This document shows, one piece after another, positions 1 to 47,335 of a stretch of DNA of 47,335 nucleotides. The notes beneath the pieces were generated by a model. It had not been told where the DNA came from and searched no databases. It was given only the letters and a program-made list of their open reading frames with translations. The DNA comes from an uncultured Desulfuromonadales bacterium (lineage in GTDB: Bacteria > Desulfobacterota > Desulfuromonadia > Geobacterales > CAIOGM01): contig CAIYUY010000107.1 of assembly GCA_903929485.1 (NCBI GenBank), forward strand, positions 1-47,335. Reading direction: 5' to 3'. Within the stretch, counting starts at the first letter, position 1, and every line of letters begins with the position of its first letter. The translations under genes and the position numbers were made by a program.

Positions 1-72
1 GCGTTGGGGTTCACGATAAGGCCGTTCGCCGCCAACCTGCTAAACTAACAATACTTTTAAGGAACTATTTAA

Positions 73-2781
73 ATGACCAGAGAACTTGCCAAGGGGTATG
101 AACCCCATGATGTGGAGAAGCGGTGGTATGCGGAGTGGGAAGCCAAGGGATACTTCCGGGCGGAAGATACCTCGGACAAGAAGCCGTACAGCATCGTCAT
201 CCCTCCTCCCAATGTCACCGGCGCCCTCCATATGGGGCATGCCCTGAACAATACCCTTCAGGATATTCTCTGCCGCTGGAAACGGATGCAGGGGTACAAC
301 GTCCTCTGGATGCCGGGGACCGATCATGCGGGGATCGCCACCCAGAATGTGGTGGAGCGGCAGCTGGCGGCGGAAGGTAAGGACCGTCACGACCTGGGAC
401 GGGACGAGTTTATCCAGCGGGTCTGGCGGTGGAAGGGGGAGTCCGGAGGGGAGATCATCGGCCAGCTGAAGCGGCTGGGGGCTTCCTGCGACTGGGAACG
501 GGAGCGGTTCACCATGGATGAGGGGCTCTCCAAGGCGGTGCGCACCGTCTTCGTGAAGCTCCATAAGGATGGCCTTATCTATCGGGACAACCGGCTCATC
601 AACTGGTGCCCCCGCTGTCATACCGCTCTCTCGGATATCGAGGTGGAGCACGAGGATAAGAAGGGGCATCTCTGGCATATCCGCTACCCCGTGGTGGGGG
701 AGCCGGGACGCTTCGTGACCGTGGCCACCACCCGCCCCGAGACCATGCTGGGGGATAGCGCCGTGGCGGTTCACCCGGATGACCCGCGGTATCTGGACCT
801 GGTGGGGAAGTCGGTGATCCTCCCCCTGGTGAACCGGGAGATTCCGGTGGTGGCCGATGATTACGTGGAGATGGAGTTCGGCACCGGAGTGGTGAAGATT
901 ACCCCGGCCCACGACTTCAACGACTTCGAGGTGGGGGTGCGCCACGGGCTGGAAAGGATCAACGTCCTGGACGAGTCGGGGGTCATCAATGCGGCCGGTG
1001 GCCAGTACGAGGGGCTGGAGCGGTTCGAGGCCCGGAAGAAGATCGTGGAGGATCTGGATGCGGCGGGGCTCCTGGAGAAGATCGACGACCACGCCCTCTC
1101 CATCGGCGGCTGCTACCGCTGCAAGACCGTGGTGGAGCCGTACCTCTCCCTGCAATGGTACGTGAAGGTTGCCCCCCTGGCGGAGAAGGCGTTGGCGGCG
1201 GTGAAGGAGGGGAAGACCCGCATCCTCCCCAAGCAGTGGGAAAATACCTACTATGACTGGATGGAGAACATCCGGGATTGGTGTATCTCCCGGCAGATCT
1301 GGTGGGGACACCGGATCCCCGCCTGGTTCTGCGACAGCTGCGGCGAAATAACCGTGGAGATGGAGGCGCCCACGTCCTGCGGAAAGTGCGGCGGCAGCGA
1401 CCTTCGTCAGGAGACCGACGTGCTGGACACCTGGTTCTCCTCGGCCCTCTGGCCCTTCTCCACCATGGGGTGGCCGGACAGTACGCCGCTGCTGCAAACT
1501 TTTTATCCCACCTCCTGTCTCATCACCGGGTTCGACATCCTTTTCTTCTGGGTGGCCCGGATGATGATGATGGGGCTCCACTTCATGGACCAGGTCCCCT
1601 TCACCGACGTCTACATCCATGCCCTGGTGCGGGATTCCCAGGGGCATAAGATGTCCAAATCCAAGGGGAACGTCATCGATCCCCTGACGGTCATCGATCA
1701 GTACGGCACCGACGCCTTTCGCTTCACCCTGGCGGCCTTCGCGGCCCAGGGGCGGGACATCAAGCTGGCCGAGGAGCGGATCGCCGGCTATCGGAATTTC
1801 TGCAACAAGGTCTGGAACGCGGCCCGCTTCACCCTCATGAATCTGGAAGGGTTCGATCCTGCCGGGATCTCACTGGGCGATCTGAAGCTTTCCCAGGGGG
1901 ATCAGTGGATACTCCATCGGTTCAACGAGACGGCGAGGGAAACCAACCAAGCCCTGGCCGAGTACCGCTACAACGAGGCGGCCAACGGACTGTATCAGTT
2001 CACCTGGAGCGAGTTCTGCGACTGGTATCTGGAACTCTCCAAGCAGGATCTTTACGGCAATGACCGGGAGCGGAAGAGTACGGTCCAATTCGTCCTCTGG
2101 CATACCCTGGAGCAGCTTCTGAGGCTCCTTCACCCTTTCATGCCGTTCATCACCGAGGAGATCTGGCAGGCTTTACCCAAGGACGCTGTAGGGGCAATTC
2201 ATGAATTGCCCCTACAAACGGCAATTCATGAATTGCCCCTACCAACCATCATGCTGGCGGCATATCCCGAATTTCTTGCCGAGCGGTCGTTCCCCCAGGC
2301 GGCGGAAAAGATGGAGCAGGTCATGGCGGTCATTTCCGGCATCAGGAATGTCAGGGGTGAGATGGAAGTGCCACCTTCCAGGAGCATCGCCGCCATCCTC
2401 TCCTGCGGCAGCGAGGATAGTCGGGAGCTCATGAAACACAACGAGAGTTCCATCATGACTCTGGCGCGCCTCTCCGACCTGGCCATCGGCCTGGAGCTGG
2501 AGAAACCGGAGGACGCCTCCATTCAGGTGGCGGGGGACGTGCAGATCTTTGTGCCACTGAAGGGGCTTGTGGACGTGGAGGCCGAGGTGCAGCGGCTCCT
2601 CAAGGAGATCGGTAAAATAGTCAAGGATATGGAACTGTTCACAAAGAAACTGGAAAATCCATCATTCGTGGACCGGGCTCCCTCCGATGTGGTGGCCAAG
2701 GAGAAGGAGAAGCTGGCGGAAGTCACCGCCAAGAAGGGTGTACTGGAAGCCAGCCTGGAGAAGATTCGGAGGTTGAAGTAG
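73..2781 (+). CDS. valS: Valine--tRNA ligase (ValRS)
   Basis: Cytoplasmic class I aminoacyl-tRNA synthetase that charges tRNA-Val with valine. The 902-residue length fits the family. The HIGH-type signature is seen as PPPNVTGALHMGHAL near residue 45 and the KMSKS loop as GHKMSKSKGN near residue 525. The CP1 editing domain lies between them, followed by the anticodon-binding domain and a C-terminal lysine/glutamate-rich coiled coil (about 830-900). The ATG at 73 is preceded by AAGGAAC. Odd feature: about 20 residues (GAIHELPLQTAIHELPLP, near residue 706) are encoded by one complete and one truncated copy of a palindromic DNA element inserted in frame in the anticodon-binding region. The reading frame stays open, so the enzyme is probably functional with an added surface loop. 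The upstream neighbour lies outside the window. Confidence 0.97.
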   Translation: MTRELAKGYEPHDVEKRWYAEWEAKGYFRAEDTSDKKPYSIVIPPPNVTGALHMGHALNNTLQDILCRWKRMQGYNVLWMPGTDHAGIATQNVVERQLAAEGKDRHDLGRDEFIQRVWRWKGESGGEIIGQLKRLGASCDWERERFTMDEGLSKAVRTVFVKLHKDGLIYRDNRLINWCPRCHTALSDIEVEHEDKKGHLWHIRYPVVGEPGRFVTVATTRPETMLGDSAVAVHPDDPRYLDLVGKSVILPLVNREIPVVADDYVEMEFGTGVVKITPAHDFNDFEVGVRHGLERINVLDESGVINAAGGQYEGLERFEARKKIVEDLDAAGLLEKIDDHALSIGGCYRCKTVVEPYLSLQWYVKVAPLAEKALAAVKEGKTRILPKQWENTYYDWMENIRDWCISRQIWWGHRIPAWFCDSCGEITVEMEAPTSCGKCGGSDLRQETDVLDTWFSSALWPFSTMGWPDSTPLLQTFYPTSCLITGFDILFFWVARMMMMGLHFMDQVPFTDVYIHALVRDSQGHKMSKSKGNVIDPLTVIDQYGTDAFRFTLAAFAAQGRDIKLAEERIAGYRNFCNKVWNAARFTLMNLEGFDPAGISLGDLKLSQGDQWILHRFNETARETNQALAEYRYNEAANGLYQFTWSEFCDWYLELSKQDLYGNDRERKSTVQFVLWHTLEQLLRLLHPFMPFITEEIWQALPKDAVGAIHELPLQTAIHELPLPTIMLAAYPEFLAERSFPQAAEKMEQVMAVISGIRNVRGEMEVPPSRSIAAILSCGSEDSRELMKHNESSIMTLARLSDLAIGLELEKPEDASIQVAGDVQIFVPLKGLVDVEAEVQRLLKEIGKIVKDMELFTKKLENPSFVDRAPSDVVAKEKEKLAEVTAKKGVLEASLEKIRRLK
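2188..2242. repeat. GTAGGGGC-type palindrome, 1.8 copies inside valS
   Basis: Positions 2188-2215 form a perfect 28-bp palindrome with arms GTAGGGGCAATTCA and its complement. After a 5-base spacer, 2221-2242 repeats the inner 22 bases of the same palindrome. The insert is in frame in valS. The end sequences match elements at 33715, 35475, 12838 and, degenerately, 36026. Confidence 0.9.
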
Positions 2782-2787
2782 TTAGGA

Positions 2788-3295
<508 letters not shown>

Positions 3296-3331
3296 TGCCG
3301 AGAAACTCCGTAGTTAATACATGAGGAACCT

Positions 3332-3799
3332 ATGACCCGACCCGGTTGGGATGAATATTTCATGGAGATCACACGGCTGGTGGCGCGGCGCTCTTCCTGC
3401 CTTCGACGGCAGGTGGGGGCGGTGCTGGTGAAGGAGAAGAACATCCTCGCCTCCGGCTACAACGGTGTCCCCACGGGGATCACCCACTGCGCCGAAACCG
3501 GCTGTCTCCGGGCAAAGCTGAATGTCCCCTCGGGGGAGCGGCACGAACTCTGCCGGGGGCTTCATGCCGAGCAGAACGCCATCATCCAGGCGGCCAAGCA
3601 TGGGACGAACATAAACGGCGCCACCCTCTATTCCACCACCATGCCCTGTATCATCTGCGCCAAGATGATCATCAACGCCGGCATCCTCCGGGTGGTCTAC
3701 GAAGAGGGGTACGCGGATCAGCTCTCCCAGGAGATGGTGGCCGAATCCGGGTTGGTGGTGGAGAAGTTTATCCTTCCGGCAGGTGAGGAGGCGCCATGA
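3332..3799 (+). CDS. dCMP deaminase / cytidine-deoxycytidylate deaminase family (ComEB-like)
   Basis: 155-residue zinc-dependent deaminase, probably converting dCMP to dUMP for thymidylate synthesis. The zinc site is visible as HAEQNAI (about residue 73) and [13 protein letters not shown] (about 107), with an extra Cys/His-rich stretch [15 protein letters not shown] typical of dCMP deaminases. The ATG at 3332 follows a GAGGA-type ribosome-binding site. It overlaps nrdR by the ATGA at 3796, so translation is coupled to a regulator of deoxyribonucleotide synthesis, which fits the proposed role. Confidence 0.9.
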
Positions 3800-4275
3800 A
3801 GTGCCCGTTCTGCGCCTCCATGGATACCAAGGTAATCGATTCTCGGCCGGACAAGGACGGCACCGCCATCCGGCGGCGCCGGGAGTGCGAGTCGTGCGGC
3901 AAGCGAGTCACCACCTATGAACGGGTGGAAGAACTGCTCCCCCTGGTCATCAAGAAGGATGGCCGTCGGGAGCCCTTCGACCGGTTGAAGCTCATGGCCG
4001 GGGTGCAAAAGGCGTGCGAGAAGCGACCGGTCTCCTCCGAGACGATCCAGCGTTTGGCGGACCGGGTGGAGACGCGGCTTCAGGAGGGGAGTGACCGTGA
4101 AACCCCCACCACTACCCTTGGTGAGTGGGTCATGAAAGAGCTGCATGACGTGGATGAGGTGGCCTATGTCCGGTTCGCTTCGGTATACCGTTCCTTCAAG
4201 GATATCAATGAATTCATGGCCGAACTGCAGGAACTCCTTATCAGTGGCGGAGTCCGCCCTTCCAGGAAGAGATGA
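3796..4275 (+). CDS. nrdR: Transcriptional repressor NrdR
   Basis: 159-residue ATP/dATP-sensing repressor of ribonucleotide reductase genes. It starts MKCPFC and has the second half of the zinc ribbon as CESCGK (about residue 34), followed by an ATP-cone (about 49-139) beginning [18 protein letters not shown]. Length and order match the family. It overlaps the deaminase upstream (ATGA at 3796) and ribD downstream (ATGA at 4272), so three genes form one translationally coupled unit. nrdR next to rib genes is a common arrangement in delta-proteobacteria. I did not find a clear NrdR box in the window. Confidence 0.96.
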
Positions 4276-5381
4276 CTGTTCCCCATAGTCTCTATCTTGA
4301 AAAGATGATGAACCGGGCCATTCTCCTGGCGCGTAAAGGGGTCGGTAAAACGACGCCCAATCCTCCCGTGGGGTGCGTTATTGTCCGGGATGGGGAGATC
4401 GTCGGGAGCGGTTGGCACAAGAAAGCCGGTACCCCCCATGCGGAGGTTCATGCTCTCGGTGAAGCAGGGGAGCTGGCCCGGGGGGCCGACCTCTTCGTCA
4501 CCCTGGAGCCGTGCAGTCACTTCGGCAAGACCCCTCCCTGCGCCGATGCCCTCATCGCCGCGGGAGTCGGGCGGGTCTACGCCGGAATCATCGACCCCAA
4601 TCCCCGGGTTGCCGGACAGGGAATCGAGAGGCTTCGGTCCGCCGGGATACCGACCTTTACCGGAATCCTGGAACAGGAGTGCCGTCGCCTCATCGGTCCG
4701 TTCATGAAGCAGGTATTGACCGGACTCCCCCTGGTCACCGTCAAGAGCGCCCTGACCCTGGACGGCAAGACCGCCACCGCCACGGGCGACTCCAGATGGA
4801 TCACCGGGGAGGAGGCCAGGCGCCATGTGCACAAGCTTCGGGCCGAACATGACGCCCTCATGGTGGGAGTGGAGACGGTTCTGGCCGACGATCCCCAGCT
4901 CACCTGCCGCCTTCCCCGCAGTGCCGGAGATCCGCTGCGGGTGGTGGTTGACAGCCGCCTCCGGACCCCCCTTGACGCCCAGCTCTTCCGGTTGCAGTCA
5001 ACGGCGCCAACCCTCATCGCGACAATCCGGCAGGACGCAGCGCTGTTGGCGCCGTTTCGGGCGTTGGGAGCGGAGCTGGTGTTTTGTCGTGAAGCGGGTG
5101 GCCGGGTGGATCTGGCGGATCTGTTGGCGCAGCTGGGGAAGCGAGGGATACAGTCGCTTCTCGTGGAGAGTGGCGGCGTACTTGCCGGAGAACTTTTGCG
5201 TCAGGGGCTCATCGACAGGCTGGTTCTCTTCTACGGAGCCAAGCTGGTTGGTGGCGAGGGGCGTTCCCCCTTTGCGGGGAGCGGCGCAGGAAAGATGTCG
5301 GAGGCGATCCGGTTGCGGGAGATAAAGGTCAGGCGCTTCGGCGATGATCTCATGGTCTCCGGGTATTTGAGGGAGTGGTAA
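4272..5381 (+). CDS. ribD: Bifunctional riboflavin deaminase/reductase RibD
   Basis: 369 residues. It catalyses deamination of the pyrimidine intermediate and then reduction of its ribosyl chain in riboflavin synthesis. The N-terminal zinc deaminase shows TPHAEVHAL and [15 protein letters not shown] (residues about 50-100). The reductase domain starts at [14 protein letters not shown] (about 157) and has [12 protein letters not shown] and a C-terminal VESGG. The ATG overlaps the nrdR stop by ATGA. It is followed by 279 bp of repeat DNA before ribE, an odd interruption of an operon. Confidence 0.97.
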
Positions 5382-5384
5382 ACG

Positions 5385-5652
5385 ATCCACTGAGGACACT
5401 GAAAACACTAATCCACTGAGGACACCGAGGACACTGAAAATACTTAAAACACTTGATCCACTGAGGAAAATGAAAATACTTAAAGCGCTTAAAACGTTTA
5501 AACCACTGCGAACAGTGAGTATGATTCGACGGTTTACTCAGTGTTCTCAGTGTCCTCAGTGGATAGGGTCTCGGGTTTACTCAGTGTTCTCAGTGTCCTC
5601 AGTGGATAGGGTCTCGGGTTTACTCAGTGCTCTCAGTGAAATCAGTGGATAA
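5385..5652. repeat. Intergenic word repeat with inverted arms (CACTGAGGACACTGA type)
   Basis: The ribD-ribE gap holds degenerate tandem copies of ATCCACTGAGGACACTGAA on the left (about 5385-5515). On the right is the reverse-complement word, with two adjacent 43-bp units (5537-5579 and 5580-5622) that begin CTCAGTGTTCTCAGTGTCC, plus a partial third unit (5623-5652). The arms can fold into a long imperfect hairpin ending about 8 bases before the ribE start codon. No FMN riboswitch core is recognisable. Confidence 0.85.
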
Positions 5653-5660
5653 GGAGTGGT

Positions 5661-6308
5661 ATGTTTACCGGATTGGTTGAAGATGTAGGGAGAATCGTCT
5701 CTTTGGCTCGCTCCGGCGGATCGGGTCGGCTCACCGTGGCCACCGTGCTCCCCGTGGCCGAGATCCGTCAGGGTGAGTCGGTGGCGGTGAACGGGGTCTG
5801 TCTCACCGTGACGCGACAGGAGGCTGCCGGGTTGACCTTCGATGTCTCGCCGGAGAGTCTGGAGCGGAGCACCCTGGGCGGATTGAAGGGGGGGGACAAG
5901 GTCAATCTGGAACGGGCGCTCCGTCTCTGTGACCGGCTGGGGGGACATATCGTCACCGGCCATGTGGATTGCATCGCCCGGGTGGAAGCGCGGCGGGAGC
6001 AGGGGAACGCCCTCATCTTCACCCTTCGTCTCCTGGATCCCGCCATCTCCCGCTACCTGGTTCCCAAGGGATCGGTGGCTCTGGACGGGATCAGCCTTAC
6101 CCTGAATGACGTCACCCCTACGACTTTTTCCGTCGCCATTATCCCCCACACCGCCGCCATGACGACCCTTACCTTGCGAAAAGTGGGAGATCGGGTAAAC
6201 ATCGAGAGCGACATCCTGGGCAAGTATGTGGAGCGGCTCCTGGCAGGGGGGGGAGCGTCACCGGGAGGGATTACTCCGGAGCTCCTGGCGCGAAACGGGT
6301 TCATGTAG
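5661..6308 (+). CDS. ribE: Riboflavin synthase, alpha subunit
   Basis: 215 residues. It converts two 6,7-dimethyl-8-ribityllumazine molecules to riboflavin plus the diaminopyrimidine. It starts with the diagnostic MFTGLVEDVGRI and has two lumazine-binding half repeats (about 1-95 and 96-195). The first carries GVCLTV, and the second carries GHVDCIARV and LDGISLTLNDV. The ribosome-binding site AAGGAG lies in the last bases of the repeat block. ribBA, ribH and nusB, which often follow, are absent; the next gene is on the opposite strand. Confidence 0.96.
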   Translation: MFTGLVEDVGRIVSLARSGGSGRLTVATVLPVAEIRQGESVAVNGVCLTVTRQEAAGLTFDVSPESLERSTLGGLKGGDKVNLERALRLCDRLGGHIVTGHVDCIARVEARREQGNALIFTLRLLDPAISRYLVPKGSVALDGISLTLNDVTPTTFSVAIIPHTAAMTTLTLRKVGDRVNIESDILGKYVERLLAGGGASPGGITPELLARNGFM

Positions 6309-6410
6309 GTTACGCCCGATTCTCTCTTCCTCGTGAGCGGCTGAGGTTTTCACGTTGTTGATCGGACCTCTTTTCTCCGCTCCTCCCCGCACCACCTCGG
6401 TCTCCCCTGC

Positions 6411-7607
6411 TTATTCCCCGATGGCGATTACCCTGTCGGAAAAGCTGTCCAGACACGAGAGCGCTCCGGTAAAGTCCAGCTGTTCCAAACGGCAGCCGAT
6501 TTCATGGACCTCGTTCTCCGTCCCCAACTCCCTGAGCCGCTCTTGCAGTCGGGCGAAAATCAGGCGGGCCTTTACATTGTTGGTGGAGAGATGACGTCGC
6601 AGGTCAGCCACCGTGGCGGCTAACTCCCGCTTGACCAGGGGTGATGACGAGCAGGGGGTGTCGCCGGTAACCGTTACCGGCGAACCCGCGGCGCACAGGG
6701 GGGGGAGGGAACATCGGTTTCGCCCAAGACTCTTGGACAGATAGAGGAGCCGATCCGCCGTGGCGAGGAGCATTTCCGGTGAACCGGTTGGAGTCGGTAT
6801 CCGGGACGCGACACCCAGGCTGACGGTAACGTAGGGGGTGACCTGGGACGCCGGGTGAGGAATCCGGAGCTTTTCCACGTTACGCCGCAGTTTTTCCGCC
6901 ATGGACTCCAGTTCCTTCCCCTGAATCCGGGGGAGCAGGCAGACGAATTCTTCTCCCCCGTAGCGGGCGGTAAAATCCTCGGCCCGATGAAGAGACTGTT
7001 TCAGAGCCCGGGCCACCTCGCGAAGGCAGTCGTCTCCCGCCAGGTGACCGAAGGTGTCGTTATATAACTTGAAGTAGTCGATGTCGATCATGATGAGGGA
7101 AAGAGTGACTCCGTGGCGGAGCGCCCTGCGCCATTCATGGTGTAGCCGCTCATCGAATGTCCGGCGATTGTTCAGACCTGTCAACCCGTCCAGGGAAGAT
7201 AGTCGGCTCAATTCGTCACGTTGGCGCTTCAAGTCCAGGTGGTTCCGGACTCTGAGCTTGACCAGCGCCGAGACGATGGGTTTGGTGATATAATCCACGG
7301 CGCCCAGTTCCAGCCCTTTCGCCTCATCGATTTCTTGCGTCAATGAGGTGATAAATATCACCGGGATGTTACACAAAACAGGATTACTCTTGAGCGCCAG
7401 GCAGACTTCAAAGCCGTTTATTCCCGGCATGTTCACATCAAGAAGAATCAAATCCGGGAGCGCTCTGGCCGCCAGATCCAGCGCGCCCTCCCCATCGGAG
7501 GCGAAAAGCACCTTATACTCTCCGTTGAGGGCCAGATTGAGTACCTGAATATTGATGATGTTGTCGTCAGCGATGAGGATTGTTGAACGCTTTTTACCGT
7601 TGGGCAT
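6411..7607 (-). CDS. Response regulator with GGDEF (diguanylate cyclase) domain and C-terminal helical module
   Basis: 398 residues from the ATG at 7607 (MPNGKKRSTILIADDN), chosen for its CGGAGG ribosome-binding site. A receiver domain (about 5-120) has the acidic ADDN, the phospho-acceptor in LLDVNMPG and the KP of YITKPI. A GGDEF domain (about 135-295) has the active site GGEEF and an RAED inhibitory I-site five residues before it, so it probably makes c-di-GMP with product inhibition. The last about 75 residues (LVKRELAATVADLRRHLS to the end) are helical and end in CRLEQLDFTGALSCL. They resemble the tail of the upstream hybrid kinase. The gene lies 65 bases downstream of that kinase gene on the same strand, so the two are a likely operon and signalling pair. 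Confidence 0.92.
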   Translation of the reverse strand: MPNGKKRSTILIADDNIINIQVLNLALNGEYKVLFASDGEGALDLAARALPDLILLDVNMPGINGFEVCLALKSNPVLCNIPVIFITSLTQEIDEAKGLELGAVDYITKPIVSALVKLRVRNHLDLKRQRDELSRLSSLDGLTGLNNRRTFDERLHHEWRRALRHGVTLSLIMIDIDYFKLYNDTFGHLAGDDCLREVARALKQSLHRAEDFTARYGGEEFVCLLPRIQGKELESMAEKLRRNVEKLRIPHPASQVTPYVTVSLGVASRIPTPTGSPEMLLATADRLLYLSKSLGRNRCSLPPLCAAGSPVTVTGDTPCSSSPLVKRELAATVADLRRHLSTNNVKARLIFARLQERLRELGTENEVHEIGCRLEQLDFTGALSCLDSFSDRVIAIGE

Positions 7608-7672
7608 GAAGCCTCCGTTGTTTTCATAAATTTTCGTAACCATTCGGCGCGCGAAGCATACTGCTCATCACC

Positions 7673-10600
7673 TTATTCATCGAGGCCGGCATGCTCCCCT
7701 TCGGCAAAGTCACGCAAGAGTTCCCCCGCCCCTATGAAATCCAGTTGTTCGATTTTTTTTGTCAGATCCGCCGTCAGCAGTGGGTTCCTTGCCTTCAGGC
7801 AGGGGGCGAGATGGGCGAAAATCTTCTGGGCCTCAAGATCCTGCTCCGCCAGGAGAAGCAACAGCATTTTCAGTTGAGTGGTCAGCAGTGGGGGGGATAC
7901 GAGCTCTTCCTCCGCCTTTCGTACCTCCACTGTTGCCGTCAGCTCCCGGATCTTCGCCATGACCGCCGTCAGAGTTGATTCTACCGCGGGGAGAAATTGT
8001 TGCCATGCTTTCTCCGGTTCGCCGCTCTTGATGACGGCTTCCAGCGCTGTCACTGCTTCCGTCAGGGGGGGGGCTGAGATGTTGGCGGCTACTCCTCGCA
8101 GGGTGTGAATCAGGAAATAGGCCGCCTCCTCATTGCCCGCGGCCAACTCTTTTTGGAGCAAAACTGCGTCGTTTTCGTGAGTACGCCCCGCCAGCGCAAC
8201 AATCTTCAGATATTTATCAAGAGAAATATCCAGGCGCGCCATGGCTTCCTTCGAATCGAGAACCGGCGGATGCCGGTTTTCTTGTAGCAGGGCTCCGGCC
8301 ACCGGCTCGTCGGGCGTCGGCTCCGGTTCCCGGAGTTCCGCCGCCGGAGGGGAGATCCACCGGCGGAGCTTGTGGTGGAGCGCCGTCACCTCAATGGGTT
8401 TGGCCAGATGATCATTCATGCCGGCGTCGAGACATTTTTGCACCTCCTCCTTGAGGGCGTGAGCAGTCATGGCGATAATAGGCAACTCCGCGGCCGGCCA
8501 CTCCTCCCGAATCAGCCGGGTGGCTTCGTGGCCATCCATTACCGGCATCTGGATGTCCATGAATACCAAGTCAAAACGTTCCCCCGCGGCGGCGATTGCG
8601 GCGATCGCTTCACGACCATTGGCCGCCGTCTCTACCCGGATACCGGCGCTCATCAGGAGTTCCTCCATGATGAGCAGGTTTACTTCGTTGTCTTCCACTA
8701 CCAGTATCCGCGCACCCCCCAACTGCCGGAGCTGTAACGGTTCCGCTTCCGGCTGTTTTGCCGGCATGGCCGTCGCCCGGTTAAATTGCGCGGTAAAGGT
8801 GAACGTGCTCCCCTCATCCGGCACGCTGGTCACGGAAATATCGCCGTTCATGAGGGTGATCAACCGCTTGCAGATGCTTAATCCCAGGCCGGAGCCGCCG
8901 TAACGGCGAGTCATGGACGGATCCACCTGGCTGAATGGTCGGAATAGTCCGGTGATCTGCTGGGAGGTAAGTCCTATCCCTGAGTCCCGGACGGAGAACG
9001 TCACCACCATGGGGAGCTCTCCCTCAACGGATCCGGATTCCGCCGAGAGGGTTACGCACCCTTTATGGGTGAATTTTACGGCATTATTGAGCAGGTTGAT
9101 CAGCACCTGCTCCAGGCGGAAGGAATCTCCCCGGAGAAATTCAGGAACGCTATCTTTAATGGAGACATGAAGATCAAGTCCCTTCGCCTCCGCCTGACCC
9201 TCCATGAGGGTCAGGACTCGCTTCAGGCTCTCCACGAGACTGAAATCGATCTCCTCCAGATGGAGTTCACCTGCCTCAATGCGGGATAAATCGAGAATAT
9301 CGTTGATGATCCCCATGAGTGAGTGGGCCGCCTGATCCATCTTGTTCAGGTAGTCGCGCTGCAACAGCGACAGTTCCGTCTGCTGCAGAAGGTAGCCGAG
9401 GCCGATGACGGCGTTCAGGGGGGTCCTGAGCTCATGGCTCATGTTGGCCAGGAAGAGACTCTTGAGTTTGTTGGCCGACTCCGCCGCCTCGCGAGACGCT
9501 GTGAGCTCACGCTCGATCTCTACCCGCCGGGTGATATCGCGAAAACTCCAGACCCGACCGACAATCTCGGCTCCCAGGTGCTGGGGCTGGGAATAGCGCT
9601 CATATACTCGGCCGTCTTTAAAGGTGATTATCTCCATGGAACTCTCTTCAGGGTGATCGTACAGTTCCTTGACCTTGGCCATGAACAGCACGGGATCATT
9701 CAGTTGGGGGAGGGCATGGCGCCGCAATACCCGCAGGTCATTTCTCGTCGCAACGGTCTCCGGTATACGCCAGAGTTCCAGAAATTTTTTATTGTGCGTG
9801 CTCCAGCGACCGGTTCGGTCCACCACCAGAATTCCGTCGGCGGTGGCTTCCAGGGTCGCGGTCTGGAGCGAGAGTATTTTCAGCGTAGCCTCTTCCGCAT
9901 TTTTGCGGTCGGTGATACTCAGGGCGACGCCGGCGGTTCCTTGTATCTGTCCCTTTTCGTCGGTAATCGCCGTTTTGAAGGTTTCATGCCACGTATCGCC
10001 GTACTGATCCGACACCCGTTCCTCCAGCCGTTTCCGCCCCCCGGTGGCCATTACCTCTTGGTCGTCGGCCCTAAACTTTTCAGCCGGTTCACGGGGCCAC
10101 ACATCCAGGTCCGTAAAGCCGATGATTTTTGAAATCGGTTTTCCCACAGCCTTTACGAAGTTTTTGTTGACCATTTTGTACCGTCCATCCTTGTCTTTCA
10201 GCCAAGCCAGCAAGGGTAAATTGTCCAAAACCATCTGCATGTTGTTCCGGGAACTCTCCAGTTCCCGCATCAATTCGATTCGATCCGTCATTTCGCGGGA
10301 GACGCCGATGATGCCGATAATTTTTTCTTCACTGTCCCGAAACGGAGAGAGAATCGTCTCGGCCCAAACGTGCCGTCCGTCAGCCAGGGGGATCTGTTCG
10401 TTTTTCGCATGAGACCTTCCCGTCGTAATGACCTCCGAATCCTGCGCCTGAACATGGAGAGCCGGTTTCTCGTCCGGAACCATCTCCCGATAGGTCCGGC
10501 CAATGATCTGATCCTGGGGGCGTCCGATGTACTTGATCGCGAATGCGGTATTGCACCCCAGAAAAACCCCGTTGAGATCCTTGATGAAGACAGAATCGGG

Positions 10601-11995
10601 GATGGCGTCCAGGAGTGTGCGGAGGAACCGCCGCTCGTCTTCCAGTTCGTTTTGCAGGGCAAGCTGGGATGATATCTCATGTATCTCCCTGACCCTCGCC
10701 GCCAACGTGGCGTTGAGCTCATCCGCTTCCCGGAAAGAGACGCGCAGCGCCTGCTCCATCTTTAGGAAGTTATCAAAAAGTTCATTGACTTCCCTGATCC
10801 CGCTGGGAGGAAAAGCGCTGTTGTCTTCCGACTCTCTGATACGTGAGGGAGTTTCGGACGATCGCTCCCGAAGACGGAGGAAGGTCGCGGCGATCGTCCT
10901 GCTGTAGTGATGGGCGAAGAGGGAGGTTAGCGCCACGAGGAGTATTATTAATGCGCATATATTCATGGTCTCTCGGGCTAATTCCTCAATCATGGGGGCA
11001 GTGGAAATCTCCGCCACGACTTTCCACTCTGCTTCTTCCGTTTGCTGCTCATGGATAGGCTGTTTCCCTGGAGCACTTATGTCGGGCGCCACTCTTTGTC
11101 TCATCTTCCCCACGGACAAGGTTTCAGTCTGATTACCCGGGAGGATTCGGAACAAAGACATGGGCGGTAATTCTCTTCTCGTGGAAACGATGACCTTGCC
11201 GTGGCCGTCCAGCAGGCTGAGGTGGTGAAACTGCTCGCCGGCAATGGTTGCCACCATCGATCTCAGTTCGGCGAGCTGCGCGCCTCGTAGCAGTTCACCC
11301 CGCGGAGCCTTGTCGGCATCACCCGCGGCCTCAACCGGCTGTTTGCTCAGCACCCAGCGGATGGCGATCTTCGCCAGATATGCTTCATGGGCAGCATCTT
11401 CCGCCAATTCTTTCGCCTCCGCTTGGATTAGCTGATGCTGGTTTACCACCAGACAGAGGATTGTCGGGACAGAAATCAATCCCAACGTGGCAGTGAAGAT
11501 GATCTCCTGGATAGAGGGAAGTTGCTGTGCACTATCTTTACGCGCCATCTTGATACTGATCCAGACGACATTCGCCAGGAGGGCGTTTACCACGCCGTTT
11601 ACTGCCTGCTTCAGGATGAGAAGTTGGGTCGTAAGAGCCTGAAAATCCGGGAGGTACCGATAAAGTAGCCAGGAAAGGGGGGCGCCCAGACAGCACCAGT
11701 AGACCGTGTCGGAGATGATGATGTTGCGCGAACCCCGTCGTAGTCGCCAGGTGACGAACAGGATCTCGGCCATGGTGAATACCACGGCCCACGACGGCTG
11801 CCACTGAGACCATGCCGCCGAGAGTGCGATGATTCCCGCCAGAAGAGCGGCTCTGCCGCCATGGAGGAGTAATGCCACCATGACGAAGAGCGAGCCGAAG
11901 TAAAAATTTACATTCAGGGAGAGTTCCAAGGGGAAGCAGTTGGCGGTTAAACCGGCAATTCCCAGGAATATCCCGGCCAGGAGTGAAGGTTTCAT
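7673..11995 (-). CDS. Hybrid sensor histidine kinase (membrane sensor, 3 PAS, HisKA, HATPase, REC, Hpt)
   Basis: 1440 residues, inner-membrane sensor with a full phosphorelay. Approximate order: a polytopic N-terminal region (1-175); a further transmembrane helix, extracytoplasmic domain and transmembrane helix (175-370); a linker coil; three PAS domains starting near 455, 580 and 705; HisKA with MSHELRTPLNAVIGLG (about 860); HATPase with NLLNNAVKFTH and GSGLGLSICK; receiver with FMDIQMPVMDG (about 1090-1210); and Hpt with the phosphohistidine motif HTLRGVAAN (about 1300). A 70-residue C-terminal tail, ending KKIEQLDFIGAGELLRDFA, resembles that of the downstream GGDEF regulator. The ATG at 11995 has AGGTGAG upstream. 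The signal is not evident from the sequence. Confidence 0.93.
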   Translation of the reverse strand: MKPSLLAGIFLGIAGLTANCFPLELSLNVNFYFGSLFVMVALLLHGGRAALLAGIIALSAAWSQWQPSWAVVFTMAEILFVTWRLRRGSRNIIISDTVYWCCLGAPLSWLLYRYLPDFQALTTQLLILKQAVNGVVNALLANVVWISIKMARKDSAQQLPSIQEIIFTATLGLISVPTILCLVVNQHQLIQAEAKELAEDAAHEAYLAKIAIRWVLSKQPVEAAGDADKAPRGELLRGAQLAELRSMVATIAGEQFHHLSLLDGHGKVIVSTRRELPPMSLFRILPGNQTETLSVGKMRQRVAPDISAPGKQPIHEQQTEEAEWKVVAEISTAPMIEELARETMNICALIILLVALTSLFAHHYSRTIAATFLRLRERSSETPSRIRESEDNSAFPPSGIREVNELFDNFLKMEQALRVSFREADELNATLAARVREIHEISSQLALQNELEDERRFLRTLLDAIPDSVFIKDLNGVFLGCNTAFAIKYIGRPQDQIIGRTYREMVPDEKPALHVQAQDSEVITTGRSHAKNEQIPLADGRHVWAETILSPFRDSEEKIIGIIGVSREMTDRIELMRELESSRNNMQMVLDNLPLLAWLKDKDGRYKMVNKNFVKAVGKPISKIIGFTDLDVWPREPAEKFRADDQEVMATGGRKRLEERVSDQYGDTWHETFKTAITDEKGQIQGTAGVALSITDRKNAEEATLKILSLQTATLEATADGILVVDRTGRWSTHNKKFLELWRIPETVATRNDLRVLRRHALPQLNDPVLFMAKVKELYDHPEESSMEIITFKDGRVYERYSQPQHLGAEIVGRVWSFRDITRRVEIERELTASREAAESANKLKSLFLANMSHELRTPLNAVIGLGYLLQQTELSLLQRDYLNKMDQAAHSLMGIINDILDLSRIEAGELHLEEIDFSLVESLKRVLTLMEGQAEAKGLDLHVSIKDSVPEFLRGDSFRLEQVLINLLNNAVKFTHKGCVTLSAESGSVEGELPMVVTFSVRDSGIGLTSQQITGLFRPFSQVDPSMTRRYGGSGLGLSICKRLITLMNGDISVTSVPDEGSTFTFTAQFNRATAMPAKQPEAEPLQLRQLGGARILVVEDNEVNLLIMEELLMSAGIRVETAANGREAIAAIAAAGERFDLVFMDIQMPVMDGHEATRLIREEWPAAELPIIAMTAHALKEEVQKCLDAGMNDHLAKPIEVTALHHKLRRWISPPAAELREPEPTPDEPVAGALLQENRHPPVLDSKEAMARLDISLDKYLKIVALAGRTHENDAVLLQKELAAGNEEAAYFLIHTLRGVAANISAPPLTEAVTALEAVIKSGEPEKAWQQFLPAVESTLTAVMAKIRELTATVEVRKAEEELVSPPLLTTQLKMLLLLLAEQDLEAQKIFAHLAPCLKARNPLLTADLTKKIEQLDFIGAGELLRDFAEGEHAGLDE

Positions 11996-12249
11996 GGTCT
12001 GCTCACCTGCGTAACTTATTTGCCTGCAACCCGCGGTTGGCGATGGTGCTCATGTAGCCGTGAATGAATATTAGACTGAACATTGAAAATTTTAAAATAA
12101 TTAGTGATTGCAAATATAATACTAAATTATTTTTTAGTCAATGTAATTGAGCTTCTCGACTTTGACCGCTCCCTCGGTTCGTGCCGATATTGCGTCGGCG
12201 CTCCCGGTATGGTATAAAAGATAAGTTTTTCTTCCCTCACGAGGTTCCC

Positions 12250-12645
12250 ATGCTCCCCCTGCTTGTCACCGCCGCCATCATATCCCACGACGGGAAGATT
12301 CTCATTACTCGCCGCAAGGCCGATGTCCCTTATCCGCTCCTCTGGGAGTTCCCCGGCGGTAAGATGGAAAAAAATGAAGATCCCCGGGATTGCGTGGTGC
12401 GGGAGATCAAGGAAGAGTTGGATATGGATGTCCAGGTGACGGCTCTCTTCGATGTGGTCTACTATCGGTATCCGGAGAGGCCGATCATGGTCCTGGCCTA
12501 CCGCTGCCACTGGAACGGAGGAGAGGTGCGCGATCTGGAAGTGACCGAACATCGCTGGGTCACGGCGCCGGAACTGGCGTTTTTTGACTTTCTCCCCGCC
12601 GACATTCCCCTCATCCAACAGCTTCAGGGGAAGTTCATCGGGTGA
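12250..12645 (+). CDS. mutT: NUDIX hydrolase, MutT-like (8-oxo-dGTP diphosphatase)
   Basis: 131 residues from the ATG at 12250 (MLPLLVTAAIIS), preferred over an in-frame start at 12181 because MutT proteins begin here and CACGAGG precedes it. It removes oxidised dGTP from the nucleotide pool. The Nudix box is GKMEKNEDPRDCVVREIKEE near residue 38, with Asp in place of the usual last Gly. The end, HRWVTAPELAFFDFLPADIP, is duplicated 2.27 kb downstream at 14777-14914. It was probably once directly followed by the radical SAM gene with a GTGA overlap, an arrangement preserved at both copies. Confidence 0.92.
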   Translation: MLPLLVTAAIISHDGKILITRRKADVPYPLLWEFPGGKMEKNEDPRDCVVREIKEELDMDVQVTALFDVVYYRYPERPIMVLAYRCHWNGGEVRDLEVTEHRWVTAPELAFFDFLPADIPLIQQLQGKFIG

Positions 12646-12668
12646 AGAGCCTCATCTGCTCAGTTTAT
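12510..12668 (+). repeat. Upstream copy of the duplicated mutT 3' end / radical SAM start
   Basis: About 155 bp covering the last 45 codons of mutT plus the first 8 codons of the following gene (GTGAAGAGCCTCATCTGC). It aligns without large gaps to 14777-14938, with about one difference in eight bases concentrated at silent or end positions. The direct repeat flanks the RhuM-Fic insert. Confidence 0.85.
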
Positions 12669-12862
12669 TTCTTCGATGAGCGCTCTAATTCCCTCCTTTT
12701 TTCGATATTGCGTCCAAAGATTATTCCGGTCGATGCGGTTCCCGATCCGACCATTGGGCCGCTGACTTTTTTCATTATCAAGGCCAAGAAGAATGTCCTG
12801 CCGGAGTATCTTGCGTGGCGCCTTAATCAGGAATTATGTAGGGGCACCCCTTGCGGGCGCCT
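12642..12862 (+). pseudogene. Chimeric remnant: radical SAM start fused to an HsdS-like fragment
   Basis: From the GTG at 12642 the first 8 codons (MKSLICSVY) match the start of the radical SAM protein at 14911 (MKILICSVY). The frame then runs into about 45 residues, including GPLTFFIIKAKKNVLPEYLA and then WRLNQEL. That fragment resembles the N-terminal target-recognition domain of type I restriction specificity subunits (HsdS), where a PEYLAW-LNQ motif follows a TFFVI strand. It ends inside a GTAGGGGC-type repeat at 12838. I read this as a left-over junction of a type I restriction locus; the HsdS match is from memory of the motif only. Confidence 0.5.
12838..12862. repeat. GTAGGGGC-type palindrome, variant copy
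   Basis: GTAGGGGCACCCCTTGCGGG followed by CGCC, an imperfect palindrome with the same GTAGGGGC end as the valS element. It terminates the HsdS-like fragment and lies just before the ribosome-binding site of the RhuM gene. Confidence 0.65.
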
Positions 12863-12877
12863 TTAGGAGTTATAGCC

Positions 12878-13849
12878 ATGACTATTGGCGAGCTGGTAAT
12901 CTATACGAACGATGACGGTAAAGTATCCCTTGATGTTCAGCTTGATAATGAAACCGTCTGGCTGAATCAGACGCAAATGGTCTCCCTGTTTAATCGCGAC
13001 CAGTCCGTTATATCCCGGCATTTACGTAATATTTTCAGAGAAAAAGAGTTGGATGACAAAAGCAATATGCAAAAAATGCATATTGCAAATTCAGACAAAC
13101 CGAGCGTTTTTTATAACCTCGACATCATTATTTCTCTCGGTTACCGTGTAAAGTCACAGCAGGGAACCCGATTCCGGCAGTGGGCAACCAAGACGCTCCG
13201 CGATCATATCGTGAAGGGTTATACCCTTAACGAACAACGTCTGCGTGAGCAGCACGAAAAACTTGCCGAAATGCGGCAGACGGTTGATCTGCTTGCTCGC
13301 ACTCTCGCCAATCAGGAACTTGTCAGCGAAACAGGCAAGGATGTGTTACGGGTCATAACCGATTACGCCTATGCGTTGACTCTGCTGGACCGTTACGACC
13401 ACGGCACTCTTGCGATTGAGGAAACGACCCGGCAGATCGGCCCCGTTATTACCTACGACGAGGCCATGGGTATTGTGTCTTCCATGAAAGGGGAGTTTGC
13501 CGGGCTGTTCGGAATTGAAAAGGATCAGGGATTCAAGAGCGCCATGGGGAGCATTTACCAGACATTCGGCGGCGAGGAGTTGTATCCCAGCGTGGAAGAG
13601 AAGGGGGCGAACCTTCTCTATTTTGTAGTAAAGAACCATGCTTTTAGTGACGGGAACAAGCGCATTGCCGCTGCCCTCTTCATCTATTTTCTCAGCGTCA
13701 ACGGTATTCTGTATCGTTCGGATGGCGGCAAACGGCTGGCGGATAATGCGCTGGTGGCGTTGACGCTGTTGATTGCGGAGAGTCATCCGGAGGAGAAGGA
13801 TACGATAGTCAAGGTGATCGTGAATCTGGTTAATCGGAAGAACGGGTGA
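12878..13849 (+). CDS. RhuM-family protein with C-terminal Fic/Doc domain
   Basis: 323 residues from the ATG at 12878 (AGGAG ribosome-binding site at 12865). The N-terminal half is a RhuM (virulence protein) domain: VWLNQTQMVSLFNRDQSVIS then HLRNIFREKEL, YNLDIIISLGYRVKSQQGTR and FRQWATKTLRDHIVKGY. After a coiled coil (about 120-155) comes a Fic/Doc-type fold with NHAFSDGNKRIAAALF, the HxFxDGNKR motif of the death-on-curing branch. RhuM proteins are frequent passengers in type I restriction and other defence loci. Their molecular role is not settled; the Doc-like motif suggests transfer of a nucleotide or phosphate to a target. The local codon use and lower GC suggest transfer. Confidence 0.9.
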   Translation: MTIGELVIYTNDDGKVSLDVQLDNETVWLNQTQMVSLFNRDQSVISRHLRNIFREKELDDKSNMQKMHIANSDKPSVFYNLDIIISLGYRVKSQQGTRFRQWATKTLRDHIVKGYTLNEQRLREQHEKLAEMRQTVDLLARTLANQELVSETGKDVLRVITDYAYALTLLDRYDHGTLAIEETTRQIGPVITYDEAMGIVSSMKGEFAGLFGIEKDQGFKSAMGSIYQTFGGEELYPSVEEKGANLLYFVVKNHAFSDGNKRIAAALFIYFLSVNGILYRSDGGKRLADNALVALTLLIAESHPEEKDTIVKVIVNLVNRKNG

Positions 13850-13888
13850 AATCCCCTCCCTGGCCCTCCCCCGCTGGGGGAGGAGTAA
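13850..13888. repeat. C-rich/G-rich imperfect palindrome
   Basis: ATCCCCTCCCTGGCCCTCCC followed by CCGCTGGGGGAGGAG. The CCTCCCCC and GGGGGAGG arms pair. A related copy (CCCTGCCCGCCTCCTCAGCC then AAGGAGGGGGAG) lies at 35739-35770, after the decayed restriction gene, so both accessory patches carry this repeat at their edges. Confidence 0.6.
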
Positions 13889-13916
13889 AACCTGAACATC
13901 CAAAGGAGCGAATGCC

Positions 13917-14672
13917 ATGAAATTCGACAACCGAATCAAGGACGCCGGAGAACTGCACAGGGAAATCGGCAGTCGGCGGCCTTTGAGCAGACATGCGCTC
14001 TCTCAGCTGAAGGAGTATTATCGCATCGGTTTGACCTATGCCAGTAATGCCCTGGAGGGAAATAGCCTCACTGAATCGGAAACCAAGGTCGTGCTGGAAG
14101 ACGGCATTACCATCGGAGGCAAGCCGCTGCGGGACCATTTGGAAGCAATGGGCCACAGTGAAGCTTTTGACCTGCTGTACAAGCTGGCGAAAAAACCTGA
14201 GATCACTGAAAAACAGATTCTGGAACTGCACAGACTCTTTTATTTCCGGATTGATCCCAAACAGGCCGGCCATTACCGCAAAGTCGGCATTGTTGTGACC
14301 GGCTCTACCGTTGACTTCCCACGTCCAGCCGAACTGAAGCAGGCCATGGCGGAGTTCACGGCGCAGATTCCACAACATCAGGCCAAGAGCCACGCTATCG
14401 AGTTTGCCGCTTGGCTGCACATCCGCCTGGTAAGCATTCACCCCTTTATCGACGGCAACGGAAGAACTGCGCGTCTGTTGATGAACCTGGCGCTACTGCA
14501 GGCAGGCTACCCGATTGCCATCATCCCGCCGGTGGTACGACAGGAGTACATTGAAGCTCTCAAGGCGAGCAACAACGACGATAATCAGCCATTTATCAAT
14601 CTCCTTTCCAGCATGGTGTACGAGAGCCAACGGGATTACATACGTCTGCTCCGCAATCTTGGGGAAGAGTGA
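13917..14672 (+). CDS. Fic family protein (AMP-transferase fold)
   Basis: 251 residues. The canonical Fic core HPFIDGNGRTARLLMNLALL lies near residue 177, with all catalytic residues (His, Asp, GNGR) present, so protein AMPylation is the expected activity. The N-terminal YASNALEGNSLTESE contains the (S/T)xxxE(G/N) inhibitory helix, meaning the enzyme is autoinhibited in cis by its N-terminal helix. The ATG at 13917 follows AAAGGAG. It lies 67 bases after the RhuM-Doc gene, so two different Fic-fold proteins sit back to back. The target is unknown. Fic genes are commonly found next to RhuM in restriction islands. Confidence 0.9.
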   Translation: MKFDNRIKDAGELHREIGSRRPLSRHALSQLKEYYRIGLTYASNALEGNSLTESETKVVLEDGITIGGKPLRDHLEAMGHSEAFDLLYKLAKKPEITEKQILELHRLFYFRIDPKQAGHYRKVGIVVTGSTVDFPRPAELKQAMAEFTAQIPQHQAKSHAIEFAAWLHIRLVSIHPFIDGNGRTARLLMNLALLQAGYPIAIIPPVVRQEYIEALKASNNDDNQPFINLLSSMVYESQRDYIRLLRNLGEE

Positions 14673-14776
14673 CCGCCATGAATCTCTTTTAGAATCTTAC
14701 CCATGGAATCCATTTTATGCTAGATAAAACAGTATGTTATTCGTTGCTATCTGCACCGCCACGCATAGGGGGGCTC

Positions 14777-14914
14777 CGAGGTGACGGCGGAGAACTGCGC
14801 GACCCGGAAGTGACCGAACATCGCTGGGTCACGGCGCCGGAGCCGGCGTTTTTCGACTTTCTCCCCGCCGACATTCCCCTCATCCAACAGCTTCAGGGGA
14901 ACGTCACCGGGTGA
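14777..14914 (+). pseudogene. Second copy of the mutT 3' end (remnant)
   Basis: Encodes GDGGELRDPEVTEHRWVTAP and then EPAFFDFLPADIPLIQQLQG, the last 45 residues of MutT with about nine substitutions relative to 12510-12645. It has no start codon or Nudix box. It ends in the GTGA overlap with the radical SAM gene, so this copy is the downstream half of an ancestral mutT-radical SAM junction, while the intact mutT upstream has a diverged end. Confidence 0.85.
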
Positions 14915-16551
14915 AGATCCTCATCTGCTCCGTATATGCGGCAGGGGGGGATGATCCGTTCCTTTCCCTGCTCCCCGTGGGGGTAGGCTCCCTGGTGGCC
15001 TTTCTCCGACGTAACGACCTGGAGGCCAAGGCCGCCAATCTCATGGGCCTTTCTCCCCATCTGATCCGGAAGATTCTCGCCAGGGAACGTCCCGATCTTC
15101 TGGGAATCTCGGTCATGACCCACAATCGCCATGATGCGGTTCGTCTGGCGGAACTGGCAAAGGAATTGAATCCCGACTGTTTTGTCGTCTTCGGCGGAGC
15201 TCACGCCACTCACCGCTGTCGGGAGATTCTGGCTGCCTACCCCGCGGTAGACGCGATTGTTCTGGGTGAAGGTGAGGAAAGTCTCAAGGAGTTGGCGCAA
15301 CTGCCGGCGAAAAAAAGGGGGGGGGATCTCCACCAGGTACGAGGGATCGCCTTTCGCCATGGCGGCAGGGTCGTCGTCACTCAGCCCCGGCCGCTTGTCG
15401 CCGATCTTGACCTTCTCCCCCACGCCTATGAGGGGTTTCAAGGGGGGATCAACATCCATCCGCGACGGCAGATGGAATTCCTCATCACCTCCCGGGGGTG
15501 CCCGGCGGCCTGCACCTTCTGTTCTTCACCCAATTTCTGGGGAAAATCACTCCGGTTCCGCTCGCCCCGGAGCATGGTGGCCGAGATCCGCGCCATCCGC
15601 GACCGGTATGGACTCATCTATTTTTCCATCCGGGACGATACCTTTACCGCCGACAGAAAACGGGTGGTGGAGTTCTGCCGGCTCCTCCTGGAAGAGCGGC
15701 TCTTCATCCTTTGGAATTGCCAGTCACGGGTGAGCGCCGTGGATGAAGAGATGCTCCTCTGGATGCGGCGCGCCGGCTGTGACTGCATTCAGTACGGCGT
15801 GGAATCCGGCTCTCCGGCGCTCCTTGGGATACTTGGCAAACGGATCACCCCCGATCAGATCATTTCCGCCGCCCGGATGACTCGCAGGGTCGGGATCAGG
15901 CTCTCCATCTACCTCATGACCGGCATCCCGGGGGAGACCGGGGAGGAGCTGAGAGAGACCCTGAGAGTTCTGGAGGGGGTCAAGGCCGACGACGGCCAGG
16001 TTTCACCGTTGGCGTACTATCCCGGCACCGCTCTTCATGGGGAAGCCGTGGGACGGGGCGAGCTCCCCGCCGACCTCTTCGAGCGGTCAACGGAGGAGGC
16101 GCTCTACGTCCGGAGTGATCCCTTCGTTGCTTCGGCGACCAGGCGGATGCTGGAAAAGATAAAGAGCGTCGCCCCAAAAGAGCTTTCCCAAAGAGCATGC
16201 TCTCCGGCTTCGAAAGCGGGCTACTGTCATGCGGACAACATCGCGGCCGGAGAACTTTTGGCCGAGGAAGGGGATTTTACCGGGGCGGAGCAGCAGTACC
16301 TGGAGATTACTCGCCGGGAGCCCGACAACCCCTGGGGATGGCTGCTGCTGGGAGAACTGCGACAGGAAAGTGGACGGCGTGGCGAAGCGCTGAACGCATT
16401 TCGAAGGTTGACGGAGCTGGTTCCGTCCCATCTCCCTGCCTGGGAGGCGCTGGCGGAGTTGCTGGGGAGTGGCGGAGAGCGAAGCGAGGCGCGACGCTGC
16501 CGGGAAGCGGTGCGACGGCTGACTGAATCCGATCATCATGGCGAGAGCTGA
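14911..16551 (+). CDS. B12-binding radical SAM protein with C-terminal TPR domain
   Basis: 546 residues, starting at the GTG in the GTGA overlap with the mutT remnant. The N-terminal cobalamin-binding Rossmann domain (about 1-130) includes LPVGVGSLVAFLRRNDLEA and FGGAHATH. The radical SAM core (about 190-400) has the cluster motif CPAACTFCSS, followed by the CIQYGVESGSP strand typical of the family. The C-terminal about 95 residues are TPR repeats (AEEGDFTGAEQQYLEITRRE, RRGEALNAFRRLTELVPSH). The substrate is unknown. Family members perform methylations and rearrangements of unactivated carbons in cell-wall, lipid or natural-product synthesis. A TPR tail suggests a protein partner. Confidence 0.9.
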   Translation: MKILICSVYAAGGDDPFLSLLPVGVGSLVAFLRRNDLEAKAANLMGLSPHLIRKILARERPDLLGISVMTHNRHDAVRLAELAKELNPDCFVVFGGAHATHRCREILAAYPAVDAIVLGEGEESLKELAQLPAKKRGGDLHQVRGIAFRHGGRVVVTQPRPLVADLDLLPHAYEGFQGGINIHPRRQMEFLITSRGCPAACTFCSSPNFWGKSLRFRSPRSMVAEIRAIRDRYGLIYFSIRDDTFTADRKRVVEFCRLLLEERLFILWNCQSRVSAVDEEMLLWMRRAGCDCIQYGVESGSPALLGILGKRITPDQIISAARMTRRVGIRLSIYLMTGIPGETGEELRETLRVLEGVKADDGQVSPLAYYPGTALHGEAVGRGELPADLFERSTEEALYVRSDPFVASATRRMLEKIKSVAPKELSQRACSPASKAGYCHADNIAAGELLAEEGDFTGAEQQYLEITRREPDNPWGWLLLGELRQESGRRGEALNAFRRLTELVPSHLPAWEALAELLGSGGERSEARRCREAVRRLTESDHHGES

Positions 16552-16678
16552 TGTTGAACGAGTCTGATGTCATACAAGAGGTTGTAAAAAAGTTTTTACT
16601 CTGAGCCTGGGGCCTCTGTTATTCAATCAGCATGCTTTTTGTCTGAATGATTTTTGTCTGAAATTATACAATGAACTA

Positions 16679-16706
16679 TTGACTTTCAGCCGGAATTTGT
16701 TATTTT
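16679..16706 (+). promoter_or_regulatory. Possible sigma-70 promoter of mucR
   Basis: TTGACT at 16679-16684, a 16-base spacer, and TATTTT at 16701-16706, about 35 bases before the mucR start codon. The surrounding DNA is AT-rich compared with the window. Confidence 0.45.
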
Positions 16707-16740
16707 GCTGACTATTATATTCTCAAGGAGGACGAGAGAG

Positions 16741-17199
16741 ATGGCGACATTACTGGAAATGACCGCTGATATCGTGGCATCCCATGCCCGGACTGCGGCA
16801 ATGACAACCGATGAGATTATTCAGGAGCTCAAGAAGGTCTATGTGGCGCTTCAGTCAATTGAATCCGGCGGCGTTGTGGAAGTTCAGTCCCCGGTTGAAG
16901 AAGGGGGAGTACCTTCTCTGACAATCAAGCAGGCATTCAAGACCAACGAAGTTGTCTGCATGATTTGCGGCAAGGGGGGGATGAAGACCCTGACGCGGCA
17001 TCTCAATCAGGCGCATCAGGTAAGTCCGTCCGAGTATCGGAAACAGTTTAACATTTCCAAAAGTCAGCCCCTTATGTCGAAAAGCTATGCGGTGAAGAGA
17101 AAAGAGATTGCCGCGGGCATGGATCTGGGGGCGAATCTGGTGAAGGCGCGGGAGGCGAGGCAGGTAAACATTCAGAAGGGAAAAGGTAAGAAAAAGTAA
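16741..17199 (+). CDS. MucR/Ros family zinc-finger transcriptional regulator
   Basis: 152 residues from the ATG at 16741 (strong AAGGAGG eight bases upstream). The Ros/MucR zinc finger is visible as CMICGKGGMKTLTRHLNQAH (about residues 72-91), with the usual following segment VSPSEYRKQFNIS. The N-terminal MTADIVASHARTAAMTTDEI is the family's oligomerisation region. MucR proteins are H-NS-like DNA-binding regulators in alpha-proteobacteria, and homologues are common in Geobacter relatives. The gene is monocistronic, with its own promoter and a terminator at 17224. Confidence 0.93.
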   Translation: MATLLEMTADIVASHARTAAMTTDEIIQELKKVYVALQSIESGGVVEVQSPVEEGGVPSLTIKQAFKTNEVVCMICGKGGMKTLTRHLNQAHQVSPSEYRKQFNISKSQPLMSKSYAVKRKEIAAGMDLGANLVKAREARQVNIQKGKGKKK

Positions 17200-17223
17200 C
17201 CGTTATCGTTCTTCCGCGCCGTC

Positions 17224-17257
17224 AAAGCCCGATGCTTCCTCGCGTCGGGCTTTTTTT
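17224..17257 (+). terminator. Rho-independent terminator after mucR
   Basis: Stem AAAGCCCGA (17224-17232) pairs with TCGGGCTTT (17245-17253) and is followed by a T-tract to 17257. It lies 25 bases after the mucR stop and separates it from the convergent ccdA gene. Confidence 0.9.
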
Positions 17258-17268
17258 ACTCCATAAGC

Positions 17269-17988
17269 TCAAAATAAGCCGGTGAACGCGGTGGAGAGTC
17301 GTGTAAGTGAGTTGGTGAAGATCAGGACGCCGACGACCATGAGGAAAATACCGGTGAGAATCTCCATGAGCCGGATGTACCGTCGATAGCGATTAAAGAA
17401 GACAAGAAACCGGTGCAGGGCGACGGCGGAGAGAAAAAACGGGATCCCCAGTCCCAGTGAGTAGACCAGGAGCAACCCGATCCCCTGGTATACGGTCTCC
17501 TCGGTGGCGGCCACCATGAGGATGGATGCCAGGATGGGGCCGATGCAGGGTGTCCAACCGGCGGCAAAGACGAGTCCCACGAGAAAGCTCCCCATGAACC
17601 CGGCCGGTTTATTCCGGAGATTGATCCGCTTCTCACCCAGAAGCATGTTGATATCGAATATTCCCGAGATATGCATCCCGAAGAGGACGATAAGTATTCC
17701 CCCCCCTTTTCTGATGAGCCCCATCTGTTCCTGGAGAAATGCCCCCATGGCGGTGGCCGAGGCGCCCAGCAGGACGAAGATGACGGTGAAGCCGGCGATG
17801 AAGGCCAGGGAATGGAGCATGGCCTTTTGTCGCACCGGTCGCGTGGTCTGCTGTGCCTGAAGGTCGGCAAAGGAGATCCCGGTGATGTAGGTGATATAGG
17901 AGGGGATCAGCGGCAGGACGCAGGGGGAGAGAAAGGAGAGGAGTCCCGCCGCAAATGCCCCGGCAAAGGTGATCGGTGCATGCCCCAT
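17269..17988 (-). CDS. ccdA: CcdA-family transmembrane thiol-disulfide reductant carrier
   Basis: 239 residues, six transmembrane helices. It moves reducing equivalents from cytoplasmic thioredoxin across the membrane, usually for c-type cytochrome maturation. The two redox cysteines are seen in FLSPCVLPLIPSY (helix 1) and AAGWTPCIGPILAS (helix 4). The start lies 5 bases after the stop of the TlpA-like gene, so CcdA probably re-reduces that thioredoxin-like partner. This fits an organism rich in multiheme cytochromes. Confidence 0.93.
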   Translation of the reverse strand: MGHAPITFAGAFAAGLLSFLSPCVLPLIPSYITYITGISFADLQAQQTTRPVRQKAMLHSLAFIAGFTVIFVLLGASATAMGAFLQEQMGLIRKGGGILIVLFGMHISGIFDINMLLGEKRINLRNKPAGFMGSFLVGLVFAAGWTPCIGPILASILMVAATEETVYQGIGLLLVYSLGLGIPFFLSAVALHRFLVFFNRYRRYIRLMEILTGIFLMVVGVLIFTNSLTRLSTAFTGLF

Positions 17989-17993
17989 GCTCT

Positions 17994-18536
17994 TTAGTTG
18001 CCCGACTTCATGGCGTCATTAAGGTAGGCGAGAGTCTCCGGCGAACTCCAATCCATGGAGCCGACGATCTTCTTGAGGACGACCCCGGACGGTGAGATGA
18101 TGAAGGTTTCCGGCACACCGGTGATTCCGTACTGCTTGGCGACCTGGCTGGACGGATCCAGGAGGACCGGGAGGGTTATCCCCAGTCGGCCGAGAAGTTT
18201 TTGCACCGCCTCGTTCCCCTCATTGTCGATGGATATGGCCAGGAGGCGAAACGGCTTACCACCCATTCGTGCATTGAGTCCGGCCAGAGAGGGGAGTTCC
18301 TCGCGGCAGGGGGGGCACCAGGTCGCCCAGAAGTGAACCAAAACCAGCTTTCCTTTCAGGGTCGAGAGTCGCGTTTCTCCGGCGGGACCGGAGAGTGTGA
18401 AATCAGGGGCAGGGCTCCCCATGACGGTCGGCAGAGTAGCGCTCTCCTGCTTTTCCCCGGCGTTCTCCTTTTTTTCCTTGGCGCAACCGATGGTAACGGT
18501 CAGGGTAATCAACAGCAGCAGGATCAGGCGTATCAT
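17994..18536 (-). CDS. TlpA/ResA-like thioredoxin lipoprotein
   Basis: 180 residues from the ATG at 18536 (MIRLILLLLITLTVTIGC), chosen over an upstream ATG for its AGGAGAG ribosome-binding site and signal sequence. The lipobox TIGC marks a lipoprotein anchored in the periplasm. The thioredoxin fold carries the active site FWATWCPPCREELP, and the cis-Pro region is ITGVPETFII. It probably reduces disulfides in apocytochromes or other exported proteins, with electrons from the co-transcribed CcdA. A word-repeat block lies just upstream of the gene. Confidence 0.93.
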   Translation of the reverse strand: MIRLILLLLITLTVTIGCAKEKKENAGEKQESATLPTVMGSPAPDFTLSGPAGETRLSTLKGKLVLVHFWATWCPPCREELPSLAGLNARMGGKPFRLLAISIDNEGNEAVQKLLGRLGITLPVLLDPSSQVAKQYGITGVPETFIISPSGVVLKKIVGSMDWSSPETLAYLNDAMKSGN

Positions 18537-18554
18537 GTGCAACTCTCCTGTCAT

Positions 18555-18594
18555 AGGTTCAAGGTTCAAGGTTCAGGGTTCAGGGTTCGGGGTT
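18555..18594. repeat. Intergenic word repeat (AAGGTTCAGG type)
   Basis: About 40 bp of tandem GGTTCAA and GGTTCAG words upstream of the tlpA start codon, with a weak inverted match AACCTTGATCCCTT at 18616-18629. Same style as the repeats at 5385, 29008, 40879 and 41556 but with a different word. Confidence 0.7.
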
Positions 18595-18701
18595 TTCGCG
18601 TAATATTTATCCTTTAACCTTGATCCCTTGCATGGGGATCGGGGGCGGGAGGGGGAGAAAGCGGAGGGTGTTTATGTTCTTGGTGGGGAGACGAATCGTT
18701 C

Positions 18702-19670
18702 TTACCTCGTCCTGCTGACGGTGTAGTCGGCCAGTTGGGTCAGCGCATCTTTTACCGGCGTATCAGGGAAGCAGGCCAGCTCTTCCTTCCCCTGGGTTAT
18801 TCTCCGCCGGGCGGCATTTATGGTATACTCGATCCCGCCATACTGCTGCACATACCGGAGGACGCGGGCGAAATCAGCCGGGTCGAAAAGTTCTTTTTCC
18901 ACGATGTGGGCGATGTCGGCCCGTTCATCCCCATTACAGAGCGCCAGTGTCCGGATGAGCGGGAGGGTGATCTTTCCTTCCTCCAGATCGTGACCGATAC
19001 TCTTGCCGAACTGCTCCTCGCTGGCGATGTAGTCCAGGGTGTCGTCCATGAGCTGGAAGGCTATCCCCAGATTCATGCCGAACCGCGCCAGAGCCTCTTC
19101 CTGCTGGGGAGTCGACGTCCCTAGAATGGCGCCGGCGCGACAGGCGGCTGAGATCAGTATGGCGGTCTTGCTTTCAATGACCTCCACATACCGCTCCTCC
19201 GTCATTTCCAGATCGCTGGTGCAGATAAGTTGCAGAACCTCACCCTCGGCGATGGTGGTGGTGGCCCCTGCCAGCACCCTGAGGATGTTCAGGTCGCCAT
19301 CGGCAACCATGAGGGAAAAGGACTTGGAAAAGAGAAAATCTCCCACCAACACCGACGCCTCATTGCCCCAGAGGGTGTTAGCCGAGGCATTCCCCCTTCT
19401 CAGATGAGCGTTGTCCACAACATCGTCGTGGAGCAGGGTGGCGGTGTGGATGAATTCGATGACACTTGCCAGCGGGACACTGCGCGGTCCTGAATAGTTA
19501 CAGAGCCGGGCGCCGAGAAGCAACAGCGCGGGTCGAATCCGTTTGCCGCCGCTGGAGAGTACATACTCTCCAACCTTTCGGATAAGCGGCACTTCGGATT
19601 GAAGGTCTTTTCGGAATTGTAGTTCAACGAGCTTGAGGTCTTCGCCGATCAGGGCGAGCGCTGCCTGCAT
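18702..19670 (-). CDS. Trans-polyprenyl diphosphate synthase (octaprenyl/heptaprenyl type)
   Basis: 322 residues. It elongates allylic diphosphates with isopentenyl diphosphate to make the side chain of menaquinone or ubiquinone. The first Asp-rich motif is LLHDDVVDNA with the GGKRIRPALLLL strand before it, and the second is QLMDDTLDYI. Residue Ala/Gly positions that set chain length cannot be judged without alignment. It is transcribed alone on the minus strand, between tlpA and lpxD. The menG/ubiE gene 7 kb away acts in the same quinone pathway. Confidence 0.93.
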   Translation of the reverse strand: MQAALALIGEDLKLVELQFRKDLQSEVPLIRKVGEYVLSSGGKRIRPALLLLGARLCNYSGPRSVPLASVIEFIHTATLLHDDVVDNAHLRRGNASANTLWGNEASVLVGDFLFSKSFSLMVADGDLNILRVLAGATTTIAEGEVLQLICTSDLEMTEERYVEVIESKTAILISAACRAGAILGTSTPQQEEALARFGMNLGIAFQLMDDTLDYIASEEQFGKSIGHDLEEGKITLPLIRTLALCNGDERADIAHIVEKELFDPADFARVLRYVQQYGGIEYTINAARRRITQGKEELACFPDTPVKDALTQLADYTVSRTR

Positions 19671-19824
19671 GTGGTTCCCCTGGGAAAATAATATTCCATA
19701 CTATCCAACTGAGCGCGATCTTGTCAAAGTTTTTCTCCGGAGAAGGCGCCTTGGGTGTGAAGAAAGCGCCGTAACCGGCATTATAATTATTCAGGGAACA
19801 AAATGGCAACGCGGGGGTGACCGG

Positions 19825-20886
19825 TTATGCCGACCCCTCCGGAATTCTGCTTTTGGTCTGTTCCAACACTTCTTCCACCTTTGTCATCCTGTTTCCCAGT
19901 CGGTGGAGAGATTTGCGCATCTCGGGGAGGTGAGGGAAAATCGCGGCGGACCTGAGCCGAGCCTGGTGCGGTATGGCCGGGGTGCCGCTCAAAATCTCAC
20001 CGGGGGCCACGTTCCCCATCACCCCTGATTGCCCGGAAATCATGGCGTTATCCCCCACGGTGATGTGGCCGACGATGGCCACCTGTCCCCCCAGGGTCAC
20101 ATGGTTTCCCAGTCGAGCGCTTCCGGCGATGCCGGCCTGGGCCACGATGACGCAATCCTCGCCAATGACGCAGTTATGGGCGATCTGCACCAGGTTGTCG
20201 ATCTTCGTGCCGCGGCCGATTCGGGTTATCTCCAGCGCGGCCCGATCCACCGCCGCATTGGCGCCGATCTCCACGTCATCTTCGATAATAACGACGCCGA
20301 TCTGAGGAATCTTGTACCATGATTTCTCATCCGGGGCGTAGCCGAAGCCGTCACTGCCGATAACCGTTCCGTTGTGAACTATGACCCGGTTCCCGATGCG
20401 GCAACCTTCCCGGACCGAGACTCCGGCGTGGAGGATGACGTCGTCTCCAAGAACGACCCCTTCGTACAGGGTTACGTTGGGATGAAGCGTCACCCGGTGG
20501 CCGATCCTGACTCCATCGCCGATGACGGCTCCAGGGTATACGGATATCTCCGTCCCCATGACGACATCTTCACCCACACATGCTCCCTTCATGACCCCTC
20601 GCGCCGTTCTGGGGCGGGTCGTAAAGAGGGTCAGCAGTTTGGCGAAGGCCAGATACGGGTTGGCGACGATGATGCCGGGGCGTCCATGGTTGTTGGCCTC
20701 GGCGGAAAGCACGACCGCCGAAGCATTTGTCGTGGCCACCTTGCCGGCGTATTTGGGATTGGCGAGGAAGGTGATCTCCCCTTCTCCCGCCGTCTCCAGG
20801 GTTCCCATGCCCCGTATTCTGATCCCGGGATCACCTGTAACGGAGCCGTGAAGAAGATCCGCCAATTCCTGTAAAGATTTGTCCAT
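19825..20886 (-). CDS. lpxD: UDP-3-O-acylglucosamine N-acyltransferase LpxD
   Basis: 353 residues from the ATG at 20886 ([12 protein letters not shown]), preferred because AGGAGT lies at the right distance and this is the family's start. It transfers a 3-hydroxyacyl chain to the glucosamine nitrogen in lipid A synthesis. The N-terminal uridine-binding domain (1-100) is followed by a left-handed beta-helix of hexapeptide repeats ([36 protein letters not shown]) and the catalytic His region [11 protein letters not shown]...KIPQIG. It ends in a C-terminal helix. It is separate from the usual lpxA-fabZ cluster, so it may be a second lpxD paralogue. Confidence 0.95.
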
Positions 20887-21046
20887 GCCTGGACTCCTGT
20901 TCCGGCCACGAATTCTGCCGGTGGACATGACTGATGATGATTACTCTCACTGTATCATGAATAACTTGATTTTGATGCTGAAAAGTACGTCGGTATCAGG
21001 TAAGGTGGCGACAGAGAGCCAAGGGCAAGCGAAAAGGAGAGACGAC

Positions 21047-21847
21047 ATGTCTGATGCGGGAAGGGAGTTCGATCGTCTTGTGGGGATCATGGATCGGTTA
21101 CGGGGACCGGGAGGGTGTCCATGGGATGCGGAACAGACCCATGGTAGCCTTACACGGTATCTCCTGGAGGAGTCCTACGAGGTGATTGAGGCCATAGATG
21201 CCGGTTCACCGGAGATGCTGAAGGAGGAGTTGGGAGATCTGATACTTCAGCCGATCTTTCATGCCGCCATCGCCGCGGAGCGGGGAGAATTCGCCATTAC
21301 CGATGTTCTCGTGGGGATTAATGAAAAATTGGTTCGACGCCATCCTCACGTCTTCGGTGATCAGATCATAGGCAGCAGCAGCGCACAGGTGGAGAACTGG
21401 GAGAAGATCAAGGCGGTGGAGAAGGGGGATAAACGGAAATCGGCCCTGAGCGGTGTCCCGCCGCAACTCCCCGCGCTGCTTCGGGCGCAGAAATTGACGG
21501 AAAAGGCGGCCCGGGTGGGGTTCGACTGGGAGCACGTTGATCAGGTCTTCGCCAAGGTTCTGGAGGAGTTGGGGGAGTTTCAGGAGACCATGGTGGAAGG
21601 GGATCAGGAACGGATGGAAGCGGAACTGGGGGATCTCCTCTTCGCCATCGTCAACCTGGGGCGGTTTTTGGCCATAAATCCCGAGGAGGCGCTGAGGAAG
21701 ACCATGACCCGCTTCACCGCCCGGTTCGAGCATGTTGAGGGATCTCTCCACGGGCAGGGACGGAAGATGACCGACGCCACCCCGGCCGAGATGGATCTGT
21801 TATGGGAAGAGGCCAAGCGGCTGGAGGCCGCGGAAAAGAGCGCCTGA
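21047..21847 (+). CDS. mazG: Nucleoside triphosphate pyrophosphohydrolase MazG
   Basis: 266 residues from the ATG at 21047 (MSDAGREFDRLVGIM), chosen for the AAAAGGAGA upstream; the frame is open further 5'. It hydrolyses NTPs and dNTPs to monophosphates (house cleaning). Two MazG helical modules are visible: the first with GGCPWDAEQTHGSLTRYLLE, EESYEV and EELGDLI, and the second with LEELGEFQE and EAELGDLLFAIVNLGRFL. Only the second keeps the full EExxE...ExxD metal site in most relatives. It is divergent from lpxD. The stop codon lies at the edge of a word repeat. Confidence 0.94.
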   Translation: MSDAGREFDRLVGIMDRLRGPGGCPWDAEQTHGSLTRYLLEESYEVIEAIDAGSPEMLKEELGDLILQPIFHAAIAAERGEFAITDVLVGINEKLVRRHPHVFGDQIIGSSSAQVENWEKIKAVEKGDKRKSALSGVPPQLPALLRAQKLTEKAARVGFDWEHVDQVFAKVLEELGEFQETMVEGDQERMEAELGDLLFAIVNLGRFLAINPEEALRKTMTRFTARFEHVEGSLHGQGRKMTDATPAEMDLLWEEAKRLEAAEKSA

Positions 21848-22376
21848 ACCACGGAGGCACGGAGACACGGAGAAAACGGAGAAAACCAAGGGGACATTCA
21901 CAACAAGTCGCCATTTTGTTCTTTGCTTGTCATCCTGAGCGAAGCGAAGGATCCGCTGTAGATTTTACTGCCTAAAAAACAAAAAGCAGATTCTTCGCTT
22001 TGCTCAGAATGACGGGCTTTGGCTGACGATACCGTTCAGTTTTTCGTCCATAGTAGTCTCCCTTCCCGCAAAATGATTCTTGACATGGTCGGAAGGCTGC
22101 TGTCGTCATGGAATTTATCCGCACGTTTAAGCAGGAAATTTGCTCTCCTTATCTCACCTTCGCCCTGATCGCCTCGAAATCCTTTCCCTCCGGCATGATG
22201 AACAGGCACAAGCCGTTGCTCCGCTGCTCCCACAGTTCGCCCAGTTGCCGTTTTTCGATGTTTTCCGGCGGATGCCAGTTCCGCTTGTTTTCGCGTTGCT
22301 CAGAATGACAGGCTCTTGGTTATTTTTCCAACGCTTTTAAAATGCCTTTCTCTGTGCCCTCCGTGACTCTGTGGTG
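21848..22376. repeat. Word-repeat block with outer inverted arms around a restriction-gene remnant
   Basis: The 543-bp gap between mazG and murJ has a left arm ACCACGGAGGCACGGAGACA (21848-21886) and a right arm CTCTGTGCCCTCCGTGACTC (22347-22376), which are reverse complements with a few mismatches. Inside lies a second hairpin, 21929-22013, whose halves are GTCATCCTGAGCGAAGCGAA and TTCGCTTTGCTCAGAATGAC. A repeated right half of that hairpin follows at 22292-22311, with the protein remnant at 22149-22290 between them. No intact gene was found here. Confidence 0.8.
22149..22290 (-). pseudogene. C-terminal fragment resembling a restriction-type helicase subunit
   Basis: On the minus strand the frame ending at the TAA (22149-22151) reads NKRNWHPPENIEKRQLGELW and then EQRSNGLCLFIMPEGKDFEA. 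I recognise the pattern EKR-LGELW--RS-G-CLF-MP as the extreme C-terminus of DEAD-box type III-like restriction subunits. No start codon or helicase motifs lie upstream. The frame begins in a word-repeat hairpin, so this is a leftover fragment. Family assignment is from memory and is tentative. Confidence 0.45.
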
Positions 22377-22390
22377 ATATTATTACTCCC

Positions 22391-23965
22391 TTACCGTTTC
22401 CGGAACTTGCGCTTCACCAGCGCGCCGGCGTCGCGGACCTCTTCGCACCCCAGCAGATGCGCCGTCAGGATGAAGAGAAGCACCCCGGCGCCGATACTCC
22501 CTCCCAGGACCGTCGCCTTTTCAACCTTGTGCCCACCCGCTGACCAGTCGGTCAGTCCCATCCCGCACCACACCAAAAATCCCATGGGGAGTGCCGCGAC
22601 CAGTGTCTTGAGCGCTGACCCCAGTATCCTGCCTCCGCCGAACCCGCCGATCTTCTTCCGGAGCAGGAAGAAGAGGAGCGCCATGTTGCACCCGGCCGCA
22701 AGAGTCGTCGCCAGGGCCAAGCCGCCGTGTAATAACGGCTTCATGAGTATCATGCTGAGACCGGCATTGAGGAGAAAGGAGATAAAGGCGGTCACCACCG
22801 GAGTCCGGGTATCCTTCAGCGCATAGAAGGCCGGGATCAGGACTCTCACCATGGCCACGACTGCCAGACCCAGTGAGTAGTATTGCAGCGCCTGGGCCGC
22901 CTTCACCGCCTTGGGATAATCGAACTCTCCCCCCATGAAGATGAGGCTTAAAATGGGGGTGGCGCAGACTACCAGACCCACCATGGCCGGGATCGTGATG
23001 AAGAGGGTGATCTTGAGACCGAAGCGGAGCGACTCCTTCAACTGCTCCATCTCCCCCGCCGCCGCCTGCCGGCTCATGGAGGGGAGGACCGCTTGGGCTA
23101 CGGAGACCGTGATGATCCCCTGGGGAAACTCGAAGAGTCGCTGGGCGTAGTAGAGGTAGGAGACACTTCCCTGGGGGAGGAGCGAGGCCAGGATATTGCT
23201 GACGGTTAGATTGAGGTAGTAAACTCCCACGCCAAAGAGCGACGGTCCCATGAGGAGGGCGATCCGCCTCACCGCGGGGTGACGAAAATCCAGGCGAGGA
23301 CGGATGCCGAACCCCTTCCGGTAGAGGGTGGGAAGTTGCAGCAGGAGCTGGAGTATCCCCCCAACCAGGACTCCTATCGCCAGGGAAACGATGGGAACCT
23401 GAAAGCGGTTGTGCAGGAGCAGGGCGCAGAGAATCATGGAGATGTTGAGAAATACGGTGGATATGGCCGGGGTGAAAAAATGGCGCACCGTGTTGAGTAT
23501 TCCCATGCAGAGCGCCACGAGGCTGATGAAGAAAAGGTAGGGGAACATCAGCCGGTTGAGGAGCACCGTCAGGTCGAACTTGCCGGGTAGTTCCTTGAAG
23601 CCCGGGAACATGATCCCCACGACCAGGGGAGAGAATATCATCCCCAGAATCGTCAGTGTCGCCATGACGATGGTGAGGAGGGTGAAGCAGCTGTTGGCCA
23701 GGTCGCGGGCTTCCTGCTTGCTCCGCTTCGTGTAGTATTCGGAAAAGGTGGGGACAAAGGCCGCGGTGAGCGCCCCTTCGGCAAAAAAGCGGCGGAGCAT
23801 GTTGGGAATCTGGAAGGCTGCAAAAAAGGCGTCGGTGGCAAGCCCCGCTCCGAAGAGGCGTGACACGGTCATGTCTCTTACCATTCCCATGATCCTGGAG
23901 ATGATCGTGGCGAAGCCGAGTACCCCGGCGGCTCTGACGATCTGTTTCTTTTCAGTGTCACTCAC
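22391..23965 (-). CDS. murJ: Lipid II flippase MurJ (MviN)
   Basis: 524 residues, polytopic (about 14 transmembrane helices), MOP exporter superfamily. It flips lipid II to the outer face of the cytoplasmic membrane for peptidoglycan assembly. The N-terminus has the family motif AAGVLGFATIISRIMGMVRD, then DAFFAAFQIPNMLRRFFAEG and ALTAAFVPTFSEY. The C-terminal LGCEEVRDAGALVKRKFRKR is basic and cytoplasmic. It starts 24 bases after the hairpin that ends the LysM/NlpC transcript, so it needs readthrough or a promoter overlapping that hairpin. Confidence 0.96.
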   Translation of the reverse strand: MSDTEKKQIVRAAGVLGFATIISRIMGMVRDMTVSRLFGAGLATDAFFAAFQIPNMLRRFFAEGALTAAFVPTFSEYYTKRSKQEARDLANSCFTLLTIVMATLTILGMIFSPLVVGIMFPGFKELPGKFDLTVLLNRLMFPYLFFISLVALCMGILNTVRHFFTPAISTVFLNISMILCALLLHNRFQVPIVSLAIGVLVGGILQLLLQLPTLYRKGFGIRPRLDFRHPAVRRIALLMGPSLFGVGVYYLNLTVSNILASLLPQGSVSYLYYAQRLFEFPQGIITVSVAQAVLPSMSRQAAAGEMEQLKESLRFGLKITLFITIPAMVGLVVCATPILSLIFMGGEFDYPKAVKAAQALQYYSLGLAVVAMVRVLIPAFYALKDTRTPVVTAFISFLLNAGLSMILMKPLLHGGLALATTLAAGCNMALLFFLLRKKIGGFGGGRILGSALKTLVAALPMGFLVWCGMGLTDWSAGGHKVEKATVLGGSIGAGVLLFILTAHLLGCEEVRDAGALVKRKFRKR

Positions 23966-23988
23966 GGTGGTGAACGCTCCTCAAAAAA

Positions 23989-24013
23989 AAATCCGGCAGA
24001 GAGTGCCGGATTT
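23989..24013 (-). terminator. Hairpin terminator between nlpC/P60 gene and murJ
   Basis: AAATCCGGCA (23989-23998) pairs with TGCCGGATTT (24004-24013). It is flanked by A- and T-runs on both sides, so it could terminate in either direction. It lies just downstream of the hydrolase gene on the minus strand. Confidence 0.85.
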
Positions 24014-24040
24014 TTTGTCGTCTCTCTGCATGCGTCGGTT

Positions 24041-25081
24041 TTAATTGCCGACTCCAAGGGTGTCATTAGCCAGCACGTCGTCATCGTGCTCTTCTTCCGC
24101 CACCGTGAGAAGTTCACTCATGTTGAAGATTTCCGGATTGATCTTGGCGATCCGTTTGGCGCCGATAAAGCGGGAAAGGTAATAGGGGGTGTTGAATGAG
24201 GAGATCACGACCCTTCGATCACGAGAAGATGCGTGGATCATCTTGTTCCCTCCCAGGTAGATCCCCACGTGGGACGGAAATCGGGCATAGGTATGAAAAA
24301 AGACCAGATCCCCTTTCTGGAGGTTGGAGGTGAGCACCGCATTACCCACCGTGAACTGCTCGCGGGCGGTTCGGGGGAGAGCGACACTCATGTCGCGGAA
24401 GACCTGCTGCACGAAGCTGGAACAGTCCAAGGAGTTGCGTTTGGTGCCGCCGAACTGGTAGTGGGCGCCGAGAAAAGTATAGGCGGTTTTCTTCAGGGCC
24501 GTTGTCTGGTCGATGGCGCCGCCCAATTGGACGGTTGCGGCCAGATCAACCGGCAGTGAAGGATCGGCTGAGGAGAGCTCTTCCATGTTCTGCTGAAACT
24601 CATCGTCGGAAAAGAGTTCCGAGTTCCGGAGCGCTTTGGAAAGAGCAACCGGTTTAACCCGCGTCATGGAGGGCGCGTCGGCGCTCCTCAGGGCGAGAAC
24701 CATGCCTGGCTTCAAGTGTGGTTTGGTTCCGTGCAGGTCGTTGATCTTTTTCAACTCAGCCACGGTTATCCCCGTCTTGCGGGCCACCGTCGCCAGAGTC
24801 TCCTTTTTTTGCACACGGTAGACCGTATCCTTGCTGGCCGGGACGGCATCGGAGGCGGTCACGCCGGTCCGCGGCGGAATGACAAGGAGATCACCGGTTT
24901 TCACATGGTTGCCGACGATGTTGTTGGCGGTTTTAAGGTCGGTGACGGTGATGTGGTATTTGCGGGCGAGGGTGGCAAGTGACTCTTTTTTCTTGACTTT
25001 ATGGGTGATGGTGGCGAAGGCCAGGGAGGGGAAGGATGCGAGGAGCAGGCATAGGGCGATCAATCGAACACGAATCGTCAT
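24041..25081 (-). CDS. LysM-NlpC/P60 cell-wall endopeptidase
   Basis: 346 residues. Signal peptide LIALCLLLASFPSLAFA, then two LysM peptidoglycan-binding modules (about 26-68 and 88-132), a linker, and an NlpC/P60 papain-like domain (about 190-310). The catalytic Cys is in SLDCSSFVQQVF, the His in PSHVGIYLGG, and the third polar residue likely in HASSR. It probably cleaves gamma-D-Glu-meso-diaminopimelate bonds in periplasmic peptidoglycan. It is transcribed from a clear promoter at 25132-25160 and ends at the hairpin near 24000. It lies between murJ and the c-di-AMP cyclase, a cell-wall neighbourhood. Confidence 0.93.
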   Translation of the reverse strand: MTIRVRLIALCLLLASFPSLAFATITHKVKKKESLATLARKYHITVTDLKTANNIVGNHVKTGDLLVIPPRTGVTASDAVPASKDTVYRVQKKETLATVARKTGITVAELKKINDLHGTKPHLKPGMVLALRSADAPSMTRVKPVALSKALRNSELFSDDEFQQNMEELSSADPSLPVDLAATVQLGGAIDQTTALKKTAYTFLGAHYQFGGTKRNSLDCSSFVQQVFRDMSVALPRTAREQFTVGNAVLTSNLQKGDLVFFHTYARFPSHVGIYLGGNKMIHASSRDRRVVISSFNTPYYLSRFIGAKRIAKINPEIFNMSELLTVAEEEHDDDVLANDTLGVGN

Positions 25082-25131
25082 ATCAGGACCTCCAACTGTA
25101 TTTGTTTTGTTTAAGTCATAGCGAGGCGCTT

Positions 25132-25160
25132 TTTATATAACAAACTGCGGTTTTTGTCAA
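25132..25160 (-). promoter_or_regulatory. Sigma-70 promoter of the LysM-NlpC/P60 gene
   Basis: On the minus strand TTGACA (25160-25155), a 17-base spacer, and TATAAA (25137-25132), about 50 bases before the start codon. Near-consensus match and spacing. Confidence 0.8.
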
Positions 25161-25179
25161 GGAAATGTCACGAGCAGCT

Positions 25180-26598
25180 TTATTTCCGCGATACCTCCAG
25201 GGTGACGCTGACCTTGTCTCCCTGAACTATTCTTACCGATGGGTCCGGAGAGTTCACCTTTTTTTCCAGGGTGCTGTTCTGGGTGATGCCGCTGAGGTCA
25301 ACGCTTTCGGTCTGGAGCGCGTCAATCCGATCCACCACCCGCTGCGGACCTTCCACCGTCATGCTTTCCGGTTGGGCGCGGAGCAGGCGAAGCCGCCGTC
25401 TTCCAGGGAGATTTTTTGTCGTCGTGACCTTTACGGGGATATCCCGGCTGACCTTCCGATCCGCGGTAACATTGATGGTGGTGGGGGTAACGGCGGAGAG
25501 TACTACCCCCAAGGGGAGCTTGACGTCACCATTTCTGACGGCGATAGCAGTCGTTCCCTCCTTGATGGTGGAGAGGTCAAGATCCGCAACCAGTTCAGAG
25601 CTCTTGGGGGTCGGGATCAGGCTTGAAAGAACCTTCAGCTGGAGATCCACCGCTTCCGGGTCGTTCTTGATGAGGACGAGTTTTTCGGGGAGGTTGTGGA
25701 AGCGCAAGGGGGCGGTAACCGTAATGATCTCCCCCTGTCTGCCGGTAATCATGAGCCAGGCGGAGGTTATGAGGACGACCACCAGGGCCTTGGTGCGGAG
25801 ATCGGCAAAGAAGGTCTGTCGTATGCCGTTACCGAGAGCGCCGGATTTTTGGACTGTCGGGGAGATGAGACCGTGGAGCGCCTCGGCCAGCAGTTCGGGA
25901 GTCCTGATCTGTTCCAGTTCGCCCCCCTTGACCAGGGAGACCGCGCCCCTCTCTTCGGATACCACCACGACCACGGCATCGGACCGTTCGGTCAGCCCCA
26001 GGGCGGCCCGGTGACGGGTGCCGTAGTGTTGGGGAATATCGGAGTTGGTGGAGAGGGGGAGATGGCTTGACGCTTGGGCGACACGCCCCTCCTTGATCAG
26101 CACAGCCCCATCATGAAGAGGGGTGCCGTTCTGGAAGATGGTGGAGAGCAGTTGCCCGCTGAGGAGCGAGTCCATGGGGACCCCGTGAAGCAGGTATTCA
26201 TCCAGAGGCTCATCCCGCTGAAATACGATGAGCGCGCCGGTCCTGGCCCCGGCCAAGGTGAAGACCGTGGTGCTGAACTGGAGAAAATCAACGGAGCTCC
26301 CCGTATCTTCCCTGCCGAATAGGTTCCTGAAGAGGCTGAAGCGGTAAAGCGCCTGCCGGATCTCGGTCTGGAAGATCACGATGACGAGAATGAAGAAGAC
26401 CGTTCCCAACTCCTGGAGTATCCAGCTCGTCATGAAAAGCCCCAGGTTTTTGGTCACGACATAAAGCGCCGCCACCGATCCCAGGCCGATGAGAACCTGC
26501 AGCGTTTTCGTGTTACGGAACCAGCGGTAAAGTTGGTAAACGAGAAACGACATGATGAGAATGTCGGCGATATCCTGGATGCGAAGCAGGGGAAACAT
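25180..26598 (-). CDS. Diadenylate cyclase CdaA fused to its regulator-type YbbR (CdaR) domain
   Basis: 472 residues. The N-terminus has three transmembrane helices (about 1-85, including FFILVIVIFQTEIRQALYRF). The DAC domain (about 110-235) carries the catalytic signatures DGAVLIKEGRVAQASSHLPL and RHRAALGLTERSDA, so c-di-AMP synthesis from two ATP is expected. After a further helix (TKALVVVLITSAWLMITG, about 270-288) come at least two YbbR repeats (VTAPLRFHNLPEKLVL, INVTADRKVSRDIPV, ESMTVEGPQRVVDRIDAL), predicted extracytoplasmic. In Firmicutes the same parts are separate genes, cdaA and cdaR; here they are one chain. The ribosome-binding site is weak: AGGAATTAATCCC precedes the ATG. Confidence 0.9.
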   Translation of the reverse strand: MFPLLRIQDIADILIMSFLVYQLYRWFRNTKTLQVLIGLGSVAALYVVTKNLGLFMTSWILQELGTVFFILVIVIFQTEIRQALYRFSLFRNLFGREDTGSSVDFLQFSTTVFTLAGARTGALIVFQRDEPLDEYLLHGVPMDSLLSGQLLSTIFQNGTPLHDGAVLIKEGRVAQASSHLPLSTNSDIPQHYGTRHRAALGLTERSDAVVVVVSEERGAVSLVKGGELEQIRTPELLAEALHGLISPTVQKSGALGNGIRQTFFADLRTKALVVVLITSAWLMITGRQGEIITVTAPLRFHNLPEKLVLIKNDPEAVDLQLKVLSSLIPTPKSSELVADLDLSTIKEGTTAIAVRNGDVKLPLGVVLSAVTPTTINVTADRKVSRDIPVKVTTTKNLPGRRRLRLLRAQPESMTVEGPQRVVDRIDALQTESVDLSGITQNSTLEKKVNSPDPSVRIVQGDKVSVTLEVSRK

Positions 26599-26746
26599 GG
26601 AGGGATTAATTCCTTTCTCCTCTCAGGAGACGTGAGCGCCGGGGACAATTTTTCTGGCAAGGGCGCCGGGATTTGTGCTACACACTAAAAAGATTAAGTC
26701 GGCGCGCGCCGGGACAGGAATCCACACCGGAATAAGGATAGCCATC

Positions 26747-27454
26747 GTGTACAGAATTACTCCTAAAGGAGAGCAGATCAGGAGCATGTTCGGGGCCATC
26801 GCCCCTCGTTACGACTTTCTCAACCGTCTCCTGAGTCTGGGCATCGATCGACAATGGCGGCGTGTCGCGGTGAGCCTGGTCAGGTGCGGCAACCGGGGGA
26901 GGGTGCTGGATGTGGCCACCGGGACCGGCGATCTGGCCCTGGCGATCGCCGCCGCCACACAAGCCGATGTGCTGATTGCCGGCATTGACTTTTGCCGGGA
27001 GATGGTTGACATCGGCAGGGAGAAGGTGGCCGCTTCTCCCCATGCAGGGAGGATCGAGCTGACCGTTGCTCCCTGCGAAGAGATCCCCTTTCCCGACGGT
27101 TCTTTTGATTCCGTTACCATCGCCTTCGGCATTAGAAATGTCGTGGACCGTCCCCGGGGGCTTGCCGAAATGTATCGGATTCTGAAGCCTGGCGGGAATA
27201 CTGTCATTCTGGAATTCTCGACTCCCGTCATTCCGCTGTTCAAGGCTCTGTATTGCTGGTATTTCCTGAAGGTGCTTCCCGCAATCGGGGGGATTTTCTC
27301 CCAAAAAAGCGCTTATCGGTATCTTCCCGATTCCGTCCTGGAATTCCCCTCTCGCGAGGAGTTCAAGGGATTGATGACTCGCGCGGGTTTTCGCAATCTC
27401 ACCCACAGGGATCTGACGCTGGGCATCGCCACCATCTACTGCGGCGATAAATAA
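26747..27454 (+). CDS. ubiE: Demethylmenaquinone / ubiquinone methyltransferase MenG/UbiE
   Basis: 235 residues from the GTG at 26747 (VYRITPKGEQIRSMFGAIAP), with AAGGAT eight bases upstream. The frame is open further 5' but homologues start here. SAM-dependent C-methylation of the quinone ring, the last step of menaquinone synthesis. SAM motif I is VLDVATGTGDLALAIA. The family signatures are FGAIAPRYDFLNRLLSLGID, FPDGSFDSVTIAFGIRNVVD and MYRILKPGGNTVILEFSTP. In an anaerobic Desulfuromonadia cell the substrate is more likely demethylmenaquinone. It is divergent from the CdaA-YbbR gene. Confidence 0.94.
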   Translation: MYRITPKGEQIRSMFGAIAPRYDFLNRLLSLGIDRQWRRVAVSLVRCGNRGRVLDVATGTGDLALAIAAATQADVLIAGIDFCREMVDIGREKVAASPHAGRIELTVAPCEEIPFPDGSFDSVTIAFGIRNVVDRPRGLAEMYRILKPGGNTVILEFSTPVIPLFKALYCWYFLKVLPAIGGIFSQKSAYRYLPDSVLEFPSREEFKGLMTRAGFRNLTHRDLTLGIATIYCGDK

Positions 27455-27523
27455 CTTGCCGCATCCTAGCCTAAATTGCTCGGTATGGCAACAGGGGAAA
27501 CAGGGGCAAACTTAACCTCGTAA

Positions 27524-27677
27524 AAACATTCATCCACGAAGGAGACGAAGTTTTACGAAGAAAGCCAAGGTGATTCGCCGCAATAAAGATGCCATTCCTA
27601 CGGTTGTCATCCCGGGCGGTAGAGAGGAGCTGCTTCTGCTTGATTCACCAGCGGATCTTCACTTCGTTCAGGATGAC
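27524..27677. repeat. Degenerate word repeats upstream of purT
   Basis: The 333-bp gap before purT holds CCACGAAGGAGACGAAGTTT followed by TACGAAGAAAGCC (27532-27564). At 27650-27677 lies AGCGGATCTTCACTTCGTTC then AGGATGAC, a reverse-complement relative of the hairpin word at 21929 (GTCATCCTGAGCGAAGCGAA). No gene, promoter or riboswitch was recognised in the rest of the gap. Confidence 0.65.
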
Positions 27678-27787
27678 GGACGGCGGGTAGACTCTTTGTC
27701 GCGAATACCCGACCGGTTTTATTCCTGATGAGTTGTAACCTTTAAGTTGGTCACTTGATTGAAACGGGTTGATAGAGGGAGAAAGAG

Positions 27788-28969
27788 ATGGAGATCGGCA
27801 CACCGCTGAAGAAGGGGGCAACCCGACTGCTGCTGCTGGGGTCGGGGGAGCTGGGAAAAGAGGTGGCCATGGAGGCACAGCGGCTTGGCGTGGAGGTCAT
27901 CGCCGTGGATCGTTACCCCGACGCTCCGGCAATGCAGGTGGCCCATCGGAGCCATGTGATCAACATGCTGGACCGGGGAGAGCTGGAACGGGTAATCCGC
28001 CTGGAGCAACCGACCCATATCGTTCCGGAGATCGAGGCCATTGATACTCTGTTCCTGCTGGAGCTGGAACAGGAGGGGTTCACCGTCATCCCCACGGCCC
28101 GGGCTGCCAACCTGACCATGAACCGGGAGGGTATACGGACCCTTGCCGCCGAGGATCTGGGGCTCCCCACGGCGGACTATGCCTTCGCTTCGAACCTGGA
28201 GGAGTTTCGAGCCGCCGTGGGAAGCATCGGTCTCCCCTGCGTGGTCAAGCCGATCATGAGCTCGTCCGGCAAGGGGCAGAGCGTGGTGCGGGAAGAGGGG
28301 GAGATAGCAGCTGCCTGGGACTACGCCCTGGAAGGGGCGCGGGGGGGATCGGACCGGGTCATTGTGGAGGAGTTCATCCCCTTTGACTACGAGATCACCC
28401 TCCTCACGGTGAGGTATGCGGGAGGCACCCGTTGTTGTCCTCCCATCGGCCATATCCAGATCAGCGGGGATTACCACGAATCATGGCAGCCCATGGCCAT
28501 GGCGCCGGAGTTGCTGGCCGAAGCCCGACGTCAGGCCCATCTGGTTACCGATGCCCTGGGGGGGCGCGGTATTTTCGGCGTGGAGTTTTTTGTCAAGGGA
28601 GATATCGTCTACTTCAGCGAGGTTTCCCCCCGCCCCCACGATACGGGGATGGTCACCATGGTATCCCAGAATTTGTCGGAGTTTGAACTTCATGTTCGAG
28701 CCATCCTCGGTCTGCCGGTGCCGGAGATCGTTCTCCTTGCTCCGGCTGCGTCCCATGTCATCCTGGCTCAGGATTCCTGGCCGTTGGTCTCCTACGGCGG
28801 GATTGATGCCGCGTTGGCTGTTCCTGATTCAAAGCTTCGGCTTTTCGGTAAGCCCGACAGCCGAAAAGGGCGACGGATGGGGGTAGCCCTGGCCCTGGGG
28901 GAGGAGACAAATCAGGCCCGGCGTCGCGCGGAGCGGGCGGCCCATGCGGTAAGGATAATCAAAAACTAA
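27788..28969 (+). CDS. purT: Formate-dependent phosphoribosylglycinamide formyltransferase PurT
   Basis: 393 residues, ATP-grasp enzyme. It formylates glycinamide ribonucleotide using formate and ATP in purine synthesis, an alternative to folate-dependent PurN that suits formate-rich anaerobes. Visible features are the N-terminal [20 protein letters not shown] and [19 protein letters not shown], the ATP-grasp segment [17 protein letters not shown], the metal site [20 protein letters not shown] and [19 protein letters not shown]. Length matches the family. The ATG follows GAGGGAGAAAGAG. Confidence 0.97.
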
Positions 28970-29007
28970 CGTCCCGTAAAAACAGAAAATCAAAAAACAG
29001 ACTTTTC

Positions 29008-29152
29008 ACCGCAAAGACGCGAAGGACGCAAAGGAACCGCAAAGAAAACCCGACAGCAAGAAAACCGAATGGCTTTGGGGTAAATCCCAGAAGATTCCCG
29101 TCTCTTTCTTTCCTCCGGGTTTTCTTTGCGTACTTTGCGTCTTTGCGGTTCA
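29008..29152. repeat. Intergenic word repeat hairpin (CGCAAAGACGCGAAGG type)
   Basis: Left arm ACCGCAAAGACGCGAAGGAC continuing GCAAAGGAACCGCAAAGAAAA (29008-29048). The right arm is TTTTCTTTGCGTACTTTGCG continuing TCTTTGCGGTTC (about 29119-29151). The arms are reverse complements separated by about 70 bases. The right arm ends about 20 bases before the Rieske start codon and close to its TGGAGGT ribosome-binding site. Confidence 0.85.
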
Positions 29153-29173
29153 AAGGTTTTTTTGGAGGTATTC

Positions 29174-29476
29174 ATGATCTTCGCCGCTAAAACTTCGGAA
29201 ATCCCCAGCTTCGGCAAGAAGGTGGTGGCGTTGAACGGGAAGGCGCTCCTCCTCGTCAACGTCAAGGGAAATTTTTTCGCTTGCGACAACGAGTGCCCCC
29301 ACCAGGGAAGTCCCCTGACCGGGGGAATCGTCAAGGAGGGGTACATCTCCTGTCCTCGCCATGGCTATCGTTTTGAGCTCAAAACCGGAGCTTGCGCCGA
29401 CGCGCCCGCTTGTGAACTGAAGCTCTACCCGACGGAAGTCCGGGGGGACGAGCTCTTCGTGGATATTTCCCGGTAG
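29174..29476 (+). CDS. Small Rieske-type [2Fe-2S] protein
   Basis: 100 residues from the ATG at 29174 (GGAGGT upstream). The two cluster loops are CDNECPHQGSPLTGG and YISCPRHGYRFELKTG, giving the CxH and CxxH ligands of a ferredoxin-type Rieske protein. It has no signal or transmembrane segment, so it is soluble and cytoplasmic, like the ferredoxin components of dioxygenases or NirD-like proteins. No oxygenase or reductase partner is nearby, and its electron partners are unknown. It sits between purT and the rplU promoter, possibly as a single-gene unit. Confidence 0.9.
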   Translation: MIFAAKTSEIPSFGKKVVALNGKALLLVNVKGNFFACDNECPHQGSPLTGGIVKEGYISCPRHGYRFELKTGACADAPACELKLYPTEVRGDELFVDISR

Positions 29477-29490
29477 TCGCGAAAAAAAGC

Positions 29491-29519
29491 TTGACGCCCC
29501 GATCATTTTTGTCTATTTT
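29491..29519 (+). promoter_or_regulatory. Sigma-70 promoter of rplU-rpmA-obg
   Basis: TTGACG at 29491-29496, 17-base spacer, TATTTT at 29514-29519, about 40 bases before the rplU start codon. Confidence 0.7.
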
Positions 29520-29559
29520 CAGGTGCTCAACGAAAAAACGGCAAAAGGTGGTAATCCTT

Positions 29560-29868
29560 ATGTACGCAGTGGTCAGAACCGGAGGAAAGCAGTACAAGGT
29601 CTCCGAAGGTGAATTTCTCAAGGTAGAAAAGCTTCAGGGCGAGATCGGCGACAGCATCGAGCTCACCGAAGTTCTCATGGTAGGTGGCGATTCCATCGTC
29701 ATCGGTGCGCCGCTGGTTCCCAGCGCTTGCGTGATCGGAACCATTGTCCAGCAGGGGAAGGACAAGAAAATTCTGGTGTTCAAGTCCAAACGCCGGAAAG
29801 GGACTCGCAAACTGCGTGGCCACCGTCAACCCCGTACGATTCTCAAGATAGTACAGATCAAAGCCTGA
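29560..29868 (+). CDS. rplU: 50S ribosomal protein L21
   Basis: 102 residues from the ATG at 29560 (MYAVVRTGGKQYKVSEGE, the family's start). The upstream in-frame start overlaps the promoter and is rejected. The L21 signature KRRKGTRKLRGHRQPRTILK is near the C-terminus. It binds 23S rRNA and L20 in the large subunit. First gene of the rplU-rpmA-obg-proB-proA block. Confidence 0.97.
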   Translation: MYAVVRTGGKQYKVSEGEFLKVEKLQGEIGDSIELTEVLMVGGDSIVIGAPLVPSACVIGTIVQQGKDKKILVFKSKRRKGTRKLRGHRQPRTILKIVQIKA

Positions 29869-29898
29869 GCATTCTTGCCAGGGTAGGAGGATTCAGAT

Positions 29899-30156
29899 AT
29901 GGCTCATAAGAAAGCGGGAGGAAGCACCAGGAATGGTCGCGACTCCTCGGGACAGAGACTCGGCTGCAAGAAGTTCGGTGATGAGCAGGTGAGAGCCGGT
30001 AACATCATCTTCCGGCAGCACGGCACCAAGATCCATCCCGGTAATAACGTGGGATGCGGCAAGGATTATACTCTTTTTGCCCTTGTGGACGGCATAGTCA
30101 AGTACGAGCGGATGGGGAAGGATCGGAAGAAAGTTTCCGTTTATCCTGTAAATTAG
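29899..30156 (+). CDS. rpmA: 50S ribosomal protein L27
   Basis: 85 residues. It begins [20 protein letters not shown], the conserved N-terminal tail that reaches the peptidyl-transferase centre, followed by [20 protein letters not shown] and the core [12 protein letters not shown]. There is no Firmicutes-type N-terminal extension needing cleavage. It lies 30 bases after rplU with a GTAGGAGG ribosome-binding site. Confidence 0.98.
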
Positions 30157-30238
30157 AAATCCCTTGGAAGAGAATTCAGGGAGCCCGGAGCCGCAAAAGC
30201 TTCGGGCTTCTGTCGTTTGAGAAACAACAGGATTAATC

Positions 30239-31255
30239 ATGCAGTTTGTCGATGAAGTGAAAATTTTCGTTGCCTCCGGTCATGGCGGCGCCGGCTGTGT
30301 CTCCTTCCGTCGGGAGAAGTTTATCCCCTTCGGTGGTCCCGATGGCGGCGATGGCGGCAAGGGTGGGGATGTTGTTCTTGAAGCCACCTCGACCATCTCC
30401 ACTCTTCTGGATCTCCGTTACCGCCCCCATCAGAAGGCGGAGCGGGGACATCACGGCATGGGGAAGAATCGCCACGGAGCCAATGGAGAAGGGTTGCTGA
30501 TTCTCGTCCCCCCCGGAACCACCGTCAAGGATGCCGAAACCGGCGAGCTCCTGGCTGACCTTACCTCCGCGGGTGAACGGGTGATCCTTTTCAAGGGGGG
30601 ACGGGGAGGGCAGGGTAACGCCCGGTTTGCCTCGGCCACCAACAAGGCGCCCAAGTTCGCCCAGCCGGGTGAGGAGGGGGTGGAGCGGTGGCTCCGGTTG
30701 GAACTGAAGCTCATGGCCGATGTGGGGCTCCTGGGTTTTCCCAGTGTGGGCAAATCATCACTCATCGCCAAGATCTCGGCGGCCCGCCCCAAGATCGCCG
30801 ACTATCCCTTTACCACCCTGGTTCCCAACCTGGGGGTTGTCCTCTACAAGAATTATCGTTCCTTCGTGGTGGCCGATATCCCCGGGCTTATCGAGGGGGC
30901 GCACGAGGGGGCGGGATTGGGCTTAAGGTTTCTGCGTCACGTGGAGCGGACAGATTTTCTCCTTCATATTCTCGATCTTGCCTGGATGCCTGATCGTGAC
31001 CCTATCCGGGAGTTCGAGGCGCTCAATCGGGAACTGACCCTCTTCAGCGAAGAGCTGGGCCGGAAGAAGCAGATCGTCGTGGTCAACAAGATCGATCTCC
31101 CCCACGTGGGGGAAAACCTTGAGGAGATCCTCCCCTGGTTCCGGGAGCGGGGGATTCGACTCTTCCCCATCTCCGCCGCCACCGGCGAAGGGATCGAACC
31201 CCTTCTGGATGAAATCGCCCGCAATCTTTGGGGGGAGGCCGAAACGGAGTGGTAG
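30239..31255 (+). CDS. obgE: Obg/CgtA GTPase
   Basis: 338 residues. Essential GTPase that binds the 50S subunit during assembly and links growth to ppGpp. The glycine-rich Obg fold (1-158) begins [20 protein letters not shown]. The G domain (about 159-325) has G1 [10 protein letters not shown], switch [19 protein letters not shown]4 NKIDL and G5 SAATGEG. The chain ends soon after the G domain, without the longer C-terminal tail of E. coli ObgE. Placement after rplU-rpmA is typical. Confidence 0.97.
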
Positions 31256-31327
31256 TGTTTGCACTCCCGCTAACGGCATGGTAATCTTTTGCCCTGCGTG
31301 CAATGACCTGTATGTGGAGCGCCACTC

Positions 31328-32449
31328 ATGGGTAATGAATTTCTGAAAAGCGTCAGGCGGATCGTTATCAAGATCGGCAGCGGAGTCCTTGCCGGACAGG
31401 CGAGCGGACTTGATGACGCCGTCATGGCGGGGCTTGCCGGTGAGGTCGCGCGGCTTCGACATGATGGCCGGGAGGTCGTCATCGTCTCTTCCGGGGCCAT
31501 AGCCGCCGGTCGGAGAAAGCTGGGGCTGGAAGAGCGCCCCCGGACCATCCCTCAAAAACAGGCCACCGCCGCGGTGGGGCAGTCGCGGCTCATGCATGCC
31601 TATGAAAACGCCTTTGACCCCCATGGGTTTACGGTGGCTCAGCTCCTCCTCACCCGCGACGACTTGGCTAACCGCCACCGTTTCCTCAATGCCCGCGCCA
31701 CCATCCATACCCTCCTGGGGTATGGCGTTATCCCCATTATCAACGAGAACGACACCGTCGCCGTGGACGAGATCAAGTTCGGCGACAACGATAATCTCTC
31801 GGCCCTGGTCACCAATCTTGCCGATGCTCAGCTCCTTATGATCCTCACCGACATCGACGGTTTCTACGACGCCGATCCCCGGAGTAAACCCGACGCCCGT
31901 CTTATCCATCTGGTGAGGAAGATCACCAAGGAGGTGGAGCATGCGGCGGGGGGAACCGGTTCCAATCTGGGAACCGGAGGGATGGCCACCAAGGTAGCGG
32001 CTGCCAAGCGGGCGGGGCAGTACGGGGTTCCCACCTTCATGCTCAACGGCAAGCGGCCGGAGCTTATCGCCCGGGCGCTGGCGGGTGAAGAGGTGGGGAC
32101 CCTTTTTCTCCCCTCGGGAAAAAGCCTGACCAGCCGCAAGCACTGGATCGCTCACACCCTGCGTCCGGCCGGGCGGATCATCGTGGATGATGGCGCACGG
32201 GGAGCCCTTGCCGATCATGGCCGGAGTCTTCTTCCCTCGGGGATTATCAGGGTTGAGGGGAGCTTCCATCGGGGGGCCTGCGTCCGGGTCTGCGGAGCGG
32301 ACGAACTGGAATTCTGCCGGGGTATCGTTGATTACTCTTCCGCCGAGATTCAGATCATTCTCGGCCACCGGAGCAGCGAGATCGAAGAGATCCTCGGCTA
32401 CCGCTACACCGACGAGATCATCCACCGGGATAATCTGGTGGTACCATAA
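31328..32449 (+). CDS. proB: Glutamate 5-kinase
   Basis: 373 residues. First step of proline synthesis, phosphorylating glutamate. The N-terminal amino-acid kinase domain (about 1-260) has [47 protein letters not shown] and [15 protein letters not shown]. The C-terminal PUA domain (about 275-370) starts [20 protein letters not shown]. Both are complete. It lies 73 bases after obg and 12 bases before proA, in the same operon. Confidence 0.97.
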
Positions 32450-32461
32450 GGAGTGTGGATC

Positions 32462-33718
32462 ATGACCATCGCCCAACAGATTGCCGCCATCGCCAGGGAC
32501 GCCAGAAAGGCCTCTCATCTCATCTCCCGACTATCCTCCACCGTCAAGAATGATCTCCTTACCGCCATGGCTGATGCCCTGGTGGCGGCCACGGAGATAC
32601 TCATGGCGGAAAACCGGAAAGATCTGGAGGCCGGGGAGGAGAAGGGGCTTCCCGCACCCCTGTTGGATCGGCTGATGCTGGACGAGAAGCGGATAGCGGC
32701 CATGGCCGACGGATTGCGCCAAGTGGCGCTCCTCCCCGATCCGGTGGGGGAGGTGACCAAGATGTGGAAGCGTCCCAATGAACTCATGGTGGGAAAGATG
32801 CGGATACCGCTGGGGGTCATCGGCATCATCTTCGAATCGCGCCCCAACGTCACCGCTGATGCCGCTGCTCTCTGCCTCAAGGCGGGGAATGGAGTCATCC
32901 TCCGGGGGGGCTCCGAGGCGTTCCACTCCAACATGGCCATTGCCGCTATTTTGCGCGGGGAGATGCGCCGCGCCGGCGTCCCGGAGGCTGCCTTGGCGGT
33001 GATCCCCTTCATCGAGAGGGAGGGGGTGCTGGAGATGCTGAAGCAGGATGAGTGCATCGACCTCATCATCCCGAGGGGGGGGGAGAGCCTTATCCGGTTC
33101 GTGGTGGAGCACTCCCGGATTCCGGTGATCAAGCATTACAAGGGGGTTTGCCACCTCTTCGTGGATGCCGCGGCCGACTTCGACATGGCGGAGCGGATCA
33201 TCGTCAACGCCAAGACCCAGCGACCCGGCGTCTGTAACGCCTTGGAGACTCTCCTCATTCACAAGGACGTGGCCGAGAGCTTTATTCCCCGCATTGCCGC
33301 AACCCTCTCAGCCATGCAGGTTGAGCTTCGTGGTGACGATTCCTTCCGGCAGTTTGCTCCCATCGCCGCAACCGCCACCGAAGAGGACTGGTACGCCGAG
33401 TATCTGGACCTGATCCTTGCCTGCCGGGTGGTGGACGGGCTGGATGAGGCCATAGACCATATTAATCAGTATGGTTCCCTCCATACGGAAGTAATTATCA
33501 CCGCAAATTATCACAATGCCCAGCGGTTCATCCGTGAGGTCAATTCCAGTTGCGTGGTGGTTAACGCTTCCACCCGTTTTGCCGACGGCAACCAGTTGGG
33601 TTTGGGGGCCGAGATCGGCATCTCCACCACCAAGCTTCACTCTTTCGGCCCCATGGGGCTGGAGGATCTCACCACCACCAAGTTCATCGTCTACGGCGAC
33701 GGGCAGATCAGGGAGTAG
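32462..33718 (+). CDS. proA: Gamma-glutamyl phosphate reductase
   Basis: 418 residues from the ATG at 32462 (AAGGAG upstream at 32449; a GTG three codons earlier is less likely). It reduces gamma-glutamyl phosphate to the semialdehyde in proline synthesis and works with ProB as a complex. Aldehyde dehydrogenase fold, with IFESRPNVTADAAALCLKAG in the cofactor domain and the catalytic Cys in QRPGVCNALETLLIH. Anchor motifs near the end are NASTRFADGNQLGLGAEIGI and TKLHSFGPMGLEDLTT. The stop codon TAG is part of the GTAGGGGC end of a palindromic repeat. Confidence 0.97.
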   Translation: MTIAQQIAAIARDARKASHLISRLSSTVKNDLLTAMADALVAATEILMAENRKDLEAGEEKGLPAPLLDRLMLDEKRIAAMADGLRQVALLPDPVGEVTKMWKRPNELMVGKMRIPLGVIGIIFESRPNVTADAAALCLKAGNGVILRGGSEAFHSNMAIAAILRGEMRRAGVPEAALAVIPFIEREGVLEMLKQDECIDLIIPRGGESLIRFVVEHSRIPVIKHYKGVCHLFVDAAADFDMAERIIVNAKTQRPGVCNALETLLIHKDVAESFIPRIAATLSAMQVELRGDDSFRQFAPIAATATEEDWYAEYLDLILACRVVDGLDEAIDHINQYGSLHTEVIITANYHNAQRFIREVNSSCVVVNASTRFADGNQLGLGAEIGISTTKLHSFGPMGLEDLTTTKFIVYGDGQIRE

Positions 33719-33735
33719 GGGCGGTTCGCGAACCG
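33715..33735. repeat. GTAGGGGC-type palindrome, partial copy at the proA stop codon
   Basis: GTAGGGGCGGTTCGCGAACC G, where the core GGTTCGCGAACC is a perfect palindrome. The right end GCCCCTAC is degraded to TGCCGTG. The TAG of the left end is the proA stop codon. Confidence 0.7.
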
Positions 33736-33803
33736 TGCCGTGTTGGTCAGCAACAATACCCGACACTTCCAAAGGATACCCGGACTTATAAGTGCTGACT
33801 GGG

Positions 33804-33852
33804 TGTAGTCGTAGGGTGCGCACCATGAACCCGGTGACAACCTACGACTACA
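33804..33852. repeat. 12-bp perfect inverted repeat downstream of proA
   Basis: TGTAGTCGTAGG (33804-33815) pairs with CCTACGACTACA (33841-33852), with loop GTGCGCACCATGAACCCGGT then GACAA. The left arm and GTGCGCAC of this element recur at 34909-34926 before the type ISP remnant. The 322-bp gap from proA to the next gene otherwise holds the proA terminator and no gene. Confidence 0.8.
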
Positions 33853-33892
33853 GGAAGTGAACTACCTCAAGGTCGCGTCCCTCAAGGCCGAA

Positions 33893-33927
33893 AAGGTGTG
33901 CATGATTTTATCATGCACACCTTTTTT
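33893..33927 (+). terminator. Rho-independent terminator downstream of proA
   Basis: AAGGTGTGCATGA (33893-33905), loop TTTTA, TCATGCACACCTT (33911-33923), then T-tract. Strong 13-bp stem; it closes the rplU-to-proA operon. Confidence 0.9.
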
Positions 33928-34040
33928 CTTTTGAAGGTAGGTGGAATAATAATCATCTCTTGCAATGCGCAGTTGTTTTGTACACAATCAAGTGCGGATT
34001 CGGGAAGGTGGAGATAGGCTGTCCGGAAACGAGGTGTTGT

Positions 34041-34556
34041 ATGTCCGTGGTCATGACAAGGGAAGAAATCGGCCTCTATCTTAGGCAGCTTAATGACGAA
34101 CTTGCGTCTGAGGAGGTAATTGGTGAAATCTGCCTGTATGGCGGAGCGGTAATGTGCCTGGTGTTTGATGCCCGTCCGGCGACACGCGATGTGGACGCAG
34201 TCTTCAGACCTGCCAACACCGTAAGATTGGCGGCCTTAACTGTGGCGGAAAAAAATGACCTTCCTCCGGAGTGGCTGAATGACGCAGTGATGGCTTTTAC
34301 TTCTGATCATGAACAAACACGTATTTTGGCGGAGTACTCTCACCTCACTATTTATTACGCGGAGCCGCGTTATCTGCTGGCCATGAAGGCTATTGCCGCT
34401 CGAGCCGACCTTGATCGGAAAGATATGGAGTTTCTGGTCAAACATTTGGAAATAACGACTGCGGAAGAGGTGTTTTTAATAATCGAGGAGTTCTACCCAA
34501 AACGCAAGATAAAACCGGCGACGCAGTTTGCCGTAGAGGAGATGTTTGAGCAATGA
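34041..34556 (+). CDS. DUF6036-like nucleotidyltransferase
   Basis: 171 residues from the ATG at 34041 (GAGGTG upstream). The region EICLYGGAVMCLVFDARPAT followed by RDVDAVF is the GG...(T)xDxD core of a minimal nucleotidyltransferase, as in DUF6036 and AbiEii-type proteins. The later SHLTIYYAEPRYLLAMKAIA and ARADLDRKDMEF fits the helix that follows the core. Such proteins are toxins or regulators in toxin-antitoxin and abortive-infection pairs. The next gene overlaps by ATGA. A defence role is inference; no biochemical activity can be read from the sequence beyond likely NTP and metal binding. Confidence 0.75.
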   Translation: MSVVMTREEIGLYLRQLNDELASEEVIGEICLYGGAVMCLVFDARPATRDVDAVFRPANTVRLAALTVAEKNDLPPEWLNDAVMAFTSDHEQTRILAEYSHLTIYYAEPRYLLAMKAIAARADLDRKDMEFLVKHLEITTAEEVFLIIEEFYPKRKIKPATQFAVEEMFEQ

Positions 34557-34909
34557 AGTCGCTGCAAACCTACCAAAGGGAGATGGACGCACACCTTGCG
34601 GATCATTGGGAAATCCCCTTCAAGCAGTTTGTCGACGACTTCCGCCGAGAGCGGGATCTTTCCGCCTTGGCGTTGCCGGATTTCCGCGGTAATCCCCGTG
34701 TGGCGGCGCTCATGGCCTCAACCATCGAATATCTTTGTCGTGAGCAAGGTCTGGCAAATCCGGACTGGACCTGGCAGGTCCCCGCACTGGAACGCCCTTG
34801 GTTTGTCTCCGGTTTTGAAAGTCTGAAAGCTCTCGCCATAGCCGAAAGTCCGGTGCAGTACAGGCGACGGCTGATTTTTGTGTTGAGTAACTTTCTGGAG
34901 AGGGTGTAA
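34553..34909 (+). CDS. Hypothetical partner of the DUF6036-like protein
   Basis: 118 residues, helical, no signal or membrane segment. It has DHWEIPFKQFVDDFRRERDL, NPRVAALMASTIEYLCREQG and PWFVSGFESLKALAIAESPV. I do not recognise a named domain. It overlaps the nucleotidyltransferase gene by ATGA (34553), so the two are translationally coupled and probably form a complex. This is the geometry of an antitoxin-toxin or two-gene abortive-infection cassette. The right boundary is a fragment of the GTCGTAGGGTGCGCAC repeat. Confidence 0.65.
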   Translation: MKSLQTYQREMDAHLADHWEIPFKQFVDDFRRERDLSALALPDFRGNPRVAALMASTIEYLCREQGLANPDWTWQVPALERPWFVSGFESLKALAIAESPVQYRRRLIFVLSNFLERV

Positions 34910-34930
34910 GTCGTAGGGTGCGCACGGTTT

Positions 34931-35718
34931 ATGGCGATCACCATGACCCCGCTTGCCACCCTGCTTGACGGTTTTCGTAGCAGTTCCGTCACCGAACGGG
35001 AAAAGGGAACCTATTTTGAAGAACTGATCGTTGCCTATCTGCGTAATGAAGCTGTCTATCGGGATTTGTACAGTGATGTTTGGACCTATGCCGATTGGGC
35101 GGGTCTGCAAGGTTTGGACAAACGTGATACGGGCATTGACCTCGTGGCGAAAACCAGCGGTACGGGTGAGTTTCACGCCATACAGTGCAAGTTTTATGCG
35201 GAAGATTACCGGATGCAAAAAAGCGATATCGACAGCTTCTTTACCGAGACCATCAGCAAGGAAGATCTCCTCTATTATGTCTATGGCCCGCTCCATTCGC
35301 CTGATTACAGGGAGCGCTACGCCGACAACCCGAGCAAGGAGCTGCCGCGCATCCCCTGCGTGAAAACCGCCGCCGACTTCTGGGCGTTCAGCAAGGCGGG
35401 AAGGGGAGTGGAGGAGCTGCACCTGAATTATGAAACGGTGGCGCCCTATCCGGTGAAGATCGATTTCGGCGGGGGTAGGGGCGACCGGCCGGTCGCCCCT
35501 ACATCGTCAACGGCAAACCGGCGCTGGACTTTTGTGGTGGAGCGACAATGCGTCAGACCGACAAAGAGAGCGGTATCGTCAACGACGCCAACGACTGGGT
35601 GACGGAAACGGTGGGCAACCCGCGCTACCCCTTGGAACTCTTCCGGAGGGTCATCACGGTGAGCCTGGAGACCATGAAAATCGTCGGGAGTCTGCCGGGA
35701 TTGGAGTTGTGGGCGTAG
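34931..35718 (+). pseudogene. Decayed type ISP restriction-modification enzyme
   Basis: The frame from 34931 reads GFRSSSVTEREKGTYFEELI, then DKRDTGIDLVAKTSGTGEFH and AIQCKFYAEDYRMQKSDIDS FF, the Mrr-like nuclease N-terminus of type ISP single-chain restriction enzymes. At about 35245 it jumps directly to EDLLYYVYGPLHSPDYRERY and then SKELPRIPCVKTAADFWAFS, which belong near the C-terminus of these roughly 1600-residue proteins. Helicase and methylase regions are gone. A 28-bp palindrome (35475-35502) then replaces another stretch. The end (YIVNGKPALDF, NDANDWVTETVGNPRYPLEL) is recovered only by two compensating frameshifts near 35530 and 35555. Clearly non-functional. Confidence 0.8.
35475..35502. 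repeat. GTAGGGGC-type palindrome inside the type ISP remnant
   Basis: Perfect 28-bp palindrome with arms GTAGGGGCGACCGG and its complement. It sits exactly at a deletion scar between the KIDFGGG and IVNGKPAL segments of the decayed enzyme. A degenerate relative (AAGGGGCGACCGGCCGGCCG) lies at 36025-36052. Confidence 0.9.
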
Positions 35719-35778
35719 GTCCTCTGCCGAACCACCCCCTGCCCGCCTCCTCAGCCAAGGAGGGGGAGTAGTTTGTTT

Positions 35779-35807
35779 TTGACATAAGTATCGTCACAGA
35801 CTACAAT
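35779..35807 (+). promoter_or_regulatory. Near-consensus sigma-70 promoter with no downstream gene
   Basis: TTGACA (35779-35784), 17-base spacer, TACAAT (35802-35807). It points into a region with no convincing gene and with a terminator about 150 bases later. Confidence 0.7.
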
Positions 35808-35813
35808 CCCGCC

Positions 35814-35996
35814 ATACTGACATCCGTAAACAGGCCGACTCGCCAGAATTGACGGACTGACCATTCAGGACTGGACTCAATAGAAAAATGAAGGAGACAA
35901 GCCATAACGGCAACTATCGTTCGGTTGGGCATCGGCCTGCAAATGTTTTAGTAGTCAAGAAAGGGAGACCGGATAACCGGCCTCCCTTTCTCTTTT
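35814..35996 (+). ncRNA. Candidate small RNA (promoter-terminator unit)
   Basis: The expected transcript starts about 7 bases after the TACAAT box at 35802 and would end at the hairpin at 35958-35996, about 180 nt. No open frame with a good ribosome-binding site is present. The frame at 35888 (MKETSHNG) has none. AAGGAG at 35892 is followed at the right distance only by ATA, which would give the 16-codon ITATIVRLGIGLQMF. I do not recognise an RNA family. The candidate rests on the promoter and terminator alone. Confidence 0.4.
35958..35996 (+). terminator. Rho-independent terminator of the orphan unit
   Basis: AGAAAGGGAGACCGG (35958-35972), loop ATAA, CCGGCCTCCCTTTCT (35977-35991), with one A-C mismatch, then CTTTT. 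Strong stem with a short U-tract. Confidence 0.85.
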
Positions 35997-36186
35997 GGCG
36001 CATCAAATGTTGTACACAGGCAATAAGGGGCGACCGGCCGGCCGACCCTGCTGGATTAAATAATTCCATTGATTTAAAGGTGATTTCCGTATAAGTACAA
36101 GGGGGCGAAAAAACCGAGAGGAACATCGTCGTTGACGGAGAACAGCCGCCGGATGTTTCCCCTTTGTGTACCCTGGAGAGTGCCCC

Positions 36187-38538
36187 ATGAGACATATTCT
36201 TGTTCTTCTCCTTCTGGCAGTTGCGTGCCTTACGGGCTGCTCCGCCAAGGCGCTGCCGCCGGTGGTTTTTCCGATCCCCACCCGGATTATCGACTACCAG
36301 AAAGAGGTCAAGCCGCTCCTGGATAAGCGCTGCACGGTCTGCCACTCCTGCTATAACTCCCCCTGCCAACTGAAACTCGATTCCTTTGAGGGGGCGGACC
36401 GGGGGGCTACCAAGCGGGCGGTCTACGATTCCTCGCGTCTGAGCAGCATGGACCCCACCCGCCTCTTCATTGACGCCCAGACGACGGCGGAGTGGCGAGG
36501 GAAGAAGTTCTTCAGTGTCACGGGTAGCAGTGTCGGTAACGGTTTGAATGACTCCCTTCTGATCCAAATGCTTTCCCACAAGATGGAACATCCCAAGAGC
36601 CGGGGGGAGTATCGCCCCGAGGCGGATGATCTCACCTGCTCCCAGGAGCGGACGGAGCTTGGCGGGTATCTGGAAAAGCATCCCAACCGCGGCATGCCCT
36701 TCGGTTTTCCCCCTCTCAAAAAAGAAGAGTTCGATATCATCGCGGGGTGGCTGGTTCAGGGGGCCAAGGGGCCGGACACTGCCCGGCAGGCGGAGCTGAC
36801 GACCCCCAAGCCGGCCGACGCCGCCGCCATCCGCCAATGGGAGGAGTTTTTCAACGGGGATGACGCCAAGCATGGTATGACGGCCCGTTACCTCTATGAG
36901 CATCTCTTCTTGGCTCACCTGAAATTCGGGAGTTCCACCAATGAGTTCTACGAGCTCCTCCGTTCCCGCACCCCCCCCGGCGCCCCCCTGGAGCTGATCC
37001 CCACGATCCGCCCCTTTGATGATCCCGGCGTGGAGCGGGTCTACTACCGGTTTCGCAAGATCCATTCCACCATCGTCAACAAGACTCACATGGTTTTCGA
37101 CCTTGATGATCCTCAACTGCGACGTTTTAACGAGCTGTTCATTCAACCGGAGTGGCTGCAGCCCCCCCACTTGATGGGATATGATCCGAAACTGAGCGCC
37201 AACCCCTTTGCCCTGTTCCAGCAGATCCCTCCCCGCTCCCGTTACCGGTTTCTCCTGGATAACTCCCAGTACATTTTCATGACCTTCATTCACGGACCGG
37301 TCTGCAAGGGGCAGATCGCCCTCAATGTCATCGATGACCAGTTTTGGGTCCTGTTCATGGAGCCGGATCATGACCTGAGCGTGACCTACCCCGGTTTTTT
37401 AACGCTCTATCGGGACAAACTCCGGATGCCCATCGAGAAGGGGAGCGACCTGGGGCTCTTTTCGGCCATGAGTAATGAGCACCGGGCCGCCGCCACCGAC
37501 TTCTACCGGACCAGGCAGGATTACTATGCCGCCCTGAACTATGCCGGCCTGGGGTACGACGCGGTCTGGAAGGGGAACCGGGCCGCGGATGCGCCGCTGT
37601 TGACGGTCTACCGCCATTTCGACAGCGCCTCCGTGCACAAGGGGGCGCTGGGGAACCTCCCCAAGAGTCTCTGGGTTCTGGATTATCCCCTGCTGGAGCG
37701 GATCTATTATGCTCTGGTTGCGGGGTTCAACGTATACGGCACGGCCGGCCATCAGTTGGCGCTCCGACTTTACATGGATGAACTTCGCGTGGAGGCTGAA
37801 AGCAATTTCCTCTCTTTTCTCCCCCCCTCCAGGCGGCAGGAGCTCATGCAGTCGTGGTACATGGGGGTTGATCTTGAGATGATACATTATTACCCGTCCC
37901 TCCTGCCGGCAAAGATCTCCTTCGCCACCACCGATCCCAAGCGCGAGTTCGTGGAACAGGTGGTGAAGAGCTTGCTCCCCACAGCCGGGATCGCGTTGGA
38001 CCCCATCAACTACCTCCCAGCCGGGGCGGGTTACCCCACCCTGCCGACAAAATACGAGACCATGAGCGACTACCTGAAGGCGTTTACCGCCCTCTCCCAA
38101 CCAGGCATGCCGTTCTTCACCATCTTCAACGACTACAACGCCAATCTTGCCTTTGTAAGAATCCGTCTGAAGGATGGCACGAGCCGGGTCTGCTCCATCG
38201 TCATCAACCGGTGGCACGACAATGTCGCCTTCATCATGGGGGAGGGGGGGAGGCTTGATCCCCAAAAGGACAGCGCCGATTTCATCCCTGCCCTCATCGG
38301 TTCGTATCCCAACTACTTTGTGGATCTGCGGGAGGAAGAGCTTCCTGATTTCTTTGATCTTCTTGCCCACTTCAAGAAATCGCCCCACGATCTTGAGCGG
38401 TTGGCCAGGTACGGCATCAACCGCTCCGATGACCGGTTCTGGCCTGCATATGACTGGTTCCAGCAGCGGTTTATGGAGGATGAGCCGATCCGGGGGGGAC
38501 TCTTCGACTTGAACCGGTATTACTATATTGCTCAGTAG
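36187..38538 (+). CDS. cti: Heme-containing fatty acid cis/trans isomerase (CTI)
   Basis: 783 residues from the ATG at 36187 (GGAGAG upstream; the in-frame GTG at 36166 is less likely). It is a periplasmic enzyme that converts cis to trans unsaturated fatty acids in membrane phospholipids under solvent or heat stress. The N-terminus is a lipoprotein-like signal (LLLLAVACLTGC), then the cytochrome-c type heme site CTVCH (residues 49-53) with further cysteines (HSCYNSPC). Family segments include MAHPxx-like KMEHPKSRGEYRPEADDLTC and YDPKLSANPFALFQQIPPRS. Length matches CTI. It overlaps the hemW frame by about 10 bases if the earliest hemW start is used. Confidence 0.9.
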   Translation: MRHILVLLLLAVACLTGCSAKALPPVVFPIPTRIIDYQKEVKPLLDKRCTVCHSCYNSPCQLKLDSFEGADRGATKRAVYDSSRLSSMDPTRLFIDAQTTAEWRGKKFFSVTGSSVGNGLNDSLLIQMLSHKMEHPKSRGEYRPEADDLTCSQERTELGGYLEKHPNRGMPFGFPPLKKEEFDIIAGWLVQGAKGPDTARQAELTTPKPADAAAIRQWEEFFNGDDAKHGMTARYLYEHLFLAHLKFGSSTNEFYELLRSRTPPGAPLELIPTIRPFDDPGVERVYYRFRKIHSTIVNKTHMVFDLDDPQLRRFNELFIQPEWLQPPHLMGYDPKLSANPFALFQQIPPRSRYRFLLDNSQYIFMTFIHGPVCKGQIALNVIDDQFWVLFMEPDHDLSVTYPGFLTLYRDKLRMPIEKGSDLGLFSAMSNEHRAAATDFYRTRQDYYAALNYAGLGYDAVWKGNRAADAPLLTVYRHFDSASVHKGALGNLPKSLWVLDYPLLERIYYALVAGFNVYGTAGHQLALRLYMDELRVEAESNFLSFLPPSRRQELMQSWYMGVDLEMIHYYPSLLPAKISFATTDPKREFVEQVVKSLLPTAGIALDPINYLPAGAGYPTLPTKYETMSDYLKAFTALSQPGMPFFTIFNDYNANLAFVRIRLKDGTSRVCSIVINRWHDNVAFIMGEGGRLDPQKDSADFIPALIGSYPNYFVDLREEELPDFFDLLAHFKKSPHDLERLARYGINRSDDRFWPAYDWFQQRFMEDEPIRGGLFDLNRYYYIAQ

Positions 38539-39730
38539 GGAGGGAACCGTTCTGTATACTCGTACTTCGCAATCCGTGCTTCGTAACTCTCTTTCACTCT
38601 ATGTTCATGTTCCCTTTTGCGTGAAGAAATGCGCTTACTGCGACTTTGCCTCTTCCGACGATTCGGGCATTCCAATGGGGGAGTACGGAGCCGGAGTGAT
38701 CCGGGAGATGGAGCTGCGGGCCCGGCTGTTTACCGCCTCGATGGCGGCGGATACTCTCTACCTGGGAGGAGGGACACCTTCTCTTCTCCCTCCGGAACTG
38801 GTCGCGCGCTTCATTGGGACGGCGCGGGAGCATTACGGACTCGTTTCCGACGCCGAGATCACCCTGGAGGCCAACCCGGGTACGGTGACGCCGGAGAGCT
38901 TGGCCGGTTTTCGCAGGGCCGGGGTAAACCGCCTCTCCCTGGGGATTCAGTCCTTTGATGATCGGATGCTGAAAATCCTGGGACGAGCCCATACCTCCAG
39001 GGAGGCGCGCGACGCGGTGGCGGCGGCCCGGGGTGCGGGGTTCGATAATCTGGGGATTGACCTCATCCACTCCCTTCCCGGACAGACGCCGGATCAGTGG
39101 CAAGAGGAGTTGCGGCAACTCCTCCTGCTTGGTCCGGAGCATCTCTCCGTCTATGGTCTCACCCTGGAGGTGGGAACCCCCTTGCACCGTCTCCGGGAAG
39201 AGGGAAAGCTTGAACTTCCCGACGATGACATGGGGGCGCTCATGTACAGGATGACGACGGATATTCTTGGCGCAGCCGGCTACGAGCAGTACGAGATCGC
39301 CAACTTCGCCCGTCCCGGCCGCCGCTCCCGACATAACCAGGTTTACTGGCGGCGTGAGCCGTACCTGGGTTTTGGCGCGGCCGCTCACTCATTTCTCCCC
39401 ATGGCTCCCTTCGGACAGCGCTGGCATAACCCCTTGGACCCGGCGGAGTATCTTGGAAAGATCTCGTCGGGGGGGCTTCCCCTGGAAGATTTCATGGAAC
39501 TTTCCCGCCGGGACGCCATGGCGGAAACTTTTTTTCTGGGACTCCGGACGACGGATGGGGTCGATACGGAGCGGTTTCGGGAAAGTTTCGGCGAAACGGT
39601 CCAGCAGGTGTACGGGCAGGAGATAGAACAGCTCCTGGGCGCCGGTCTCCTGCAACGCCACGGTACTCGCCTTGCCATCCCCGTCCCGCTTCTCCTCCTC
39701 TCCAACCAGATCCTTGTAAAATTTGTTTGA
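38528..39730 (+). CDS. hemW: Radical SAM heme chaperone HemW-like protein
   Basis: Up to 400 residues. The cluster motif CVKKCAYCDFAS is the CxxxCxxC of HemN-like radical SAM proteins. Further family segments are LYLGGGTPSLLPPELVARFI, EANPGTVTPESLAGFRRAGV and LSLGIQSFDDRMLKILGRAH. The C-terminal HemW domain has RHNQVYWRREPYLGFGAAAH. HemW binds and hands on heme rather than oxidising coproporphyrinogen. The start is uncertain: the TTG at 38528 overlaps cti, a GTG lies at 38576, and the best ribosome-binding site (GGGAGGG, 38538) would serve a start near 38552, where only CTG is available. The N-terminal 20 codons lie in a CGTACTTCG-type repeat. Confidence 0.9.
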   Translation: MLSREGTVLYTRTSQSVLRNSLSLYVHVPFCVKKCAYCDFASSDDSGIPMGEYGAGVIREMELRARLFTASMAADTLYLGGGTPSLLPPELVARFIGTAREHYGLVSDAEITLEANPGTVTPESLAGFRRAGVNRLSLGIQSFDDRMLKILGRAHTSREARDAVAAARGAGFDNLGIDLIHSLPGQTPDQWQEELRQLLLLGPEHLSVYGLTLEVGTPLHRLREEGKLELPDDDMGALMYRMTTDILGAAGYEQYEIANFARPGRRSRHNQVYWRREPYLGFGAAAHSFLPMAPFGQRWHNPLDPAEYLGKISSGGLPLEDFMELSRRDAMAETFFLGLRTTDGVDTERFRESFGETVQQVYGQEIEQLLGAGLLQRHGTRLAIPVPLLLLSNQILVKFV

Positions 39731-39742
39731 CGGTCAATCTCC

Positions 39743-39771
39743 TTGACAAAGGGGCGCACCGTTGTTATTTA
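39743..39771 (+). promoter_or_regulatory. Sigma-70 promoter of the hrcA operon
   Basis: TTGACA (39743-39748), 17-base spacer, TATTTA (39766-39771), immediately upstream of the CIRCE operator. Confidence 0.75.
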
Positions 39772-39775
39772 TTGT

Positions 39776-39802
39776 TTGGCACTCCTGATTCGGGAGTGCT
39801 AA
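39776..39802. promoter_or_regulatory. CIRCE operator (HrcA binding site)
   Basis: TTGGCACTC (39776-39784), 9-base spacer, GAGTGCTAA (39794-39802), one mismatch from the consensus inverted repeat. It lies just after the -10 box and 18 bases before hrcA, so HrcA represses its own operon and relieves on heat shock. Confidence 0.96.
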
Positions 39803-39820
39803 CCATATTAGAGTGAGACC

Positions 39821-40873
39821 ATGATCGGCAACCTGAATGACCGCAGCAGGCAGATCCTTCAGGCCATCATCGAGGAGTACATTGTCACGGCGGAACCGGT
39901 GGGGAGTCGCACCCTCACCCGGCGGCAGGGGGTGAATCTGTCACCTGCTTCCGTGCGTAATGTCATGTCCGATCTGGAAGAGATGGGATTCCTCTCCTCC
40001 CCGCACACCTCGGCGGGGCGGATACCCACCGACCGCGCCTACCGTTTTTATGTAAACACCCTGCTTCAGGTCGGAAGGGTCAGTGATGATCATGAGGAGC
40101 AGCTTCGGGAGCGGCTGCCGCTCCAGGGGGGGGATGCTTCCCGTATCCTCCGGGAGACGAGCAGAATGCTTTCGTCGCTGTCGCGTTATGCGGGGGTCGT
40201 GCTGGCGCCGCGGTTCACCGAAAACGTCCTGCGCCACCTGGAGTTCGTCAAGCTTGGGGGGCTGCGGCTTCTGGCGATTCTCGTAACGGAACACGGCATT
40301 GTTCACAACAAACTGGTGGAGTTGCAGGAAGATATTTCCGGCGAAGAGCTGATCCGGATGACCAACTATCTGAACTCGCTCCTTCAAGGTCTTCCCATGA
40401 CCGAGGTCCGGCGGCGACTCATCGAGCAGATGCAGAGCGACCGGGTGGCCCATGACGCCCTGCTGGACCGGGCGCTCCGTCTCTCCAAGCAGGCGCTGGT
40501 GGAGACCGAGGCGGATCTTTTCATCGAGGGGCAGGCCACCTTCTTTAATCAGCCCGAGTTTGCCGAAGCCGGCCGGATGAAGGAGCTCTTCCAGGCCTTT
40601 GAAGAGAAGGGGCAACTGCTGCAACTTCTTGACCGTTGTCTGGCGGCGGACGGGGTGCAGATTTTTATCGGCAATGAGACTAACTTGAATCCCGGAGGGA
40701 TGAGCATCATCACCTCCGCCTATCGGAGCGGTTCGCGTAAACTGGGGGTTCTGGGGATTATCGGACCCACCAGGATGGGGTACGCCAGAGTAATTCCCAT
40801 CGTGGATTATACCGCGCGACTTGTGAGCAGGCTTCTCAACTCCGGCGAGCAGCAATTGCCGGCGGTTACATGA
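39821..40873 (+). CDS. hrcA: Heat-inducible transcription repressor HrcA
   Basis: 350 residues. Winged-helix N-terminus: RSRQILQAIIEEYIVTAEPV, the DNA-reading part VNLSPASVRNVMSDLEEMGF, and SSPHTSAGRIPTDRAYRFYV. A GAF-like dimerisation domain follows, ending in VIPIVDYTARLVSRLL. It represses heat-shock genes via CIRCE and depends on GroEL for folding. First gene of the hrcA-grpE-dnaK-dnaJ operon, directly downstream of its operator. Confidence 0.97.
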   Translation: MIGNLNDRSRQILQAIIEEYIVTAEPVGSRTLTRRQGVNLSPASVRNVMSDLEEMGFLSSPHTSAGRIPTDRAYRFYVNTLLQVGRVSDDHEEQLRERLPLQGGDASRILRETSRMLSSLSRYAGVVLAPRFTENVLRHLEFVKLGGLRLLAILVTEHGIVHNKLVELQEDISGEELIRMTNYLNSLLQGLPMTEVRRRLIEQMQSDRVAHDALLDRALRLSKQALVETEADLFIEGQATFFNQPEFAEAGRMKELFQAFEEKGQLLQLLDRCLAADGVQIFIGNETNLNPGGMSIITSAYRSGSRKLGVLGIIGPTRMGYARVIPIVDYTARLVSRLLNSGEQQLPAVT

Positions 40874-40878
40874 TAATT

Positions 40879-40942
40879 TTGAATGTTGAATGTTAAATTT
40901 TGAATTCAACATTCAACATTCAACATTCAACATTCAACATTG
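40879..40942. repeat. Intergenic word repeat hairpin (TTGAATGTTGAATGTT type)
   Basis: Left TTGAATGTTGAATGTTAAAT (40879-40898), centre TTTGAATTC, right AACATTCAACATTCAACATT repeated to 40942. The right arm has five copies of the 7-base word ATTCAAC; the left has two. It folds into a hairpin ending 8 bases before the AAAGGAG of grpE. Confidence 0.9.
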
Positions 40943-41000
40943 CACTAAAGGAGACAACGTGCTCCCGAACTGGTTACTGAATCGTAAAGGAGAGAAGAAC

Positions 41001-41573
41001 GTGAGCAAGAAACATCCCGAAGAGCATCATGAAGAGTTGGCGGAGATCGCGGATGCGCTTACTCCGGATCCCGCCGTCGTGGAAGACGATCCGCTGGGCA
41101 GGCTGGAGACGGCCCTGGCGGAAAAGGAAGCCGAGGCCAAGGCCAACTGGGACAAGTTTATTCGTGAGCGCGCGGATCTGGAAAATCTCCGGAAGCGGTT
41201 CCAGAAGGAGAAGGAGGATCTCTTCAGGTATGGAAATGAGAACCTCATTCAGGAGATCCTGCCGACGTTGGACAACATGGAGCGGGCGCTGGAGCATGCC
41301 GGCGACGACAACGGGGCGGCCATTATCGAGGGGGTGAAAATGACCCTCGCCATGCTCCTTGCTTCCCTGAAAAAGTTCGGCGTTACCGCCATCGAGACCA
41401 AGGGGGTGCTCTTCGACTCGGCCTTTCACCAAGCCGTTTCCCATCTGGAGACCGCCGACCAGGAGCCGAATACCGTGATCCAGGAGTTTCAGAAGGGGTA
41501 TATGCTCAACGATCGACTGCTCCGCCCGGCCATGGTTACCGTGGCGAAAAAACCGGTGAATGGTGAAGAGTGA
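41001..41573 (+). CDS. grpE: Nucleotide exchange factor GrpE
   Basis: 190 residues from the GTG at 41001 (AAAGGAG upstream). A second in-frame GTG at 40959 also has AAAGGAG at good spacing and would add 14 residues (VLPNWLLNRKGEKN). GrpE releases ADP from DnaK. Features are the long N-terminal coiled coil (EKEAEAKANWDKFIRERADL then ENLRKRFQKEKEDL) and the beta domain GVLFDSAFHQAVSHLETADQ to GYMLNDRLLRPAMVTVAKK. The last codons, VNGEE and the stop, are the first units of the GTGAATGGTGAA repeat that fills the grpE-dnaK gap. Confidence 0.96.
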   Translation: MSKKHPEEHHEELAEIADALTPDPAVVEDDPLGRLETALAEKEAEAKANWDKFIRERADLENLRKRFQKEKEDLFRYGNENLIQEILPTLDNMERALEHAGDDNGAAIIEGVKMTLAMLLASLKKFGVTAIETKGVLFDSAFHQAVSHLETADQEPNTVIQEFQKGYMLNDRLLRPAMVTVAKKPVNGEE

Positions 41574-41682
41574 ATGGTGAATAGAACCGGTGAAGGGTGA
41601 ATGGAAACCGTGAATAGTGAATGGTGAAACGTGAAAAGATCAAAGGCATTTTTCACCCTTCACCATTCACCATTCACTTTTT
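41556..41682. repeat. Intergenic word repeat hairpin (GTGAATGGTGAA type)
   Basis: Left arm from GTGAATGGTGAAGAGTGAAT (41556) through GGTGAAGGGTGAATGG (41589-41604) to about 41635. The right arm is TTCACCCTTCACCATTCACC continuing ATTCAC (41654-41679), the reverse complement of the left. It overlaps the last five codons of grpE and ends about 80 bases before dnaK. Confidence 0.9.
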
Positions 41683-41761
41683 TCAGCAACAGGCCTTGTT
41701 TTTCCCGGCGGCAGTTACTATCTTCGGAATAATAGATTCAGATAAGGGAGGAAAATCAGTC

Positions 41762-43675
41762 ATGAGTAAAGTTATCGGTATCGACCTGGGGACCACCAAC
41801 TCCTGCGTAGCAATCATGGAGGGGGGAGAGCCTGTTGTCATAGCCAATTCCGAGGGGAACCGGACCACGCCGTCCATGGTCGCTTTCACCGACAGCGGCG
41901 AGCGCCCCGTGGGGCAGCAGGCCAAGCGGCAGGCGGTCACCAACCCGGAAAACACCCTGTATGCCCTCAAGCGGCTCATCGGTCGGAAGTTCGACTCGGA
42001 CGCGGTGCGCAAGGATATTGCCATCTCCCCCTTCAAGATCATCAAGGCCGACAACGGCGACGCCTGGGTGGATGTGCGAGGGAAGAAGTACTCACCGCCG
42101 GAGATCTCGGCCATGGTCCTGCAGAAGATGAAGAAGACCGCCGAAGATTATCTGGGGGAAGAGGTCACCGACGCAGTCATCACGGTACCGGCCTATTTCG
42201 ATGATTCACAGCGGCAGGCCACCAAGGATGCCGGCAAGATCGCCGGTCTCAATGTCTTAAGGATCATTAACGAGCCCACCGCGGCAGCTCTTGCCTATGG
42301 ACTTGACAAGAAGAAAGATGAGAAGATCGCGGTCTTCGACCTGGGGGGTGGGACTTTTGATATATCCATCCTGGAGTTGGGGGATGGGGTCTTTGAGGTT
42401 AAGTCCACCAACGGCGACACTTTCCTGGGAGGGGAGGATTTCGACCAGAAGATCATCGACTGGATCGCCGACGAGTTCAAAAAAGAGCAGGGGATTGATC
42501 TGAGAAGCGATAAGATGGCGCTCCAACGATTGAAGGAGGCGGGGGAGAAGGCCAAGTGCGAGCTCTCCGGCACCATGGAGACCGACATCAATCTCCCTTT
42601 CATCACTGCCGACGCTACCGGTCCCAAGCATCTCAACCTGAAGCTTTCCAGGGCAAAGCTGGAGTCCCTCTGCGCCGAACTCTTGGGCAAGCTGGAAGGC
42701 CCTTGTCGCACCGCATTGAAAGACGCCGGGCTTTCCGCCGGCGACATCGATGAAGTGATTCTCGTGGGGGGGATGACCCGGATGCCTGCGGTGGCGGCGA
42801 AGGTTCAGGCTGTCTTCAACAAGATCCCCAGCAAGGGGGTCAATCCGGATGAGGTGGTTGCCATCGGCGCCGCCATTCAGGGAGGGGTGCTTAAGGGTGA
42901 CGTGAAGGATGTGCTTCTCCTGGACGTGACTCCGCTCTCTCTGGGGATCGAGACTCTGGGCGCTGTCATGACTCGGCTCATCGAAAAGAACACCACTATC
43001 CCCTGCAAGAAGAGTCAGGTCTTCTCCACGGCGGCGGATAACCAGCCGGCGGTGACCATTCATGTCCTCCAGGGTGAGCGGGAGATGGCCGCTGACAACA
43101 AAACGCTGGGAAATTTTGAACTGACCGGCATCCCTTCCGCACCCCGGGGGGTTCCGCAGGTGGAGGTAACCTTCGACATTGACGCCAACGGTATCGTCCA
43201 TGTCTCCGCCAAGGATCTGGGGACCGGCAAGGAGCAGTCTATCCGGATCACCGCCTCTTCGGGACTTTCCAAGGAGGAGATCGACAAGATGGTCCGCGAT
43301 GCCGAGGCTCACGCCACGGATGACAAGAAAAAGCGCGAGGCCATTGAGGCTCGTAATCAGGCCGATAGCCTGATCTATCAGACCGAAAAATCCCTGAAAG
43401 AGTATGGTGACAAGATCGGCGCCGACGATCGAAAGAAGATTGAGGATGGTATCGCCGACCTGAAGAAGGCGGTGGAGGCCAACGACGCCGAAGGGATCAA
43501 GAGCAAGAGTGAAACTCTCATGCAGTCGGCCCATAAGCTGGCCGAAGCGGTTTACGCCCATACCCAGGCGGCTCAAGGGGATGGGGGGGGCGAGCCTCAC
43601 GCCCACGAGGAAGGACCCAAGGGGGAGAAGGTGGTTGACGCCGACTTCGAAGAGATCAAGGAAGAAAAAAAATAA
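41762..43675 (+). CDS. dnaK: Molecular chaperone DnaK (Hsp70)
   Basis: 637 residues from the ATG at 41762 (AAGGGAGGAAAATCAGTC upstream); the frame is open upstream through the repeat but the family starts at [20 protein letters not shown]. ATPase domain signatures are [39 protein letters not shown] and [18 protein letters not shown]. The substrate-binding domain begins near 390 ([20 protein letters not shown]), followed by the lid and an acidic tail. It folds client proteins with DnaJ and GrpE encoded on either side. Confidence 0.98.
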
Positions 43676-43707
43676 GAACCGGCGCTTGGCTCTCGGCCCG
43701 AGGCGCT

Positions 43708-43781
43708 AGGGAAAACCGGTAAAAGGCGAAAGACTCCAACAAAAGGAGGCTTTCGCCTTTTGCCGTCGGTTTTCCCTGTGT
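43708..43781. repeat. Long imperfect hairpin between dnaK and dnaJ
   Basis: GGGAAAACCGGTAAAAGGCG continuing AAAGACTCC, loop AACAAAA, then GGAGGCTTTCGCCTTTT and CGGTTTTCCC. About 28 paired positions per arm with few mismatches. The T-run in the right arm is short (TTTT), so it is a partial terminator or RNA-processing site that would lower dnaJ relative to dnaK. Confidence 0.75.
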
Positions 43782-43814
43782 CATGGGTCCGGTGTCCCGC
43801 GCCAGGAGGGTGCT

Positions 43815-44939
43815 TTGGCAAACGGCGAAAAACGTGATTATTATGAGATTCTTGAAGTCCACAAGAATGCTGCCGAGGCGGAGATTAAGAAGGCGTATCG
43901 GCGACTGGCCGTAGCGTACCATCCCGACAAAAATCCCGGCGACAAAGAGTCCGAAGAGAAGTTCAAGGAGCTTTCCGAGGCCTACGCCGTCCTCTCCGAC
44001 GCCGAAAAACGCGCTACCTATGACCGGTTCGGCCATGCCGGGCTGAACAGCGGTGGCGGCGGCGCCGGTTTCTCCGGGGCCGGTTTCGACTTCGGCGACA
44101 TCTTTGGAGATATTTTCGGGGATATCTTCGGTGGGGGGCGACAACGGGGTGGAGCAGGGAGAGGGCGCCGGGGAGACGATCTTCAGTACAATCTGGAGAT
44201 CAGCTTTGAACAGGCCGCCTTCGGCATCGAGAAAACCGTCGAGGTTCCCTACACCAAGGCGTGCGGTGTCTGCAAGGGGAGCGGCGCCAAGCCCGGCACC
44301 GAGGCTAAAACCTGTACCACCTGCCGTGGCGCCGGTCAGGTCCGCTTTCAGCAGGGGTTCTTCAGTGTCAGTCGCCCCTGCAATCAGTGCCGTGGCGAGG
44401 GGAAGATCGTGGAAAGTCCCTGCGCCGAATGCCGGGGGACGGGGAGTGTACGGGATCGGAAAAATTTGTCGGTGAAAGTTCCCCCGGGGGTCGAAACGGG
44501 GAACCGTCTGAAGTTGAATGGCGAGGGGGGGCAGGGGGCCAAGGGGGGGGCAAATGGCGACCTCTATGTGGCTATCACCGTCAAACCTCACACCCTCTTT
44601 GTCCGAGAGGGGAACGATGTCATCTGCGAGATTCCCATCAGCTTCACCCAGGCGGCGCTGGGGACTGAAATCGAGGTGCCGACCTTGGACGGGAAGGTTG
44701 CATTGAAGATCCCTGAAGGGACCCAGTCGGGAAAAGCTTTTCGCCTTAAAGCCAAGGGGGTTCCGGTGCTCCAGGGTTATGGTCGGGGAGACCAGCATGT
44801 GGTGGTGAAGGTAGAAACCCCCACCAACCTCACCCGCCGGCAGCGGGAGCTGCTGGAGCAGTTGGGGTGCGAAGGGGGGGAGGATTGCCACCCCCAGCGG
44901 AAGAGCTTTCTGGACAAGGTCATGGGGATGTTCAGTTAA
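43815..44939 (+). CDS. dnaJ: Co-chaperone DnaJ (Hsp40)
   Basis: 374 residues from a TTG start at 43815 (CAGGAGGG upstream; protein begins [15 protein letters not shown]). J domain with the HPD triad in [17 protein letters not shown] (about residues 34-36), a Gly-rich linker ([20 protein letters not shown]), and four zinc-finger repeats ([32 protein letters not shown]). Two C-terminal substrate-binding domains follow. It delivers clients to DnaK and stimulates its ATPase. The TTG start and the preceding hairpin suggest lower expression than dnaK. Confidence 0.97.
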
Positions 44940-44964
44940 ACCTGAAATGACGAAAGATAAAACA

Positions 44965-45001
44965 ACGGGGACGTGACCGATGAGGTTTCGTCCCCGTTTT
45001 C
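44965..45001 (+). terminator. Terminator of the hrcA-grpE-dnaK-dnaJ operon
   Basis: ACGGGGACG (44965-44973) pairs with CGTCCCCGT (44989-44997), followed by TTTT. It lies between dnaJ and the convergent hypothetical gene. Confidence 0.8.
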
Positions 45002-45013
45002 CGTATTTTAGGA

Positions 45014-45598
45014 TTATTCCACCGTCACCAGCAGCCGGCCGTCGCCGTCCCGCCAACGAAGCCAGCCGGAGGCGTTTTTTTCGTCCCGGACCATTGCCCA
45101 GTCGTCCCTGACTTCGCTGGCTACCAGAGGCGCGCCGGCCGATGTTAGCCCCGCAACGCCACCGGATTCCGCCGGAACCTGTTTGAGCCGGGAAGAGGAT
45201 TCCCGCTGTCCAGCCATGAGTCTCATGGTTCTCCCCGTTAGAAACCGTTCCCAGGGGATCGCGCGCCAGTTTTCTCGGAGTTCAAACCACTGGGTTTCGC
45301 CGGAGGGTGACACCGCGACCCGGGCGAATCCTTCCCGCAGGGCGACTGTGGCCAGGATTATTTCACCCCTCTTTGGGGAGATGGCGGGTGAAAGTGACGG
45401 GAGTTCCGCCAGGAGGAGAGATTCTTTTTGGCGGACGCCGGGGTACTGGTAAACGGTAACGGCGCCGCCGGATTTGTCCGACTCCGGGATAATCAGTACC
45501 CCCTGGCCGGCGTAGGGGCGAAGGAGCGGTGGGGCGCCCAAGGCCGGCAGGGGGAGGAGGAGCAGGAGCGCCAGGAGGATGAGGCGCGAAGCGGTCAT
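45014..45598 (-). CDS. Hypothetical exported protein, SH3-like C-terminus
   Basis: 194 residues. Clear signal peptide (LILLALLLLLPLPALGAPP), so probably periplasmic. The middle has two beta-rich segments (GGAVTVYQYPGVRQKESLLL, GEIILATVALREGFARVAVS). The end (VASEVRDDWAMVRDEKNASG then WLRWRDGDGRLLV) resembles a bacterial SH3 strand pattern with G-W-WR. I do not recognise a named family. The start codon overlaps the stop of the upstream cupin gene by ATGA, so it is co-translated with it. Confidence 0.75.
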   Translation of the reverse strand: MTASRLILLALLLLLPLPALGAPPLLRPYAGQGVLIIPESDKSGGAVTVYQYPGVRQKESLLLAELPSLSPAISPKRGEIILATVALREGFARVAVSPSGETQWFELRENWRAIPWERFLTGRTMRLMAGQRESSSRLKQVPAESGGVAGLTSAGAPLVASEVRDDWAMVRDEKNASGWLRWRDGDGRLLVTVE

Positions 45599-46065
45599 GG
45601 CGTAAAGAGTCGCTCCAGGCCGGCGCGATAGTCGTTTGCTTCGGGGTCATCTTCAGCCGGTGACCAGGGGGCCGACTCTTGGGGGAGCAAAGGGCGGTAG
45701 GGGCCTGCCTTTGCTTCCAGAAAGAGAGTTCCCGGTTCCAGGCAGACCAGGGAATGGTAAATTCCGCTGGGGATGTCGATGCCGAAGGCGTCGCTTCCCA
45801 CGGCAAGGAGGGCCGTTTCCGTGACGTTTCCCGCGTCGTCAAAGTAGATCATTCCCATCCGTCCCCGGAGGAGCAGCATCAGCTCTTCCTTTTCCGGATC
45901 CAGATGTCGGTGGGGGCGGACGTAAGTGCCCGGCTCCAGGGCGTTGAGGAGTCGATTGCAGAGGGATTCGTTTGTGGGGTGAAAGTTGAAATTCTTCCGC
46001 TTGCGTGGGCTTGCCTTTGCCTCAAGGATGACGCCGTCCAGCAGTTCATTGGTTATGAGTTTCAT
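45595..46065 (-). CDS. WbuC-family cupin metalloprotein
   Basis: 156 residues. It matches the WbuC pattern: start MKLITNELLDGVILEAKASP, then RKRKNFNFHPTNESLCNRLL, GTYVRPHRHLDPEKEELMLL, and DIPSGIYHSLVCLEPGTLF. The cupin barrel metal ligands are likely the HRH histidines, a Glu in KEELM and the later His. WbuC proteins are found in O-antigen gene clusters but also stand alone; the reaction is unknown. It lies 2 bases after the VOC gene and overlaps the hypothetical gene, making a three-gene minus-strand operon. Confidence 0.88.
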   Translation of the reverse strand: MKLITNELLDGVILEAKASPRKRKNFNFHPTNESLCNRLLNALEPGTYVRPHRHLDPEKEELMLLLRGRMGMIYFDDAGNVTETALLAVGSDAFGIDIPSGIYHSLVCLEPGTLFLEAKAGPYRPLLPQESAPWSPAEDDPEANDYRAGLERLFTP

Positions 46066-46067
46066 GG

Positions 46068-46424
46068 TCAGAGCTCCACCAGGGCGAACTGGTTACCGTC
46101 CGGATCTTTCACCACCGCCATTTTCCCCCAGGGTGAGATCTCCAGCGGTTCGGTAAAGGCGACGCCGCCGGCGGTGAGGTCGCGGCAGAACTGTTCGATC
46201 CCCTGAATTGTCAGGGTGATGCCGGTGTGCCGCCCCACGAGGGTTCGTGCGTCGTCGGTGAGGGCCAGGGCGACCCCCAGGGCGGCGCCGCCGCCGGGAG
46301 GGGTCAGTTCCATCATGGTCATACTCTCCTGGGAAAGGGGGAGTTTCAGCTGTTCCACGTAGAACCGTTTGGCTCGCGCCAGGTCGGTGACAAAAACAAC
46401 GATATTTTTCATGCCGGTGATCAT
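46068..46424 (-). CDS. VOC (glyoxalase/bleomycin resistance) family protein
   Basis: 118 residues, a single VOC domain of two beta-alpha-beta-beta-beta modules. It starts MKNIVVFVTDLARAKRFYVE within the frame. MITGMKNIVVF gives an upstream Met pair, so the start could be either Met1 or Met5. It ends PWGKMAVVKDPDGNQFALVE, the family's usual second module. Metal ligands are not certain. The substrate is unknown; relatives include small-molecule lyases, isomerases and binding proteins. First gene of the operon with wbuC. Confidence 0.85.
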   Translation of the reverse strand: MITGMKNIVVFVTDLARAKRFYVEQLKLPLSQESMTMMELTPPGGGAALGVALALTDDARTLVGRHTGITLTIQGIEQFCRDLTAGGVAFTEPLEISPWGKMAVVKDPDGNQFALVEL

Positions 46425-46493
46425 GGGGAATCCTTTTTTGATTTGTAGCGGTATTTATATAGTCTGTTTTTTACCTAGTTGAAACATGCTCTG

Positions 46494-46777
46494 TTATGCA
46501 AAGAAAGTCTTGATGATAAGTGCGACAATTCCACCGATAATAAGACCATTCATCCACTTTAATAAGGTTATTTCTCCGGTGATTCGCTCTAGTTTAATGT
46601 CGATCCGGTGTTCGGTTTCTTGTAAATCACCCTTGGTGGCGAGGTCACGGTAATCAAAGGCGGCTTGCAATGATTCCTGTTGCGCTACCGCCAACGCTTC
46701 GGCCTGTTTTTCAGGTATGCCGGACGCTTGCAATGTCTTGATCAACTTGTGTGTGTGTCGAAGGTCATTGTTGCCAT
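46494..46777 (-). pseudogene. DUF1640-like coiled-coil membrane protein, frameshifted at a dinucleotide repeat
   Basis: The ATG at 46777 with AGGAG upstream starts MATMTFDTH, the usual beginning of this family, but then stops (TS, TGA). The next frame continues KLIKTLQASGIPEKQAEALA, then coiled-coil heptads (LATKGDLQETEHRIDIKLER) and a C-terminal transmembrane helix (LIIGGIVALIIKTFFA). The break is at (GT)5 on the plus strand, 46749-46758; removing one GT unit restores FDTHKLIKTL. The family contains a C-terminal membrane anchor and is widespread in bacteria, with relatives among mitochondrial calcium-uniporter regulators. Either a genuine contingency locus, a recent mutation or a sequence error. 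Confidence 0.75.
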
Positions 46778-46948
46778 TATCGCTCTCCTCTCTACTCACA
46801 ACTTCCGCATGACTCACTTCACCCTTCCCGACAATACCATGTACCCATAACAACGACAACAGAAAGTCGCCGGGTATGCACGGGCTTATGGTGCGCACCG
46901 AAAACCCGTGGGTGTCCCACAACTTGTTTACATTGTAATTATTTTAAG

Positions 46949-46977
46949 TTGACAATATTATTAAATAAGTATATTTG
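46949..46977 (+). promoter_or_regulatory. Possible sigma-70 promoter of the caspase-like gene
   Basis: TTGACA (46949-46954), 17-base spacer, TATTTG (46972-46977) in an AT-rich stretch, about 55 bases before the ATG at 47031. Confidence 0.55.
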
Positions 46978-47030
46978 TAGTTTGCAATTTACCGCCACCC
47001 GTGTTCCATGGACACTCAAGGGAGCCTGAA

Positions 47031-47228
47031 ATGTCAAACCGTAAAGCGCTTTGTGTTGGGATCAACCTTTTCAAGAACTATCCCGGCAGCACCTTGCACG
47101 GATGTGTCAACGACGCCAATCAGATGGTCGGTATCCTGGAGAAATATCTTGGCTTCGTTGCCGGAGACATCAGAATAAAGTTTATGCGGTGTGCAGCGAA
47201 GCGGAACCACCGCATAAACTGGAGTTGA
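47031..47228 (+). pseudogene. Caspase-like (peptidase C14) gene, truncated by a hairpin insert
   Basis: From the ATG at 47031 (GGGAGCC upstream) the protein reads MSNRKALCVGINLFKNYPGS then TLHGCVNDANQMVGILEKYL GF and GDIR, the first strand and helix of bacterial metacaspase-like C14 proteins (ALCVGIN, GCVNDA). After residue about 47 it runs into a 42-bp hairpin (47179-47220) and ends in unrelated residues at 47228. The catalytic His and Cys lie further on in intact proteins and are not present. A frame from 47221 to the window end (ELNREASPLLEFYRDFNIRG) is open and may belong to another or the same protein; it is cut by the window edge. Confidence 0.65.
47179..47220. repeat. 12-bp inverted repeat interrupting the caspase-like frame
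   Basis: AGTTTATGCGGT (47179-47190) pairs with ACCGCATAAACT (47209-47220), with loop GTGCAGCGAAGCGGAACC. It sits where the caspase-like similarity ends, suggesting insertion or a deletion scar. Confidence 0.8.
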
Positions 47229-47335
47229 ACTAAACCGCGAAGCTTCACCGCTCTTGGAGTTTTATCGGGATTTTAATATTCGTGGTGGGGATAATAGCCC
47301 TATTGTGAACCGGGTACAATGGATATATCTGAAGA

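Follow-up and report, generated by a model that had tools for sequence, protein, structure and literature searches.

The block between mazG and murJ in the window (the whole 47,335-nucleotide stretch of DNA analysed here, from an uncultured Desulfuromonadales bacterium) is, on sequence comparison, an ordinary member of a dispersed repeat family, and within it lie the decayed remains of a type III restriction operon (Table 1). The paired arms of this unit, which lie around the operon remains, are probably the ends of a family of elements carrying a GxxExxY gene. Similar inverted ends bracket genes for an unstudied nuclease elsewhere and point to a family of small mobile elements not yet described. 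The block itself is ordinary; the interesting lead is a bracketed nuclease family whose arm words also occur in gene-less units of the same genome.

Table 1. Positions of genes, repeat arms, hairpins and operon remains in the window
Feature	Position	Strand	Remark
Second gene-less word-arm unit, CACTGAG, partly tandem-repeated	5385..5653		Matches flank of L262 (contig C21), score 84
mazG	21047..21847	+	Final codons abut the left arm
Left arm, 3 CACGGAG words at 8-bp spacing	21848..21880	+	Starts from the mazG stop codon
Full-length hairpin of the dispersed TCATYCTGAGCGAAG family	21929..22013		Same place in sister genome G002
res-downstream segment with ribosome-site-like sequence and ATG (MDEKLNGIVSQS...)	22030..22077	-	Cut by the hairpin; also in G002
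Remnant of a type III restriction res gene, C-terminal codons, truncated at the 5' side	22152..22295	-	Homology to about 22290
Half hairpin copy, 25 nt	22290..22314		Abuts truncated res; res homology stops and repeat starts at about 22290
Right arm, diverged inverted word array (CACAGAGTCACGGAGGGCACAGAG)	22347..22375	-	By alignment, 24 of 29 columns
murJ	22391..23965	-	Convergent with mazG
Third gene-less word-arm unit, CGCAAAG	29009..29152		Matches flank of L261 (contig C234), score 66

The original prediction had placed the block between mazG and murJ with outer arms at both of its ends. The placement is borne out, and the two genes converge. The left arm is exact (ACGGAGGCACGGAGACACGG at 21851-21870), but the right arm is a diverged copy and not an exact complement. 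The alignment of 21848-21875 with 22347-22375 covered 29 columns, 24 of them matching, with one gap, and reached a score of 18, compared with a maximum of 15 among 3000 random pairs of window stretches. The inner hairpin was indeed found partly duplicated around the protein fragment, with a complete copy on one side and a half copy, 92% identical to the full hairpin, on the other. Target-site duplications had been looked for just outside the block and none was found. The window unit is probably dead, judging from the divergence of its right arm and from the lack of a right arm in G002.

A repeat census, made by pattern and similarity searches of the genome, showed that the 20-bp arm word occurs at 66 places in the 5.36-Mb genome when up to two mismatches are allowed, and the reversed control pattern at none. 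The hairpin, like its half copy, belongs to a second dispersed family in the same genome. Most arm words form inverted pairs that enclose a short core, at a distance of 135-175 bp. In addition, five wide CACGGAG pairs (288-526 bp) were seen, three of which (on contigs C49, C285 and C300) contain only other palindromes, whereas the one on C301 holds an intact GxxExxY gene between its arms and the window unit holds the hairpin and the Res relic. Foreign fragments between these arms are therefore not a general pattern among the five. On C300 (L215) the CACGGAG arms enclose a CACGAAA arm pair together with a TCATTGCGAGCG hairpin, so that the palindromes are nested.

The compact arm units are filled in this genome and empty in sister genomes. 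The unit L034 (contig C288, about 4390-4535) is flanked by a 14-bp direct repeat, GTAATTGGAAAACG, of which the empty sites in G001 and G003 have one copy. This was the sole exception among 36 units examined, as target-site duplication was absent in the other 35, and classical transposition is thus not demonstrated. A search of Rfam gave no credible match, the only hits being two weak sub-threshold matches to microRNA families in the hairpin, and a literature search with the sequence words returned nothing relevant.

The gene on C301 encodes a GxxExxY protein according to both TIGR04256 (8.5e-44) and PF13366 (PDDEXK_3; 1.8e-41), and 24 GxxExxY proteins all retain the catalytic E, D and E-x-K together with Q-x3-Y. 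Because this gene is enclosed by arms, GxxExxY genes in general were examined for them, in 200-bp flanks at 91 loci from Geobacterales, other Desulfobacterota and plasmids. Inverted arms with a score of at least 18 were present at 70 of the 91 loci and at none of 58 mazG control loci, figures that refer to a sample of the strongest profile matches and to a threshold set after inspection of the data. In mismatched controls, which set an upstream flank against the downstream flank of a different locus, 4-10% of pairs reached a score of 18. The remaining 21 loci stayed under 18, without clear arms. We take the association of GxxExxY genes with inverted word arms as shown statistically at the level of sequence.

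The arm words include CACGGAG, CACAGAG, CACGAAG, CGCAAAG, CGCGGAT and CACTGAG. Their common form, C-R-C-N-R-A-K (last position searched as A, G or T), occurred 122 times in 70 arms and 13 times in shuffles, with a spacing of 8-10 bp. The words vary between loci, yet they agree at both ends of one locus. This is best seen in the orthologous genes L259 and L269, whose products share 80 of 117 residues and which carry CACGGAG and CACAGAG, respectively, each on both arms, indicating that a change of word between lineages affects both ends of an element alike. Only two GxxExxY loci were found in viral contigs, both with inverted arms. Among seven plasmid records, clear arms were present in Bacteroides (L320) and Sphingomonas (L322), and the plasmid loci of Treponema and Bernardetia had no clear arms. 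L322, on the Sphingomonas parapaucimobilis plasmid NZ_CP155749.1, consists of a GxxExxY gene with inverted CGCGAAG-type arms between fabD and fabG, within a fatty-acid gene cluster. With regard to the protein itself, no convincing relative was found in the PDB by sequence, and the structure predicted from two sequences for a GxxExxY protein of a viral contig had a mean pLDDT of 41, too poor to use. In 5.39 million open papers, GxxExxY, PDDEXK_3, TIGR04256 and PF13366 appeared in incidental mentions only; two of these papers contain the name GxxExxY, and judging by the abstracts neither deals with its function.

The window contains two more gene-less word-arm units besides the block (Table 1). 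When all three were compared with 92 GxxExxY loci from many genomes, each had its best match in its own genome, and the partners were different genes: L259 for the CACGGAG unit, L262 and L261 for the other two. The match of the CACGGAG unit to L259 was tied by the orthologue in G002. Furthermore, the window arms show matching CRCNRAK-like inverted arrays at both ends, as do the proposed elements. The suggestion of the original prediction that the arms serve as ends of a mobile unit gains support from the dispersed arm units and the bracketing of GxxExxY genes; mobility itself is supported indirectly, by the filled and empty sites and the 14-bp direct repeat at L034. The site upstream of an hdrA-like gene is occupied in G025 by a GxxExxY gene whose arms have the word CACAAAG, and in the genome studied here (G000) and G001-G003 by gene-less units with other words; this site (L227, L334, L339, L341, L234) may be a recurrent insertion site or a case of arms respelled in place. 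The genome G022 contains 100 CACRRAG arm words and no PF13366 gene, so the nuclease is not always present alongside the arms; its gene may have been lost or missed there, or the arms may have been moved by something else.

In the model that we propose, complete members would consist of one GxxExxY (PDDEXK_3) gene between inverted arrays of 3-4 words of the C-R-C-N-R-A-K type at a spacing of 8-10 bp, and the gene-less units would be their non-autonomous derivatives. The putative nuclease would recognise its own word array, or a cruciform or hairpin formed by the arms, and cut there. Repair or replication after cutting would copy the unit to new intergenic sites, and gene-less units with a matching word would move in trans. 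REPIN-RAYT systems combine paired REP palindromes with a tyrosine transposase, TnpA-REP, and by analogy we infer that a PD-(D/E)XK nuclease gene, word-repeat ends and gene-less derivatives could work together in a like manner. In both, the ends are short inverted palindromes, gene-less copies are numerous and intergenic, and one dedicated nuclease-type gene is bracketed by the same repeat within that genome. Unlike REPIN-RAYT, the gene here is of the PD-(D/E)XK type (GxxExxY) and not an HUH Y1 transposase, and each arm consists of 3-4 repeats of a word that is spelled differently from locus to locus. Five PF01797 (Y1_Tnp) genes are present in the genome, and none had an arm word or the hairpin in its examined flanks; no Y1 HUH transposase flanked by the repeat was thus found, and RAYT transposases were rejected as mobilisers. 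REPIN-RAYT is, by analogy, the nearest working model.

A broader claim would be that a class of mobile palindromic elements, not described before, has GxxExxY proteins as its enzymes: a PD-(D/E)XK nuclease would recognise a self-specific array of short words, the word would drift in concert at the two ends of each element, and every spelling would have gene-less followers of its own across bacterial phyla. This claim is tentative and we lean slightly against it. Annotation of GxxExxY proteins is widespread, and no role has been assigned to them; the claim, if true, would at once provide a function for these proteins and for the common but unexplained intergenic palindromes of the CACGGAG, CACGAAG and CGCAAAG types. 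It would also represent a second, unrelated enzyme solution to the REPIN-RAYT lifestyle. As the arms are matched within a locus and different between loci, concerted evolution of recognition sequences would be directly testable.

The compact units also resemble MITEs. They are short (135-175 bp), gene-less, multicopy and intergenic, they have inverted terminal repeats and their sites are empty in relatives, a likeness that extends, by description only, to Chunjie, the MITE of Geobacter uraniireducens described in the review PMC10969869, with its gene-less units of about 150 bp. They differ from MITEs in that target-site duplication was seen in only one of the 36 units, and not at the window block. 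Their gene-bearing counterpart carries GxxExxY, which is not a known transposase. In addition, multicopy sequences have been described in Geobacter bemidjiensis and G. metallireducens as families of palindromes and short direct repeats that are intergenic, with several per gap, according to the accessible text of PMC2996986 and PMC2700814. The repeats reported here are likewise intergenic palindromic and short direct-repeat families; in contrast, the same accessible text makes no connection to a nuclease gene.

Two other explanations of the arms were weighed against the GxxExxY reading. The arms could be unrelated to mobility or to the nuclease, with the convergent mazG-murJ gap acting as a sink in which unrelated dispersed repeats and relics collect for want of counter-selection. 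The repeats of this gap differ from species to species, other wide units contain nested unrelated palindromes, and the multicopy sequences of G. bemidjiensis cluster intergenically, often with several in one gap (PMC2996986, accessible text), all of which would be expected from a sink. However, a sink leaves unexplained both the matched inverted arms of GxxExxY loci (70/91 against 0/58) and the word match of the three gene-less units with genes of their own genome, and we give it a low probability. Alternatively, the arm units could be regulatory structures such as bidirectional terminators, hairpins at mRNA ends or sites for nucleoid proteins, which spread owing to their usefulness, and GxxExxY could be a regulator or processing nuclease and not an enzyme of mobility. 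The tight placement of units behind stop codons and between genes, the occupation of the same sites in several species with different words and the IHF/HU-type sites proposed for other multicopy Geobacter sequences (PMC2700814, accessible text) are consistent with such a role. It is less easily reconciled with the lack of a credible Rfam family match, with arms that lie hundreds of bases apart in the wide units, and with the empty sites in close relatives, which mean gain or loss, so that we think this explanation unlikely. The reading of the arms as ends of GxxExxY elements is the one we retain as the more probable.

With respect to the content of the block, the restriction-type helicase fragment that had been predicted is real. 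The minus-strand frame ends in PPENIEKRQLGELWEQRSNGLCLFIMPEGKDFEAIRAKVR and a stop, and it retains the last ~46 codons of res, with 72-82% identity to intact Res proteins of 878-929 aa from other Geobacterales, identifying it as the C-terminus of a type III Res subunit. The fragment gave no match in Pfam, NCBIfam or PDB because it is too short. PADLOC typed an intact pair from Geobacterales as MTase_III (1e-38) and REase_III (4e-65), the latter being one of the intact Res homologues. Intact mod-res operons are present in G028, G187 and G032 (L355-L357) in the order mod then res, which matches the relics, and L357 is 81% identical to them in Mod and 72% in Res.

The mazG-murJ site is present in three genomes of the same genus. 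In G001 the gap is empty and measures 24 bp, and in G003 it holds a left arm and other palindromes without restriction sequence. In the sister genome G002 the left arm and the hairpin recur, as does the segment that follows res (85.6% identity to the window over 201 bp), including the same truncated open-frame start, MDEKLNGIVSQS.... Going away from mazG, G002 then encodes the beginning of Res (MILKNY), a 126-aa C-terminal part of Mod and, furthest out, the initial ~40 aa of Mod; the Mod piece belongs to a type III methyltransferase. Within the mod relic of this gap (L070) lies a palindromic repeat with very long arms, and the inverted-repeat score within the gap is 137. No Mod, Res or GxxExxY sequence was found in the other mazG-murJ gaps examined.

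The Res start and both Mod ends at the shared flank of G002 show, from sequence, that a complete mod-res operon reading towards mazG once occupied this site in the common ancestor with G002. Several deletion joints coincide with palindromic repeats. The operon was later deleted differently in each lineage, leaving here the res tail joined to the half hairpin at about 22290, and in G002 both ends of mod and the first codons of res. The orthologous site of the present genome and G002 thus retains relics of adjacent mod and res genes, as in type III restriction-modification systems; unlike those systems, it holds fragments only, with no intact methyltransferase or helicase-nuclease and nothing functional.

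These data bear directly on the original prediction that a small foreign piece had been captured between the palindromes. What is left of the other parts of this operon at the G002 site contradicts it, and the idea that a mobile unit had picked up the res fragment was rejected on that evidence. Empty and filled versions of the site do exist, in the form of the empty G001 gap and the arm with operon relics in G002. Similarly, it is very improbable that a composite mobile unit, with the palindromes as its ends, picked up the restriction gene fragment and brought it to the site: inverted arms and, further in, a hairpin with its half copy do enclose the fragment, but G002 keeps the rest of the operon at the same site and flank, the fragment occurs once in the genome, the block lacks a target-site duplication and no other examined CACGGAG unit flanks a foreign gene fragment.

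Lastly, other repeats were observed in the window. Inverted arrays of short words occur at 40875-40941 and 41555-41685 (TTGAATG/ATTCAAC and GGTGAAT/TTCACCA), of a word type unlike that of the GxxExxY arms. A GGTTCAG heptamer array of 5.6 copies lies at 18556-18594, close to a gene start, and two tandem copies of a 27-bp self-palindromic unit, GGCAATTCATGAATTGCCCCTACAAAC, are found at 2193-2246.
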